Below the pieces are notes generated by a model. That model searched no databases. It saw only the letters and a program-made list of their open reading frames with translations, and was not told where the DNA came from. Positions 1 through 64,000 of a stretch of DNA of 64,000 bases are shown here, in pieces. Source of the DNA: Sycon ciliatum. Lineage: Eukaryota > Porifera > Calcarea > Leucosolenida > Sycettidae. The DNA is taken from NCBI RefSeq assembly GCF_964019385.1, contig NC_088645.1:43848173-43912172 (forward strand), given 5' to 3'. The first letter of the stretch is position 1. Every line of letters begins with the position of its first letter. Made by a program: the position numbers and the translations under genes.

Positions 1-30
1 AGTGAGCAACAAGTACAAGTACAAGTACAA

Positions 31-92
<62 letters not shown>
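31..92. repeat. GT/GA microsatellite
   Basis: A short GT run passes directly into about 25 GA dinucleotides. The E-R repeat reading frame across it is an artefact of the microsatellite. From here to position 504 I see no gene or recognisable repeat. Confidence 0.9.
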
Positions 93-96
<4 letters not shown>

Positions 97-504
97 GAGA
101 ATGTTTGTGTGGACGCGCGTGTGAGTGTATATCTATGTGAGAAAAGGGGGAGAGTGTGGGTGTATGTTTGTGTAATGGTGTGGGCATGTGTGGATTTGGC
201 ATTTGTCCCCAGCTCTATTCTACATCATTCACGCCGGAACTACTGCTGCATAGTCCAAGTCTGAAGACTTGGCAACTTCACGCCTGCACCTGACTCTTGC
301 GCTATGATACGCGTCGCCTATGACACCCCTCAGAATTTCCCACCTTGCTCCCCCTTATGTTCTGGCTGCCCGTTTTGGATCCATCAGTTGCCTGATGATC
401 GTAGTAATACGTGAAACTCAGAGTTGTAAAAAAGCTTCAAATCTCTCTCTCTCTTGTGTACCAATATTGTTATACGCATTCCCGAGGCAGTGTCAACCAA
501 GTAG

Positions 505-1811
505 TTAAGAGAGCATGTCTGAGAAAACCAGAACATATGTGCAAGTCGATCTCTCAGATTTCGCTCAAATTTTGCAGGTAGGTTTGCTTTGGGGTGTAGA
601 TCGACATTCCAAAGCCCGCACAAAATCTTTTGAAGGGAACCATGAAATTGGTATACCCCTCAATATTGACCCAATATTGGCACGATTTATGGGTCAACAA
701 ACGAGCCACGGCACAGAGTGCAAGAACAAGCTACGAACAAAACTCCATCAAGCCATCATTACCTCACCTTAGAAGAGTTCTTGGGGCAGCACTACTTAGC
801 CAGGCCAGCATCCCAGAAGACGAGGGCAATCATCCCTTGACGCCACAAATGATCGTCTTGAAAATAGCCAAATTACAAGCGCTGATAAAACAGCGAGCTA
901 CGTCCTCAATTAGCAAACACTATACACCGGCAGATAGTAGAACACCTCTTCTAGCACTGAGGACATGTCTCCCATCATCCTTTTGGGGTTTTCTTGAAAT
1001 AAACAATTTTTAATTTTTCCACTCATTCCTCTTGCAGTAAAATCCAAAAACTACACGCAAAAATTTAGTCACTTTTGCATCAACTGTTGCAACGAAAAAT
1101 GTTGGTGGCGCAAGGAGAAGCTTGTCGTTTGGAGTGACAAGTGATCACCGCTGCTTTTCCTTGTCAAAGTCAACAATACACGTTGTTCTGCAGCGTTGGG
1201 AGTGGTGTTGGAGTAGAAATTGCTGACTAGACGTCGCGGAGGGGCGAGCTTTCTTGCGCAGGTATGAGTTTGGACGTATTTCAGAATGGTCGAGTGGAAA
1301 AATTAAAAATTGTTTATTTCAAGAAAACCCCAAAAGAATGATGGGGGACATGTCCTCAGTGCTAGAAGAGGTGTTCTACTATCTGCCGGTGTATAGTGTT
1401 TGCTAATTGAGGACGTAGCTCGCTGTTTTATCAGCGCTTGTAATTTGGCTATTTTCAAGACGATTATTTGTGCCGTCAAGGGATGATTGCCCTCGTCTTC
1501 TGGGATGCTGGCGTGGCTAAGTGGTGCTGCCCCAAGAACTCTTCTAAGGTGAGGTAATGTTGGCTTGATGGAGTTTTGTTCGTAGCTTGTTCTTGTACTC
1601 TGTGCCGTGGCTCGTTTGTAGACCCATAAATCGTGCCAATATTGGGCCAATATTGAGGGGTATGCCAATTTCATGGTTCCCTTCAAAAGATTTTGCGCGG
1701 GCTTTGGAATATCGATCTACACCCCAAAGCAAACCTACCTGCAAAATTTGAGCGAAATCTGAGAGATCGACTTGCACATATGTTCTGGTTTTCTCAGACA
1801 TGCTCTCTTAA
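505..1811. mobile_element. Foldback piggyBac-like non-autonomous element
   Basis: Two inverted arms of about 520 bp (505-1024 and 1292-1811), nearly identical, flank a 267-bp centre. Both outer ends carry TTAA, the piggyBac target site, followed by GAGAGCATG. Each arm keeps the same open frame (630-1013 on +, 1303-1686 on -; 127 codons with few differences) that matches no protein I recognise. The centre and right arm match a simpler copy at 11632-12036, so this copy looks like a right half duplicated in inverted orientation. Assignment to piggyBac rests on TTAA only. Confidence 0.6.
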
Positions 1812-2099
1812 GCTTTATCCAAGGCTGTCACAGACAGGGGCTTTCTTTTAAATTCAAACAAAGAAGAAAACAATATGCTCACTTTGCTTGACGGAGACAC
1901 GCTTGTTCACGGCTTTGGGAGAGTTGCGGTTCTTGAAGAAATGAGAGAGCACCCCACCAGTTTGGCAGATGTCCCGCAAAGCACTGTCGTTTGCAGAAAT
2001 TCTTTGGAATGGTTGGGAAAGACCCGAGTCTATCAGTTGTCCATCACTTTTAGAATAGCAGCATTCCTGTTAACCAATGAATTCAAGACAATTATTATT

Positions 2100-2635
2100 A
2101 GGCCAAAACAAAAAAAAGGCTTGTTTCCGGTCGGCAACCCCTCAAAAAGGAGACTCGGTTGGCCGGAATGAAACTTTTTTCGATACTTTTTTTGGTTCCT
2201 CAATCGTTGTGGTATAGATGGACAAGAGCACAATGTCATACACATGTACATGTACATTGTACATACATGTATATCATGGCAAGGATCAATGTCAAAGTTG
2301 ACTGACTCACTGTTCTTGTACAGCATGTGGTGTATTCCTGTTTTCGTACATCCTGAGAAATCAAGCAAACAGTTCGAGTCCTTCCAGCTCCGTTATTCTA
2401 GCTCGTATCGACCCCATAGGTTTTCGAGCCGACAGCTGAGAATCTCTGCTACCTTGTAGGTGTTTCGATTGTGGAATTCGGTTGAGATTTGACTGAGTTA
2501 TGACTCTTTGAGTGCACTTGCACACATGGCATTGCCACCGTTTGTATACATTTGGGACCAAAAAAAAGTTTCAGAATTTGGGAAAAAGTGGCCCGGTCGG
2601 GCGACCGGAAACAAGGTCATTATTTGTTTTGGCCT
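2100..2635. repeat. Imperfect inverted-repeat element
   Basis: A roughly 33-bp motif containing GGCCAAAACAAA and CTTGTTTCCGGTCG at 2100-2132 recurs inverted at 2602-2635, enclosing about 470 bp. It may be a decayed MITE. No coding sequence is supported inside; 2240-2280 holds ACATGT-rich simple sequence. Confidence 0.4.
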
Positions 2636-2747
2636 TAGAGTGTGCGGTTGGCGAAACTGGATACTTGCTGTTAACCCATCGAGAGTCGTTGGGAAATTTT
2701 TGAAAAATTTCTCATTTTTTCTTTCGATGGTCACTTTAGTTTTCCTA

Positions 2748-2896
2748 ACATACTCTCAACACTATTTGACATACTCTCAACACTATTTGACATACTCTCA
2801 ACACTATTTGACTTCCTCCAAAGGTCATACTCTCAACACTATTTGACTTCCTCCAAAGGTCATACTCTCAACACTATTTGACTTCCTCGAAAGGTC
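2748..2896 (+). repeat. Nested 21-bp / 35-bp tandem repeat
   Basis: Three copies of a 21-bp unit (ACATACTCTCAACACTATTTG) are followed by three copies of a 35-bp unit made of the same core plus CTTCCTCCAAAGGT. The longer unit evidently arose from the shorter one by an insertion that was then amplified. Confidence 0.9.
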
Positions 2897-3722
2897 TTCA
2901 CCAAGAATCTGTTGACGTTTCACAATTGAATGCATTCTAATTGTACGCTTTGAAAAGTGGGGCCTTTGCTAAAGTATTTCTAACTGGAGTTAGCTTTAAA
3001 GACTACACATCATCTTTGCTAGCTTAGGTCATCTCGCTGACTTTGTGAAAAGATGCGTCGGCAGCAACAGACCAGGCATCCAGGCGGCAGGAGAAAAAAA
3101 CATGATCATGCCCGAACTTGTTCAGTGTGCGGTGACTTCGGTCCATAGGCATAGGGCCGTCACATTGTCATTCGAATGTTTTTGGGTTTGCTGCCAATGG
3201 GCCGGGAATGTAAGAATCGGGGAGATTGCAGTGTTTGAATAGGCGGGTTTGGTGTACAAATAGAATGCTGAGATCATTAACAGAGGACTCCGAGGAAGAG
3301 CCAAATAACAGCTAGGGTGACACTGTTGAATGTCTTAGTAGACAGCGTCAGCAGGAGTGCCTACACAGAGAGTAAAAGAGGGGAGAAGAGTGGTCCCGCC
3401 GCAGCGAGAGTCGCCGTATTAAAACTGATCGGCTGCATCATTGCATTGCAAAAACCTTTCCATCAGATCGAATAACATTGCTGCTGACCTAGGGCCACTG
3501 AGCTTTCAAGTTCTCTCGTAGAGGGCATAGAATGGTATTCCCTTGTACACACTCACTTGGCCCATAGGGATGTTGTGCTCTCACATTCTGTCCTTTTATG
3601 CTTATGCCCTGGTTCACTCACTTCCCATCCCCCCCCCCCCCCCCTTGTGTTCAATCTCTCTCTCTCGTTCTCCTTCTTTCCCACGTGCTCTCCCTCCCCA
3701 TCCCTCTTGAATGCTTGTTTAG
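2897..3722. other. No gene recognised
   Basis: No coding or element structure stands out apart from a C homopolymer near 3630-3644 and a CT-rich stretch to about 3710. If the NIDO gene continues, its next exon is not obvious here. Confidence 0.5.
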
Positions 3723-3728
3723 ACTTAC

Positions 3729-4121
3729 TGAAGCTATCTCCTGACTTGCAATTGATGTAGTTGGACCGGAGACGAAACAATCATGAACGGTGATTTGTTC
3801 CTGTTTTATGAACACTGTAGCGACACTTGCAATTTTTATGTTGGACGGACATTCGATTATATCAACACTCGAGTTGCCGAGAAAGGGTGCTGGCTTAACA
3901 TTGTCAAGGCAGTGCTTCTTTGCACGTAACATAGCACTACAGCCATTGGTCAGGTTGTGCACTCCACCTTGTAGATTGACATTAGCTGTTCCAGATTGAT
4001 TGAAGATGTTGACGGCTGCCATGACTGGATATGGATACCCTGACCAGCTTATTCCGGCATAGTTGAACAAAGTAAAAGACTGACACTCATCACTGATAAT
4101 CATAGCCATGAATGTGTTACG
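3729..4121 (-). CDS. NIDO-domain exon (second half of domain plus Cys region)
   Basis: Internal exon of 393 bp, phase 0 at both ends. The acceptor is a pyrimidine-rich tract ending TTTAG before CGT AAC ACA TTC (R-N-T-F); the donor is a consensus GTAAGT (3723-3728). The start, RNTFMAMIISDECQSF then LFNYAGISW, matches the second half of the NIDO (nidogen-type) fold, where a T-F-Q-like strand and a F-x-Y-x-x-I-x-W strand are conserved. The rest has several cysteines and N-x-S/T sites, consistent with a secreted or extracellular protein. It joins in frame to the exon at 5134-5439. No later exon was found at lower coordinates. Confidence 0.7.
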
Positions 4122-4388
4122 CTAAAGGAAAAGGCAATGAAATAAACGACAGACGATTGTCAGATGTGCACGCAAAGTTAATAGTACCACAATGTACCGC
4201 GACAGCACCCAACCATCTCCACCTTTCGTGGTTGTATTGTGAACGCGGTCTCCTGTCTGTAGGTCATACGACACGAATCTTGTACATATATTGCACGTTG
4301 TGCAGTCAATCCGTACTTTCGAACGGACACGAGCTCCATACAAAAACCTGCCAAGTGTGAGCTTAGTACAGTAAGGTTCTCACACTGA

Positions 4389-4500
4389 AACAAACTTCGT
4401 TTAAGAAAACAGTAACAAACTTCGTTCAAGAAAACAGTAACAAATTTCGTTCAAGAAAACCGTAACAAACTTCGTTCAAGAAAACAGTAACAAACTTCGT
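4389..4500. repeat. 25-bp tandem repeat, about 4.5 copies
   Basis: Unit AACAAACTTCGTTCAAGAAA plus ACAGT, with few differences between copies. It lies in the inferred intron between the two NIDO exons. Confidence 0.9.
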
Positions 4501-5133
4501 CGCACTCTGCCATGTGAGTATCCTTTCCCTAGCCCCTAAAATCAAGGTGGGGCGCGCTCGCCAGATGGGGGGCGCTCTGGCGGTACTTTACGGTATGTGC
4601 TTTAACAGGCACTCAAAGCCTGAAGGGCTGTGCCAAGGAATCTGGTGCGACAGCTGTATTGTGCCAATTGTCAGGATTTGTATACTGCAACACTGCGAAA
4701 ATGGACAGACTTTTGACTCTTCAACGTCACACTGAAAGATTTCACTGGTACACTTGAAAACTTGTCGTCAGATGAAATATAGGTAAAATTAAAGTGTGTA
4801 CAGATCATGGTTTCTCGTAGTGCAAGAAATGACAGACTTATGAAGGTTTCTTTTATTTCGCTTTTAAAATATTCCAAAAATCGCTGCATAACCGTGAATC
4901 AAATGGTTATCCGTTTGTTCGGCCCTAACGGTTGCATAGGGATTACCGGGTGTTAGCGGCTGTCGTGAGTTCCCTTCGGGAAAGGACACGATAAGTTACT
5001 TTTTTTTTACGGTTGCATAACTGGTTATTCGTAATAACCATTTCAGCCCTACCATAAAGTAAAATGTAGATTAATAATTCTGGACAGACATGATATCGAC
5101 AAGACGACAACCCTTGAAGTGTCCTCATTATAC

Positions 5134-5439
5134 CTTGTTGTGTTGGTTGTTCTCACGGATCTCCAGCCATTTTACCAGGACAAGCTCACGTGGCCTAAAC
5201 TCCTCCCCGAGATTTTGAAGCTTAATATGCTGGTTTAAGCCTTGTTTGAACTGATCAAACACAACCTTGTCCACAGTCTCATTAATGTAATGTACTTCCA
5301 AGGTTCCATTGGAACAGGTCTGATTTCCAGAGCGTGATGTCCAGTAGGGGGCGACAATAGCACGCTCCTCTGTAACCTGGGTGTTTGAGTTGTAGCCTCC
5401 AGAAAAACCATTCAGGGACATTAGTCCATCAAAGGAAAC
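5134..5439 (-). CDS. NIDO-domain exon (first half of domain)
   Basis: Internal exon of 306 bp (102 codons), phase 0 to phase 0. The acceptor is CTCCAACAG before GTT TCC TTT GAT; the donor is AAG followed by GTATAA. The protein has the hallmarks of a NIDO domain start: VSFDGLMSLNGF, then ERAIVAPYWTSR (the conserved A-P-Y/F-W motif), then a strand ending in a V-x-V-x-W-like segment (LVLVKWLEI). Several N-glycosylation sequons are visible. NIDO domains occur in extracellular proteins such as nidogen, SNED1, alpha-tectorin and mucin-4. Splicing to 3729-4121 removes about 1 kb and keeps the frame. The upstream connection to the laminin-EGF exons is inferred from strand and order; the phases (1 versus 0) need at least one more exon between. 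Confidence 0.75.
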
Positions 5440-5464
5440 CTGTTGGAGAATCGGATAGCAAAGT

Positions 5465-5745
5465 AGAGATGTCAATGAGTAGTAGGGTACCCAAATAACC
5501 CATGGTTTGATCGGGTAGTAGGGTAGCTATTTGCTCAAGAGAACCCGATCGGGTAGTTGGAGTACGGTGTTTTCGCAACGGTACGTGTAACAGCACGGAC
5601 ACGTGCCTACTGTACACTTTTTATGTAGCCCAAGTGCACACTACAGCACATAATGTGTCAAAATACCCGATAGGGTACCCGTGCTACCCGGATGAAAATA
5701 CCCGAACCCGTTACCCGACCAAACCCCTACCCGTTGCAACCCTTT
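5465..5745. mobile_element. Possible hAT-like MITE
   Basis: The two ends carry divergent inverted copies of a GGTTTGRTCGGGTA-rich sequence, and the inner part repeats GGGTACCC/ACCCG words. End sequences resembling RGGGTTGCAACGGGTAGGG occur in hAT-type MITEs. No clear 8-bp target duplication was found. Confidence 0.35.
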
Positions 5746-5839
5746 CTCTTTTAAACTGTCACCAGAAAATCCTATTATACATATATATATAATATATATT
5801 AACTGGTTTTGAGGGAAAGAGACAAACGGGAAAAATCTG

Positions 5840-5975
5840 AAGAAAAAATCGACTGTCACCACCAGGAATCGAACTAGGGACCCTATATACTCAATCTGCG
5901 GACAGAACTGTTTCGTCCTTTGTGGACTCGTCAGCGCAGCACAGAGGAAATGAAGCCGAACCTGATAGCAATGGA
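5840..5975 (-). mobile_element. Hammerhead + tRNA-like small retroelement, copy 1
   Basis: Read on the minus strand: a segment ending in CATTTCCTCTGTG, a complete hammerhead (5896-5939), then GGGTCCCTAGTTCGATTCC (a Pol III B-box) and CTGGTGGTGACAGTC. The same blocks occur in different order relative to the ribozyme in the copy near 10.9 kb, giving an inferred circular or tandem unit of about 167 nt. This fits the small metazoan retrozymes and hammerhead SINEs known from the literature. It lies in the host gene's inferred intron. Confidence 0.65.
5896..5939 (-). ncRNA. Type I hammerhead ribozyme, ultrashort stem III
   Basis: All core elements are present on the minus strand. Stem I is CTGCG paired with CGCAG. 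The box CTGACGA precedes stem II, GTCC/GGAC closed by a five-base loop. GAAA follows, then stem III ACA/TGT around GTTC, and the cleavage triplet ends in C17 before CGCAG. The CUGANGA and GAAA residues and the A15.1-U16.1 pair are intact, so it should be able to self-cleave, although stem III of 3 bp usually works best as a dimer. Best preserved of the three copies. Confidence 0.85.
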
Positions 5976-6613
5976 ATCTGCGTGCGGAGCTCCAAGATGC
6001 ACCGTTTCTTGGTTGCCAGGACGACACGCGGGGTTATGTTGCCCAGGGCTGCAGATGATGGAGACCAGGTGAATAGAGCCGGACAGTCGTTTGTAATGGT
6101 CAGAGGTCAGCATGTTGGGGAGCCTGCTGAACCCTCCCCGACCAACCGCGTCAGCACAAGCGCCACTGCAAACGGATCCGATCAACAGCAACGCATGTAC
6201 CGCTTTTTCTGCAGCAGCCGCAGAGTACCAGCCACGCAGTTCAGTGCTGCCAACGTCAGCCAGTTAGTTGTAGAATGTCAGTACCATCGGTCAGTGTTGT
6301 GCAATTATGTTATCGCATGAGCTGATTTTTTAGTAACTCGTGGTGTTAGTGGACATTATAGCTTAACTTGTAGTTCCTTGGTCCATTTTTGTTTTGTATA
6401 AATCAACCCTTAGCTCTCCATCAGAGTCCATCCTTTGTTATCAACTGTACACACTACATATAAGCTGAGGACTGAGTGTTTATGGGAGATCAAACCCCGA
6501 GGCAAAAACCGAGCCGAAGCCGAGGTTTTTTGCCGAGGGTTTTATTTTTCCCGTTCATTTTAACTCAGATACTGAGCCAGTAATAAATGTAAAACAGTGA
6601 AGAAACATAATAT

Positions 6614-6833
6614 GAGACGGAGTTATGCAGCAACTATCCACTAATGTAACAAGACGATAAAGAGTGAGACCATGAGATAATAGGGCACAAAACTGACAGG
6701 CTACTGAGACATTCAGCAAACTGAGACCTAACTCTGACAACCAACAGCTGTCAGTTGTGTGCCCTATCATCGCACTTTCTGACAGTTTATCATCTTGTTA
6801 CAGTCGTGGATAGTTGCTGCATAACTCGTTCTC
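6614..6833. repeat. Imperfect inverted repeat
   Basis: 6614-6693 and 6748-6833 are inverted versions of one another with many differences (shared words GTTATGCAGCAACTATCC and GGGCACA). Related words recur near 7070-7120. It could be a decayed foldback element. The flanks 5976-6613 and 6834-7789 hold no gene I can support. Confidence 0.55.
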
Positions 6834-7834
6834 AGGAGAATTATATAATTCTATTTAAATTATAGAATAGATAACCTTCAGTGCCATTCCACTTCCTAAT
6901 ATTAGTGTCATTATCGTTGTCCTTGTTTATTGTTGTGCGGTTTTTGCGCGGCATAACGATGCTTAAAACTCGGATGTTGATCTAATACATGTAGTACATG
7001 TAGGGATAACAACGGACCAATACGTTACGGGTTGGGACTGACAATCCACCAAGGTACTAATATAATAATCAGATAGTGCGACGACAAGGCACACAACTGA
7101 CAAGGATAGTGAGACATTCAACAATCTGACAACTAGTTCTTACCCATCTAAGAGGCGCAAGCCAGCAACCTTCAACTAGTGGAACTCAGGTTAGGAAAGG
7201 TGCAATGAGGGGAAGGAAAACGTAGCAAAGATGAGCATGAGCATGTTGCTTTGTGTTGTCGAGTTGTAGTACGGCCGGTATGTCCAATTGTCTTACTAGT
7301 CTCGTCAGCATCCAGTAACCTTCTGCATTCTATGTTGCTGTGGGACATAGCTCATGCTCATCTCAGCTTCGTTGCGCGTTCCTCATGTTGCCCAAGGACG
7401 GCAATATCCAATGGCTCCATTTTGTATTGAGGGTCAAAAACCATGATTGTTGGTGAAAGACGAGTATGATATGTTTCTATGTTGTCGCTACATATCCTCA
7501 ATCTTCTCTATTCTCTACTTTTCTAACAATCAACACAAACAATTAGATATGTGATATAAAGCAGAGATGAAAAACTGCTGCACGTCTGACTTCTGATGCT
7601 GTAAATGGCTCTTTCGAGAACATAGAGCTTTCCCTCTTTCACTTCCTGCCTGGAATCATCTCACTTGATTGGGAATTGCAGACAAGTCTGGCTCGATTTT
7701 TTGACCTCACAAGCCTGTTCATTCTTCGTGGAATATGACCATGTATCTTCTTTGTTTGTGTTTATTTAACTTCGCACATTATAAATCGATCGCACATTAT
7801 AAATCCGCGCAGGGACAGCAGAACAGTTACCGTC

Positions 7835-9565
7835 GTGTGCTGCTATGCTCCAACCCTGCAGCGCTCTACAAAATATCCTGCTGAAGCTGACAGCTTCTAC
7901 TCCGTCCTGAGTTCCATTGCAGGCCAAGTGAAACGGAGAGATGAACTGTGGATACTTGGAGATTTTAACGCCAAAGTAGGAAGCTCGGTCGGAAGGAGAA
8001 GTGGCCCAGTAGGTTCTTACTCCAAACATACATCTAACAATGCCAATGGTGATAGACTCTTAGACCTGTGTGGTGAGCATGGGCTGGTGCTTTGCAACAC
8101 TCTGTTCAAGCACAAATTACAGCATCGCTCCACATGGTTTGCAGATGGATTGACATACTCTGACGGCCGTGCGGTGCGGAATATGATTGATTTCATCGCA
8201 GTGAAGACTGGTGGACTAACATCAGTGACCAATGCAAGATCATATGGAGGATTCCGCACCAGATCGGATCATCATCCGGTAATTGCCGACTTTCGTCTCT
8301 CATTTGGACCAGCGAAGCCTGCGCCAAAGTCTAAGGAGCGATGCTTCTCCAAATACAACCAACCTACAGAGATAACCAGGAAACTCTATCAGTCAGCACT
8401 ACTTAAAAATCTTCCGGAGATCCAGCTCTCCCAAGTATCGCCTCAAGTTATTGATAACCTGTGGGATGGCTTTGTGACGGTTGTGCATGGTGCAGCTCTA
8501 GGTGCATTTGGGAGGGCAAAGGTTGGACACAAGTCGGTCCGCAGCATGAGTACTGAAGTGTCTACGCTGTCGCAACGGCAGAAAGAGCTTCACATTGAGA
8601 AGGATGCGGAACGTGATCCTGAAAGACGGCAACAGCTAGCAAGAGAACGCAATCAAATACTGCATAAAATACGATCAATATTACGAAAGGAGGGTGACCA
8701 ATTTTGGCAGGAGAAAGCAACAGAAGCAGATGCATTACGGCCCGACGCACGGTCATACTACAATGCAATTCGTAACATCCGCCAACTTCGTTCCTCAGTC
8801 AGCCAGCCACCTGTCAGACTTGCAAACAAAGATGGTGAAATCATGGCGGACGTCCAATGGAATCTCGATGAATTCCGCAAGTATTACTTGTCCGTATTCC
8901 ATCGCGATGACGTCCCTGCTGCAGTCGACCACCCAGCAGATGGAGAGGTAACACCTGATGAGGAGCCATTTACTCAGGAAGAAGTTCGAGCAGCAATCTC
9001 ACGGCAAAAACCGGGTGGTGCTGTTGGACAGGATGGAGTTTCCGCTGTTTTGCTGCAGGCCGGTAAAGATGCAATCACCACTTGGTTAACAACATTCTTC
9101 AACGCTGTTCAACTGGCAAAGTATTGTCCAGAAGACCTCAGACGCGGTTTGATCGTGCCCATATATAAGCCAAATAAGCCTCCCGGCTTCCCCAAAAGTT
9201 ACCGACCAGTTATGCTTCTGTCGGTGATCAGAAAGGTCCTGCCCCGTATTCTCACACAGCGCTGCACTACATTCGTGGACTCCTTTGTGCCTGAAAGCCA
9301 GGCTGGCTTCCGCCCTCGGCGGTCAACTGCGGACGGAGTATTCTTCACAAGAATGATGTGCGAGAGGGCCTTGCTAGGAGACTGGAGTTACTCAGCGGCG
9401 CTTTTAGATTTCAGTGGCGCATTTGATACAATAATCAGGCAGACTGCTGTTGACCGTCTGGCTTCGGCAGGTGCACATGTTAGCACTATTCAGCAACTAG
9501 TCTCCGAAACCTCTGCTTGCGTGAAGCTGGGAAAGCAGCTCAGTCAGTCAGTCATTTCCAACTAA
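7835..9565 (+). pseudogene. Endonuclease-reverse transcriptase, N-terminal part
   Basis: The frame is open from about 7810. Endonuclease motifs: VCCYAPT, LGDFNAKVG (catalytic D/N) and SDHHPV near residue 148. An alpha-helical linker follows. RT motifs: SYRPVMLLS, QAGFRPRRST and LLDFSGAFDT, holding the first catalytic aspartate. The frame is lost at about 9550, where CAGT has expanded to a tandem run (CAGTCAGTCAGTCA); the ORF then terminates just before the GVVQGDPLSP motif. The shift looks like replication slippage. Inactive copy. Confidence 0.85.
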
Positions 9566-9566
9566 T

Positions 9567-10412
9567 GTTGGAGTGGTGCAGGGGGACCCCCTGTCACCCC
9601 TTATGTATATTGTCTACGCAGAAGGTGCAATGCAGAGGATCAGAGAAGCCTGCCCAGAACAAGTCAATCTACCTACTAAGTTCACCCTGTATGCAGATGA
9701 TACAACAGTGCATGACCACAGCCGGACAGCAGTTGAAGCAACCGTAGAGAAATGCGAACCCATCTTCGCAGAAGACAACTTAAAACTAAACATCAGCAAA
9801 ACACAATTTGTAACAGCTACAAAGTCAGATTCCTCCTGGAGGTCGGTCAAACTGTTGGGTTCTCGTCTGGGGTCAGCGGAGGACATTGATGCACGTATCA
9901 TAGCAGCGAACCGGGCATTTTCCAGTGTATCATGGAAACGCCATACCCAGCAGTCCCGCTTAAGCATGTTCAACTGTCTCATTTTGCCAGTTCTCCTATA
10001 TAACTGCGCACTATGGACTCTAACAAAAGCCTTAGAAAGCAAAATTGATGTATGGCACCGCCGTAAACTCAGATACATACTTGGAATCATCTTTCCCAAT
10101 AAAATTTCGAATAATGCTCTTTATGCTAAAACTGCTCAATGCCCAATAAGTGCAGTCTGTAGACGCCGGCGCTTATTATGGTTTGGACATGTCATTCGTG
10201 AAGGGAAGGACGCTGTGTCCTACAAAGCCCTTCACATGGCAATGAATATAACAGATATAAAGAAGCCCAGAGGTCGCCCAGTGACCAGATGGGTAGACAA
10301 CATTAGGAATGACCTTTTACTTCTCAATATGTCTCTTTTGGAAGCGGAGCAACTTGCCTCAGACAGAACGCACTGGCTCGACGTTGTCGACAGATGCATG
10401 ACCCTCATTTGA
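9567..10412 (+). pseudogene. Reverse transcriptase, C-terminal part
   Basis: Continuation of the preceding ORF in another frame. It starts with VVQGDPLSP, followed by YADDT (catalytic site) near residue 40, a thumb region, and the C-terminal CRRRRLLWFGHVIREG and RGRPVTRWVDNIRND segments, with a normal stop at 10410-10412. A related 3' end is present at 49180-49371. Confidence 0.85.
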
Positions 10413-10859
10413 TTTTTCATATGAGCTATATGCGTGCTGTACTATTATTATTATTATTAAATAGGAACTGGGCGCAAAAGCACAGAGGCGAATATGGAAC
10501 GCAAGAAACAAAGAAGGAAAGGAAACAAAATGACGGGAAGACAGAAGATCATGAAGCGAAATAAACAGTGCTCCGGAAGTGCTCAGGAACTGACACGTAT
10601 GTGTTGTGCACCTAAGTATCATAGGTGAATATCAGCTTACCGTCACTTGGTTATATGAGGTGAACTTAGAACCGAACACAAAGGGGTGTCTGAGATTCAC
10701 TACATTCCCTTGGACCAATGAGGCACTGGTTGGCGACGGAATTAAACGAAACAGGGCTGAGCAGAGAGCAGCACAAACGAAGAAGATTAGTTGGCAAATT
10801 GGTCTGCACCAGTCTAATCCAAAGTGCGTGGAAAAGTGAAAGGACAAGTTCGGAACACA

Positions 10860-11020
10860 GTATTGGGTATACAGATTCAATCTACGAACAGAACAGTTTC
10901 GTCCGTTGTGATCTCATCAGCGCCGCACAAGGGAAATGAGGGCGGACCTGATAGCAATGAAATGTAAACTCTCCAAATCCAAGTTTTAACCAGAAAACAA
11001 TTGACTGTCATCACCAGGCA
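10860..11020 (-). mobile_element. Hammerhead + tRNA-like small retroelement, copy 2
   Basis: On the minus strand this copy begins with CCTGGTGATGACAGTC, which in copy 1 lies after the ribozyme. It then runs through TTTCATTGCTATCAGGTCCG into a degraded hammerhead at 10882-10926. Overlaying the two copies shows a unit in which the segment after the ribozyme is also the segment before the next one, as expected for tandem or circular RNA. Confidence 0.6.
10882..10926 (-). ncRNA. Degraded hammerhead ribozyme
   Basis: CTGATGAG and CGAAAC are kept, but stem II is mismatched (ATC opposite GGAC), stem III has a T-T clash, and stem I pairs over only about 3 bp. Probably inactive. Confidence 0.6.
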
Positions 11021-11402
11021 AAGAAAGAAATACTTTCGATCGCGAACTAACTTTCAGCGTCGCTTCGCAAGGGGAGTCTCACGCTGACAACTCTGGACCT
11101 TGTCGCGACACCTGACGCCATTGCTGAGTCTAAACTCAACCATCCGTGTGACAAGCTCTCACCTAGCACTGAAATCAATTGACCAGACTCATTTGAAGAC
11201 ACTTGAAACCCCTTTGCCAACAAAGACATCCACTCGATTGAAAATTAATCTTCAAAAGCCAGCTCACTTCACGTCCCAAACTTTGACGTCATATTTTGAT
11301 GATTGATATCAAGTACACAAGTGCTGGTTTCCGCTGGCCAGGGCTTTTATACTCCTTTTTAGGATTCATACTGAGGTAGGTATAAGTCGGATATACCCTT
11401 CG

Positions 11403-11582
11403 CTGGAGTGTATATGGAAAATATACACAAGAGAGAGTTTGGAAGCTTTGTTACAAGAAAATATACACAAGAGAGAGTTTGGAAGCTTTGTTACAAGTCT
11501 GAGTTTCACATATACACCATCAAACAAACCTCGGCCTTCGACCTCGGTTTGTATTTGGTGTATATTTTCCATATACACTCCA
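11403..11582. repeat. Inverted-repeat element with internal 41-bp duplication
   Basis: A perfect 24-bp terminal inverted repeat (outer end CTGGAGTGTATATGG) encloses two adjacent copies of a 41-bp segment containing CAAGAGAGAGTTTGGAAGC (11417-11457 and 11458-11498). Likely a small MITE. Confidence 0.6.
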
Positions 11583-11631
11583 GCTCAGGGTATGCCTTAT
11601 ACATAGTATATGGCTAGAGCGACGGGCTATC

Positions 11632-12036
11632 TTAACTCTTTCACAATGGAGACTTCAGAACTGGTGCATCAACGGTGGCACCAAAAACTGTTGGTGGCGC
11701 AAGGAGAAGCTTGTCGTTTGGAGTGACAAGTGATCCCTGCTTTTCCTTGTCAGAGTCAACGATACACTTTGTTCTGTGGCATAGGGAGTAGTGTTGGAGT
11801 AGAAATTGCTGAGGAGACGTCGCGGAAGGGCGAGCCTTCCTGCGCAGGTATGACTTTGACTGTATTTCAGCATGGTCGAGTGGAAAAATTCAAAACCGTT
11901 TATTTCAAGAAAACCCCAGATCAAGGGCTTTGCACAATCGATCTACACCCCAAAGGGAACATACCTGCACATTTTGAGCGAAATCGGAGACATTGACTTG
12001 CACACACACTTTGTATTGTCAGCCATGCTCTCTTAA
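11632..12036 (+). mobile_element. piggyBac-type MITE, simple copy
   Basis: Begins TTAACTCTTTC, ends GCTCTCTTAA, and shares most of its length with the centre and right arm of the foldback copy at 505-1811, with an internal deletion of about 330 bp relative to that arm. TTAA is present at both ends. Confidence 0.55.
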
Positions 12037-12044
12037 CAATGTTC

Positions 12045-12180
12045 TCGTTTTCCTAGGCAATTCCCAACATGTGTTAACGCCTTTTTACAGGGAGATCTAG
12101 AAATAATTTGGTTGAGTGAAATTGAGCTGGTGAACTAGACAGGCGACAAGCCAGTGGCAGAACAAGAGCAGCAGAGACTT
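12045..12180. repeat. Dispersed repeat shared with 30005-30115
   Basis: Shares with the later copy the words AATTCCCAACA, GCGCCTTTT-like, AGGGA and AGCTGGTGAACTAGACA in the same order. Probably the 3' end of a retroelement read on the minus strand. 12181-12485 contains nothing else recognisable except duplicated TGCACAGT/CATGACTACCACA words. Confidence 0.5.
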
Positions 12181-12485
12181 GCTCACTGGTGGTGAAAAAG
12201 GCTGCCTCAAAGCTTTGCGACCCACCAGACTGTGGTAGTCATGCATTGTACATCACGGCTGTAGTACTGATGTGCACAGTCATGGTAACAGTGCATTGCG
12301 AAATGCTCTTGGCCATATGCTGCTGTTGAGCTGGTTTTACAGATGAAGAATCTAAGAGACACACTGGCTGGTTGTCTATTCTTTCCGTAGTACTACAGCT
12401 GTGATGCACAGTGCATGACTACCACACAGACCACGTAGCAAATCACACAACACACTCATAATGATGCAGTGCATGCCATTCGTAC

Positions 12486-12632
12486 TTTTGCAACCGCTAG
12501 TTGAAGAGTGGAACTGGCTAGCACTGGTGCAAGAGTCACACTTCTCTCCAGTGTACCCTGGCTTGCATTGACAAATTCCTGTTCCATTAGCACAGGTGCT
12601 GTCCGTTGATCCGAACGGAGAACAATGGCACT
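12486..12632 (-). CDS. Laminin-type EGF module exon
   Basis: Exon of 147 bp, phase 1 at both ends, the usual one-module exon. The acceptor is GCTCTGCAG before AG TGC CAT TGT; the proposed donor is A followed by GTACGA. The module reads ECHCSPFGS, then CANGTGICQCKPGYTG and EKCDSCTS, matching the C-x-C...C...G-x-C-x-C-K-x-G-Y-x-G-x-x-C-x-x-C pattern of laminin EGF domains. The donor is weaker than the acceptor. It is likely part of the same transcript as 15254-15772 (phase 1 to phase 1). Confidence 0.7.
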
Positions 12633-13598
12633 CTGCAGAGCGAAATGAAAATGGCACAAATATCACAGCCCAGGGAAATTGGACATATTTTGGGGCCATC
12701 CGAAATTAATGATAATTTTCACGAAACGAAAAAGTTTAGTTATGACCCTCCCCTCACCCCCCACTCCCTCTTGAACAAAAAAACATTATTGACTTGACAG
12801 GTAGAATGGACTGATGTTTCAACTATCGATATATTTTTCATAACGAAACTCTCCTCAACCCCCCCCCCCCATGAACGAAACCTTTTCTCTTCGTGAAAAA
12901 GATCGATATTTACGGATGGCCCCTTAGTAAATTTTCTGGCTATCTCCTATCTCCTGCTGTTTCTTGAATTATAACAGTTACATGCCAGTTACATTACAAA
13001 TCAGTATAAAAAAGTGGTGGACACCACGCAACTGCATTGTATAGAGGGGGGGGGGGGGGTGGTGTCCACTGACAACCGCTCTATTCACTTGCTATCCACT
13101 CGAGGGTGAATAGCAACTGAATAGAGCATCTGTCAGTTGACACACCCCCTTTCCGCATTGTAAATGGGTTTGTCTGTTTGCTTGTGTCCACTAAATGAGA
13201 GGGAAAAGAAAGTCCTGGATGAGTATGGTGGTATTTTTCAGGTGCGGACCCTCGTCCGTCTGTTTGCATCCTGCTTGCCTACTGTTATAATATGCATGTT
13301 GCTTTGAGCCCTTTGGAGACCGTACTACTCATGTATCCCTACCAATGTACAGTGCAAACTTTTCAAACACAACCTGGTGTGACTCGGCTGCACCGCTGGC
13401 AACTTGCATGATCAAAAATGTCTATCGGGATAAGAACCTACTCGGTTAAAAATACTGACAGCGATCCAAGGCGGAGTTACGGGAGTTCTGGTTTACGTAA
13501 ACAAGCAGTGTGCTCCACTGGAGTTTTGATTTATGAAACTTATCTCTTGACCTCGAATAAAGGTCTCTTTTAAAATGCGATTAGAAATTTTTATTACC
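12633..13598. other. Inferred intron, no gene recognised
   Basis: Contains homopolymer C and G tracts (near 12860 and 13049) flanked by partly complementary sequence (CCCTCCCCTCACCCCCC and the GTGGTGTCCACTGACA words around the G tract). Otherwise unremarkable. Confidence 0.5.
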
Positions 13599-13640
13599 AC
13601 ACGGTTTCGGACCTGGTCCATCATCAAGTCGATACATGGC
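13599..13640 (-). ncRNA. Decayed hammerhead-like motif
   Basis: On the minus strand TTGATGA, a GGAC/GTCC hairpin with loop CAG, and CGAAAC are spaced as in a hammerhead, but the first core C is T and the position before the cleavage site is G. It resembles the PLE-type hammerhead relics seen elsewhere in this window. Confidence 0.35.
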
Positions 13641-13919
13641 AAGATCCATTACATAGGTAATGAACTGTGTGTACGAAGACAATATCAACACAGCATGAAG
13701 ATTGAACATGATAATGTGCGATGTTTTTAGGGAAATAGTGTGGAACAAATGCCCGTAACTTTACTATCCGTGTATCGATTTTCAATCGTTTTTTTCATGT
13801 GATTCGTACATCTTCTGGCTACAAGAATCTGTTGATAACTCAAAACGCACAAAATCGGGATAACGTCCCTTTTCACTTGCTCTGGCTCAGATGATCTCGA
13901 CAAGAAACTGTGGGCTTGA

Positions 13920-14025
13920 GTGCATCCTTTCAGAGTGTGACGAAGGCAAGTTACGTAATGAAGGCAGCGTGACGCGCACTGACCCTTTAACCACATGTGC
14001 ATTCTCTGGTTTATGCACTTTTGAT
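13920..14025. repeat. Dispersed repeat shared with 24955-25055
   Basis: The block containing GAAGGCAAGTTACGTAATGA and GACGCGCACTGACCC occurs in both places in the same orientation with about 90 percent identity by eye, and part of it recurs near 23915. Origin unknown. Confidence 0.75.
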
Positions 14026-14282
14026 AATATCATATGGTGACAAGAGATTTGCGATGAAAGTCACAAGAAAATGACGTTTAAACCGATTAGGTACTTGGTC
14101 CGGCTCATCGCAATTGTCGCTTATCTATCGCCACTAAGAACAGGAGTTTTTTTTACCGCTCTGTGAAATTTCCAGTAGGCATAGTGAGGAAGTATGATAC
14201 AAGAATACTCTCCGCCACAAGAAAAAATTTCAGCAAAGGAATCAGGTGAAGCGAGTCGAAGAAAGGAAGCAAGGTAAGCAAA

Positions 14283-14937
14283 ATGCACGAAATAAATCCG
14301 CGAAGGAGCGCGTTCTTGCACTCACACTCTTACAGGTCCAGAGTTCATCCAACTCTGCATCACTCGAGCTGCCGCGCCGTTACACGAGCTGACATTTGCT
14401 GGTGTCTAGCTGCTGGTGTAGACGGAGTATCTCTTGCTTTCTCACTCAGACTCAGGCTGTCGTATGGCAGCAATGGGAAAGGAACAGCTGTGGCTGTCAC
14501 TTCGGTGCTTGAAGGAACCGTGGGCAGTGTGACCTGTGTGTCTCCACAGCGTGTTTCAACAAAGCCTTCGAGGCATACGGCCTCTCCAGACAGCTGTCAT
14601 ACGGTCCGCTGGATACGCTGACCACGACTCTTGTGACGCTGCTGCTAGGTCCACCAAGCAAGGAACAACAACCGTCGGCCGGGCGCATCGCATCAAAAAC
14701 ACCTTTCTTCTTCAGCATGACGCTCATGCGGCTCGTACTCCTCTGCCGTGCACGCATGCCTGTCACGCTCTCCAGGATGTCAGTTGCCCCTGCCACAGTT
14801 CCGGTCTTCGGGTCGCTGCGCGCTTGGCTTTTGGCAACACAGACAGTGAATGGCCAGATTCCCACTTCCCAAAAAAGTCAAACACATCGCGATTCAAAGT
14901 GCTAGTCGCGATCATTTTTCTTTGGTGCCTCCTTTGA
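14283..14937. other. GC-rich segment with overlapping ORFs, unassigned
   Basis: Base composition rises and open frames of 90-133 codons appear on both strands (14283-14621 and 14536-14937 on +, 14497-14865 on -). I recognise no domain. It could be an exon of the minus-strand gene, a gene fragment or a decayed element. The minus frame contains no EGF-like cysteine pattern. Confidence 0.25.
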
Positions 14938-15253
14938 TCTTGCCATCACAACCTCCCAAGCAAAAGTAAGTTAGATATCGTGATCGGACTGGGTTTTACC
15001 TGTCAAAAGGTGCGTGGGAGATGAGCGACATTTGCGATGAGCCGGACCAAGTATTGTTGTTTTTGTGTCATGGTGTGACTGCGCACTGCACACTTGTTCT
15101 AGCACTACTAGGATTCCTGTCACCACATCACCTGCTCAGTTGACACTTAAGCTTGAATTCGCAGACATGATCTCTTAACTGGTAGGTTAAGAACTCTGTG
15201 CGGGGAGCTGTGGACACAAATCAACATGAATTCAAACAAACAAAAAAGTTTAC

Positions 15254-15772
15254 CTTGGCAATCCGAGTTGGGGTCAAATACCACACATGGTGGCTTTGCC
15301 AGTGTAGTATCTGGTATGAAGTAACCCTTTGCACACCCATAGCATTGCCTTCCACCATACCCAGGTTTGCATCTGCACTGTCCAGTAGTAATGTAACAGT
15401 GGTTGCCACGGGCACGTGTACTGCTACACGCACAAGGTATGCAGTCCTTTCCTGATTGGTAGTGGCCCAGACTACAAGACTGACATCTGCGACCGGAATA
15501 TTTGTCCAGGCAATTACAAATACCACTATTCATGTCACATGTATTATTGGCTTGAGTAGTGTTAGCCACACATGCACATGGGGTGCAGGAGTCTAGATGA
15601 GTAGATGCTATGTAACTGCCATCAGAGCACACATCACAGCGTGTGCCATTTACGTGGTCTCTGCAAAGACACGCTCCACTGTTAGGGTCGCAGCTCCTCG
15701 CTCCGTTTGCATCGCAAGAACACTTCACACACTCGGTTCCATTGTGTCTGTAGACATGTGGACACGGTATGA
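15254..15772 (-). CDS. Laminin-type EGF exon, about three modules
   Basis: Exon of 519 bp (173 codons), phase 1 to phase 1. The acceptor is a long pyrimidine tract ending CCAG before TC ATA CCG TGT; the donor is CAAG then GTAAAC. The protein has three to four cysteine-rich modules: CSCDANGARSCDPNSG with CDVCSDGSY; CACVANTTQ with CNCLDKYSGRRCQSCSLGHY; CACSSTRARG with CRCKPGYGGRQCYGCAKGYF. This is the laminin EGF pattern of eight cysteines per module, as found in laminin, usherin, attractin and similar extracellular proteins. Splicing in frame to 12486-12632 adds another module. The gene's 5' end is not identified in the window. Confidence 0.85.
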
Positions 15773-15925
15773 CTGGACAGTTCCAAACAAAGACAAGAAC
15801 ACGCAACAAAGAATCAGACTTGCACATTGGACGCAAAACCTCAGGGAACAACTGAGTCTCAGCAGTGTCTAAGAATTGCAGCACACAGGAGTATAATTCG
15901 TTTCAAAAGCCGTTGGCTCGGCTGG

Positions 15926-15997
15926 TATTGCTTGTCTGGTATTGCTTGTCTGGTATTGCTTGTCTGGTATTGCTTGTCTGGTATTGCTTGTCTGTCG
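15926..15997. repeat. 14-bp tandem repeat
   Basis: About five head-to-tail copies of TGGTATTGCTTGTC with no visible differences. Confidence 0.9.
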
Positions 15998-16550
15998 AGT
16001 GCCATAACTATAACTATGAATATTTACCCTATCGCTTTGGCAATTTTTGCAATCGCAAGCTGAGAGCTTTCTCTTCGACCCATATATTTTCATTGAGAGG
16101 TTCGAGTAAAAATTCACGGTGTTACGATCAATCGCTCCACCAACAAACTACTCTGGTTAACGCTCTCTGGTTAACGATCATGGACAGATGCATGATACCA
16201 TATGTTTTGTTTATGCGGGCAATATGCCACCTGTTTATATTACTAAATTGGCTTTATTATTTTCACTCACGTTGTCATGACAATGTGAGGTAAGAACCCC
16301 ATCACCAGGCTAAAAGAGACTAAGCGGGATGAGACAAAATTAGAAAGATGGCCAACAAAATGAAACCCAAGTGGATTGTAAAAACAATAGCAAAAACAGC
16401 AAAAGGAGGAAGAAAAGAAATCCACGGCATACCGAAACGGCAAGGGATTAATCAGGTTGCGATAGTCATCATGCTGCACATTCACGGCTGCCAAAACAAA
16501 TGCGTTGCTAGAAGTGTGTACGGACTAACCAGAACCGTATCATGAGGAGC
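15998..16550. other. No gene recognised
   Basis: Around 16150-16200 a short frame reading ALWLTIMDRCM weakly resembles the C-terminus of the RTE-like LINE, but nothing else supports it. Confidence 0.4.
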
Positions 16551-16823
16551 CTAATGACGTATGCCAAGGAACGACTTTGCAGTGTTCGATGTGCCCAGGA
16601 TAGCATTTGGCTGGGCTTTTTCAATGCGCAGAGTGCCTGCCAATGCCAACACAAAGTCTGAAAGTGACACACCAGTCAGACCACCAAGCGCTTCAACTAC
16701 CAGGGGCACAACCCGGACATCATCCACATGCCAGATATGCCGCAGCTCTTGGCAAAGGGGAGCATACTTTGTGAGCTTTTCGTAGAGTTTTGTGGGCACC
16801 TTTATGATCCAAGGGAACGACAT
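16551..16823 (-). pseudogene. LINE reverse transcriptase C-terminal relic
   Basis: The 90-codon minus frame reads FPWIIKVPTKLYEKLTKYAP, then LCQELRHIW, VVPLVVEALGG and NAILGTSNTAKSFLGI. This matches the conserved tail of a non-LTR RT group with the pattern D-x-P-x-D...EK..KY..L..EL...W...VPVVIGALG...LLGTA.ILR..L.I. The body upstream (higher coordinates) is disrupted by frame changes and a TTATTA tract near 16905-16920. Confidence 0.65.
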
Positions 16824-17220
16824 CCATCAGTAGCATCTGTGCTGGACCGCAACACCAAATCTGGACGGGTATGGTGCACTTGCATATCACATGAGATATT
16901 ATTGGAATAATTATTATTATCCATAAGCACTTGGTCAAACGCCGGAGATTGGACCCACCGGGCATCCAAAGGTGGGGTGTGACAATTTGACAAAATTAAT
17001 GCGTGTAGTGTGACGATACAATGTGTGTGTAGAGACAAAGACGAACATTACGATATGTATTTGTTCTGGTGACATCTGTCATCAGTGTGTCTTGCCTCTT
17101 ACCGCATTGCAGCTTTGTAGTCCGCTTCCATTGTCCTTGTTCTATATTCTGTGTTTTATTTATTTTCGTGAGACTTGAATTCGCGCCGTGAGTTTCTGGA
17201 ATACTCAAGCGAATCACGTC

Positions 17221-17400
17221 AACAACGTTTAGTAATCTTGTCCAGCCGTTTGCTGGCAAGGATGATGACGACCTAGAGGAGCTCTGCGCCATGTTGGACA
17301 CCGGGTCGGCTCGCACGTTGGTGTCATCGAGCTTCGCACTTGCTGCTAAGCTGAGTAGCAATGTAGCATCGATGAAGGAGGAGAGGCGGCTTGCCCTGGA
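17221..17400 (+). pseudogene. Older gypsy-like element: protease part, left of insertion
   Basis: Open frame with an aspartic protease active site (LDTGSARTLV; the codons start at 17297) after an acidic linker. It is cut at CTGGA by the chromovirus insertion and resumes at 22486 in the same frame, so the chromovirus is the younger insertion. Confidence 0.75.
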
Positions 17401-17583
17401 TGTAACAGTTTTCCCCTGTTCTCTATAACTTTACACTCCCTCGCACCTCATGCGTCTTACGCCTGTCTATTAGCACCTTCATTGGCGCCATTGCCACATG
17501 TATACTATCACATTTTGCATATAACTGGTCGAGGCACGCTCAACCAGGCCTCTTACTTTTCAAGTTTGATTAAACCTGTTACA
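17401..17583 (+). repeat. 5' LTR
   Basis: 183 bp starting TGTAACAG and ending CTGTTACA, a short inverted terminal word. It matches the 3' LTR base for base as read. The LTR is very short for a gypsy element, and no TATA box is obvious. Confidence 0.95.
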
Positions 17584-17584
17584 C

Positions 17585-17602
17585 TGGTAGCAGAGGATGG
17601 TT
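17585..17602 (+). promoter_or_regulatory. Primer binding site, tRNA-iMet
   Basis: TGGTAGCAGAGGATGGTT starts one base after the 5' LTR and is complementary to the 3' end of animal initiator tRNA-Met (including CCA) over all 18 positions, from my knowledge of that tRNA. It also overlaps the proposed gag ATG at 17597. Confidence 0.85.
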
Positions 17603-18436
17603 ACTACTCTGCTTTTGGCAGGTGTTCTGGTCGCTCTGCTTACGCTCCTCGTACTCGTCGTTCGGCTGATAAACGATATCAAGACCGCTCAGCGTGTTAG
17701 CCAAGGAAACCGAACGATACATCCGAACTCGGAACCGTGGGAGCCAACACACCGCCTTACGAAAGAGCCGCCTGTGTTTGGAGGAGATTCCGCTACATTC
17801 AAAGAATGGACGTTTGCAATGGACATGGCCCTACGGTCGTTGGCACTCCCAAATGCGGCACAGAGGGTCGACTACGCGGCAGGATTTTTGACTGGAAACG
17901 CTCGTCTTTGGTTGATAGCGGCATTGGAAGCTAACCAAGTGTTTTCCGACTGGCCTGCTCTGAAAGCGGCACTTGGCGATGTGTACGGACCACGGCACAA
18001 CGAGGAAACATCGCGTATGGGACTAATTTCCGCAGCGCAGCGCGGGTCGCTGGACGCATACATTGCTGCTTTCACTCGCCTCAGCCTGCAAGTGCCGGAA
18101 ATCGACCACCACACCAGAGCGCTGCTGTTCGTCAGGGGTCTAGTGCCGCACATCCAGCGACAGGTCATGCGTGAGCATCCACGTACCCTGGAGCAAGCTG
18201 TCATGGCAGCAAACACCGTGGAGCAGTCGTCAGGGCCACCGGCGTCGGGGCCACCAGCCAGTAGAGAGTCGCGTTCCGTGCCCAGCTTCCGTGGTCAGGG
18301 CCTCCGCAAGCTGACGGACCAAGAGCGTGTCCAACTGCGAGCAATGGGACACTGCTTTGCTTGCAGGAAGCCAGGCCACCTCGCTAAAGACTGTACTGAG
18401 GGTGGACAGCGCTACCCAAACGCTGGTCGCCAGTAA
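17597..18436 (+). CDS. gag: Gag polyprotein of chromovirus
   Basis: 279 residues. The N-terminus is hydrophobic (about residues 3-20). The central capsid-like region includes FGGDSATFKEWTFAMDM and VYGPRHNEETSRMGL, as in the retrotransposon gag family. A zinc knuckle CFACRKPGHLAKDC (CX2CX4HX4C) lies near residues 254-267 and should bind nucleic acid. The ATG overlaps the primer site, so a slightly later start cannot be ruled out. The stop is TAA, and pol is in the -1 frame. Confidence 0.92.
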   Translation: MVTTLLLAGVLVALLTLLVLVVRLINDIKTAQRVSQGNRTIHPNSEPWEPTHRLTKEPPVFGGDSATFKEWTFAMDMALRSLALPNAAQRVDYAAGFLTGNARLWLIAALEANQVFSDWPALKAALGDVYGPRHNEETSRMGLISAAQRGSLDAYIAAFTRLSLQVPEIDHHTRALLFVRGLVPHIQRQVMREHPRTLEQAVMAANTVEQSSGPPASGPPASRESRSVPSFRGQGLRKLTDQERVQLRAMGHCFACRKPGHLAKDCTEGGQRYPNAGRQ

Positions 18437-21400
18437 GAAAGGGGGTGCGCTTACTGGCGACGACCCAAGCGCCCACGCCGATACCAGTCGCTAACCGGTT
18501 CGGAGCTCTGGAGGTTGAAGACGTTGCTCTCCAGGAACCTACGGAGCCGGAGACACCCATAGCTGTAGGAAATTGTCCCGTTGCAGAAAGGTGTCATGTC
18601 AGCAACGTCAGCGTCGGCAATGAACCTGAACACGACCTACTGCGCATACAGGGAAGAATCGGCGGTCGCCGTGCAGTGATGCTGATAGATTCCGGTTCGA
18701 CGCATGACTTCATTGCAGACAGTTTTGTTCGAAAGCATCATCTTGACACGGATGCAAGCTCAGCAGTGCTGAGCGTAACATTGGCGGACGGCTCGACCAG
18801 CGAGGTCCCGCAGATTTGCACACGCACGCTAAGGGTGACAGTCGGGGGCTTCAGTGAGGAACAGCACTTTACTGTGTATCCCCTGACTCGCTACGACGCT
18901 ATTCTTGGCAAGCCGTGGCTTACAAGGAACAACCCCAGCATCAACTTCCGTACGAACGAAGTTCAGTTGGACGGTGAGCCCTTTGTTGCCAAATTGCCTT
19001 CAGCTAACCCGCCGACAGCCGACCGGCCATCTGTGGAAAGCATGTTTATCAGTGGCCGACAAGCTCGTCATGCCCTGAGGAGTGGAGCCGAGGGGTTTCT
19101 TGCATGGGTCACTGCTGCAAACGAGGAGAATCGTTCCGGGCCACAACTCCAGGAATCAGAGCAACAAGACATCCAGAACCTGCTCAAGAGGTACCAGGAT
19201 TTATTTCCAGACGAGCTGCCGAATGAGCTTCCACCGAAGAGACCAGTCGACCATGAAATCCAGATAGAAGATGGAGCCAGACCACCGTCTCGACCCGCCT
19301 ACCGCCTGCCGAAACCAGAGATGGACGAGCTCCAGTCACAGCTATCAGAATTACTTGAGAAGGGATTCATTGAGCCAAGTAAGTCGCCATACGGTGCACC
19401 TGTGTTTTTTGTGAAAAAGTCGGATGGTACTCTGAGAATGGTGTGCGATTGGCGAGAATTGAATAGAATTACGATCAAAAACAAAGCTTGTCTTCCTAAT
19501 ATTGATGACTTATTCGACACGATCCAGGGCAGTGCATATTTCTCCAAGTTGGACTTGCGGTCAGGCTACAATCAAATCAGAATTCAAGACTCGGATGTTT
19601 CTAAGACGGCCATTAACACGCCGTTCGGCCACTTCCAATTTAGAGTCATGGGATTCGGGCTGACTAATGCCCCGGCCACCTTTCAGTCACTCATGAACTC
19701 TATTCTGCAACCGCATCTCCGAAAATTCGTTGTAGTATTCTTGGATGACATTCTAGTTTTCAGCAAGACCTGGGAAGATCATCAGCATCATCTTCAAACA
19801 GTTCTAGAAACACTTAGAAATAGTGAGCTGTATTGCAAACAGTCTAAATGCGAATTCGGCGTGAGAGAAGTTCTCTTCTTGGGGCATAAAATCAACGGCA
19901 CATCAATTTCCCCTGATCCCAAGAAGATAAGTGCTGTGGAAACATGGCCAACTCCGTCGTCAGTAACTGATGTGAGGAAGTTTCTTGGCTTTGCAAACTA
20001 TTTCCGAAGGTTCATAGACCGACACTCGACCATCTCTCGTCCATTAGAAGAAATCACCGGAAAAAATTCACGCTTTGAATGGAGCGCTGCTAGACAGAAG
20101 GCATTCGAGTCTCTAAAATCAGCATTACTCGAGGCGCCAGTGTTGCAACTGGCCGATGTTGAGAAAAGCTTCATGGTAGAAACTGACGCAAGTGACTTTG
20201 CCGTGGCGGGTGTGCTCCTGCAGCAGGGAGAAGATATGGATTTGCATCCCGTAGCCTATTGTAGTCGGAAACTGTCAGCTGCAGAACGCAACTATACTGC
20301 GGCCGAGAGGGAAACGTTGGCTGTGGTATTTGCATTAAAGTGCTGGAGAATCTATCTATTCCGCCACTTTGACCTGATGACTGATAATATGGGTGTTGTC
20401 TATTTACGAACCAAACCGACTCTCACCAAGCGTGAGGCAAGATGGGTAGAGTTTTTAGCTGACTATGACTTTACGGTCTTTCACAAACCAGGAAAGAAAA
20501 ACATTGCCGACCCGCTTTCACGCCGTCCAGATCTGTTCAGTGATTCTGAAATAGGCGGGTCATCCTATCCTCCTAACATTCAGTTGAATGCCATAGAGCA
20601 TACCCTAGAGATTAATCCAGACTTAGCGCAGTTAATTGTAAGCGGTTACAAGTGCGACAAGGATCTTGCTCCCATTATCAGGAGACTGAAAAATTCAAGC
20701 CATGACAATCTGCACGACCGTTACCTTCTAAATGAAACACCCGGTTATCTTTATCTCAGATCTTCACCACAGAACAGGTTATGCATTCCAAAGAGTAGCA
20801 AACTCCGACTCGCCCTGCTTCAAGAATACCATGACTGTGTGACTGCGGGGCATCCCGGTCGAGATCGCACCTATTTCAGACTCTCTAGATATTTCTATTG
20901 GCCCAGAATGGGACTGGATGTAAAGGCGTTTGTCAAGTCATGTGACGTCTGCCAACGAGTTAAAGGCGGCCAGCTAAAAACTGGTCTCTTGCAGAATTTA
21001 CCAGTGCCCAGTCAGCCGTGGGCGGATATCTCGATGGATTTTATCATGGGTTTGCCTAGGACCGATACAGGTCATGATGCTATATATGTATTTGTAGACC
21101 GCTTGACAAAGTGTGTACATTTAGCACCTACTTCCTCTACTATTGACGCTAAAGGAAGTGCTGATCTGTATATCCAACATGTATTTCGACTTCATGGTTT
21201 GAGTTCTAGTATTGTATGTGATCGTGATCCAAGATTTACGGCAGCATTTTTTCAGGAATTGTTTGATCGCTTAGGAACGAAACTAGCATTTAGTACTGCC
21301 AATCACCCTCAGACAGATGGCCTAACTGAACGAGTAAACAGAATAGTAGAGGATGTGCTGAGGGCTTTTGTAAATCATAAACAAGATAACTGGGATATGC

Positions 21401-22098
21401 TCCTACCTCTCTGTGAGTTTTCTATCAACAGCGCTACTCAATCATCTACAGGAAACACACCGTTCTTCTTAAATTACGGTCTAAATCCCAGAGCGCCACC
21501 CGACTTCCTCAACCCTATTCAGGGAGGCAGAGATTCAGCTGATTGGTTGCAAGCAAGACAAGACGCGGTCAAGATCTCACAAGATGCGCTAGTGGCAGCT
21601 CAAGCTCGTCAGGCCTTCTATGCAGATCGGACAAGGGTCGAGGGAAAGCTGAAGGTGGGAGATTTGGTAATGGTCTACCGGGATTTCCTCCTGACTCCTG
21701 AAGCTCGGGACCGACCATCCCATAAATTACGCCCCAAGTGGTTTGGCCCCTTTCCTATAACCCATGTGGTCGGCCCGAATGCCTACAAGCTCAAGTTGCC
21801 TCATACCAGCCGCTGTCACCCGGTATTTAATGTGTCGGCACTCCGTGCCTACGAGAAGAACGCTATTCCTAATAGGAGACAGCCTACGCCTCCGCCTATC
21901 ACGGACCTTGATGGTCATGCCCGCTATGTGGTGGAGAACATTCTCAGTCACCGCCGCCGGCAGAATCAGCTTCAGTACCTAGTCAAGTGGCAAGGCTACT
22001 CTGATGCCACTTGGGAGCCTGAACATTATTTGTTGGATGAATCTGGTAATGACATTGTTCCACTTCAGAAGTACAAAACCTTGGCTTCTGCCCGCTGA
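18400..22098 (+). CDS. pol: Pol polyprotein (PR-RT-RH-IN-chromodomain)
   Basis: The open frame spans 18400-22098; counted from the GTG at 18445 it has 1217 residues. Protease: LIDSGSTHDF, active site near residue 82. RT: FSKLDLRSGYNQI near 366 and the catalytic FLDD near 432. RNase H: ETDASDFAV near 578 and TDN near 646. Integrase: HHCC zinc module (HPGRDR near 803, CDVC near 833) and DDE residues near 863 (D), 926 (DRDPRF) and 962 (E of TDGLTERVNR). A chromodomain occupies about 1164-1199 (VENILSHRR, YLVKWQGYSDATWEPE) and probably directs integration to particular chromatin. All catalytic residues are present, so it is plausibly active. Confidence 0.95.
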   Translation, partial: GWTALPKRWSPVRKGVRLLATTQAPTPIPVANRFGALEVEDVALQEPTEPETPIAVGNCPVAERCHVSNVSVGNEPEHDLLRIQGRIGGRRAVMLIDSGSTHDFIADSFVRKHHLDTDASSAVLSVTLADGSTSEVPQICTRTLRVTVGGFSEEQHFTVYPLTRYDAILGKPWLTRNNPSINFRTNEVQLDGEPFVAKLPSANPPTADRPSVESMFISGRQARHALRSGAEGFLAWVTAANEENRSGPQLQESEQQDIQNLLKRYQDLFPDELPNELPPKRPVDHEIQIEDGARPPSRPAYRLPKPEMDELQSQLSELLEKGFIEPSKSPYGAPVFFVKKSDGTLRMVCDWRELNRITIKNKACLPNIDDLFDTIQGSAYFSKLDLRSGYNQIRIQDSDVSKTAINTPFGHFQFRVMGFGLTNAPATFQSLMNSILQPHLRKFVVVFLDDILVFSKTWEDHQHHLQTVLETLRNSELYCKQSKCEFGVREVLFLGHKINGTSISPDPKKISAVETWPTPSSVTDVRKFLGFANYFRRFIDRHSTISRPLEEITGKNSRFEWSAARQKAFESLKSALLEAPVLQLADVEKSFMVETDASDFAVAGVLLQQGEDMDLHPVAYCSRKLSAAERNYTAAERETLAVVFALKCWRIYLFRHFDLMTDNMGVVYLRTKPTLTKREARWVEFLADYDFTVFHKPGKKNIADPLSRRPDLFSDSEIGGSSYPPNIQLNAIEHTLEINPDLAQLIVSGYKCDKDLAPIIRRLKNSSHDNLHDRYLLNETPGYLYLRSSPQNRLCIPKSSKLRLALLQEYHDCVTAGHPGRDRTYFRLSRYFYWPRMGLDVKAFVKSCDVCQRVKGGQLKTGLLQNLPVPSQPWADISMDFIMGLPRTDTGHDAIYVFVDRLTKCVHLAPTSSTIDAKGSADLYIQHVFRLHGLSSSIVCDRDPRFTAAFFQELFDRLGTKLAFSTANHPQTDGLTERVNRIVEDVLRAFVNHKQDNWDMLLPLCEFSINSATQSSTGNTPFFLNYGLNPRAPPDFLNPIQGGRDSADWLQARQDAVKISQDALVAAQARQAFYADRTRVEGKLKVGDLVMVYRDFLLTPEARDRPSHKLRPKWFGPFPITHVVGPNAYKLKLPHTSRCHPVFNVSALRAYEKNAIPNRRQPTPPPITDLDGHARYVVENILSHRRRQNQLQYLVKWQGYSDATWEPEHYLLDESGNDIVPLQKYKTLASAR
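18415..18421 (+). promoter_or_regulatory. -1 ribosomal frameshift slip site CCCAAAC
   Basis: The heptamer C-CCA-AAC is in register with gag (codons CCA AAC, 18416-18421) and fits X-XXY-YYZ. Shifting -1 enters the pol frame, which is open from 18400, and bypasses the gag stop at 18434-18436. pol has no ATG at its beginning. A downstream GC-rich stretch with CGCC/GGCG words could form the stimulatory structure. Confidence 0.8.
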
Positions 22099-22283
22099 GT
22101 TTTGCAGTTGAACTTCTAGTTTCACCTTACACATTTGTTGAGCTTATTACACTTTATTTGCATGGAGTTTCAGTCGTCTTATTGTGTTACTTCAGTGCGA
22201 AGCCTTTTTTCGTCTCGCACGTGTTTGCGCTTATTGTACTCTATTCCACTTGAGCATTTGGGTTATAAGCTCCTTCCTCTCCA

Positions 22284-22297
22284 TAGGAGGGGGATGA
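22284..22297 (+). promoter_or_regulatory. Polypurine tract
   Basis: AGGAGGGGGATGA lies directly upstream of the 3' LTR and would prime plus-strand synthesis. Confidence 0.8.
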
Positions 22298-22480
22298 TGT
22301 AACAGTTTTCCCCTGTTCTCTATAACTTTACACTCCCTCGCACCTCATGCGTCTTACGCCTGTCTATTAGCACCTTCATTGGCGCCATTGCCACATGTAT
22401 ACTATCACATTTTGCATATAACTGGTCGAGGCACGCTCAACCAGGCCTCTTACTTTTCAAGTTTGATTAAACCTGTTACA
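22298..22480 (+). repeat. 3' LTR
   Basis: 183 bp, no difference from the 5' LTR as read, followed by the target duplication CTGGA. Confidence 0.95.
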
Positions 22481-22485
22481 CTGGA

Positions 22486-23075
22486 TGGCAAAGCCCTGCC
22501 GATATCGGGCCAATTCAATTATTCGTCGGCTGAATTGACCTGTTAGTTGGCCGCCTTCCCGTTTAGTTGCAATTGTTGTTCCCGAGCTGTCCGTTATTAA
22601 CGCTGACCTGTTGCTTGGATCTGACCTGGTCGATGACGTCGGTGGAGTGATGTTGTAGTACTCAGAGTCAGGTGATCTGCGGGCCGTGGGGTTTGATTTT
22701 CAACCACCAGTGACCCTGAGCCTGTGTCGTCTGTCGTGAGCGATTCTGTGCAGTCGCCAGATCAGCACCTGTCTCGGCCTGTTAGCGTGGTGCAAGACGA
22801 TGAGAACATGACGCTATCCATCAAGGATGATCAGATTAAGCGGCTAGCAGCTGATCAGTGTTGGCAGGCAACATGGAGGTGGACGAATGACAAGCCACCT
22901 ACCGGACGTATCGGCAGCGGCATTGGGGAGTACCCCCGGAAACTGAGTGATGAGCATGAGAAGCTGTTCCAGCAAGAAATGAACTCCTGGATCAGCAATG
23001 GATAGCTCGTCGAGCATGACAATGAGATACATGAAGTTCCTGCAGCTATACTGCCAAGGCATGCCGTCAGACAGG
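22486..23075 (+). pseudogene. Older gypsy-like element: protease end and start of RT
   Basis: The protease frame resumes after the chromovirus and reaches VVPELSVINADLLLGSDLVDD, the second half of a retroviral-type protease. A frame break follows, then 22724-23005 with CWQATWRWTNDKPP and FQQEMNSWISNG, a pre-RT linker typical of a gypsy-like lineage. The frame then has a TAG where similar proteins continue (LVEHDNEIHEVPAAILPRHA is readable beyond it). A decayed, non-functional copy. Confidence 0.7.
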
Positions 23076-23084
23076 AGTACAAGC

Positions 23085-23290
23085 CTACTGCTACTACTAC
23101 TACTAATAATAATAATAATAACTTTATTAGGATGAGCCAAAGGCTGACCGCTTATCATGGGGTCCGTCGCATTGAACGATGATGGTAGAATAGAGTCTTC
23201 TACACATGTTAGGCCTTGCCTTGGGTTACCGTGCGCAGAACCGTGCCCTCGTCTCTCAACCCGGTATGGATGCATCCGTGTGTGGTGAGA
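23085..23290 (-). mobile_element. LINE or SINE 3' end with (TTA)n tail
   Basis: Minus-strand orientation, ending in TAATAAAGTTATTATTATTA (23105-23127) and a TAG-rich tract. It is inserted into the older gypsy-like element, whose RT frame is interrupted here and picks up at 23366. Confidence 0.5.
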
Positions 23291-23365
23291 AGTTGCGCGA
23301 GTGCCATACTCATGATGCTAATGAGTAAAAGATGTTAGACGTATGACGCATACCTGCAAGTCTGT

Positions 23366-23480
23366 ATGTCACCTGAGCTGCTACTTTATCAGTGCGTGAA
23401 GTGGAGGGGAAAGCTGTACGTCATGACCCTCAGGGCTTTCGGGTTAAGCGTTGCACCTAAGTTTATGGATGCGTTAAGTG
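23366..23480 (+). pseudogene. Older gypsy-like element: RT fragment
   Basis: LLLYQCVKWRGKLYVMTLRA followed by FGLSVAPKFMDAL is the RT segment around the conserved F-G-L-x-x-A-P motif. Much of the RT before it is deleted. The downstream 23481-23720 is low in similarity, but 23630-23710 contains a duplicated segment with GCCTGGGCATTACCTAGAAT. Confidence 0.65.
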
Positions 23481-24224
23481 GTGCATGCGAGGTCATGACG
23501 GTGTGGATAACTATGGTGCCGATGATCCGTATGTCCCAAAGCCGCGAACAAAGGCTGTTGCGGATACCCTCGAGCGCTATGGCCTGCGCACGAAGCCAGT
23601 TGAACCGGCCAATTCCGCCAGATCAGAGCCTGGGCATTACCTAGAATCCCGTAATGGTACGAGATGAGAGCCTGGGCATTACCTAGAATCGCATAATAGT
23701 ACGGGATTGGCATTGAAAGCAAGAGTCCATAAACAAGAGCATCTCTTTTCGATGTGCCAGATGCGCCCCGCCCCGCTTATGAAAATCAAACTGCGCACTT
23801 TCCCTCTGGTTTGAAATGAACTTTCGTACGGAACTGGAGTCCACGGGTCAGAATTTAGAAATCTGGAATAAATCGAGCAAAAACGGATGGGCTCATACGA
23901 GAAATCGTGGGTTTGAGTGCATGGTTTCAGAGCGGCAGGCAGGCATAGTGGGATGGTCTAAGACCATGATTGAGAAACAGAGGGTACCAGATTCAAGTCC
24001 TCCTTGGAAGCGGAAGGATTTTTTCCAGCCGTTCTGCGACCCACAGTTAATTGGGAACTCGTGGCCTGGCACGAGGAAAACATGGATGCAGTGAATGGGA
24101 TTTTCGGTCTTTGACCACATGCTGGTGAGCTGATCTACTCACCTCCCACCGCTTTAGGAGCTGCATCTGCGCCTTGATCCTTGAAGGATGGTGGCGTTCC
24201 TACGGATGCGGAAAACTCGGCTTC

Positions 24225-24913
24225 TACAGTAAACCTACCCGTATAACGATATTTGCGTCAGACCAAGAAATATTGTTATAAGGGTACTTTTGTGATAAGG
24301 GTAATATTGTTATAGGGGTAACTGGTTCATTTCATACACATACGTCATAAGGCATGGATTTTGTTCATTTTTTACACTCTTCATAGCATAAAAACTGATA
24401 TACATGCACATTATGTGCACAGCAAGGTGCCCACTGGTGCCCCCATTGCATTTCGTCATGTCCCAGCGACTTATCAAGTGAAGCTTGCCCTACCTGGATA
24501 GTGGGCTCTACATCTTCCCTGCTAGATATTGTTATAAAATGGAAAATGTTGATTGGTCAGCCCATTTTATATCGTTATAGGGGTAATATCGTTATAGCAA
24601 TATTATTATAAGGGTAGGGCATTGTATACAAAAGTCAATGGAGTGATTTGGTTTAGCAAAAAAATACAGTCAGACCTCGCTTATCCGGTCCTCGTTTATC
24701 CGGATCCCTCGCCATCCGGTAGAAAATTGTTGGTTACCGATTTACAGCAAATGCCATGCACATATACAGTATGTGTGTTCGATTATCCGGTTCCCTCGCC
24801 TATCCGGATATTTTTCTGGAGAACGGATGTGTGCGGTTATGCGAGGTCTGACTGTATCGTTATAAGGGTAATGTCGTTATAGAGGTTATCGTTATAAGGG
24901 TAGGTCGACTGTA
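24225..24913. mobile_element. TA-flanked MITE (outer)
   Basis: Imperfect terminal inverted repeats (CAGTAAACCTACCCGTATAA and its inverse around 24890-24911) flanked by TA, as in Tc1/mariner/pogo elements. The interior repeats GTTATAAGGGTA words many times. A second MITE is inserted in it. The preceding stretch 23720-24224 has no gene. Confidence 0.65.
24667..24854. mobile_element. Tigger/pogo-like MITE nested in the outer MITE
   Basis: Terminal inverted repeats CAGTCAGACCTCGC...GCGAGGTCTGACTG with TA at both flanks (24665-24666 and 24855-24856). Internal CTTATCCGG words are repeated. Cleanly nested, so it is younger than its host. Confidence 0.8.
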
Positions 24914-24954
24914 TATAGAGAAACCGAGTCTCACGCGAACCGTGAATTTTTCTC

Positions 24955-25055
24955 TTTTTTCAGAGCGTGATGAAGGCAAGTTACGTAATGAAGGCAGCGC
25001 GACGCGCACTGACCCAGAACCACAGTTGCATACTCTTGTTTATGCACTCTTGGCG
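24955..25055. repeat. Dispersed repeat, second copy
   Basis: Partner of 13920-14025 in the same orientation. The flank 25056-25216 holds no gene. Confidence 0.7.
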
Positions 25056-25216
25056 AAAGGGTTGGGTTTCCAACTCTCCGCCTCCATAATAATTATATAA
25101 CTGATAGTATATGGCCTCTACACAAGAAGTATGCTTCGAAAATTTCAGCTTATCTCTCCACACGTTATTATGGATTGGCGGATTGGCATGTGTAACTGCT
25201 CTGGTGCAGACATGCA

Positions 25217-25250
25217 CGTCATGCTGTGATGGCAAATTTGCCGAAACGTC
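25217..25250 (+). ncRNA. Decayed hammerhead-like motif
   Basis: A GGCAA/TTGCC hairpin followed by CGAAACGTC has hammerhead spacing, but the CUGANGA box is reduced to CTGTGA. Possibly a PLE relic. Confidence 0.3.
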
Positions 25251-25819
25251 GCTGAAACTGACACAGTGTACAGGGTTGTACATTGGCACTGCTGATGAGA
25301 AAAAGAACGTGGCTGCTTAAAATCCTCATGGCTACAGACCATCTACAGCGGTATGAAGAACTTACATGGTGAAGTGGCTGTGCTATGTCGAGCGACCAAA
25401 GACAGAATGAGAAAAGCCAAGGACGCGTGAAAGCCTGTTCAATTGCCACAAATATCATTCAGAAACAAACAGAAAGTCATGGTGATGTCGACTAAATATT
25501 TGATGTCAGAAGGTTTTCTGAAAGCTCTGTTTTTCTTCTTCTGATTTATTTATTTATTTATTTATTTATTCAACATCTCCTGGCTCGTCGTAAGACTGCC
25601 ATTATGTATGAGAAGGCGCGTGGTAGCCAACCACGGCGAACTAAATAATAAGGAGAGAAACAAAAGAGTGATGATTGTAACATAGCAATATTGAGTATTT
25701 CGCTCCTGCTCTTGTAACAGTTGGGCACTCTTGCGTGGGTTAGTGCCTTTGCTGTTTGTGTTATTCAGAGCTCACTGACTTGTCAGTTTGAGCACTCTGG
25801 CAAGGTACGTTCGGGCCTG

Positions 25820-25945
25820 GTTTAAATCTGGCTTTGGAAAATTTATTTTTCATTGCTACCAGGTTCGGCATCATTTCCTCTGTGCTGGGCTGAGGAGTCC
25901 ACAAAGGACGAAACAGTTCTGTGCGCAGATTGAGTGTAGTCATAG
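25820..25945 (+). mobile_element. Hammerhead + tRNA-like small retroelement, copy 3
   Basis: Shares GGTTTAAATCTGGCTTTGGA and TTTTTCATTGCTACCAGG with copy 2, and the hammerhead with copies 1 and 2. The B-box part is missing. 25251-25819 contains ATTT repeats (25545-25570) but no gene. Confidence 0.6.
25885..25928 (+). ncRNA. Hammerhead ribozyme, probably inactive
   Basis: CTGAGGA, stem II GTCC/GGAC, GAAA and stem III ACA/TGT match copy 1, but the cleavage-site base is G instead of A, C or U, and stem I is only partly complementary. Confidence 0.7.
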
Positions 25946-27063
25946 CAATATCATTTAAACATCACCAGTACTGAATTTAGCCTTTGAGTGTGTTAGTCGA
26001 TTCTTAGTTGGAGGGAAAAAAAATCAGGACACAAAGACCAGAAGCCATAATTATAGCTTCGACTGGGTCTTTCTCACTTTTCGAATCGAGTACAATTGTG
26101 ATTCACGCGGCAGCAAGCAAGTCCGTATAACCGGCATTTTGGCTGTCACAGCAATAGACCAAATAGCACCAAAGATAGTGGTAGTGGTCTCCACTGTTGT
26201 TTGATAATACACTCTTTATTAATCTTGCCACTATGTAGTTGGTACCACTAGTGCTATCTGAGGTGCTATTTCGTCGCTGCTCTGACCGCCAAATGGCCGG
26301 TTAAAATGCCTTGCGCTGCCATGTTAATCACCAGTGTACTCGACTTGAAATGTAATGGTACGAAAAGCCTGGTCAAAACTGTGTGGTTTCTGTACTTCAT
26401 ACGATGATTGTATTAATCCTTTTCATGGGTAGCTGGCTTATGCACCCTGCACCCTATCCTCTTCGAGGATGTTCCAAATTTGTGCTCTGTGCAGCCGATC
26501 TGGCGCTCTTTTTTTCGCAGGCAAAAGTCTTGTTTTGCTGATATAACAAAACTGGCGAAATTCAAATCTCCAGCAACTAAAATCTGAACTCATGATAATC
26601 AGTCAGAAAACAATGTTTCATTCATGACCTGTAGTCTTCCCCATCCAGGTTCGTTCTGTTCTCTGCCATTTAATCTGTGGGTAAACCAGAGCATGATGTC
26701 ATAGTATGGCTGGTACTTTGTGAGCACCAAGGAAAACTTCACTGTTCGGATTTTCAATATTTTGCTTGAGAATAAAATGTCCAGAAAGTACAGAGTCAAG
26801 CATCTCGTCGGCTGTAGACCATCGTGAACCATACCCTACTGCCAACGCATCGCCGATAGAGACTGAAGTGGGTGACAGCAGTAAGTTGGTCGGCTTCAGA
26901 TTCTCAACAGGCAATATTGCTACTTTGAAAATGTCAACTTTCCATGCAATTCTGCTACTTGTTGGGTTTTTGACAAAAGCTGCAACTTGTCTGCTGCCTA
27001 CATTGCCGCATACAGTAATTTCCTGCTCGGTTGCCTACAATGAGTGATTTCTTCCAAAAAAAG
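25946..27063. other. No gene recognised
   Basis: Only short shadow-like frames and no recognisable repeat apart from ordinary AT-rich words. Confidence 0.5.
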
Positions 27064-27065
27064 TA

Positions 27066-27448
27066 CCGTATTTTCCCGATTGTAAGTCGCACATGGTTGT
27101 AAGTCGCACCCCCACTTTCAGGTTTGAGTCAGTTTGGACACATTCACGTCAGAACANNNNNNNNNNNNNNNNNNNNNNNNNNNNNNNNNNNNNNNNNNNN
27201 NNNNNNNNNNNNNNNNNNNNNNNNNNNNNNNNNNNNNNNNNNNNNNNNNNNNNNNNNNNNNNNNNNNNNNNNNNNNNNNNNNNNNNNNNNNNNNNNNNNN
27301 NNNNNNNNNNNNNNNNNNNNNNNNNNNNNNNNNNNNNNNNNNNNNNNNNNNNNNNNTAGTAAGGCATGCTCAATTGTAAGTCGCATCCCCCTTTTTTACC
27401 CTCAAAATTTAATGGAAAAAGGTGCGACTTATATTCGAGGAAGTACAG
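27066..27448. mobile_element. TA-flanked MITE interrupted by assembly gap
   Basis: Left end CCGTATTTTCCCGATTGTAA with GTCGCACC words; right end GTGCGACTTATATTCGAGG then AAGTACAGTA. Related to the complete copy at 62116-62298. Confidence 0.65.
27157..27356. other. Assembly gap (200 N)
   Basis: Run of N of exactly 200 bases, probably a nominal scaffold gap, so distances across it are not reliable. Confidence 0.99.
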
Positions 27449-27753
27449 TATTATTAATTTGATTTTAGGAGAGTAGTAAAGATTGGCAGACATCGATCTT
27501 CACGTTCTCCCCCTCGGTGGACTCTGCTGTGTGCTGGTTGTCGTGGTGACAAGAACCTACCGGAAGACTTAGGAAACGTGATCATTGCTGCCACTCCAGC
27601 GACATCAGTTGGGAACTAACTGATGTTGTGTGATGGTTGCGTAGTCCAAAGCTCTTTCAATTCTTAGAATGGTAGCAAACCAAATTCACTGAGGTCTTCA
27701 TAGGCACACATGCACACGGCCACGAAAACACAGACACGTGTGGGCATGTGTAC

Positions 27754-27764
27754 ACACACGCACG

Positions 27765-27802
<38 letters not shown>

Positions 27803-27842
27803 TACACACATACACATGTGCACACATACACATACACACACA

Positions 27843-27889
<47 letters not shown>

Positions 27890-27991
27890 ACACACACACA
27901 TACACACACATGCACATACGCACACACATGCACATACGCACACGCAGACACACAGGCGTGCATACCAATAATATACACAAACACACACACA

Positions 27992-28025
<34 letters not shown>

Positions 28026-28047
28026 TGTACACACACACACACACACG
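27754..28047. repeat. CA microsatellite, interrupted
   Basis: About 290 bp of CA repeats with interruptions (TACA, GCACA, CACGCA, a unique stretch 27950-27980). The long T-H-T-H and C-V-C-V frames are by-products. Confidence 0.95.
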
Positions 28048-28491
28048 TGCAGAGATCGTAAAGGAAGCGCTGTGGACACCAGACGTTACAAACAGTGCTC
28101 ATAAGTGGCTTGATTGTGCATAAGATATTGTGGTGTAGCTATTAACTTCTGCTCTATGTAACTCCAAGCTTGAAGGTTTGTTTGTAACATGTTCGTGACA
28201 TTTTTCGTACTAGGCGCAGATGCAGCTCCTAAGCGGTGGGAAGTGAGTAGATCAGACCCAACACAAAGTGGTGAAAGGCTCACATGTCCCAACGCTCTGC
28301 TCTCTGGGCAATGAGCACTTTCCTAGCAGCTTTCCAAACCTCTACCTGATGGTGGGGTGGGGGGGAGGAGATACATGAAGATACAAGCAACACGGCTACT
28401 GCTGGTTTGCGACGCAGAATGACCTACATGTGCTGTCACAGTGTCAGCGCCTGTCTCAAGGATTCATAACGAATTCTACGAAAACAGCTAA

Positions 28492-28934
28492 GGCTGTGTT
28501 TACATGAGAAATTTCAACCCGGGTCGAGTTCAGCCCGGGTTGAAAGTCTGTACGATAGACAAAAGAGGTGAGCGTTTACATGAAGACAGTTGACCCGGGT
28601 CAAAGACTGATATGCCGCCAAAAGTCCACTTCTACAGTCCTGTATGGCCACGTTAATCCGTTCGCGCGAAATTTGCATCTGCAGTGCTGTTCAAACCTGG
28701 CGCGAGATACGCACAGAAGTACGTTTGTACGATTTTCTTGACCCGGGTTGATTTCAACCCTCCCCTTGGGGGGAGGGTTGAAATCAACCCGGGGCGAAAT
28801 TTCAACCCGGGTCAAGCGCAATGCGTCATGTAAACGCGCCATTCATTTTGTGTACTTTTTGAAGTACATGGCGGGTTGAAATCTGACCCGGGTCGAACTC
28901 CACCCGGGTTGAAACGCTTCATGTAAACACAGCC
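28492..28934. mobile_element. PIF/Harbinger-like MITE
   Basis: Terminal inverted repeats GGCTGTGTTTACATGA and TCATGTAAACACAGCC flanked by TAA on both sides (28489-28491 and 28935-28937), the 3-bp target preference of PIF/Harbinger. The interior contains many inverted CAACCCGGGTC words. It has no coding capacity. Confidence 0.8.
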
Positions 28935-28937
28935 TAA

Positions 28938-30004
28938 CGGTATGCGAGATTTGAGCTACGATAGGACAACCTCCAGACTAGTTCAGGTTTGTACACAAGG
29001 GTTGACATCACATACCTCCTCTTACCCGGGTGAGATGAGTCTTGAGAAGTCGAATGGCGAGTGGATCAGCGGCGTAATATTCCGTATGTTTTCGCTTGTA
29101 TAGAATTCTATGGTTTCCAGCTGGGTCAAATTATTTGAATCGTAAAACACGCCTATACGTGAAACGCTATTGCGTAGTCGGTGACCATCCGACTCCACGC
29201 ATATCAATCTGTGGGAAGATCTGGCCTGGGTGTTCCTCACTGAAAAGTCAAGCGATAAGAACCTGAACGTTGGACAGGCTTTCTTTCTGAAAATTTAATC
29301 GTTCTGCTCTGCATGGAGTCGTAGCATGCTAACATCAAACCAATTATTGTAGATGTATTGTACTTCTTCCTGCATCAAACATACTCCACGACTCACGAAT
29401 CCCGGGTGCTCGCGCTGCCTTGGACGTGCAGATTATCTCTCGCAAATTATTTGTCACGGAAACGCTCAAGACACGTTCGTACTATACTAGTCGAGTCAAC
29501 ACTTTGTTGATACGGTAGGTCTACAGTATAATTTTTATTGGGATATCAGCACGGACACTGTGACAGTTCGGGGTCGTACTGCAGGGCTTTGCGCAGATCT
29601 AGTCCTACTCGATTTTTCAAAGCAGGGATGGCAGACTAAAAAGTCTTCAACCGTAGGATGCGGATGCAGTTTTGGGAGCTCTGCATCCTTTTGTCAAAGT
29701 TCTCAAGATGTCCCATGCCACGAGTTTTTGCCCTGGCCATAGCTAGCTAGCTACAAGTGCAAGTAGTAGTACATGTAGTATAGTGGTTGACCCCAACGAA
29801 TATGGGAGTCCTTCACCCAGCTGTAGTTATTTATTTATTTATTTATTTCTGCACCTCGTGGCATGTCAAGACAGCCAATTGAATTGAGGAGAGGGTGAGA
29901 CAGTTGACTTGCACAAAGATTGTCTGGGTTCGAGACGGGGCAAGTGGACCTTCTGACTCTGACTTTTTATTATTTATTATTTAAATATATTTTATTCTTC
30001 TTTT
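28938..30004. other. No gene recognised
   Basis: Contains an ATTT microsatellite near 29828-29848 and AT-rich tracts near 29960-30000 only. Confidence 0.5.
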
Positions 30005-30115
30005 ACTAGGGAATTCCCAACAGGCGTCAGCGCCTTTTAACAGGGAACCCTAGGTATAATTTGATGGATGAGCGAAATTCAGCTGGTGAACTAGACATGC
30101 GGCAAGCCGGTGGAA
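30005..30115. repeat. Dispersed repeat, partner of 12045-12180
   Basis: Same order of conserved words as the first copy. The minus-strand frame here reads HRLAACLVHQLNF, suggesting a retroelement 3' end. Confidence 0.5.
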
Positions 30116-30370
30116 GTGTATTCCACCTGGCAGCGCCCAAATTGGAAAGGCTTCCTGTCTGAAGCCTGTCCATACTGCCTTACTAGTGGTACTCGATGTT
30201 CCAGTTTTGTGACACGAGAATGGCACAAGAATTAGTGTATCGCTGAGTGTACCGCTACACACGTGGTCGACACGTAGCCGACACTTTGTTGATACTTTTT
30301 TGACACGTGACCCCGTCAACGATCTGCTTTGTGCCAATGACACTCGGTAAACGCCGATGTCGCGTACGAC

Positions 30371-31450
30371 AAAGACGACTATCCCGTACGCGAAATAGTT
30401 GAGAACTGCATCACGTCATCACGTGGACCTGACGGCAAGGACAACTGCGAGGAGGCCTCTTTCGGTACCCCTGACGGGAAGGAGAACTGCAGAAGTCGAC
30501 GAAGTCGAACGAGGAGGCCCCTTTCCGTACCCCGTACTGCAAAGTGCCATTGATGGATGCCTTTTGCACCTGGAACGACCCCTTAAACACTGTCGCGGCG
30601 ACTATCCCGTACGCGAAATAGTTGAGAACTGCTGACGTGGACCTTTTGCACCTGGAACGGCCCCGTAAACGCTGTCGTGTCGGCGGAGTGAATGTGCAGG
30701 GTGAAAAGAATTGCTGCAAAGACGTCCGATCTAGGCCTTTGGAGACATCGTCGGTGGACTGAATGCGCAGGGCGAAAAGAATTGCTGCAAAGACGTCCGC
30801 TCTAGGCCTTTGGAGACATCGTGGGAACTCCTTCCGGTACTATCAAACTGCTGACGTGGCCGTGGACATGTACATGGAGACATGGTGGGACTTCATGTAC
30901 ATGGATACATGGTGGGAATTCCTTCCGGCACCCCCGTGCCGCAAAGCCAGCGGTGGGGAAGGAGAAGTGTGCAGACGTGCAGGAAGACGAACGAGAAGGA
31001 ACCAGGACGAGCGAACAATGGCAGGACTAGCTGGACCGTAAGTAATAGCTGAATTGTGCATGACAACTTGACATCCTGGATTGATATCTGTTCGTTGCAA
31101 CCAACCTTCCGTCATTTTTCCTTTCTCTTTTTCTCTTGTATCTACTTTTTTTTTCCACAATATCCTTTAACATGTTATTCACAGTGGGTCCAATGTTATT
31201 AGGCATTTTGCCTGTTTTGATTTCCACTATAAATAAAGTATACAACAACAACATCCATGCGGCACTCGCCACTTGCCACTGCATATTTCTTGTCCACTAT
31301 GAATGTCTCTCCTCTGCTCCCAGTGTGTCCACGGCCCTGTTGCTGAATTGGCCCGATGAATCGAATGTCTTCCGCAACTGGAACGGCCCAGTAAACGCTG
31401 TCGCGTCGGCGACTGAATGCGCAGGAGGGAAAATATTGCTGCGAAGACGT
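30371..31450. repeat. Locally shuffled tandem duplications
   Basis: Several segments recur at short distance: GACTATCCCGTACGCGAAAT (30374 and 30600), AGAATTGCTGCAAAGACGTC (30709 and 30779), TGGAACGGCCC/AGTAAACGCTGTCG words (about 30650 and 31380) and GTACATGGA-ACATGGTGGGA (30870-30915). Nothing codes convincingly. Confidence 0.6.
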
Positions 31451-31499
31451 CTCCTCTAGACCACGGTAAGGCAACCCATTGATATGTTGCCAGTTACCT

Positions 31500-32030
31500 T
31501 CTACTAACACGTTATCAGGTGGAGAGTGTCTTGTACTCACGTTATCAGGTCGAGCGCGTATTGTAGTCACTCTCTCTATTCCTGTACTTCATTACGTTTA
31601 AGGTGTACGTATAACTTCTCAAAAAAATGTAATGGTCTACAGTCGTGTCGGAAGGGTACGGTGGGACTGTAGAACTGTTACATTCTAACACGTTATCACT
31701 ATATCAGGTCGAGAGCGTATTGTAGTCACTCTCTCTATTCCTGTACTTCATTACGTTTCAGGTGTACGTATAACTTTTCCCAAAAAATTAATGGTTTACG
31801 TCTTCAGATAGAGAGCGTATTGCACCCACTGTCTAGTCTCTGTAGTGCATTGAGATTTTGTTGATCGCACATGAAAATGGATACACAGACAAAGCAGGCC
31901 AAGTACATGGCGAGATGTCGCCAGAAGAACGTCTTCAGATAGAGAGCGTATTGCACCCACTGTCTGGTCGATTTTGTGGATCGCACATGAAATGGATACA
32001 CAGACAAAGCAGGCCAAGTACATGAGAGAG
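31500..32030. repeat. Two tandem duplications of about 100-150 bp
   Basis: GTCACTCTCTCTATTCCTGT with flanking sequence recurs at about 31568 and 31724. The segment containing CTTCAGATAGAGAGCGTATT and ACACAGACAAAGCAGGCCAA recurs at 31800-31910 and 31930-32020. Confidence 0.85.
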
Positions 32031-32073
32031 TGGACGATGTGCGGATCGACACGGCCTGCGGGTACTTCATTAA

Positions 32074-33096
32074 CCCTTTGCCGGTCTAACTCAATGTATG
32101 TGAGGGGTGATCACGCAAATACATGTACACACAACCAGCAATAACTCAAGAACCATGTGATGTAGGTATGGGTAAACCATATATTTTCAAAATCTGTATG
32201 TCTGAAGGTGTCCAGAAAATTCAAATATGACTAGGTCCAGGCAAGGATAGGGCCCATGGTAGCCCTTCAAGTTGAGAGAAAATACAATTGCGAATGAAAT
32301 ACACGAATATCACAGCACGAAGGGCATACCAAGTTCGTGATGGAGCGCTGAAGTCGTACGATAAACAATCAGGTAAGGGCTACGTCTTTACAAGAAATGT
32401 AGACTCTCTACAGTACCGCCATTGAACACCAACACCTCGCCATCGGCGATACGCCAGCAGCAGCAATTCCCATTCCACGATATCGCAGCTTCGGTTTGTT
32501 CATCTCAGGGCTGCTCGCGTCAGATTCACTCTCGCTCAGATGAGCACTCAGGCGCGAGCTTACGCATGCCGTGATTCTCACGGCCAGGCGAATCAGCTGA
32601 TCGCACCTGACGAGTCCTTGTGACAATCGCTGTCGCCGTGTCGGCAGCAAGAAGGCTTCCTGTCTGTTTGGAGAATTTTGTTTCTTTATTCGTGGACGAT
32701 ATATTTTTGAACTAGCAGGACTCAACGGAGCTCTTTTTCTCAACACACTACACTGCAAAACTTCCTGGGAGATCCAGCCTGGACGGGGGGGGGGGGGGGG
32801 TGTGTTACTGCTCTCAGAACGCTTGTCAAACACGGCCCCAAGAGATGCACTCGCATTCTCGAAATGCACGCATGGCGGATGGTCGTCTTTTCCAATTTCA
32901 ACAAACTTCAGTCGATCGATACGACAAAAATTTGTATGGTAGGCATGGTTGTTTTGTACATCGTCAGAAAGCCTTGGACCTCAGCTACGCGTAGCGCGCC
33001 ATTTTAGCTGTCTCCTAGCAACAAGACCCCCAAAAAATGAGAGCCAAACGTACCGATACTATAGTATCGGTTCGCTTATGGTAGACCGGTAAAGGG
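32074..33096. mobile_element. piggyBac-like non-autonomous element
   Basis: Terminal inverted repeats CCCTTTGCCGGTCTA and TAGACCGGTAAAGGG (one mismatch) are flanked by TTAA on both sides (32070-32073 and 33097-33100). CCCTTT after TTAA is characteristic of piggyBac ends. There is a minus-strand frame of 153 codons (32408-32869) with a Ser/Glu/Asp-rich stretch but no DDD transposase signature. A perfect 20-bp palindrome ACCGATACTATAGTATCGGT lies inside the right end (about 33053-33072). Confidence 0.8.
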
Positions 33097-33483
33097 TTAA
33101 AGTTACCCGTGACATAACTAGGATAAAAGTTAATCACTGCAAAGACATTGCCAAGCATGACAGCAGGGCACATCGCACGCAGCATCGCAGATCGTGTCGA
33201 ATTGCGCATCATAATATTGCAAAATTGCTCCTGTGCATGCAAGTGGATTTCATTGCACTTCTCAGTTTGGGAAATGCTCGATTATGACAATTCTGCGTGT
33301 GAGTGCACTAGCCCTGAACATACATGTAGGTGACCCGTTTGTGGTGTCTCATAGCTAGCCCTTTCCCAAAGATGCTGGCCACTTTTTTCGGAACTTTTCG
33401 TTGTTTAGGAAGAAATCGCAACTTTCGCAACTTTCTTCATTTTCCGGAACTATTTCGCAACTTCTCCGCAACCTTGGCGCAAT

Positions 33484-33619
33484 TGGCCCATGGCATCACA
33501 ACCAAGTTGCCATGGCATCACAACCAAGTTGCCATGGCATCACAACCAAGTTGCCATGGCATCACAACCAAGTTGCCATGGCATCACAACCAAGTTGCCA
33601 TGGCATCACAACCAAGTTG
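33484..33619. repeat. 22-bp tandem repeat, six copies
   Basis: Unit TTGCCATGGCATCACAACCA plus AG, essentially perfect, placed between the hAT left end and the LINE ORF1. It may be the LINE's 5' UTR or promoter repeat, or belong to the hAT. Confidence 0.92.
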
Positions 33620-33658
33620 TACGTGTAGGAGTAGGATGGAAATTTTCTAGCTCCAACT

Positions 33659-34648
33659 TTGGCTGATTTTTTCTTGTTTTCATACGGGTTCGCCATGCCC
33701 ATGTCAACCAGGTCTAAAGAAAGCGGAGAAGATAGCTCTAGTACGACCCCGATTGCCCAAAGTGGTTCTCCGAGCACTGGTATGGACGGTTCTGTTGACG
33801 TCACGCCTTTATTTGGCGAAAACGACTCTTCTGGATGCCAAATTGATGTGGCCTCGTCTAACTTGCCTGCTAACCGTAAGTGCTCATGCATGTGTCATGA
33901 CCATAGATGTTGCGGTGGCGAATCTTTCATGGGGATCATGAGTAGTTTGATCAATTAATGGGCTGCCATGAAAGAAGCTGTTGTTGACAACAATTCCCTG
34001 AGAATCGAAGTGGCGGCACTCAGGGAGGAAGTTCAGAAAATGCGTACGAGTACATGTACCCCAACAGGCCAGTCCACGTCCTCCACGGCCACATCAGTGA
34101 TCAACCCACGCACATCTGACTCAGGGCCGCCTGCTACTCACAATTCGTATTCAAATGCTTGCACCTCAGGGGTTACAACTGACACAAGTACACCACGCGA
34201 GCCAACATGTGATCCCGTATCAGTCGAACCTGAGTGGGAGGACGTTGAACGGAGAAAACCGCGAAACCCTGCACGCACGTTGGCAAATAAGACTACCACT
34301 GCCAGCCGTGAAGTAGCACACAAGCCAGGCCAGTCCACTGTCACCTCGTATTATCAGCACAAACCTAAAGCTCCTGCAAGTTTTCGTGGAGCCCCTCGGA
34401 TAAAATGCCGCGCAATTCACCTTAGCAATGTCCACATGGGATGCAGTGCTGATTCCATAGTAGGCTGGTGCGAGAAAAAAGACCTGCCAGTCATGAAGTG
34501 CAGTGTGTCAGAATCCCGGTACTTCGGACTGGCGTACGCACATGTCGTGATCCCAGCAGATCAAATCGACAAAGCCCTGCAGGAAGACTTCTGGCCAGCG
34601 TGGAGATTCGCCTTGGACAAGATAGCTTCAGCTTCAGCCGCATCATGA
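33659..34648 (+). pseudogene. LINE ORF1 protein
   Basis: One frame throughout, interrupted by a TAA at 33956-33958. The first ATG gives MADFF; a later one near 33695 gives MPMSTRSKES. Features: a Ser/Thr-rich start, a Cys/His cluster (CSCMCHDHRCC), a short coiled-coil after the nonsense codon (LRIEVAALREEVQKM), a long disordered part and a C-terminal RNA-binding-like domain (IHLSNVHMGCSADSIVGW). ORF1 proteins of this type coat LINE RNA. Confidence 0.7.
34645..34648 (+). promoter_or_regulatory. ATGA stop-start overlap between ORF1 and ORF2
   Basis: The ORF1 stop TGA (34646-34648) overlaps an ATG (34645-34647) that opens ORF2, implying coupled termination-reinitiation, a known mode of ORF2 translation in some LINEs. 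Confidence 0.75.
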
Positions 34649-37499
34649 ATGCCAACACCCCACTAAACCCTAATGCAATCCCATTCCATCCTAGACCACA
34701 CACCCCTAATTTAGCCCCTTTATCAAACAGCAACAACGGCCTTAGTCTTAATCTTAGAGTAGCGTTCCTCAATGTGTGCCACCTTCTTAATAAAAAGCAT
34801 GAAGTTGAGGATTTCATACGATCTCAAAACATTGACATCATGATACTGACGGAAACCTTTCTATCTAGCTCTACCGCAGACAGCTTGCTCAGCATACCTA
34901 ACCATGCACTTTTCCGGAGGGATCGTCCCAGTCATGGAGGTGGCCTAGCAGCCTATGTCCACAATCGCTTTCAAGCGCAAGTGGTGGGAGACCACACCAA
35001 CATAGAACTTTTGCTACTGGAGATCAGAAGTCATCGAAACCGGATTCTCCTAGGAGGAGTGTATCGACCTCCAGGCACGCCAGTACAATTTTGGCAGGAC
35101 TTGTCCAACGCAGTTGACACAGCAGCGGCGTCAATGCCATCGTCCCTGCTGATTTTAACGGGCGACTTCAATGTCGACGTAAGCCGGCGCCAAGCCCCTC
35201 AGCTCGACAATTTACATCGCTTCTGCGACCAGTTCAATATCAGCAACAAGGTGCAGGACACTACCCGCATTGCCCCCCCCCCCCCCACGGCAGCAGAACA
35301 ACACTGGATCTCGCCCTAGCTTTGGATGGAGCGATAACCTCCTGCACGTTTCTCCCTTGTACCATAAGCGACCACTTTGCAGTCGTAATTGACCTACCTT
35401 TCAAGTGCACTGTGGAACCTCCTGCTGTCAAGTGCGGTCGTAACCTAGCAAGGATCGATATGAACCGATTCGCTCATGACTTGCATCATTGTGACCTGGA
35501 GAATTTTTCAACCGTTCAGACTGTGGATGCCATGTAGTATTCTTGGACTGACAAGATTGTTTCCGTTTTGGACGAGCACGCTCCTGTCCGAACGTATCGG
35601 CCTAAATCTTCCTCCCGCACGCCCTGTCCTTGGAAATTACCTGCCCTCCACGACGCTATTCTACTTCGCAACGCAGCACATCGTCGCTGGCGAGCCTCGC
35701 CGACTGACATGGATCTGCGAACTGTATTCACATCAGCACGAGCCGAGGCTAAGCGAATGTCCCGACGCCTCAAGGCCCAGTATTACAAGAATCTTCTCAC
35801 ACGGAGTCAGGCAAATGCGCGCCTCACTTGGAAGACAATAAACGAGCTCAGTGGCCGGACCAAAACTTCCACTCCACCCTCTGTCAGTATAGCAGCACTC
35901 AGCGAGCAATTCAGTGGAGTAGTCTCCGATCCAAGTAGACCTGTGCAGCTATCCTTACCTTGTGGTCCGTCACCACGGGAACCTTTGCGGGAATTCCAGG
36001 CCACTAGTGTTGAGGAGGTATTCACCTTTCTCGTGAGACTCGATGCTCGTAAAGCTGAGGGCAGCGACAGTATTCCGGCATTCATCCTGAAGCATTGTGC
36101 AGCAGCCCTCGCCCCGTCGCTATCCATATTAATTAATGCATCCCTTTCGTCTGGCATTGTGCCCGTCTCCCTGAAGATTGCAAATGTTCGACCCCTATTT
36201 AAGTCTGGTGACAAGAACGCATCTCGCAATTACCGTCCCATATCTTTGCTGCCAATAGCATCGAAGATCTTGGAGAAGATAGTCCACAAACGCCTGTGTG
36301 ACTTCTTACAAACCCATTCACTTTTGCCCGCCAATCAGTTTGCGTACCGGCCACAACACTCCACGGAAGATGCCTTGACCTTGGCCATGGACCGCTATCT
36401 GTCGTCAGCAGACCACCAGCTACATACTGGCGCAGTACTAGTGGACATGAGCAAGGCATTCGATAAAGTACGGCACCAGCTCATGATCCAAGATTTGTTT
36501 GCTTTGGGTGTATCTTCGACTGTTTTGCGTTGGTTTGCGAGCTACTTCACGGACCGTCGACAGAGAGTAGTTCTGGCGAGTGGAGAGTGCTCGGGCCTAA
36601 CTGCATGCGAGTGTGGAGTCCCTCAGGGTAGTGTACTGGGTCCTTTGCTGTTTTCACTATATACCATGGACGTCCATAGCGTCACCAGCCCAGCACACTC
36701 CCAGCTGTTTGCGGATGACATCCTTCTCGACACCGCAAGCAGATCCGTAGCAACCCTAAATCAAGTCTTATCAGTTGCTGTGTCAAACTTGGCTCACTAC
36801 CTACACGGGAAAGACCTGGTTTTAAACCCTTACAAGACGCAGGTCTTAGCCATTGAGGCATCACGCTGTAGTACCCTGGAACTCAACGTTAACTGCAACG
36901 GGACGCCTCTCACCCAGACCACCACTGCTCGCTTTCTGGGCCTACAGATCGATTCCTGTCTTCGGTGGGATGCGCAGGTCTCCAGCATAGTACGTAAAAC
37001 TTCCCAGAAGCTAACCACCGTGAGAACCATCCGCCCGTCGCTATCTGAACGCCAGTCGCTCCTCTTCTATTCTGCCCTTATACTTCCTGACATGCTTTAT
37101 GGATCAAACGCGTTCTTCTCTGCCCTCACGGCTCAGCAGCGGCACCAGCTCACTGTCCTCGACAAGCGATGTGTTCGCTGCGTAGCCAATCTGCCCTTCC
37201 CGTCCCATACCACTCCTATATACACTCGCCTTTCCCTGACCCCTGTAATTGAACGTGCCAAATGCAAACTCCGTTTCCTTATGCACTGTGTCCACACCAG
37301 CAGCATCAGCCCTCTTCTGAAAGATAGAGTAGCCCTCCAACCTCCCAGTAACACCCGTGGCAATGACAATTGCAAATACGTTGTTCCGCTAACTCGGCGA
37401 ACATCTGGCGACAGCCGACCATTGGTTTCCGTCGTGAAGCTTTGGAACACCCTGCCACAGGACCTCACGTCCGCTCGTCGTCCAACACCGTTTAAATAA
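34645..37499 (+). pseudogene. LINE ORF2: endonuclease-reverse transcriptase
   Basis: Endonuclease: LRVAFLNVCHL, LTETF, RDRPSHGGGLAAYV, GGVYRPPGT, LTGDFNVDV and, after a frameshift in a C-homopolymer (35275-35287), ISDHFAV. A TAG at 35535-35537 then interrupts the frame. RT (35568-37499): NYRPISLLPIASKILE, QFAYRPQHST, VLVDMSKAFD, GVPQGSVLGPLLF and LFADD (catalytic). The C-terminal domain includes SALILPDMLYGSN and KLWNTLPQDL. The stop TAA follows TPFK, earlier than usual for the family, perhaps another nonsense change. Inactive copy. Confidence 0.9.
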
Positions 37500-38119
37500 A
37501 AGATTGCTGAAAGTGTTTTTCTACTCTCTCTCTACTTGACTGTTTTCTCATTTTCGCAAGTGAAGCTTTATCGAGCCACACTTTTTATTCTATCGCCATC
37601 ATAATATTGGGCATCAATGCCCGTTTGGTTTGCGATGTAAAATAAAACTTCAAACAAACAAGCATGGGGTCAAAAGGTCAAGTCACCAACTACATGTTGC
37701 ATTGTTGGACAAATACATACTCGTGCTCGCTCATTTCTCGCCTGCCTTCAGGCTCATTTCTGAGAAACAGTAGATCAACGGTAGTTACGATAATTATGTG
37801 CATTCCCTTTTCCGTGCACTGTAATGATGTACATGTACATGTAGGATACATGCAACAGGCTACTGACAATGTGTAAAGTGGTGGTTCACAGCAGGAAGGG
37901 GTGTACGAGTTTGCTGTTGCCGCATCGCTGCATTTCTGCTATTTCTGCTCCCTGTTTTGTAGGTTTTGCACAAGAACTCTCCAATTTTGAGTTGCGATAT
38001 TGGCAACTTTTGAGCTTTTTCTCAAAATATGGATGCGATTTCAGCATCTAGCACTTGTTTTGGCACGGTTGCGAAAAGCATAAATTGCGAAAAACTATGG
38101 CATCTTTGGGAAAGGGCTA

Positions 38120-38946
38120 CTCATAGCCTACCTCACGACCCTCTGCTTTCTTTCTTCATCACTTGTATCTTGCAGGTATATCATCCCGTGACGACCACAT
38201 TGAAGTCTGAATTTGAAGTGTGAAGATGCTTCAGCAACCACATCGTACTTTTCCATTGCTTTCATTGTGCTTCTACTGTGCATGTGTGTAACTTGTGGGG
38301 TAAACATGTGATGACATTGTATGCTGGCGACACGGTCAGATGTTGTCCATGCGTCTAACGTACACCTGCATGTTATGCATTGAAAAGGATTTGCCACTTG
38401 CGATCCTGGGACGAGTATCAGGTCAGCTTTGTCCTGTGTGGGCTGTATCAGATTGCTGTTCACTTCTCTATCTGTTGGATGTGTGACTTTCTGCAAGTTT
38501 CTGGTGTATGATGGCCACTTCCTTGGCTGTCACTTTGTATGATATTACATTCTGTGTTCGCTGCTTCCATGGCGTGGTCTGCAAACTGCAATCCTTGGGC
38601 AAATGTCATGTTTGCTATGTTGTGCTTTGGCCGTCAGCTTGTCTACACGCTGTAGTTGAATTATTTTTGTTTCACAACTGACTTCCTCAAGTACGGTGGC
38701 CACTGCTTTGCATGGCATTATATATGAAGAATTTCCTGTTTGTGTCGTGTGGATGTGCGTGGCCACGTGTGTGTGCCGTGTGCATACGCATATTTGTGTA
38801 TCTGTGTGCGGGGTAGCGAGGCGGGGAGGGCTGGTATGTATCAGTGTGTTATTGCAGTCTCATGGCTGCATACAGTACATCGCGCGCGTGGTCATCATGT
38901 TAACCTTCGGGGTTGGGGTGGGGAGGGAACGGAAAAAGAACTGAAA
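38120..38946. other. No gene recognised
   Basis: Ordinary intergenic sequence with GTGTG-rich words around 38750-38830. Confidence 0.5.
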
Positions 38947-39378
38947 TTATCCATATAAAACGCTCTGTGAGCGGTTCTGAAAAACCTTTACTGGTACTGC
39001 CCCGTCGTAAAAGTAAGAAATTAGAACTGGCCCATTGTCCCCCCAAATGCGAACTGATCCACCTAAATCGCGAATGACGGGACCCGAACGCACCAGTAGC
39101 ACGAGGTTCCTACCTGTGGATGCAGATGGGGACGTTGGTCCGGACTATAGGCCATATACTGTACTAGCGGTAGGTGGTGTTACCCTATGATAATTGCTGT
39201 CCTGTGCCCTCCCGACCTCGTGCTACTGGTGCGTTCGGGTCCCGTCATTCGCGATTTAGGTGGATCAGTTCGCATTTGGGGGGACAATGGGCCAGTTCTA
39301 ATTTCTTACTTTTACGACGGGGCAGTACCAGTAAAGGTTTTCCAGAACCGCTCACAGAGCGTTTTTTATATGGATAAT
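38947..39378. repeat. Palindrome with 160-bp arms
   Basis: Arms 38947-39106 and 39216-39378 are inverted copies with very few differences around a 109-bp spacer. The right arm is continuous with a minus-strand LINE relic (39245-39661), so the left arm appears to be an inverted duplicate of that relic's end. Confidence 0.85.
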
Positions 39379-39661
39379 AAGAAATTGCGCTAAAGCCATA
39401 TCGGGTGTTAGCGGGGGGCAGAACAAGAGCAGCAGAGACCTGGTCACGGGTGATGGCTGCAGTGCGAGCACCATGGGCGCGCAAGGTAAAGCGGTCTCGC
39501 AGAAGAGGACTAGCAAGTCCATTCAGGCAGCGGTAAACAAATACATAGGTTTTGAAGTTGAGGCGTTTCTCAAGGGCGTATAAGTTAGTATGACTGTATA
39601 GAAGAGTGGTGGGAGTCGTGAAGTTCGTGCGACCATCAAACAAACCTACTATGCGGTACAC
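39245..39661 (-). pseudogene. LINE reverse transcriptase C-terminal fragment
   Basis: Minus frame of 138 codons: LYSHTNLYALEKRLNFKTYV, FVYRCLNGLASPLL and LVLPPANTRYGFSAISYYP match the common C-terminal region of CR1/Jockey/Rex-like RTs (L..RR.K...Y..C.NGL.P..L). Only this part remains. Confidence 0.65.
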
Positions 39662-39682
39662 TTCATACCCGTCTACACAACG

Positions 39683-40534
39683 ATGGGTTCGTTCACGGTG
39701 TTGAAGGACGTCCTACCAACCCATCATTTAAGTCATGTAATCTACAACTTTGAATGCCGGAATTGTGCTAGCCGGTATGTTGGTAGGACTGTTCAGCACC
39801 TGAGCGAACGCATCAAGCAACACACTCCTTTACACATTACCCCACGTAGCGCACAACTGGAGCGTCCCACGCGGGGAAGACCCCGTAAACAACCACTACC
39901 TCCGCCAACACAGGACCCAGCGTCCCACTCAGCAAGTCCACTATTGGCTCCCGTGGCCATGACCAAGTCACTCCCTCCACCAGCGGAGGTGGATGTGGCT
40001 TTGGCGACGCCACGTGTGTTGCATGCAGACACGTTTGCGTCATCATCGCTTGCTGCATCACCGGCAGAGACGACAACAATACCTACCTCAATATCAACGA
40101 GACCCAGAAGAACAACTGCGAATTACACCATGACCTATTTCAGTACGGAAGTACAGAGCCAACGGAATGCACAACAGGAGCGTGAGACAAGGGATGGGAG
40201 GAGACGGGACCTGATTGCTCCAAGGCAGGACGTCGTTGAGGAGGATTCGACCAGTGAGTCCAGTGAGTCCGGTGAGTGTGAGAGCGAGAATGATTGTGTG
40301 AGTAAGAGTGGGTGCGAGCGTGTGTTTTCTAGTAGGAAGTCATCAGTGTGTAAGCATCTTGTATCTCGTCCTGATTGCTGCAAGGTGTATTCTGATTCTT
40401 CTTTTTCTGTTTTGTGCCGTGCTCGTCATGGTTATAAGTTGCAGTTGAGTGTGTTAGAAGCTGTTTGTCAACGTATTCATAAGCCTAATTCGTGTGTCCA
40501 GAAGGACAGCATTATTCGTTTGAAATTGTTCTAG
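39683..40534 (+). CDS. PLE GIY-YIG endonuclease and C-terminus (partial)
   Basis: 283 residues, open to the 5' truncation. GIY-YIG core: HVIYNFECRNCASRYVGRT then LSERIKQHTP (Tyr, Y-V-G-R and Arg conserved), near residues 18-50, which nicks target DNA in PLEs. A low-complexity Pro/Ser/Thr and acidic insert follows. The end (HLVSRPDCC...FSVLCRARHG, LQLSVLEAVCQRIHKP, LKLF) matches the family C-terminus. The RT domain is absent. Confidence 0.8.
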   Translation: MGSFTVLKDVLPTHHLSHVIYNFECRNCASRYVGRTVQHLSERIKQHTPLHITPRSAQLERPTRGRPRKQPLPPPTQDPASHSASPLLAPVAMTKSLPPPAEVDVALATPRVLHADTFASSSLAASPAETTTIPTSISTRPRRTTANYTMTYFSTEVQSQRNAQQERETRDGRRRDLIAPRQDVVEEDSTSESSESGECESENDCVSKSGCERVFSSRKSSVCKHLVSRPDCCKVYSDSSFSVLCRARHGYKLQLSVLEAVCQRIHKPNSCVQKDSIIRLKLF

Positions 40535-40750
40535 TAGCAGCTTGTTCTGTTTGTTTGGCCCTGGTTGGCCATGGTGTCATATCTTGTGTCACAGTATACT
40601 AGTAGTCTTTACAAGTTCGTTAAGTGCTTTCGCAGTTTTTCCTGTTATTACCTTAGTGCTAGGATTATCATTTTCATAGGTGTTGTTTCTTCTCACTCCA
40701 TTTCTCTTTATTAGTATCTTTCTGGATTGTCTTTCATTAGTACAACGTAG

Positions 40751-40785
40751 CTTCCTGAGGAGTGTTGTGCGAAAACTAGTTCTAA
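40751..40785 (+). ncRNA. Hammerhead-like motif in PLE 3' UTR
   Basis: CTGAGGA, a short imperfect stem II, GAAA, then the palindromic stem III AACTAGTT and C. Stem I pairs CTT with AAG after one mismatch. Probably weakened. Confidence 0.45.
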
Positions 40786-40971
40786 GTACGATTTTTTGTT
40801 CATCATTTTCTCCATATCACATTTCTTCTTTCTTCCATGTTCTTCACTGCCTTCGTATCCACTCGTTTTTTGAATACAATAAAAGCCTTTGTGAAATGTC
40901 GGTTCAGCTCGTTCTGTTGATTGCAATTCTAAAACTATTGTCGCCTCGACGCCTTTTTACATTATTTCAGA

Positions 40972-41781
40972 TTGAGGTACACACAAAATCAGATAGATTT
41001 GCTGAATGCTGTGCTGAGGAAACGTTTCTACTGCCGTAATGTCGCGTATAACGTTTCATTTCTGACACGGTGTCTGAACACTGGTGTCTGTCCCTGTGGT
41101 GTTCAGAAACGCGTTCAGAAGACCAAGGCCTATCATTCCTTATCAATAGAGAGAGTATTTCTCAAAGATGATATTGCCAGGTCGCGTGACTCTTTGTCCA
41201 ATGCCCGCGTCCAGTTTAAGTACTTATATGACCGTGCGCGTTCGTTTTTGTCTACCCATGACTTCCTACGCTTCTCGCTGCTCTTATCCGAAAACGATGA
41301 TAGACAACGGATACGACTGATCGCTAAGTATGACAAGACCTTCACCTGGCTTCGAAAGAAAATATATGGCCAGGTTACCTTCAATCCAAACAGCATCATC
41401 AACCTGTCAACCTTGGAATTGACTGATGTGCAAAAAGAACTCCTTTCCCGCGGAACAGACTTCGGAATTCCGCCTTCTTGTAACAACAAAGAAATCGTCA
41501 TGACAGAATTTGAACTGTTTTACAGGAAACTATTATGCTTTTCGCCGATTTCCGAGGCTCAACAGTCGGTGTGCGCAGCTAAACTTAGAGCAGAGGCTGA
41601 AGAGCATTCCGAACAATTACCAGACCGAAGTTCTTTCTCATTATCTCGCGAGCATCTCAAAGCCCGTAAAGAATTGCGAGCGAATAAGGACATCATCATA
41701 ACCAGACCTGACAACGGTCGTGCTACAGTCATTATGAACAAAGCTGACTATGTTGACAAAATGATTATTAGTATCTCCTAG
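40972..41781 (+). pseudogene. PLE ORF, N-terminal part
   Basis: 269 codons: a Cys-containing start, a helical region, INLSTLELTDVQKELLSRGTD (the N..TL.LT..E..LL.RG..F signature), EFELFYRKLL and DIIITRPDNGRATVIMNKAD (the D-I-V-I-x-x-P-D-K/N-G-x-x-x-V motif opening the PLE RT). It stops at the point where the retrozyme-like insertion begins; the catalytic RT is not present. Confidence 0.8.
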
Positions 41782-41917
41782 ATTAAATATTGCGACAGAG
41801 CTTTCGGCCATATTTTCAATTCATTGCATTCCCAACTCATCACAACCACGCGCTCTTCAGCCGAACCATACAGACACCAGCAAGGACACTTCCGTTGAGA
41901 GATAATATTGCTCCACG

Positions 41918-41963
41918 CCTCTAGCCAGCTGTTTCGCTCCCTGTCAGAGCTCATCAGTAGAGG
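41918..41963 (-). ncRNA. Hammerhead ribozyme, damaged copy
   Basis: Equivalent to the ribozyme at 42761-42806 but with G in place of U16.1 (TGGC rather than TGTC before the cut), which breaks the A15.1-U16.1 pair. Likely slow or inactive. Confidence 0.8.
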
Positions 41964-42760
41964 ATAATAATGATGATAATGGAGGAATGATCATTCTTAT
42001 ACACCAGAAATGGCGCAAATGCGCGCTTTCCACATATATCAATGGCATATGCAAGCTGCTAAAATGGTAAAGTGTGAGAACAGCGATAAATAATCATAGT
42101 ACGCGCTCATTGGTGGAGAAACACACCACACAAGCGACGAAAATCTGACGCGGAATACTGATGCCAATGGAAAGTACATGTATGTTGTTTATTATTATGA
42201 TGTTGCAAAGTCCATGTATGCAGGCCAGGCGAGACTCACCGCCGAGATCCCCCAACGCGACAGGCTCGGTTGCCGTTCAGGATTCACACCGACCTGTCCG
42301 CCCGTCAACAGGATCGACAGGGGGAGGCCACACTGATGCCGATGTCGATGCACACCACGAAACTTGTAGTCGTGAGTGTGATACTAACAGGTCTAGTAGC
42401 AACCACTGACAAACGAGAGGCCAGCTGGGGCATTCACTCCAGTCAGGGATGCTTGGTCGACGCTTCGTGTCAGCAGCTCAGCTCAGTTTGATCAAAGATG
42501 TTGCAGATGTGTCTTGCTTTCCTCCTTCCTTCTTCACCGACTCGTCTTGTCACCTCTCCTTCTTGCTTCACCGACTCTTCGTGTCCACTCTGCTCTGCCA
42601 CTAACGGCGCATTAAAACTTCAGAACTAAATATTGCGACAGAGCTTTCGGCCATATTTTCAATTCATTGCATTCCCAACTCATCACAACCACGCGCTCTT
42701 CAGCCGAACCATACAGACACCAGCAAGGACACTTCCGTTGAGAGATAATATTGCTCCACG

Positions 42761-42806
42761 CCTCTAGACAGCTGTTTCGCTCCCTGTCAGAGCTCATCAG
42801 TAGAGG
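42761..42806 (-). ncRNA. Type I hammerhead ribozyme, intact core
   Basis: On the minus strand: stem I CCTCTA/TAGAGG (6 bp, perfect), CTGATGAG, stem II closed by GCTC/GAGC, GAAA, the self-complementary stem III ACAGCTGT, then C at the cleavage site. Every conserved core residue is present. The extremely short stem III suggests activity as a dimer, as shown for PLE-type hammerheads. Confidence 0.9.
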
Positions 42807-42842
42807 ATAATAATGATGACAATGGAGGAATCTCCTAGATTA

Positions 42843-44368
42843 CTAAAAAAAGAAAGAAAAGTAGTCACACTTCAGGACCACGACGTGCTTGTGACTACTT
42901 TCCCGCAGTGGAAGCGAAGTCAAGCACAACGAAAGTTTGTGGACGTCTGAGAAAGAACTCGATTCCCTTTGATTCGGCAGCACTAGCTCAAGAGCGACCC
43001 TCTCCTGAGGAGAGACTGCGGAGAGCCCAGGAACCTGCGGAGTCGCGAATGGAAGCCCAAACCACGAAAATGAAGGGTGGAAGGACTGAGTGTGAGAGCC
43101 AGATGGTCTTTAGTAGTACTTCAAGTAGTATCTGAGTTGAAGGAGAGAACAAGTGTGCTGGAGAAACGCTGCGAAGTCCTCAGGCCTGATGTGTACTAGC
43201 TACTGTTGAAGTCTCACTTGTTCCGATATCATCAGCCCTGACTCTGAGCAGCTGTATCTAGACTTGGACTTAGGCCAGAGACATAGCATTGTAAACCTCA
43301 CTGAAGCCATATGTATCCAATGCCTGGCTCTAGTGAGAAAGCAGTTTGGCGCAGGCTCGCAAACTATGATTGAATCAGGGAGTGGTGGAAAGTCACATTA
43401 TACCTCACCATGATTAGCTGGTAACGACGACGATGCGGATCCGGCTGGGTCTCATGGGAAAGTAACTTGCATACCTGTTTAGTTGCAACGAGGCAACAGT
43501 ACCCCATGTACTGAAGACATGATTGAACTACATTTTATCTCCTGGGAGAATGTGCAACAAATAATTCCAGAGTGTGTCTGATACACATCACAGTCTGCTG
43601 ACTGCTGAGTATGTTCATTATTGTGGACGTAACAGAACTGCGCTGTGAGGTACCGTCTGCGTTGGGCCTACAGTTGAACCACTACTCTTCTTACAAATTC
43701 CATACAACGGTGAAAGGATTTGTTGGAGCATCATCAAGCAGTGCATTCGCCTTCATCATACACTGGCTCCGTTGCCTACAGTAATTCACATTTTGACGGG
43801 GCGCGCTGGGACGATACGGAAGGAGCGTCGGGAACCATTGGAGTGCTCTTGATGCCGGTTAGCGGAGACGGATGTGAGTGTCAGGAACAGGAACGCAACC
43901 GCACTACTGTACAGATCAGGAAGCGATGGAAGAGTTGAATCTGTTCAGCCTTCCATGCCGTGTACAGGGACACAAGCGTAAAAATGGCTACATTTTGAAT
44001 GTGAACTGGCGATGACATTGTGTGGCGATGACATTGTGTGGCGACGAACACAACTGCAACTGTTCAAATTTCAGCATTTCGAACATTATGCTTCCCATGA
44101 TAACTCACCGAATGGCTCACATGACGGAGTTGGACATTACCAGGCTAGGATTATCATTTGCTGTATTTATGGATAGTCCTTGAGTTTTCAGATGAAGCGC
44201 TTTATCTTTTACCTGTCGTTCCTTTAGTATGGCAGAATGTCCATGGCTGCTTTCTTGTCTTCATAACAGACTGGTATAATCAGCATAATTCTGCTTTATT
44301 TCAGAAGAAATAAAACTTTCGTTTCGGAAAGGAAGCCCAGAAACGTCAACCGCCATGGACTGTGCTTT
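42843..44368. other. No gene recognised
   Basis: About 1.5 kb of unremarkable sequence; frames of up to 75 codons show no domain. Confidence 0.5.
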
Positions 44369-44845
44369 ATGAGGTTGCGTTTGGTTGGGCATTTTCAGAA
44401 TGTAAATGACAACCATTCTGGAATGGGAATGGGTAAGAATCACCTGACCAAACAACTGTGCCAGAATCAACTACAATTGTAGGAATCACTTGACATAACA
44501 ACTCCATGATTTCGTTGTGGAACGGCGGCTCTCTTCTTTTTTACCCGACTCTAGTTTCCTTGAGAGAGTCAAGGTACTTCTGAGTGCATGATTAAAGACA
44601 CTTGAACCTGATGCTACCTTGTTTGACTCGTGGCAACCATTATCATTTTTGATTCCGGAATGAGAATGCTCATTCCAGCATGTGAGGTGGAATGATCATT
44701 CCCCAAATAGAATCATTCTCAGCGATTCCCATTCTGGAATGGGACCAACCTAACGCACTTTTTTGACCAACCAAACGGGCGAGAATGATTCCGAGTGATT
44801 CCAAGTGATTCCCATTTGAGAATGTGACCAACCAAACGTAACCTG
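44369..44845. mobile_element. MITE with AGGTTRCGTTTGGTTGG ends
   Basis: The left end AGGTTGCGTTTGGTTGG (44370) and right end CCAACCAAACGTAACCT are inverted copies, with further inverted words (GAATGGGAATG, GAATCATTC) inside. Such ends are seen in hAT-type MITEs. The target duplication is not clear. Confidence 0.6.
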
Positions 44846-45182
44846 ACTCTCGTCCATCGACGTTAACCATCGCAATAACTGCTGCATGCATGTTGTGCTG
44901 TGCGAACCGTACAAAATGTTACAGCTCACCCACGCCTTCCCAACAGGCTCCTATATCCCGTACGGTTAGCGTTACATTGAATATGAACTAGGCTAGCACA
45001 GTTATCCTTCGTTCTTTTGATGGCGGCGGGTAGCATGGAACTTGACGTGTTTTTTTTTGTTTTTTTTTACTAGAGCCACGTAAACCCGTCATGTGTGAGC
45101 TATGAATAAGGGGAGTGGTGGCGTGGTCTGGGATGCTCTGTCGACCTTGGGTCTCGGCTTCATTACAACCAGGCGCGCCAAT

Positions 45183-45355
<173 letters not shown>

Positions 45356-45575
45356 TGTTCTTGGGATCCTCGCGCAACACTTGTTGTTCCCGGATGCCAT
45401 ATTATTGGGTGCATCGAGGCTGCTTCTATGCTCACTGTTGTTTAGCAAGCCTTTTTTTATAACTATTTCACCGAAGAATAAGGCAAGAGTATTTTGGGTT
45501 GGTTTGGACGCCTGGCTTCTCTTCACATAATATACAGTCATGTACTTCCACTAATCCTACAAGGGCACATGACTC

Positions 45576-46040
45576 ATGTCTCCGTCGTTGTCGTCATCGT
45601 CGTCGTCAGCGTCTTCCTCATCTCCCTCCTCCTCTTCATCAACATCAACAGCCATTGGAACGTCAAAGGGAGCATCATCGCAGCAGGCAGTGCCAGTAAC
45701 GGACGTGCCTTTGGTACTGACATCTACGTCGGCCTCGCCTGGATTGGCAATAGCGGCAAGGAATGTCAGGTCGGTTTCATTGTCACGTAATTCCAAAGTA
45801 TGTACTGGTTCTAGTAGCGGTGTTAGGGTGTATGAATCTTCTGTTGCCAACCATCTTGTTCAGAATATTTATTGCCGTTCTAGTTATGCTGATGAGTGCT
45901 TTTCTGTTTGGTCTCGTTCACGTAGTCAAAGGTATTTGCGTGTATTGGAGTCTATCTACATTTTTACCACCAAGCCGATTTTGTGTAGGCAGAAAAAGAA
46001 TTTGTTTACGTTGAAATTGTTTGTGAATTTAGATCAGTAG
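45576..46040 (+). pseudogene. PLE C-terminal fragment
   Basis: A serine-rich low-complexity start (TCG/TCC repeats) leads into VANHLVQNIYCRSSYADECF, VLESIYIFTTKP and LCRQKKNLFTLKLF, matching the end of the ORF at 39683-40534. The GIY-YIG core is missing. Confidence 0.7.
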
Positions 46041-46225
46041 TTCTCGTTTGTGGTTGCATGGTAACTTTCTAGTGGTGAATTTATCGCATCTGTTGTCACC
46101 TGATATCGTTGAATGGTGTAATGTTTCTTTCAGCTCTCATTTTATCGCGCTAGTTAGGGTCTAAATTATTACTTGCATTGTGCGTATATATTTTGAGTTA
46201 AGAGCTTTTGTTGATTTGCCAGTAA

Positions 46226-46259
46226 TCCTCTGATGAGATGGCGACGAAAACGTTTAGGA
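46226..46259 (+). ncRNA. Hammerhead-like motif in PLE 3' UTR
   Basis: Stem I TCCT/AGGA, CTGATGA, a short weak stem II, CGAAA, the palindromic stem III AACGTT and T at the cleavage site. Core conserved; stem II is the weak point. Confidence 0.6.
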
Positions 46260-46372
46260 ACAAGCTTCTTTATTTACATGAAAACAAGTTTTGCTTATGG
46301 TGTTTGTACTGAGTGCGCAGCTTACTCTATTTATTGCGTTGATTACATTTTTATCTCCACGGAAGCTTTTTA

Positions 46373-46404
<32 letters not shown>

Positions 46405-46506
46405 CGTTGGAGCAACCAACTTCATTATTATTATTATTATTATTATTGCAATGAAAAATATCAATTGTGCACTCATAACCATGTATAAACAATTAAAATG
46501 AAACAA

Positions 46507-46542
46507 TTCCAGAACGTTTTCGTGTGACCATCATCAGTGGAA
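46507..46542 (-). ncRNA. Hammerhead-like motif (left arm)
   Basis: Mirror copy of 46725-46760. Confidence 0.6.
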
Positions 46543-46724
46543 CATCGTCACATAGTAAGAATCACTAAAACAACCAGTTATATAGCTAGAGTAATATGAA
46601 AAGAAGCGTGAGAATGCAGCACGCGTTATGCATAACCGCTAGCTGTGCTGCATTCTCACGCTTCTTTTCATATTACTCTAGCTATATAACTGGTTGTTTT
46701 AGTGATTCTTACTATGTGACGATG

Positions 46725-46760
46725 TTCCACTGATGATGGTCACACGAAAACGTTCTGGAA
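46725..46760 (+). ncRNA. Hammerhead-like motif (right arm)
   Basis: Stem I TTCCA/TGGAA perfect, CTGATGA, a short stem II (TG/CA around GTCA plus an extra C), GAAA, the palindromic stem III AACGTT and C at the cleavage site. A core match with an atypically small stem II. Confidence 0.65.
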
Positions 46761-46857
46761 TTGTTTCATTTTAATTGTTTATACATGGTTATGAGTGCAC
46801 AATTGATATTTTTCATTGCTATTTTACGACTGTTGTCTCCTCGTCGGTTATTTAAAT

Positions 46858-46871
46858 TATTATTATTATTA

Positions 46872-46904
<33 letters not shown>

Positions 46905-47120
46905 GCAATTTCAAATTTGGACTTAACGGAGAATTTCAAAGTTTTTAGGAAATTAGAGGCCACATGCCACCTACTGCTCTTTTCTCTCCGAAACTCAACA
47001 CTTGCAAGCCAGATATGAAAGAAAGAAAAAATCATCAGTCACACCACCGGGACTCGAACCAGGGACCTTGCTATTCGCGAGCAATGCTCTAACCAACTGA
47101 GCTACAGTATGACTCTTATC
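46858..47120 (-). mobile_element. tRNA-derived SINE with (AAT)n tail
   Basis: On the minus strand: a tRNA-like head (47040-47111), a body of about 135 bp containing CTTTCATATCTGGCTTGCAA, then (AAT)n at 46858-46906. The body is repeated inverted at 47219-47323 with its own (ATT)n tail but no tRNA head. Confidence 0.8.
47040..47111 (-). tRNA. tRNA-like head of SINE
   Basis: Folds as a 72-nt cloverleaf: 7-bp acceptor stem (with wobbles), A box TAGCTCAGTTGG, D stem GCTC/GAGC, anticodon stem TTGCT/AGCAA and B box GGTTCGAGTCC. The anticodon loop CGCGAAT lacks U33, one T-stem pair is mismatched, and it continues into a SINE body, so it is not a functional tRNA gene. It should still work as a Pol III promoter. 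Confidence 0.8.
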
Positions 47121-47218
47121 CACAGTGATGGTAAATCTATCCTTCTTCGATCAATTCATATCTGGCTTGCATCATGCTGGCAACTCACACCAATCAAGAG
47201 GGCCCTCGGCCATTCGCT

Positions 47219-47346
47219 GTGTGACTGATGATTTTTTTCTTTCTTTCATATCTGGCTTGCAAGTGTTGAGTTTCGGAGAGAAAAGAGCAGTAGGTGGCAT
47301 GTGGCCTCTAATTTCCTAAAAATTATTATTATTATTATTATTATTA
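47219..47346 (+). mobile_element. 5'-truncated SINE, inverted relative to the first
   Basis: Same body as 46906-47046 in inverted orientation, ending in (ATT)n at 47322-47346. The pair forms arms of about 99 bp around the tRNA-like head. Confidence 0.75.
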
Positions 47347-47520
47347 GTGCAATTAGGAGTATAATCGATGCAGACATGGCCAGACAACAACAAGTTCATG
47401 GAATTTTTTAAAAGGATTTTTATGTTATTCAAAATCGATTTTCGTGTTCCGCTCATCAGTGAATAGTATCGGAACTGAGGGTACTGTGTACAAAAATAGA
47501 ACATTTTATAACAGCATAAT
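47318..47520 (-). mobile_element. PLE 3' end relic
   Basis: On the minus strand a hammerhead-like motif (47426-47466) is followed by about 100 nt and TAA repeats (shared tract 47322-47346), the layout of the other PLE 3' ends. Confidence 0.6.
47426..47466 (-). ncRNA. Hammerhead-like motif in PLE relic
   Basis: Stem I TATTCA/TGAATA (6 bp), CTGATGA, stem II G...C weak, GAAA, the palindromic stem III AATCGATT and T at the cleavage site. Confidence 0.6.
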
Positions 47521-48560
47521 TAATTAAAAGTGTGAACAACAAAGGAAGTGCTACAGCATTACATAATAGGTGTCAAACATAGTGCTAACGTATATAACTG
47601 AGTGCAGCCACAAAGCAAGAGGTGATACAGTGCAACATGACACAACATTTACATCTGATAACCAGCTACGAGAACAACTTTAGCGCGACTACATGCTTCT
47701 TTTGTTTACAAAGAACAGGATTATGCACACGAATACATACAGCTTCCAGAACCTTCAACTGCTTAACATAACTTGCACGGCACAAAACAGAAAAGTGAGA
47801 ATCATCAATCAACAGTCATCATTCACTGATGAGCGGAATGATGATACGTATTCGCATGCAACGACGCAAATCCACACAATTCAGTAGACACTTTTTCTAT
47901 CAAACGTTTTCTTTCCCTTCTCTTCAGGATAGTACAGGGAATGTTGGAAATTAGAAAAACACATAACTATATAGAGAATGAAAGAAAGAAAAAGTCAACA
48001 CTTCAACATAGGTGTTAAAAATGATTAAAGTGTTAAAAACTCAAAAACAAACAGCTGCAAGTGGTAGAGGACGTATCTGTTCACGGGGGAGACAGTTGAA
48101 TCCCAGGACATACCACCCTGGGGCCTCATAAATTACAACTCCGAGGAGATGGCAACTTTGTCTAATTGTTGTTTTATTTAGAACAAAGAGGAAGAAATGT
48201 TTCATGCGCATACGTATATCTGGTGAGGGAGCTGACGTCATGCAGCGAGGTCGCTACACAAGCTTTTCATGTGTGACCGCGGCCAAAGGTAATCACTAGA
48301 TCTAGAGTAGAACCCGGGTTAGGGATCCACCTAACTCTGCGCGGACATAGCTGGACTTAGTTGTACAGGGCTGGGCAAAAAGGTGATGGAAACGACTTTT
48401 GTGAGTAGATGGACCCCGGAAAAAATAGTTTGGAGCGAAAACAATTACAGCTTCCTCGGAAACCGACGGGGGACCCCCCCCCCCCCTTGGGCAGGAAAAA
48501 TCCCGGTATAAGGATCACCCCCACAATGTACATGCGAAGTTATCGGATTATCTGAAAGGA
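47521..48560. other. No gene recognised
   Basis: AT-rich intergenic sequence; a C-homopolymer occurs near 48475-48486. Confidence 0.5.
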
Positions 48561-48566
48561 AAGCGA

Positions 48567-49094
48567 ATGAAATTAAATCCGGCTAAAACGAAGTTCATAC
48601 TGCTCCACCGCAAGACCACCGATGTCCAGATGTCTGCTCGCTACTTGGGTATTGTACTTGACGAAAACTTGACTTTTGGCCCACAAGTAGACAACCTTGT
48701 AGGCTCTGTCAACTGGAAACCTGGTGCATACCGCTTATCCCGCCATCTTCTGCCATACCATGCTCGGCGTACCTTCTATTTAAGTGTCATTGAGTCAACC
48801 TTGGAGTATGCAAGCAGCGTTTACATCCATTCCCTTAGTTCTACGAACTATGATAAGTATGTCCGTTTGTTCAATAGATCCCTCAGAATAGTATTTGGTT
48901 TTGATAAGTTTACCAGTGCTTCACACATTCTTAGCCTTTACAGCCTTTATCATATTTCGCTTATCTTTATTCTCACGATGGCCGTATCCAATAAGAGAGA
49001 GACAGTACTATGTGTTATCAATCAGAGTGGGTGCAATAAACCGGGAGAAACAGTGGCTAGTGGCAGCCGTGGTTTGGGTGCTTCATTTAAATAA
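48567..49094 (+). pseudogene. LINE reverse transcriptase fragment
   Basis: MKLNPAKTKFILLHRKTTD, SARYLGIVLDENLTFGPQV and VIESTLEYASSVYIHSLSS, then RLFNRSLRIVFGFDKFTSA: the RT thumb and C-terminal region of a Jockey/Rex/CR1-type LINE (N..KT..L...YLGI.LD..LTF). The upstream catalytic part is absent. Confidence 0.75.
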
Positions 49095-49099
49095 AGACG

Positions 49100-49410
49100 A
49101 GGAGGGAAGTATATCCATTGCGAGGGCAGGTAGGCGATATACCTTGATTAAAATACTATACCTAGGCTGGTCCTCTTTCCAAGCCCTCCTAATGTCAATC
49201 AACACAACAGACATACGACGACCCCGAGGACGACCACGTCTGAGGTGGATCGACGTTGTCAAGAAAGACTTACAATGCATTAATCTGTCGCTTCTGGATG
49301 CTGTGCAATCTGCTTCTGATAGAGCTGCTTGGCTCGAAATTGTTAACAGATGCGTTGACCTCATGCAATGAGTGAAATGCGACCTGTCATTATTATTATT
49401 ATTATTATTA
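49100..49410 (+). pseudogene. 3' end of an RTE-like LINE
   Basis: Frame ending at 49371 with IRRPRGRPRLRWIDVVKKDL and ASDRAAWLEIVNRCVDLM corresponds to the C-terminus of the element at 7.8-10.4 kb. It is followed by (ATT)n at 49388-49410. Different family from the fragment just upstream. Confidence 0.75.
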
Positions 49411-49419
49411 GGCTGGGCT

Positions 49420-50000
49420 ACAGCGGGGGTTGGAGCATGGGCAAATAGATGATACTATGATCGGGGTAACTTCTCTTTTGAATGCATTTATTTCTCGGAG
49501 GGAGTAACAGTGTGGTGGCAGGTGGTTGTACTGAGTGCATGCTGAGTACAAGGGTGAACGTTGAAGGCGGGTGGAGTGGGTGGTGGGGAGGGCAAAGACT
49601 CGATGACGCCTCAATTCTCGGCTTGGTGGCTCAGTGATGTAGCCTGAGGTCGCAAGCTGGATGTGTAGTGGGGATCATTTGACAGCCATGGTGTGTGCAA
49701 AGAGTAGCTGATTGAGCTTCCTGCGGGATGAGAGGGTAGGCCAAGTGGCGTGGTGGAGTAACGAACTGTGTTGGCAAGGACTGAAGAGGGGGAGCCGGAG
49801 GCAGAGTTTTGCTGACCGCCGTTGGAGACGTTCGAGGGCATCTTGTTGCTGAACATTCATAGCTGACATAGCCAGAGAACCGTATTCGATAACGGGGCGT
49901 ATATACGTGGTGTACAGTGCTGACAGGGCGGTGGGTGAAAGACGTCCACGAATCTGTCTCAACAATTTGAACCTGCTCATTCTTTTGTTCCGGTGCATCC
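49420..50000 (-). pseudogene. LINE RT C-terminal fragment
   Basis: 49675-49998 reads RGRLSPTALSALYTTYIRPV, IEYGSLAMSAMN and ALERLQRRSAKLCLRLPLF, the typical post-RT region. After a frameshift 49408-49614 gives THSTRLQRSPLYSACTQYNH and INAFKREV, the usual end. Catalytic motifs absent. Confidence 0.75.
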
Positions 50001-50908
50001 ATAGCGGAACATGCAGCTCTTTGCTTCAAGAAATCTTTACCAGCCGCTGCTGTAGCTCTCCCACCACTGTCACTACGAGATCCCAGGTGTCTTTTTCTTT
50101 GGCATTACCCCCAGCACAGAGTACGGCTGGCTTTTCTCGGATTGGCTATCTCGCTGCTGACCAGTGGAACATGCCAGAGTGGAATATGCCAGAGTGGAAT
50201 ATGCCAGAGTGGAATATGCCAGAGTGGAATATGCCAGAGTGGAATATGCCAGAGTGGAATATGCCAGAGTGGGATATGCCAGAGTGGAATATGCTAGAGT
50301 GGAATATGCTAGAGTGGAATATGCCAGAGTGGAATATGCCAGAGTGGAATATGCCAGAGTGGAATATGCCAGAGTGGAATATGCCAGAGTGGAATATGCC
50401 AGAGTGGGATATGCCAGAGTGGAATATGCTAGAGTGGAATATGCTAGAGTGGAATATGCCAGAGTGGAATATGCCAGAGTGGAATATGCCAGAGTGGAAT
50501 ATGCCAGAGTGGAATATGCCAGAGTGGAATATGCTAGAGTGGAATATGCTAGAGTGGAATATGCTAGAGTGGAATATGCCAGAGTGGAATATGCCAGAGT
50601 GGAATATGCCAGAGTGGAATATGCCAGAGTGGAATATGCCAGAGTGGAATATGCTAGAGTGGAATATGCTAGAGTGGAATATGCCAGAGTGGAATATGCT
50701 AGAGTGGAGGAGGCTGTTGCCTTCCACTGTTCGTACTTGTACAGATTACCGCTCATTTATTCGCTCATGCGTAACCTCATGCATAACCTCATGCATAACC
50801 TCATGCATAACCTCACGCAGGAACGGACTGCGGCGAAAACCAGTGATAGCTGGCAGGCTGACGGGCGGAAACAGCATGACGAAGGATGGCGGCGGCAGGA
50901 GGGCGTAG
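49975..50908 (+). pseudogene. LINE RT C-terminus expanded by a minisatellite
   Basis: The frame reads LLILLFRCIHSGTCSSLLQE, TTRSQVSFSLALPPAQST, GFSRIGYLAADQWN, then about 36 pentapeptide repeats (MPEWN/MLEWN/MPEWD), then MLEWRRLLPSTVRTCTDYRS. Flanks and repeat share one frame, so the array evidently arose inside the WN-x-LP motif of a LINE C-terminus. A second short repeat (CTCATGCATAAC, four copies, 50764-50815) gives CITS repeats. Confidence 0.75.
50164..50708. repeat. 15-bp minisatellite, about 36 copies
   Basis: Unit CCAGAGTGGAATATG with point variants (CTAGAG, GGGATATG). Variants recur with a 135-bp spacing (GGGATATG at about 50271 and 50406), a nine-unit higher-order period. Open in all frames except stops at the ends. 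Confidence 0.97.
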
Positions 50909-51472
50909 TCCGCAGCAGCTCCAGGTGTGCCGAGGGCGGGTGGGCGGCGAGAGGCACCACAAATACCCAAATCCGGAAAGTCAAAATACGTAAAACTATA
51001 ACTAGTACTCCGCAAGCGCAGCATCGGAGGTCACCAATTTAGGCACCCAAGATGGTATTTGGTATTTGGTATTGATTTATTTTTATTAGACTGTTGCTTT
51101 CCTCTGGTGTCAAACCAGATGAAATAAAACAAATTGAAGCGGAAGGCGAGGAGTTTGTAGAGTGATTCTGGATATACATGTACGGGACCAAAAAGTAAGG
51201 AAGAGTTGTTGTTGTTGTTGTTGTTGTTTATTTTACTTCACCAAATGAACAGGCATAGATGCCTTCTCACCTGCCCATAGGACAGGTTCTCACAGAATGA
51301 TGAAGGGATGATATGCAAGGGAAAACAAGAAATGATAATAATATAAGACAGAAAGGACCAAAAGAAGAAAAGGAAAAAATTATATGAAGACAATTTCATG
51401 GGTCAAGAATACAAGTTGCGATTAAGACAAATTTGACGGAAATCTCCATGGGGTTTGGAGTGGATACACCAC
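50909..51472. other. No gene; possible gypsy LTR
   Basis: GTT repeat at 51209-51228. If the gypsy relic next to it is complete at its 3' end, the LTR would occupy part of 51100-51473 on the minus strand, starting after the purine run TTAGGGGGAGGTAC (minus). Confidence 0.35.
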
Positions 51473-51479
51473 AGTACCT

Positions 51480-52100
51480 CCCCCTAAAAGAATATCAAGG
51501 CAAGAGGAAAGAGAGGGCAAGAATGAGATTAGGAGTAGATGTAGAGAACAGGAGAGAGAACAGAAAGAAATGACCGGAGAACATGGCAAATATGGCAAGT
51601 GATCAATGCCAATGGACTCGCTTCACAACATGGACAGGGGCTGCAGTCGGCGGAGCAGAACTAGCAGGCACTGGCAGATGGGCGGGCTTTAAACGATCAA
51701 TCGATATGACCCAAGTGGTGCCACGGATATCAACGGAAAAGTACTTATTAGACCGCTGGGGAACAGGGAAGGGGCCGTCGTACGGTGGCTCCAGAGAACG
51801 ACGTTTCTCATTCCGGACGAAGACGTGAGTACAGGTCTGGAGGTCAGGAGACAAGTGAACGGGTGTAGCTGCAGGACGAGAGGCACTAGGTTGAAGGGTG
51901 TGAACAAACTCTCGGAGTCGGGACAAGTAGCTGGCAGGGTCGGGTGTAACCTCCGGCGTGGCGCGGTAGAAATCCTGCGGCAAACGGAGAGAGTTGCCAT
52001 AAACAAGGTCTGCCGGAGAACAACCCAAATCAGCCTTCTCAGTCGACCGGAGGCCAAGCAAGACCACAGCAAGATTCTCAGACCAAGGTTACAGGGCCTG
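51480..52100 (-). pseudogene. Gypsy-like integrase C-terminal relic
   Basis: 51603-52067 reads VLLGLRSTEKADLGCSPADL, VYGNSLRLPQDFY, THVFVRNEKRRSLEPPYDG, PFPV and ISIDRLKPAHLP. This is the family pattern after the integrase catalytic core (LGLR...K.D...SPAE.V.G..L.LP; HVFVR...L.PPYDGP; S.DRLKPA). It belongs to a different gypsy clade from the chromovirus, with no chromodomain. The rest of the element is missing. Confidence 0.8.
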
Positions 52101-52106
52101 CTCTAG

Positions 52107-54732
52107 ACATTCAACACAGCCCGGTCAGAGTGCGCATGCAGGCCAGCCGGGTCAAGCTGGGTCAGATCATCCGGCAGAAAAACAACTGAAAAGCCTGCTC
52201 AAAACGCAGGAAAACAGAAAGGCGAATTTATTACCGGAAATCGGAAATTTTAGAGAACAAGGCGAACTATCAAAGTCCGCAAATAGTACTGGGGCCAATT
52301 AAAAAAATCGACCTCTAAAATACATGCCTTGACACATGTTGGCTAACAAGGATTTTTCGGTGTTATTTGATAGATAATGTCTTCAAGAGTATCTTGGCCC
52401 AGTATGGCGTGTCCAATCGCGTCCAAAGGTCCCGAAATCACCCTCGATAGGAATACAAAATTGCCGAAAAAACTAAGTTCTCATCGGCTATATTCAAGCA
52501 TTTTCAAGACTTTCTCGGTACTATATTGACTGGACCTGGGAGTTTTTACCCTTTTATGTGCCAGGAGCTATAGTAACACCGTACATACACAGGATGCGAA
52601 CCGACGCGTACACTGATTTTGTGCGAGAGTTGGAAAGATTGAGCATCAAGTAGTGTAGCTGTGACATACCAGAAATGTGTTACCTCGTTTGGACACTTTC
52701 TTCAAAGTTTTGCGTTGACTCGCTGGCGCTTTTGCTGTCGGAACGTCCACGAATCGATCGATGCTAAATTCAGCAGAACCTTCATTACAATGTCATCTTG
52801 GCTCCCCGGAAAAGTAGGCATGATTCCAACAAGGAGCAGCACAACAATTATGTGTGGAAAGCAGGGGAAAGTCATCATAGCTTGCCAAGCCAGTTGTAAC
52901 TATTCATAGGACTAATCTACAACCGTGGAAAGTTTCAGACCTGGCTAACTTCAACTGGGTGGAATAAAGGCATTTACTTCGTGAGTACTGCTGCACAGGA
53001 GGTGTTACAGTGGACGAGCATTTGATTCGAATCTACAAGAGAGGCTAGTGTTAGTACCATGATTTGAACACACCGACCGTGGTGATCAGCTACCATTTGC
53101 ACAAAGCCTATTAACCATCTCAACAGCTCTAGGACAACTGCCTTAGGAGTGCCATGCTGCAGTGAGAGGGAGTAGCTATGTGGTGTGGAGTGTTACAAAA
53201 ACGAAATCCGAGTACCTGGAGGTAACCTATCGCAATATGCAACACCAGCAGTAGAAGAATCATTTCCTTGTCACAGAATTTGATGGCTGGGCCTAGGCAG
53301 TGTGAAACTACAGTTATACTTATAAAACACTAACTGCAAGAAAGAGCGATGTCCAATGTCATGGCTTGTCTCTCCTGAACTGATCACGGCACGTAGTTGA
53401 TGCGGTTCAAGAGCGGCGGTGAAGAGGGAAAACATGTTCATATAATACCTCATGTACTAGTGGCTAAAGAATTGTCCCTGACTGCAGAGCCAACAGTGAT
53501 GGTGTAGGCGGAGTAGAGATGGGCTCAGCTGTACGGCGTAGAGTTTCCGAAGCTCAGACGGAAGAACAACTTCAGTTAAAGTGAAACACATGGAAGCGAA
53601 AGTATTCGCATCACAATGTTGGGATCGATCAGCTTTTTAAACTGCAGCTATTCACCTGTGAGCGTTGTCCAACTGCAGCCTTGAAGTCTTCTCAAAGCAT
53701 TTAAGTATAGTGACAAGCTAGCCAATGTTTGGACTGTTTTAATATCTACTAGTATGCAAAGGATTTTGGTATTTTCATTTTCATCATTTTTTCGTTACAG
53801 CACTGCCATCGCATACAAAATACATGTAGTGTTGTCCTTCTTACATTGCTGCGAGATCTATCGTATTATCTACACGTACTTGGAGTAAATTAGTTCAGGT
53901 TGAAACTGTCCTATAGCACTTCTTTCCTTAGATTCTGACAGTTTCCTACCACCTTTTCCTTCTCCTGTTAGTACTTGGGTTATAATACCTATTCTCTCAG
54001 TTGAAGTGTAACGCCGAACCGTCTGACGCTTCTCTCGTGTTTGCAGTCTGATAATTATAGTAATGCATGCCTGTAAATGGTCTCATGTACCTGCTAGCTG
54101 CACATACATGTACACGTACCTCAATGCTAACATTCGTCGCGACATGTAATGTACATGTTCAATAGCCAAGTTTCACTGCACTTTGGAAATTTTGTTTTGA
54201 CACTGTGAAAGTACAGTACTTGTCGCCGTACTGTATCTACTGCTTATTCTGAGCAAAATGAGGTGCTACTTGGCCATATACATGTCAGTAAAAATGGATA
54301 TAGGAGCAATTCTAGTTAGGTTGCCATGGTAATAACGACCTTTTTCTATTTTGATGTTTTCACCATGTTCGGACACAATTCGGCAATCGAAACCTATGCC
54401 ATCGTGTTCAGGAGGCAAAAACCATCCAGGAATGATCATAAAATCCATGTTAGCAAACATGTGTCAAGTAAAAGTGAGAAATTTCAAATGGGCCCGAGGA
54501 CTAAAACGTAGAAGGTAAACGACAATCATTACGTGAAGAATGCAAAGCAGTTCCATTGGGTTCTGATTTAAAACAATTTGAAAAAAGGAACGATTACTTG
54601 AGCGGATATCGAAAGCTAGGGTGGAGCCGAGCAGCATGCCGATAATTCGAAGCAGTGAGTTCTTCCCTTTCAACCACGCATCGCGACCAAATCCACCGCC
54701 GCTTGTCTTCCTTTTGTTAGGCCCACAAGTTC
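52107..54732. other. No gene recognised
   Basis: About 2.6 kb without a supported ORF or element. Confidence 0.5.
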
Positions 54733-55088
54733 ATGCATTATTTATCTGGCCTGGGTAGCTACTTGCGCGCCCATGTTTGCCATAGCTACCCAGGGCCTTC
54801 ATATTGCGTTGTTCCTCAGTCGAGCTCTCTCGACTCTCTCTCGCCTCTCTCTCGAATGATTGAAGACCTTACATCAAACTCGATTCCCTACGTCGGCTGT
54901 TGTGAAGCTTCCAACATTGACGCCCAACCTTTGCCGAAGCCCGCGACCCTGAGATCCTCGTGCTCTACCCTGCATATATTTGACTGTTTGACAGGGGTTG
55001 CGCAGTTGAACGGTGCCTAGTGCACCATTGTCACAGCATGTTCAGCCCACTCGTTCCACAGGATACTCAATCCTAGCCTACTCTGACG

Positions 55089-57980
55089 TTGTTCTCACGC
55101 CTTTTACGTATTTCTTTATTACTTCCTCCTGCGATTAAGGGTAGCAAGCATCTTCGCATTCTCTGCACAAACGCTTTTGGCCTAGCCAGCAAACTTCCCG
55201 GCCTACAGCACGCACTCCTGCAGCATCAGCCCGACGTCGCGATTGTGACAGAAACGAAGTTCACTGCGGAGAAAGTGCTTCCCTCTGACATTAGTTTCCC
55301 TGGATACAGCTCACCATTTCGGTTCGACAGAACGGCACATGGGGGAGGGGTAGCCATCTGGGTGAAGTCGTCACTCCCCTCCATGCTCATCCCTGAACTC
55401 ATGTCCCCCGCACATGAGATCATCTGGGTCTCTCTCCAGCTGGGCCCAGGTCTCCGCACCGTCTTGGGAGCAGTGTATCGGCCGGGGTCCTGTGCCCCTA
55501 GCGATCTCAACCTAATTGATCATGTCGACACCATCCTCCCAGAAGCTAGACACCAGGGCCCCCACATTATCCTAGCTGGCGATTTCAACGTGCACAACCG
55601 GGCTTGGTTGAACAGCTCGAAAACTACGCCTGCAGGCGAGGCTCTCGAAGATACCTGCGCTGCCCATTTTCTTTTTCAGCACGTCACAGTACCGACCCGT
55701 GGAGACAACCCGCTAGACCTCATAATGTCAACGTTCACATCCCCAGTAACTACACGTATACTTCCGCCCCTCGGTCGATCTGACCATGCAGTTGTACTGT
55801 CAGACTTTTCTTCTGTGCTCCCTAGACGTGAACCGCCTGTTAAGCGAACAGTATTTCGCTCCAACAGGGCAGACTGGGATCGCCCCAGGGCGCACCTTCG
55901 CAACGTGGAATGGGGTGATATCATCACGGACGACCCAGAAACTTCGTGTGAGCAGGTTACCGCTTCGATAACTGCAGCTGTTGCACAGTTTGTCCCATCC
56001 AAAGTTCTGGAAACGAGGCCTTCCGATCCGGTATGGTGGACGCCTGAATGCACCCAGACCGAGAGGGAGAAGGAGAAGCGCTGGCGCGACTGGAGAAAAC
56101 ACCCTTATGACCCAGCACTTCAGCAGGCATTCACCAATTCCGTGACTGTAGCGATCGCCACCCAGTTCCGATCACGACGTGCAAAGGAGGACAGCCTCCG
56201 TCGCAGCCTTTCAACTGGGTCCCTCAGAGACAAGCAGTGGTGGACGAAGTTGAAGTGCGCTGCTGGCAACCGCACACAGCCCGAAATTCCCCTAATTGTC
56301 GACGCTGGCGGCCGCGAGTGGGCAACGAGCTCAGAGAAAGCAGAGGCATTCGCTCGCTTCTTCTCGAAGAAATGCAGCGTTGCCGGTCCGAATCTTGTGG
56401 AGGCTGACCTACCGGACCCTGCTCCCTCAGATGCTCCACCTCTTCGCACTATCCGCTTCCACCCAGAGGCTGTGCGCCGCCTCCTGGCAAAGCTCGACGT
56501 CTCCAAGGCTACAGGGCCTGACGGTATTTCTGCTCGCGTCCTTAGGGAATGTGCCCACGAGCTCGCAGAGCCACTGTCCAAGCTATTTGCTTTATGCTTC
56601 CGGTCTGGAGTCCAACCTAGGATGTGGAAGACGGCCAACGTGGTTCCGATCCACAAGCGATCTTCCCGCTCAACCCTTAAGAACTATAGGCCCGTATCCT
56701 TACTGTGCATAATCTCGAAACTCATGGAAACTCTAGTCAACAGACACACCGTAAACTATTTTGAGGACCACCATCTGCTCACGTCGCACCAGGTTGGATT
56801 TCGCAGAGGCCTCGGCACATCAGACGCTTTTCAAGCTCTCAAAACTGCCTGGGCAAGCGCTGTGGGCGGTGGAGGGGTGGCTCGTATCCTTGCTGTGGAC
56901 ATCGCAGGAGCGTTTGACCGTGTCTCACATGTCGGCCTCCTCACCAAGGTGCGCAGCCTAGGCATCGATGGTCCGCTCCAGAGATGGCTTGCCTCGTACC
57001 TGGACACCCGTTCCTTACAGTCCCTTGTTGGAGGGCGTACGTCAGCTTCGTATACGACCTCCGCTGGAGTCCCCCAGGGAAGACGTTCTCGCTGACGGCG
57101 CCAGCTTGGAGGCCTATGCTGATGACACAACCTTATACAGCTTAGTCACCTCCCAGTACACCCCGGAAGTCGCAGCGCAGTCACTGCAGGTGTCCGTTGA
57201 CCGACTGCACGAGTGGGGCCGTACGTGGAAAGTGACTTTTGAACCAACTAAATCCCAGGCCATGACAGCCACCCTCAGAGGCGCCGGCTTAGGTCTCCCC
57301 CCACTCCTGTTTGGTGGCACACTGGTGCCCGAGACAACCAGCATCACCCTCCTTGGTGTGAAGGTGGACGCCAAGTTGACCTTTGGCGATCACATACGCT
57401 CCGTAGCCACCCGTGCACGCCAACGGCTTGGGGTCCTAAACAGAGCCGCCCACATCCTCACCCCCGCGGCCGGACGACAGTGTATAAGGCGTTCGTACGA
57501 CCAGTCATGGAGTATGCGCCTCTTGTATGGATGGGAGCTGCGCAGAGTCACCTCCAGCGTCTGAACAATGTTCAGCGCCGCGCACTCCATGCTATCGGCC
57601 CTAGGGCACACCTACCCAGCTTGGCCATCCGCCGTACTGTAGCCTCGCTTGCCTGCCTGTACAAGCTGCACTACTTGCCTGGTCCACCGCAGCTGCTCTC
57701 TGTGTTGCCACCACGCCATATCACCTCTGCCAACCCCAGAACCGGCAGCGAGCACGGTAGTGTCAGTGGCCATGACCACCAGCTCCAACACCAGCTGCCT
57801 GCATCTGCCCCGCTGGCGCTGAAGCGCTCGTTCCCACACTGCAGCATCAGCTATTGGAACTCCCTCCCTGCCGCTCTCCTGTCCCAGCCTCCCCACAGCA
57901 AGAGAATGCAATCATTCAAAATGAACGTTTATCGCCATCTTCGCAGCACAAACTGGCTCTGGGCAGTCGATTCCCTATGA
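55089..57980 (+). pseudogene. LINE ORF2: endonuclease-reverse transcriptase
   Basis: Endonuclease: LRILCTNAFGLASKL, IVTETKF, FDRTAHGGGVAIWV, GAVYRPGSC, LAGDFNVHN and LGRSDHAVVL. RT: NYRPVSLLCIISKLME, VGFRRGLGTSDAFQ and LAVDIAGAFD; GVPQG is reached near 57075, where about 40 nt normally coding for the motif's second half are deleted and the frame changes. YADDT (catalytic) follows in another frame at 57118, and a further shift occurs near 57478 before the C-terminal YKAFVRPVMEYAPLVWMG and SYWNSLPAALL. Stop at 57978-57980. Resembles R1/Jockey/CR1-type elements. Dead copy. The start upstream (54733-55088) is unclear. Confidence 0.88.
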
Positions 57981-58413
57981 ATAGTATGATGCTATGATAG
58001 TTTCTCCCCACACTCACTCGTGTTAAGCCTTGGGTTTTGCGGGTTTTCGCATCTTTCTGACCTGTACAGCTCTATCTTCTTTTTTTCCTTGTTTTGGTGC
58101 GTGTTTTTGGCCGTGACGCCGAGACAGATTTCTTATGTACTAACGAGGTTTATTATTTATTACAACATCTCAAGACTCGGCGGAAACACCGGCCAATGTT
58201 ACGAGAGTGGGTGATTGCCAACCACGGCGATAAATAGAAATAATCATTCTGGAATTTGAAATACGGACGGTTTGTCGTGATAAATCTAATATTGACTTCG
58301 GACTTGGTCAGTATAGGAAATGAAAACCTCGTCTTTTTTTTCTTTTTTTGCTCGGCTTTTATTCCCTATAATTATTGACCTCGTACTCAGTCAATATTAG
58401 ATACATACCGAAG
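57981..58413. other. Probable LINE 3' region and intergenic sequence
   Basis: Contains TTTATTATTTATTA (58148) and the phrase TGCCAACCACGGCGA, also seen at about 25627-25641 (AGCCAACCACGGCGAA), so a dispersed 3' end is likely. Confidence 0.4.
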
Positions 58414-59009
58414 TACTACAGGTCGTCCCCCGTTAATACGAGTGAGTCCGGTTAGTACATAAACCTCGTTAGTACATAAGAAATCTCAAGTCCCGGACGA
58501 AACGTGGTCACTTCCATACAAATGTTGTCGGTTAGTACATAAACCCCGTTTGTACATAACTTTCTCCGTACCCGCATGTCATCTACCTCAATAGCACATA
58601 ATTAATTTTGTTGGTCTTTTGTCCTTCCAGTGGCGGCACATCGTGTTCTAATTTCTACTTGTGGACGCAATTAACTCAGAAATCAGAGCGCACATCACAA
58701 ACCGACAAAGCTCTGTTTTTTCCCGAGTGACTGTACAGCCGGGGCTGGGCATGTATCCTGTATACTGTAGAATCTTCGCTAACTGTGACCGTCATAATTT
58801 TTATGTGATATCGAGGGAATCAAGAATATCTCGCTGCCTTAGTCGAGGTAGCAAGAAACACTCAGAAAAGTTGAAAAAAGTGAAAAATTCCGGTACACAA
58901 GCAAGTTCTGTACACTTTCGTTTAGTACATAAACCCTGTTGATACATAACATTAATTTTGTCAAGTCCCAGAGATTATGTATTAATTTAACGAGGGACGA
59001 CCTGTAGTA
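58414..59009. mobile_element. Tigger/pogo-like MITE
   Basis: Ends TACTACAGGTCGTCCC and GGGACGACCTGTAGTA are inverted copies; TA at the outermost positions fits the target preference. The interior repeats GTTAGTACATAAACC words (58454, 58530, 58920). Confidence 0.75.
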
Positions 59010-59126
59010 TGAAATTGCAATATAGCCTGAGACTACTACATGTATTATACACGCGTGTTGACCTGTACCTTTCCCTAAAAAGGAGTAATTTAAAATAAAT
59101 AAAAAGCTTACGTGGAGATAAAAATG

Positions 59127-59245
59127 TAATCAACGCAATAAATAGAGTAAGCTGCGCACTCAGTACAAACACCATTAGCAAAACATTAGTTTTGCTTATG
59201 GTGTTTGTACTGAGTGCGCAGCTTACTCTATTTATTGCGTTGATT
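59127..59245. repeat. Inverted pair of a PLE 3' terminal block
   Basis: Arms 59127-59178 and 59190-59245 contain GTGTTTGTACTGAGTGCGCA as in the PLE 3' end at 46291-46360. The minus arm continues to the AAGCTT/ACGTGGAGA end; no coding part is present. Confidence 0.75.
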
Positions 59246-59836
59246 TAAAATAAATAGTAACTATTGGCATAAAGTTAGCACTGTATACTCAATAGTCCAC
59301 AGCACCTACTAGTACTATTATTATTATTATTATTATTTTGCTTGTTCGCGTTGGCATCAACCTGCATAAAGCAGGTATATAGCCTTCGCTTAAGCTGCCA
59401 TAAAAAAGAAAGCTCATCCTAAGCGAGAGGGCTAGAGGGAAATATAATGATAACGAGATACAGAATACAAAGAAATCCAATGAGTTCAACGTACAATTCA
59501 AAACAAGAAAGAAAGGAAAGAAAAACAGAGCCGAACCTACTAGTACTACCAAAGCTTAACGCATTAAGGCCGATTCATACTTCATTTTTTGCGACGCGAA
59601 AGCGCGATGCGAAAGTGCGAAATGTCTTGCGTTGGCGACGGCTGATTTATACTTTTCAGGTCATTTTGCGAGACGCCGCGAGTCGCACTTCACGTGGTCA
59701 ACTTTTTTGCAACTAAAAAATGTTGTTCTCTTGGCAACGGGAAGTTGTGCCGGGAAACTGCAAAAATCCACTGACATGATGTGGTTCTCGTGTTTCTTTT
59801 CATTTTGAGAGAGACGAGCGCAAGAGCAAGAGCAAG

Positions 59837-60581
59837 ATGGATATGGACACAGCGTTGGATGTCGCAGCAGCCTGTTTGCTGCTAGCTGCTGCGTTTCAGC
59901 GTCGGAGGACAGCACGGACCAGACGTTGGTGTGTTCGTCCGTATTACCAGCACAGGTTAGAGCGAGGGTCGTACCAGTCAGACATTGTGCAAATGAGAAG
60001 TGTAGACGAGAGCCTGCACTTCAAGTATGTGCGTATGTCCCCGGCTGTTTTCGACCGCTTACTCGTCCTGATAGAGCCGTTCTTGCCGGTGAGGCGTCAG
60101 CTGAATTCCGCAACAAGACCAGAAATCACCAATGCGGAACGATTAGCCCTGACGCTGCGATATCTGGCCTCAGGAGAGTCCATGCAGAACATTGCTATCC
60201 AGTTCCGTGTGGGCCACTCCACTGCCCACCACATCATTATCGATGTATGCCAAGCCATCTGGGCTGGTCTTGTGGACAAATACATGCAGTGCCCTTCAAA
60301 ACCAGCTGAATGGGCTGCTGTAGCTACTGATTTCTACGCGAGGTGGAACTTCCCACACTGCATTGGTGCGATCGATGGGAAGCACATCAATATGCAAGCA
60401 CCTCACAACTCTGGCAGTAGCTTCTACAACTACAAGAACTTCCACTCCATCGTTCTTCTGGCCGCTGTGGATGCGCAATACCGCTTCATCATGGTTGACA
60501 TCGGCGCCAGTGGTCGCGAAAGTGACGGCGGTGTGTTCTCTATGAGTGCCTTTGGCCAGTCTCTAGAGTCGGCATCAGCAG
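59837..60581 (+). CDS. HARBI1-like transposase, exon 1
   Basis: ATG at 59837; the donor after GCAG is GTAATA (60582), phase 1. About 248 residues: an N-terminal helical region, the DNA-binding HTH-like part (LALTLRYLASGESMQNIAIQ, FRVGHSTAHHIIIDVC), WNFPHCIGAIDGKHINMQAP carrying the first catalytic aspartate, and FHSIVLLAAVDAQYRFIMVD with GASGRESDGGVF. These are the ordered motifs of PIF/Harbinger DDE nucleases. A frame continuing past the donor is open but unrelated. Confidence 0.88.
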
Positions 60582-60699
60582 GTAATAACAAGACTAGCGC
60601 CAGTTTGTTTTTCATTAGACAAAATGCAATCCTAAAAAGAACAGTGCATGCTTCAGGCCTTTACTAGTATTAAAACACTTGTGAACTATCATTAATAAG

Positions 60700-60860
60700 A
60701 ACAATAGTAATCGCAAGTTCACAGCGGTTTTCAAAGAACGTTTTCTTGTGACAATCATCTGTGGGATAAACATTACAATAACATCGCAATATTACATGAT
60801 GGAACAAGCGATTTTATGAAGAGAGCGTGCAACATTTACATTTAGATAGAGAAAAATGCA
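60700..60860 (-). mobile_element. PLE 3' end relic inside the transposase gene
   Basis: Shares with the inverted PLE ends at 46449-46819 the order of AGAACGTTTTC, TGTGACAATCATC (a decayed hammerhead, 60731-60765) and a GAAGAGAGCGTGCAAC-like end. It lies where the exon for the middle of the transposase is expected. Confidence 0.5.
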
Positions 60861-60929
60861 AACTATAACTGAAGTGTTCAGGGTGGAAAGAGAGAGATGA
60901 AGTGAAACCATTGATTAAAGTAGCTCCTA

Positions 60930-60998
60930 CATGATGCGACCTTACCCTGGGAAGCAACTTTCAATTGACAAGCGGATCTTCAATTACCGGCTGTCAAA
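60930..60998 (+). CDS. HARBI1-like transposase, exon with RPYPG motif
   Basis: MMRPYPGKQLSIDKRIFNYR followed by LSK matches the conserved (L)MRPYPG...IFNYRLS segment before the third catalytic residue. The donor is AAA then GTATGA (60999). The exon's left boundary is not certain, because the usual preceding VxGDEAFPL segment is absent. Confidence 0.7.
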
Positions 60999-61504
60999 GT
61001 ATGAGACTCCAAATGACCTCGGTTTCCATTCTTCATTCTGCTCCAATACCGTATTATCTCCTTTAAAAGCCCCAGATTTATATATTTTACAACCAGTCCG
61101 GGCCCTGGGTTTATAATTTTTCATCCATCTGGTACATGTACATTGGTTGATATTTTTGTTTTTGTTATACCAGTAGCACAAGTGCTGAATTGCTCAAGGT
61201 CAAAAGGTTACAATTTGAAAATGTAGTCTGAATGTAGTCTGGAAAAATCTGTCTTTTACATTTTATGTGATTTAGTACTGTATGTTCTATGTAGGTAGTC
61301 TAGAGAGGGTCCAATGCTAATTAAATTGGTCAAAGTATGGTAGCAATAAAATGCATACTGTTCAACGACTGACCTCTGTATCGATCCCCTACCGTTATAG
61401 CTGCAGTACACACGATTTGCAGTGTTGCAGCATGCAACATTGGAGAACACCATTGCTTGTGCTGATATAAATACTTTTTTTCTTTCCTCACTTGTCCTCT
61501 GTAG

Positions 61505-61880
61505 GGCTAGACGCATTGTGGAAAATGCTTTTGGCATTCTTGTGGCTCGGTGGCGATTGTTTCGGCAGCCAATAAATGCGAAGCCTGAAAATGTTGTGCA
61601 TTTCACGAAGGCCTGTGTAGTTTTGCACAATTTCCTCCAGACGGAGAGCAGCGCAACCTACTGTCCAAGTGGCTTCATTGACACAGACGTCAACGGTCGA
61701 GTGAGCGAGGGCTCTTGGCGGATTGATTTCAAGAACGGCGGACTCACTGACATTACCAAGGCAGCAAGCAACAACTTCACAAGGCATGTCAAGACATTGC
61801 GCGAGCAGCTGGCACGGTTTTTCTTGTCACCTGCTGGAGCTGTGTCCTGGCAAGTGGATGCTGTCACAGAAATTCATTGA
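61505..61880 (+). CDS. HARBI1-like transposase, last exon
   Basis: The acceptor is CCTCTGTAG before GGCTAGACGC. Joined to the previous exon it restores LSKARRIVENAFGIL, where E is the third catalytic residue. It continues with ARWRLFRQPI, ACVVLHNFL and the C-terminus, stop TGA. Phase and motif continuity strongly support the intron (60999-61504). Confidence 0.85.
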
Positions 61881-61935
61881 TGAGTGTTCTGGTCGGGCTT
61901 CCATTATTATTTTTGGTATTCTTCGTCCTGTTCTG

Positions 61936-61947
61936 TGTGTGTGTGTG

Positions 61948-61984
<37 letters not shown>

Positions 61985-61992
61985 GTGTGTGT

Positions 61993-62032
<40 letters not shown>

Positions 62033-62044
62033 GTGTGTCCGTGT

Positions 62045-62079
<35 letters not shown>

Positions 62080-62115
62080 TAGGTGTGTCCGTAGGTGTGT
62101 GTGTGTGCGTGCATA
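61936..62115. repeat. GT microsatellite
   Basis: GT repeats with AGGTGT interruptions. Together with 62301-62460 this is one array split by the MITE. Confidence 0.95.
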
Positions 62116-62298
62116 CCGTATTTCCCCGATTATAGGTCGCACTTGATTATAAGTCGCACCCCCATTTCCAGGTTTGAGCAATATTGTTTTGATATATTGA
62201 CTCGATTGCAAGTCACCCTTTTCACCCTTTTCACCTTTTTCACCCTTTATTTTTATTTTTAGTGTAAAAAGGTGCGACCTATAATCGGGGAAATACGG
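62116..62298. mobile_element. pogo/Tc1-like MITE, complete
   Basis: Terminal inverted repeats CCGTATTTCCCCGATTATAG plus GTCGCAC and their exact inverse, flanked by TA (62114-62115 and 62299-62300). The interior has tandem CACCCTTTT words. Inserted in a GT array. Confidence 0.9.
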
Positions 62299-62300
62299 TA

Positions 62301-62460
62301 AGTGCGTGTGTGTGTGTGCGTGTGTGTAGGTGTGTGTGCCGGTGTGTGTGTGTGTGTGTGCGTGTGTGTATGGGTGTGTGTGCGTGTGTGTATGGGTGTG
62401 TGTGCGTGTGTGTATGGGTGTGTGTGCGTAGGTGTGTGTGTGCGTGTGTGCGTGGGTGTG
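62301..62460. repeat. GT microsatellite, right part
   Basis: GTGTGTATGG and GTGCGTGTGT words; continuation of the array left of the MITE. Confidence 0.9.
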
Positions 62461-62464
62461 AGCG

Positions 62465-62775
62465 TGTTTATAGTTATCCTTTTTGCTGGTTTTCTACTCC
62501 TCTTCTTATTCTTTGTCCGGGCTTCCATGAATATTTTTGGTATTCTTCGTCCTGTTGTGTGTGTGGGCGTGAGCGTGTTTATAGTTATTATTCTTTGCTG
62601 GTTTTCTACTCCTTTTCTTATTCTTTGTCCGGGCTTCCATTATTATTTTTTGGTATTCTTCGTCCTGTTGTGTGGGTGTGAGAGTGTTTATAGTTATTAT
62701 TTTTTGCTGGTTTTCTACTCCTTTTCCTCTTCATTGTTCGGGCTTCCATGATTATTTTTGGTATCCTCCGTCCGT
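62465..62775. repeat. Tandem repeat of about 115 bp, three copies
   Basis: The unit includes GTGTTTATAGTTATTATT, TGCTGGTTTTCTACTCCTTT and CGGGCTTCCATGATTATTTT, then GGTATTCTTCGTCCTGTTGT. An additional partial unit at 61892-61934 suggests that the GT array with the MITE grew inside one unit. Confidence 0.9.
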
Positions 62776-62786
62776 TTTTGCTGTTG

Positions 62787-63140
62787 TGTGTGTGCATGTG
62801 CATGAATTTGAGCAAGTGCGAATGTGGACTCTGCTTCGATCCCGTAATTACGTTTGCTCTGGTCTAGCTTTATCTGCAAGTCCAGATGTGTGAGCGTGTT
62901 TATAGTATGTGTTTATACTAACTTTATAGTTATTCTTTTTTGGATATTCTTTGTCTGGTTTTGCTGTTGCAAGTAACTTGAGCTTGCTCACGCAATTAGG
63001 GTAAATGAGGCATGCATATAAATGTTTGCATGCAAACTCATCTCTGCATCGTGTGTGCGTGTGCATGAATTTGAGCAAGCGTGAATGTGGACTCTGCTTC
63101 AACCCCGTAATGATGGGCGCTCTGGTCTAGCTTTCCCCGT
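62787..63140. repeat. Direct repeat of about 88 bp
   Basis: 62787-62875 and 63052-63140 share GTGCATGAATTTGAGCAAG, AATGTGGACTCTGCTTC and GCTCTGGTCTAGCTTT. Between them lies a variant of the preceding tandem unit. Another direct repeat with a 90-bp period (CCTGATGACCGGTATT at 63418 and 63508) lies before the Myb-like gene's end. Confidence 0.85.
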
Positions 63141-63553
63141 CCTACGTTGGTTGTTTCATATTCCCTTATTTCCAGTACTCAAAAATAACTTGTAATAATG
63201 TTATTCATGGCTGACGATTCATCTGCATTGCCCTAATTTCCGGGAGAAATCTGACCATAAACAATCAATATACAGTGTTGCTCAATGAGATCTAGCCGCG
63301 TCATGACGTCAGTAAAGTACACGGCCATAGACCTGCGACACTGGGAAGAGGAATGCTGCAAGGCGCAAACTTGAGTGACGCGACTGGATTTCATTGAGCA
63401 GCACTGTATTTTACATGGCCTGATGACCGGTATTCTGATCTGGCGATCATACAACTGCACAGAATCAATCTGACGATAAACAATCAATATTATGTTGGAA
63501 TACATGACCTGATGACCGGTATTGTGATCTGGCAATCAAACAACTGCACAGAA

Positions 63554-64000
63554 TCACTCCTCGAAGTCGGCCAAAAGCTGCTGAACTTTAGCCTTGAACT
63601 GGGCCTTGTTTTTTCTGGACAAATGTCCCATGCTAAGGGCAAGTGCATTGCACCAGGCGGCGTCTTCGTTGTCGCTGGCTGGTGCATTTACCCTCTGCTT
63701 GGCCAACGACAACACGGTGTTAGCCGTTGATACCAAACTACTAGTCAAGTCCATGTCGTCAGCACGCCGTTTCTTGGCCTTTGGTGCCGTTGCCATTTTC
63801 TCCGCAGCTGGTGATGGCAGAGGTGGTGCTGATCGAACGGCGGGTGCTGGGCTGTCCGGTGCTTCCTCCTCTGAGCAATCCTCACCAAGAGGAGACAGGG
63901 CCAGAGGAAGAGAGGAAGCCGAGAGAGGGAGAGAGGAAGGCGAGACAGGAAGAGAGGAAGAGAGAGAAGAGGTTGAGGGGAATGAGGCACAGCGGCAGGG
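63554..64000 (-). CDS. Myb/SANT-like protein of Harbinger (partial)
   Basis: The minus frame is open to the window edge. The visible C-terminal part has a Pro/Ser/Glu-rich linker, a basic cluster APKAKKRRADD (likely nuclear localisation), then DAAWCNALALSMGHLSRKNK and FKAKVQQLLADFEE, a helical end like the BESS-type tail of MADF/SANT proteins. In Harbinger elements this partner binds the transposon ends and brings the nuclease to the nucleus. An internal ATG at 63796 is not necessarily the start; the N-terminal DNA-binding domain would be outside the window. Confidence 0.6.
   Translation of the reverse strand, partial: PCRCASFPSTSSLSSSLPVSPSSLPLSASSLPLALSPLGEDCSEEEAPDSPAPAVRSAPPLPSPAAEKMATAPKAKKRRADDMDLTSSLVSTANTVLSLAKQRVNAPASDNEDAAWCNALALSMGHLSRKNKAQFKAKVQQLLADFEE

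Follow-up and report, generated by a model that had tools for sequence, protein, structure and literature searches.

A 1044-bp insertion in the 64,000-nt stretch of Sycon ciliatum DNA that we analysed (the window) belongs to a dispersed family of hammerhead-bearing elements. As read from the genome assembly, the family displays outer ends that are fixed and paired, arms that converge, duplicated target sites, copying through the ribozyme cut site and, in most insertions, near-uniform units. We consider it likely that the element is a non-autonomous, non-coding animal non-LTR retrozyme whose unit, about 843 nt long, is unusually large, and that it is mobilised by a Penelope-like reverse transcriptase. 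Its interest lies in the paired Penelope-integration ends on a hammerhead retroelement, and not in plant-like LTRs in an animal.

Structure of the insertion

The features of the insertion are given below. Unit coordinates (U) run in the hammerhead sense, with U1 at window position 42829 and the cut after U63.

41773..41785, no strand: left target-site duplication, 13 bp at most (9-13 bp given the border ambiguity)
41786..42829, minus strand: whole inserted element, 1044 bp, a single arm with the hammerhead sense on the minus strand
41786..41986, minus strand: left pseudo-LTR copy, the 3' end of the arm (border U201-203, 'long' end class)
41918..41963, minus strand: left hammerhead, U16.1 changed to G at 41925, probably inactive
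41987..42628, minus strand: core of the unit, 642 bp, non-coding
42629..42829, minus strand: right pseudo-LTR copy, the 5' end of the arm
42761..42806, minus strand: right hammerhead, type I, predicted cut between 42767 and 42766
42830..42842, no strand: right target-site duplication

The direct repeats of about 202 bp, offset by 843 bp, that the original prediction had described were borne out: copies of about 201 bp flank the core, and 41784-41988 and 42627-42831 share 99% identity over 205 nt at a spacing of 843. The 13-bp target duplication claimed with them, ATCTCCTAGATTA, is indeed found at both borders (41773-41785 and 42830-42842), but its exact length is 9-13 bp, as two bases per border are common to repeat and flank and hence ambiguous on each side. 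This places the element at about 41786-42829, composed of 201 + 642 + 201 bp. An assembly artefact, named at the outset as a possible source of the duplication, is unlikely, both because a false duplication of the repeat would give no target duplication outside the two copies and because further members of the family are found across the genome.

In length the insertion amounts to 1.24 turns of the 843-nt unit, and its 'LTRs' are the overlap, that is, pseudo-LTRs. This follows from the other copies: some have one arm and others two, their 5' ends are scattered, and the number of units varies from about one to eight. The description of the element as complete should be taken with caution, for the window copy consists of one arm, with a long end (U201-203), an arbitrary 5' end and a mutated left ribozyme.

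The hammerhead ribozymes

The minus strand of each repeat carries CUGAUGA ... GAAA together with stems I and II. Stem I is the open helix, and the motif is of type I, not the type III of plants. The right ribozyme had been credited with a 6-bp stem I and a conserved core, and it indeed has both, along with a 5-bp stem II and a very short helix III made of 1 bp and the A15.1-U16.1 pair beneath a palindromic AGCU loop. A strict hammerhead descriptor run on the 64 kb matched this copy (42761-42806, minus strand) and one unrelated motif (5896-5939), with no match in 200 dinucleotide shuffles. A helix III this short resembles that of amphibian motifs reportedly working better as dimers (PMC7229834; here and below, statements on cited papers refer to the portions available to us).

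The expectation of a minus-strand hammerhead in each repeat was correct as to the motif itself, but the left copy has lost U16.1. It misses the strict descriptor because this position is G, the base at 41925 turning its cleavage triplet GUC into GGC, and to judge from these letters the left ribozyme is probably dead. Lacking U16.1 there, the window copy could release no unit-length RNA today; by its own sequence, the locus could be cut only at the predicted 42767/42766 site. Covariance models, proposed as a check, matched both copies (RF02275, right 24.0 bits, left 18.2 bits), yet both scores lie under the gathering score of 52, and at the gathering threshold Rfam finds one tRNA and no hammerhead in the window. 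Hammerhead scores at other loci are also under gathering, the best being 30.5 for RF00163 against 34 (L043). The minimum-energy structure predicted (-15.1 kcal/mol) is a different one from the hammerhead fold (-9.9 kcal/mol).

Among the complete ribozyme copies from 38 other loci, 115/115 retain U16.1 and C17, the residues of cleavage, and 111/115 retain the other core letters (column table); these copies are non-independent within a locus, and the likely duplicates L014 and L017 are counted in. The ribozyme is not clearly better conserved than the rest of the unit, 119 of 797 sequence windows being as low. An outer stem I helix, which would have made the ribozyme border the 5' limit of the element, was considered and rejected (p 0.43; other copies have scattered 5' ends).

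A family of non-coding tandem units

Genome-wide copies and tandem forms of the 843-bp unit, for which a search had been suggested, were recovered: at least 108 matches, with as many as about eight direct units in a copy. Of 891 candidates, 40 were scored, so that the family counts are lower bounds and biased toward close copies. Our sample comprises 38 of about 40 match clusters. Full units (n = 50) measure 829-855 nt, about 843, although match lengths may be up to 12 nt short. Copies consist of direct units and extend over anything between part of a turn and about eight turns, mostly in two convergent arms whose 3' ends face outward, while the 5' ends are scattered. In three loci (L015, L021 and L039), which form a subfamily, the units measure 838 bp and lack 5 nt right at the short start site described below. 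Exact-pattern scans of viral contigs and genome contigs gave 0 matches.

The original reading of a non-coding, non-autonomous hammerhead retroelement is upheld by the many copies, their target duplications and a unit delimited by ribozyme cuts. Pfam gave no match in the three core/repeat frames tried, the unit contains no reverse transcriptase or GIY-YIG open frame, and the frame from the hammerhead ATG is intact at 61 aa in only 21 of the 50 full units. The predicted 843-nt circle, with 59% of its bases paired, has a minimum free energy of -242.6 versus a shuffle mean of -263.9 (z +2.4) and is less well folded than 60/60 shuffles.

Outer ends and their pairing

The outer 3' ends form two classes, short (U160-174) and long (U199-220), at two sites about 105 and 140-150 nt beyond the ribozyme cut. 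We drew the class limits with the ends already in view; the raw end list includes internal stops that indels produced, and each end has some bases in common with the target. L014 and L017 were dropped from the pairing count as likely segmental duplicates with common flanks. The remaining 36 loci comprise 23 two-arm insertions with both ends classed, six two-arm insertions with one end in neither class, and seven single-arm insertions. One short and one long end were found in 23/23 of the first group. The single-arm loci have six long ends and one short, and the window copy stands outside these counts. Between the two start sites, no shared hairpin folds clearly better than shuffles.

The paired short and long outer ends are the Penelope 'tail' signature. 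Among the titles, abstracts and passages of papers covered by the literature search, there is no report of short/long pairing in retrozymes.

Target sites

A non-simple direct repeat of at least 9 bp borders 18 of 38 loci (17 without L044, where the repeat lies off the border), whereas 5 of 177 mock borders reach 9 bp. Border repeats are simple, mostly AAT, at 12 loci, measure 5-6 bp at three and are absent from five. Target duplications in the family are 9-16 bp.

Duplications of this length, together with AAT-rich sites at a third of the loci and the presence in the window of LINE-type frames with reverse transcriptase and endonuclease domains, would suit a SINE-like passenger of a LINE-type target-primed reverse transcriptase. 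We regard this as improbable, given that the family has two paired internal starts and an arm on each side of the target, as do three local Penelope-type insertions, and that, to our knowledge, these are not LINE features. Still less credible is satellite DNA whose arrays would have spread via unequal crossing-over, the window copy being a small remnant: direct tandem units, uniform within arrays, are what it would predict, but target duplications at the outer borders, inverted arms of one variant and dispersal over many contigs led us to reject the satellite as the sole explanation.

The template is sealed at the cut site

A cDNA begun at about U168 or U205-211 has about 105-150 nt to go before it reaches the cut site. 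At that point a template cut to a linear monomer would run out; nearly all arms continue, which means that the template was sealed. Of the arms begun at a classed end, 57/60 cross the cut site (38 loci, duplicates in), and 1/60 5' ends lies within 5 nt of it, compared with 0.78 expected.

Same-strand units within an insertion differ by a median of 0.17% (56 pairs) and opposite arms within an insertion by 0.68% (35 pairs), as against 3.05% between loci (2973 pairs), in a comparison that leaves out L014 and L017. The within-insertion difference is below the between-loci difference in 20/21 comparable loci. Within-insertion uniformity is lacking in L016 (3.38% vs 3.31%) and slight in L027 (2.94% vs 3.42%). 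The 6.8-kb arm of L024 spans about eight turns, whose segments differ by 0.04% on average. From these low within-insertion differences, most insertions look like copies of one sequence variant, made from an RNA sealed at the cut, which would be either a ligated circle or an uncut multimer. Later array homogenisation could add to the uniformity of the units.

Were the template an uncleaved linear multimer from tandem arrays, the family would be a Penelope-mobilised satellite that does not need its hammerhead. We think this possible but somewhat doubtful. The cut-site crossing of 57/60 arms fits uncut RNA equally well, tandem source arrays exist, and hammerhead mutants of the anole Penelope element insert unaffected in vitro in the available account (PMC11167929). 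The eight-turn arm of L024, on the other hand, is simple to obtain from a circle (array homogenisation could produce it too), and the retention of U16.1 and C17 in 115/115 complete ribozyme copies of the other loci likewise speaks against a hammerhead that is not needed.

Penelope-type neighbours

Three Penelope-related features of the window are listed here, the last for comparison:

39602..40534, plus strand: fragment lying upstream, weakly matched by GIY-YIG (PF01541, E 0.002, 18.8 bits, cut-off 22.6)
40933..41781, plus strand: target frame holding the element, no Pfam match
46445..46870, no strand: two-arm Penelope-type leader insertion with hammerheads, in ATT repeats, with one shorter and one longer outer end

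We take the frame at 40933-41781 to resemble the N-terminal part of a Penelope-like ORF. The GIY-YIG fragment is followed by a Penelope-type hammerhead and then by this frame, an arrangement that, on its order, would be expected of a partial Penelope tandem. No reverse transcriptase domain belonging to this Penelope-like element was identified, and when the Penelope frame was compared with viral contigs, two stretches fitted the pattern, none of them confirmed.

In each of three two-arm Penelope-type leader insertions (46445-46870, 59091-59245 and one in L024), one end is shorter than the other; as judged by eye, the two lie about 20-40 nt apart. Other Penelope-type copies are not two-armed within the sequence examined, and that of L038 ends at neither site. 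The start region of the element (U140-222) has no significant similarity to four local Penelope-type leaders (best p 0.07). Paired Penelope-like ends in the family and similar ends in these three leaders make the idea of a Penelope helper testable.

Minimal Penelope-type hammerheads occur in the window at 40755(+), 46230(+), 46518(-), 46730(+) and 47440(-), the first with one stem I pair broken, and also in L016, L024, L026, L034, L038 and L040. By eye they fall into about five sequence families, between which stem I is changed on both sides (CTTC/GAAG, GATTC/GAATC, TTCCA/TGGAA, TCCT/AGGA, TTCA/TGAA), and several are followed by a leader possibly encoding roughly MS.QL..LIA.L..LSPR.LF. At 8237-8419 of L024, sub-gathering Rfam matches to microRNA precursors on both strands are the palindrome between head-to-head Penelope-type arms, and thus a false lead for annotators.

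The available accounts of Penelope-like elements describe several of the same features. In the anole element, reverse transcription starts internally at two adjacent sites, the stretch between them being the genomic 30-40 bp 'tail', and both target strands are cut and extended (PMC11167929). In vitro, its top and bottom strands showed no difference in start site, so that strict pairing goes beyond what it predicts (PMC11167929). In Adineta vaga, Penelope pseudo-LTRs measure 193-218 bp, an inverted pseudo-LTR can flank the element, one of two inverted pseudo-LTRs carries a 31-bp tail, duplications are 8-10 bp or none, and unrelated sequences have been captured between pseudo-LTRs (PMC3846280). 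Penelope-like elements have been named strong candidate helpers of animal retrozymes, as candidates only (Cervera and de la Pena 2020, PMC7229834).

Comparison with known systems

The family resembles animal non-LTR retrozymes, as described in the portion of the source at hand, in being non-coding, in the type I hammerhead that delimits the unit, in its direct tandem units, in having no LTR, PBS or PPT, in target duplications of more than 4 bp and in a GC content below 50% (PMC7229834). It departs from them in the size of its unit, which at about 843 nt is roughly double the published one (about 150-450), in its convergent two-arm insertions with paired ends, and in a predicted circle that, unlike described retrozyme RNAs, is not highly self-paired (PMC7229834). 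With Penelope-like elements it shares a hammerhead near the start region, pseudo-LTRs of about 200 bp, an inverted arm, an optional 30-40 bp tail and AT-rich targets, their described duplications being 8-10 bp (PMC11167929, PMC3846280); unlike them, it has no open reading frame, and its start region is without detectable similarity to the four local leaders. The hammerhead repeats recall the W-elements and SMalpha repeats of Schistosoma, where one W-element has direct repeats and a presumed target duplication; the accessible part of that source contains no paired-end two-arm structure (PMC8490949).

A plant-like LTR layout, the reading first given to the insertion, is contradicted. Plant LTR retrozymes likewise have a non-coding core between direct repeats with hammerheads, and their circles, of 600-800 nt, are of similar size, but in the available description they carry type III hammerheads, 4-bp duplications, a PBS (tRNA-Met) and a PPT, and have a Gypsy helper (PMC4918200). 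Here, the hammerhead is of type I, inspection by eye of 40 nt at either border of the core revealed no PBS or PPT, the duplication measures 9-13 bp in the window (9-16 bp in the family), and the repeats are pseudo-LTRs. Even with repeats round a unique core of plant-like size and a Gypsy-type element with identical 189-bp LTRs in the window, it is thus barely conceivable that a plant-type LTR retrozyme is moved in this animal by a Ty3/Gypsy element: the core borders, the multi-unit arrays and the inverted two-arm insertions with paired ends already speak against it.

Other features of the window

The Gypsy-type LTR retrotransposon lies at 17399-22484(+); its 1232-aa frame has protease, reverse transcriptase, RNase H, integrase and chromodomain matches, and it is probably a recent insertion. 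A third hammerhead family consists of dispersed repeats of about 90-120 bp with 80-93% identity, at 5889-5977(-), 10877-10993(-) and 25817-25935(+), carrying CTGANGA...GAAAC; only the first copy passes the strict descriptor. At 46942-47111(-), a tRNA match (47039-47111) is followed by a stretch of about 104 bp that recurs inverted at 47219-47322(+) with 99% identity, perhaps a tRNA-derived short element. A 15-bp minisatellite occupies 50163-50708 (36 copies, 97% matches), and two window frames have laminin EGF domain matches, in keeping with animal DNA.

Proposed mechanism and implications

In the mechanism we favour, that of a Penelope-mobilised retrozyme, the minus-strand transcript would be cut at its hammerheads and the monomer ligated into a circle, or a multimer would be left uncut. 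A Penelope-like reverse transcriptase/endonuclease would then cut AT-rich DNA, often AAT repeats. On each target strand, cDNA would begin at a fixed internal position of its own, one of them about 105 nt and the other 140-150 nt downstream of the ribozyme cut. Copying would carry on along the sealed template through anything from part of a turn to about eight turns, until the two cDNAs meet head to head; in single-arm copies such as that of the window, one arm would have been lost or never made. The circularity of the RNA, the identity of the helper and the present activity of the element are what we infer from these data.

More specifically, and as a tentative proposal with a little under an even chance, retrozyme circles may be direct templates of the Penelope reverse transcriptase, two enzymes acting on neighbouring sites of one closed RNA and each extending one target strand, for up to eight turns. 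If so, the strict pairing of short and long ends would hold for Penelope integration in general and could be read off genome sequences. The long arrays would be a natural case resembling rolling-circle reverse transcription. With tens of insertions at hand, the integration rules of a poorly understood class of retroelements can be read, and Penelope-style insertion of a non-coding ribozyme element would link animal retrozymes to the enzyme long suspected of mobilising them.
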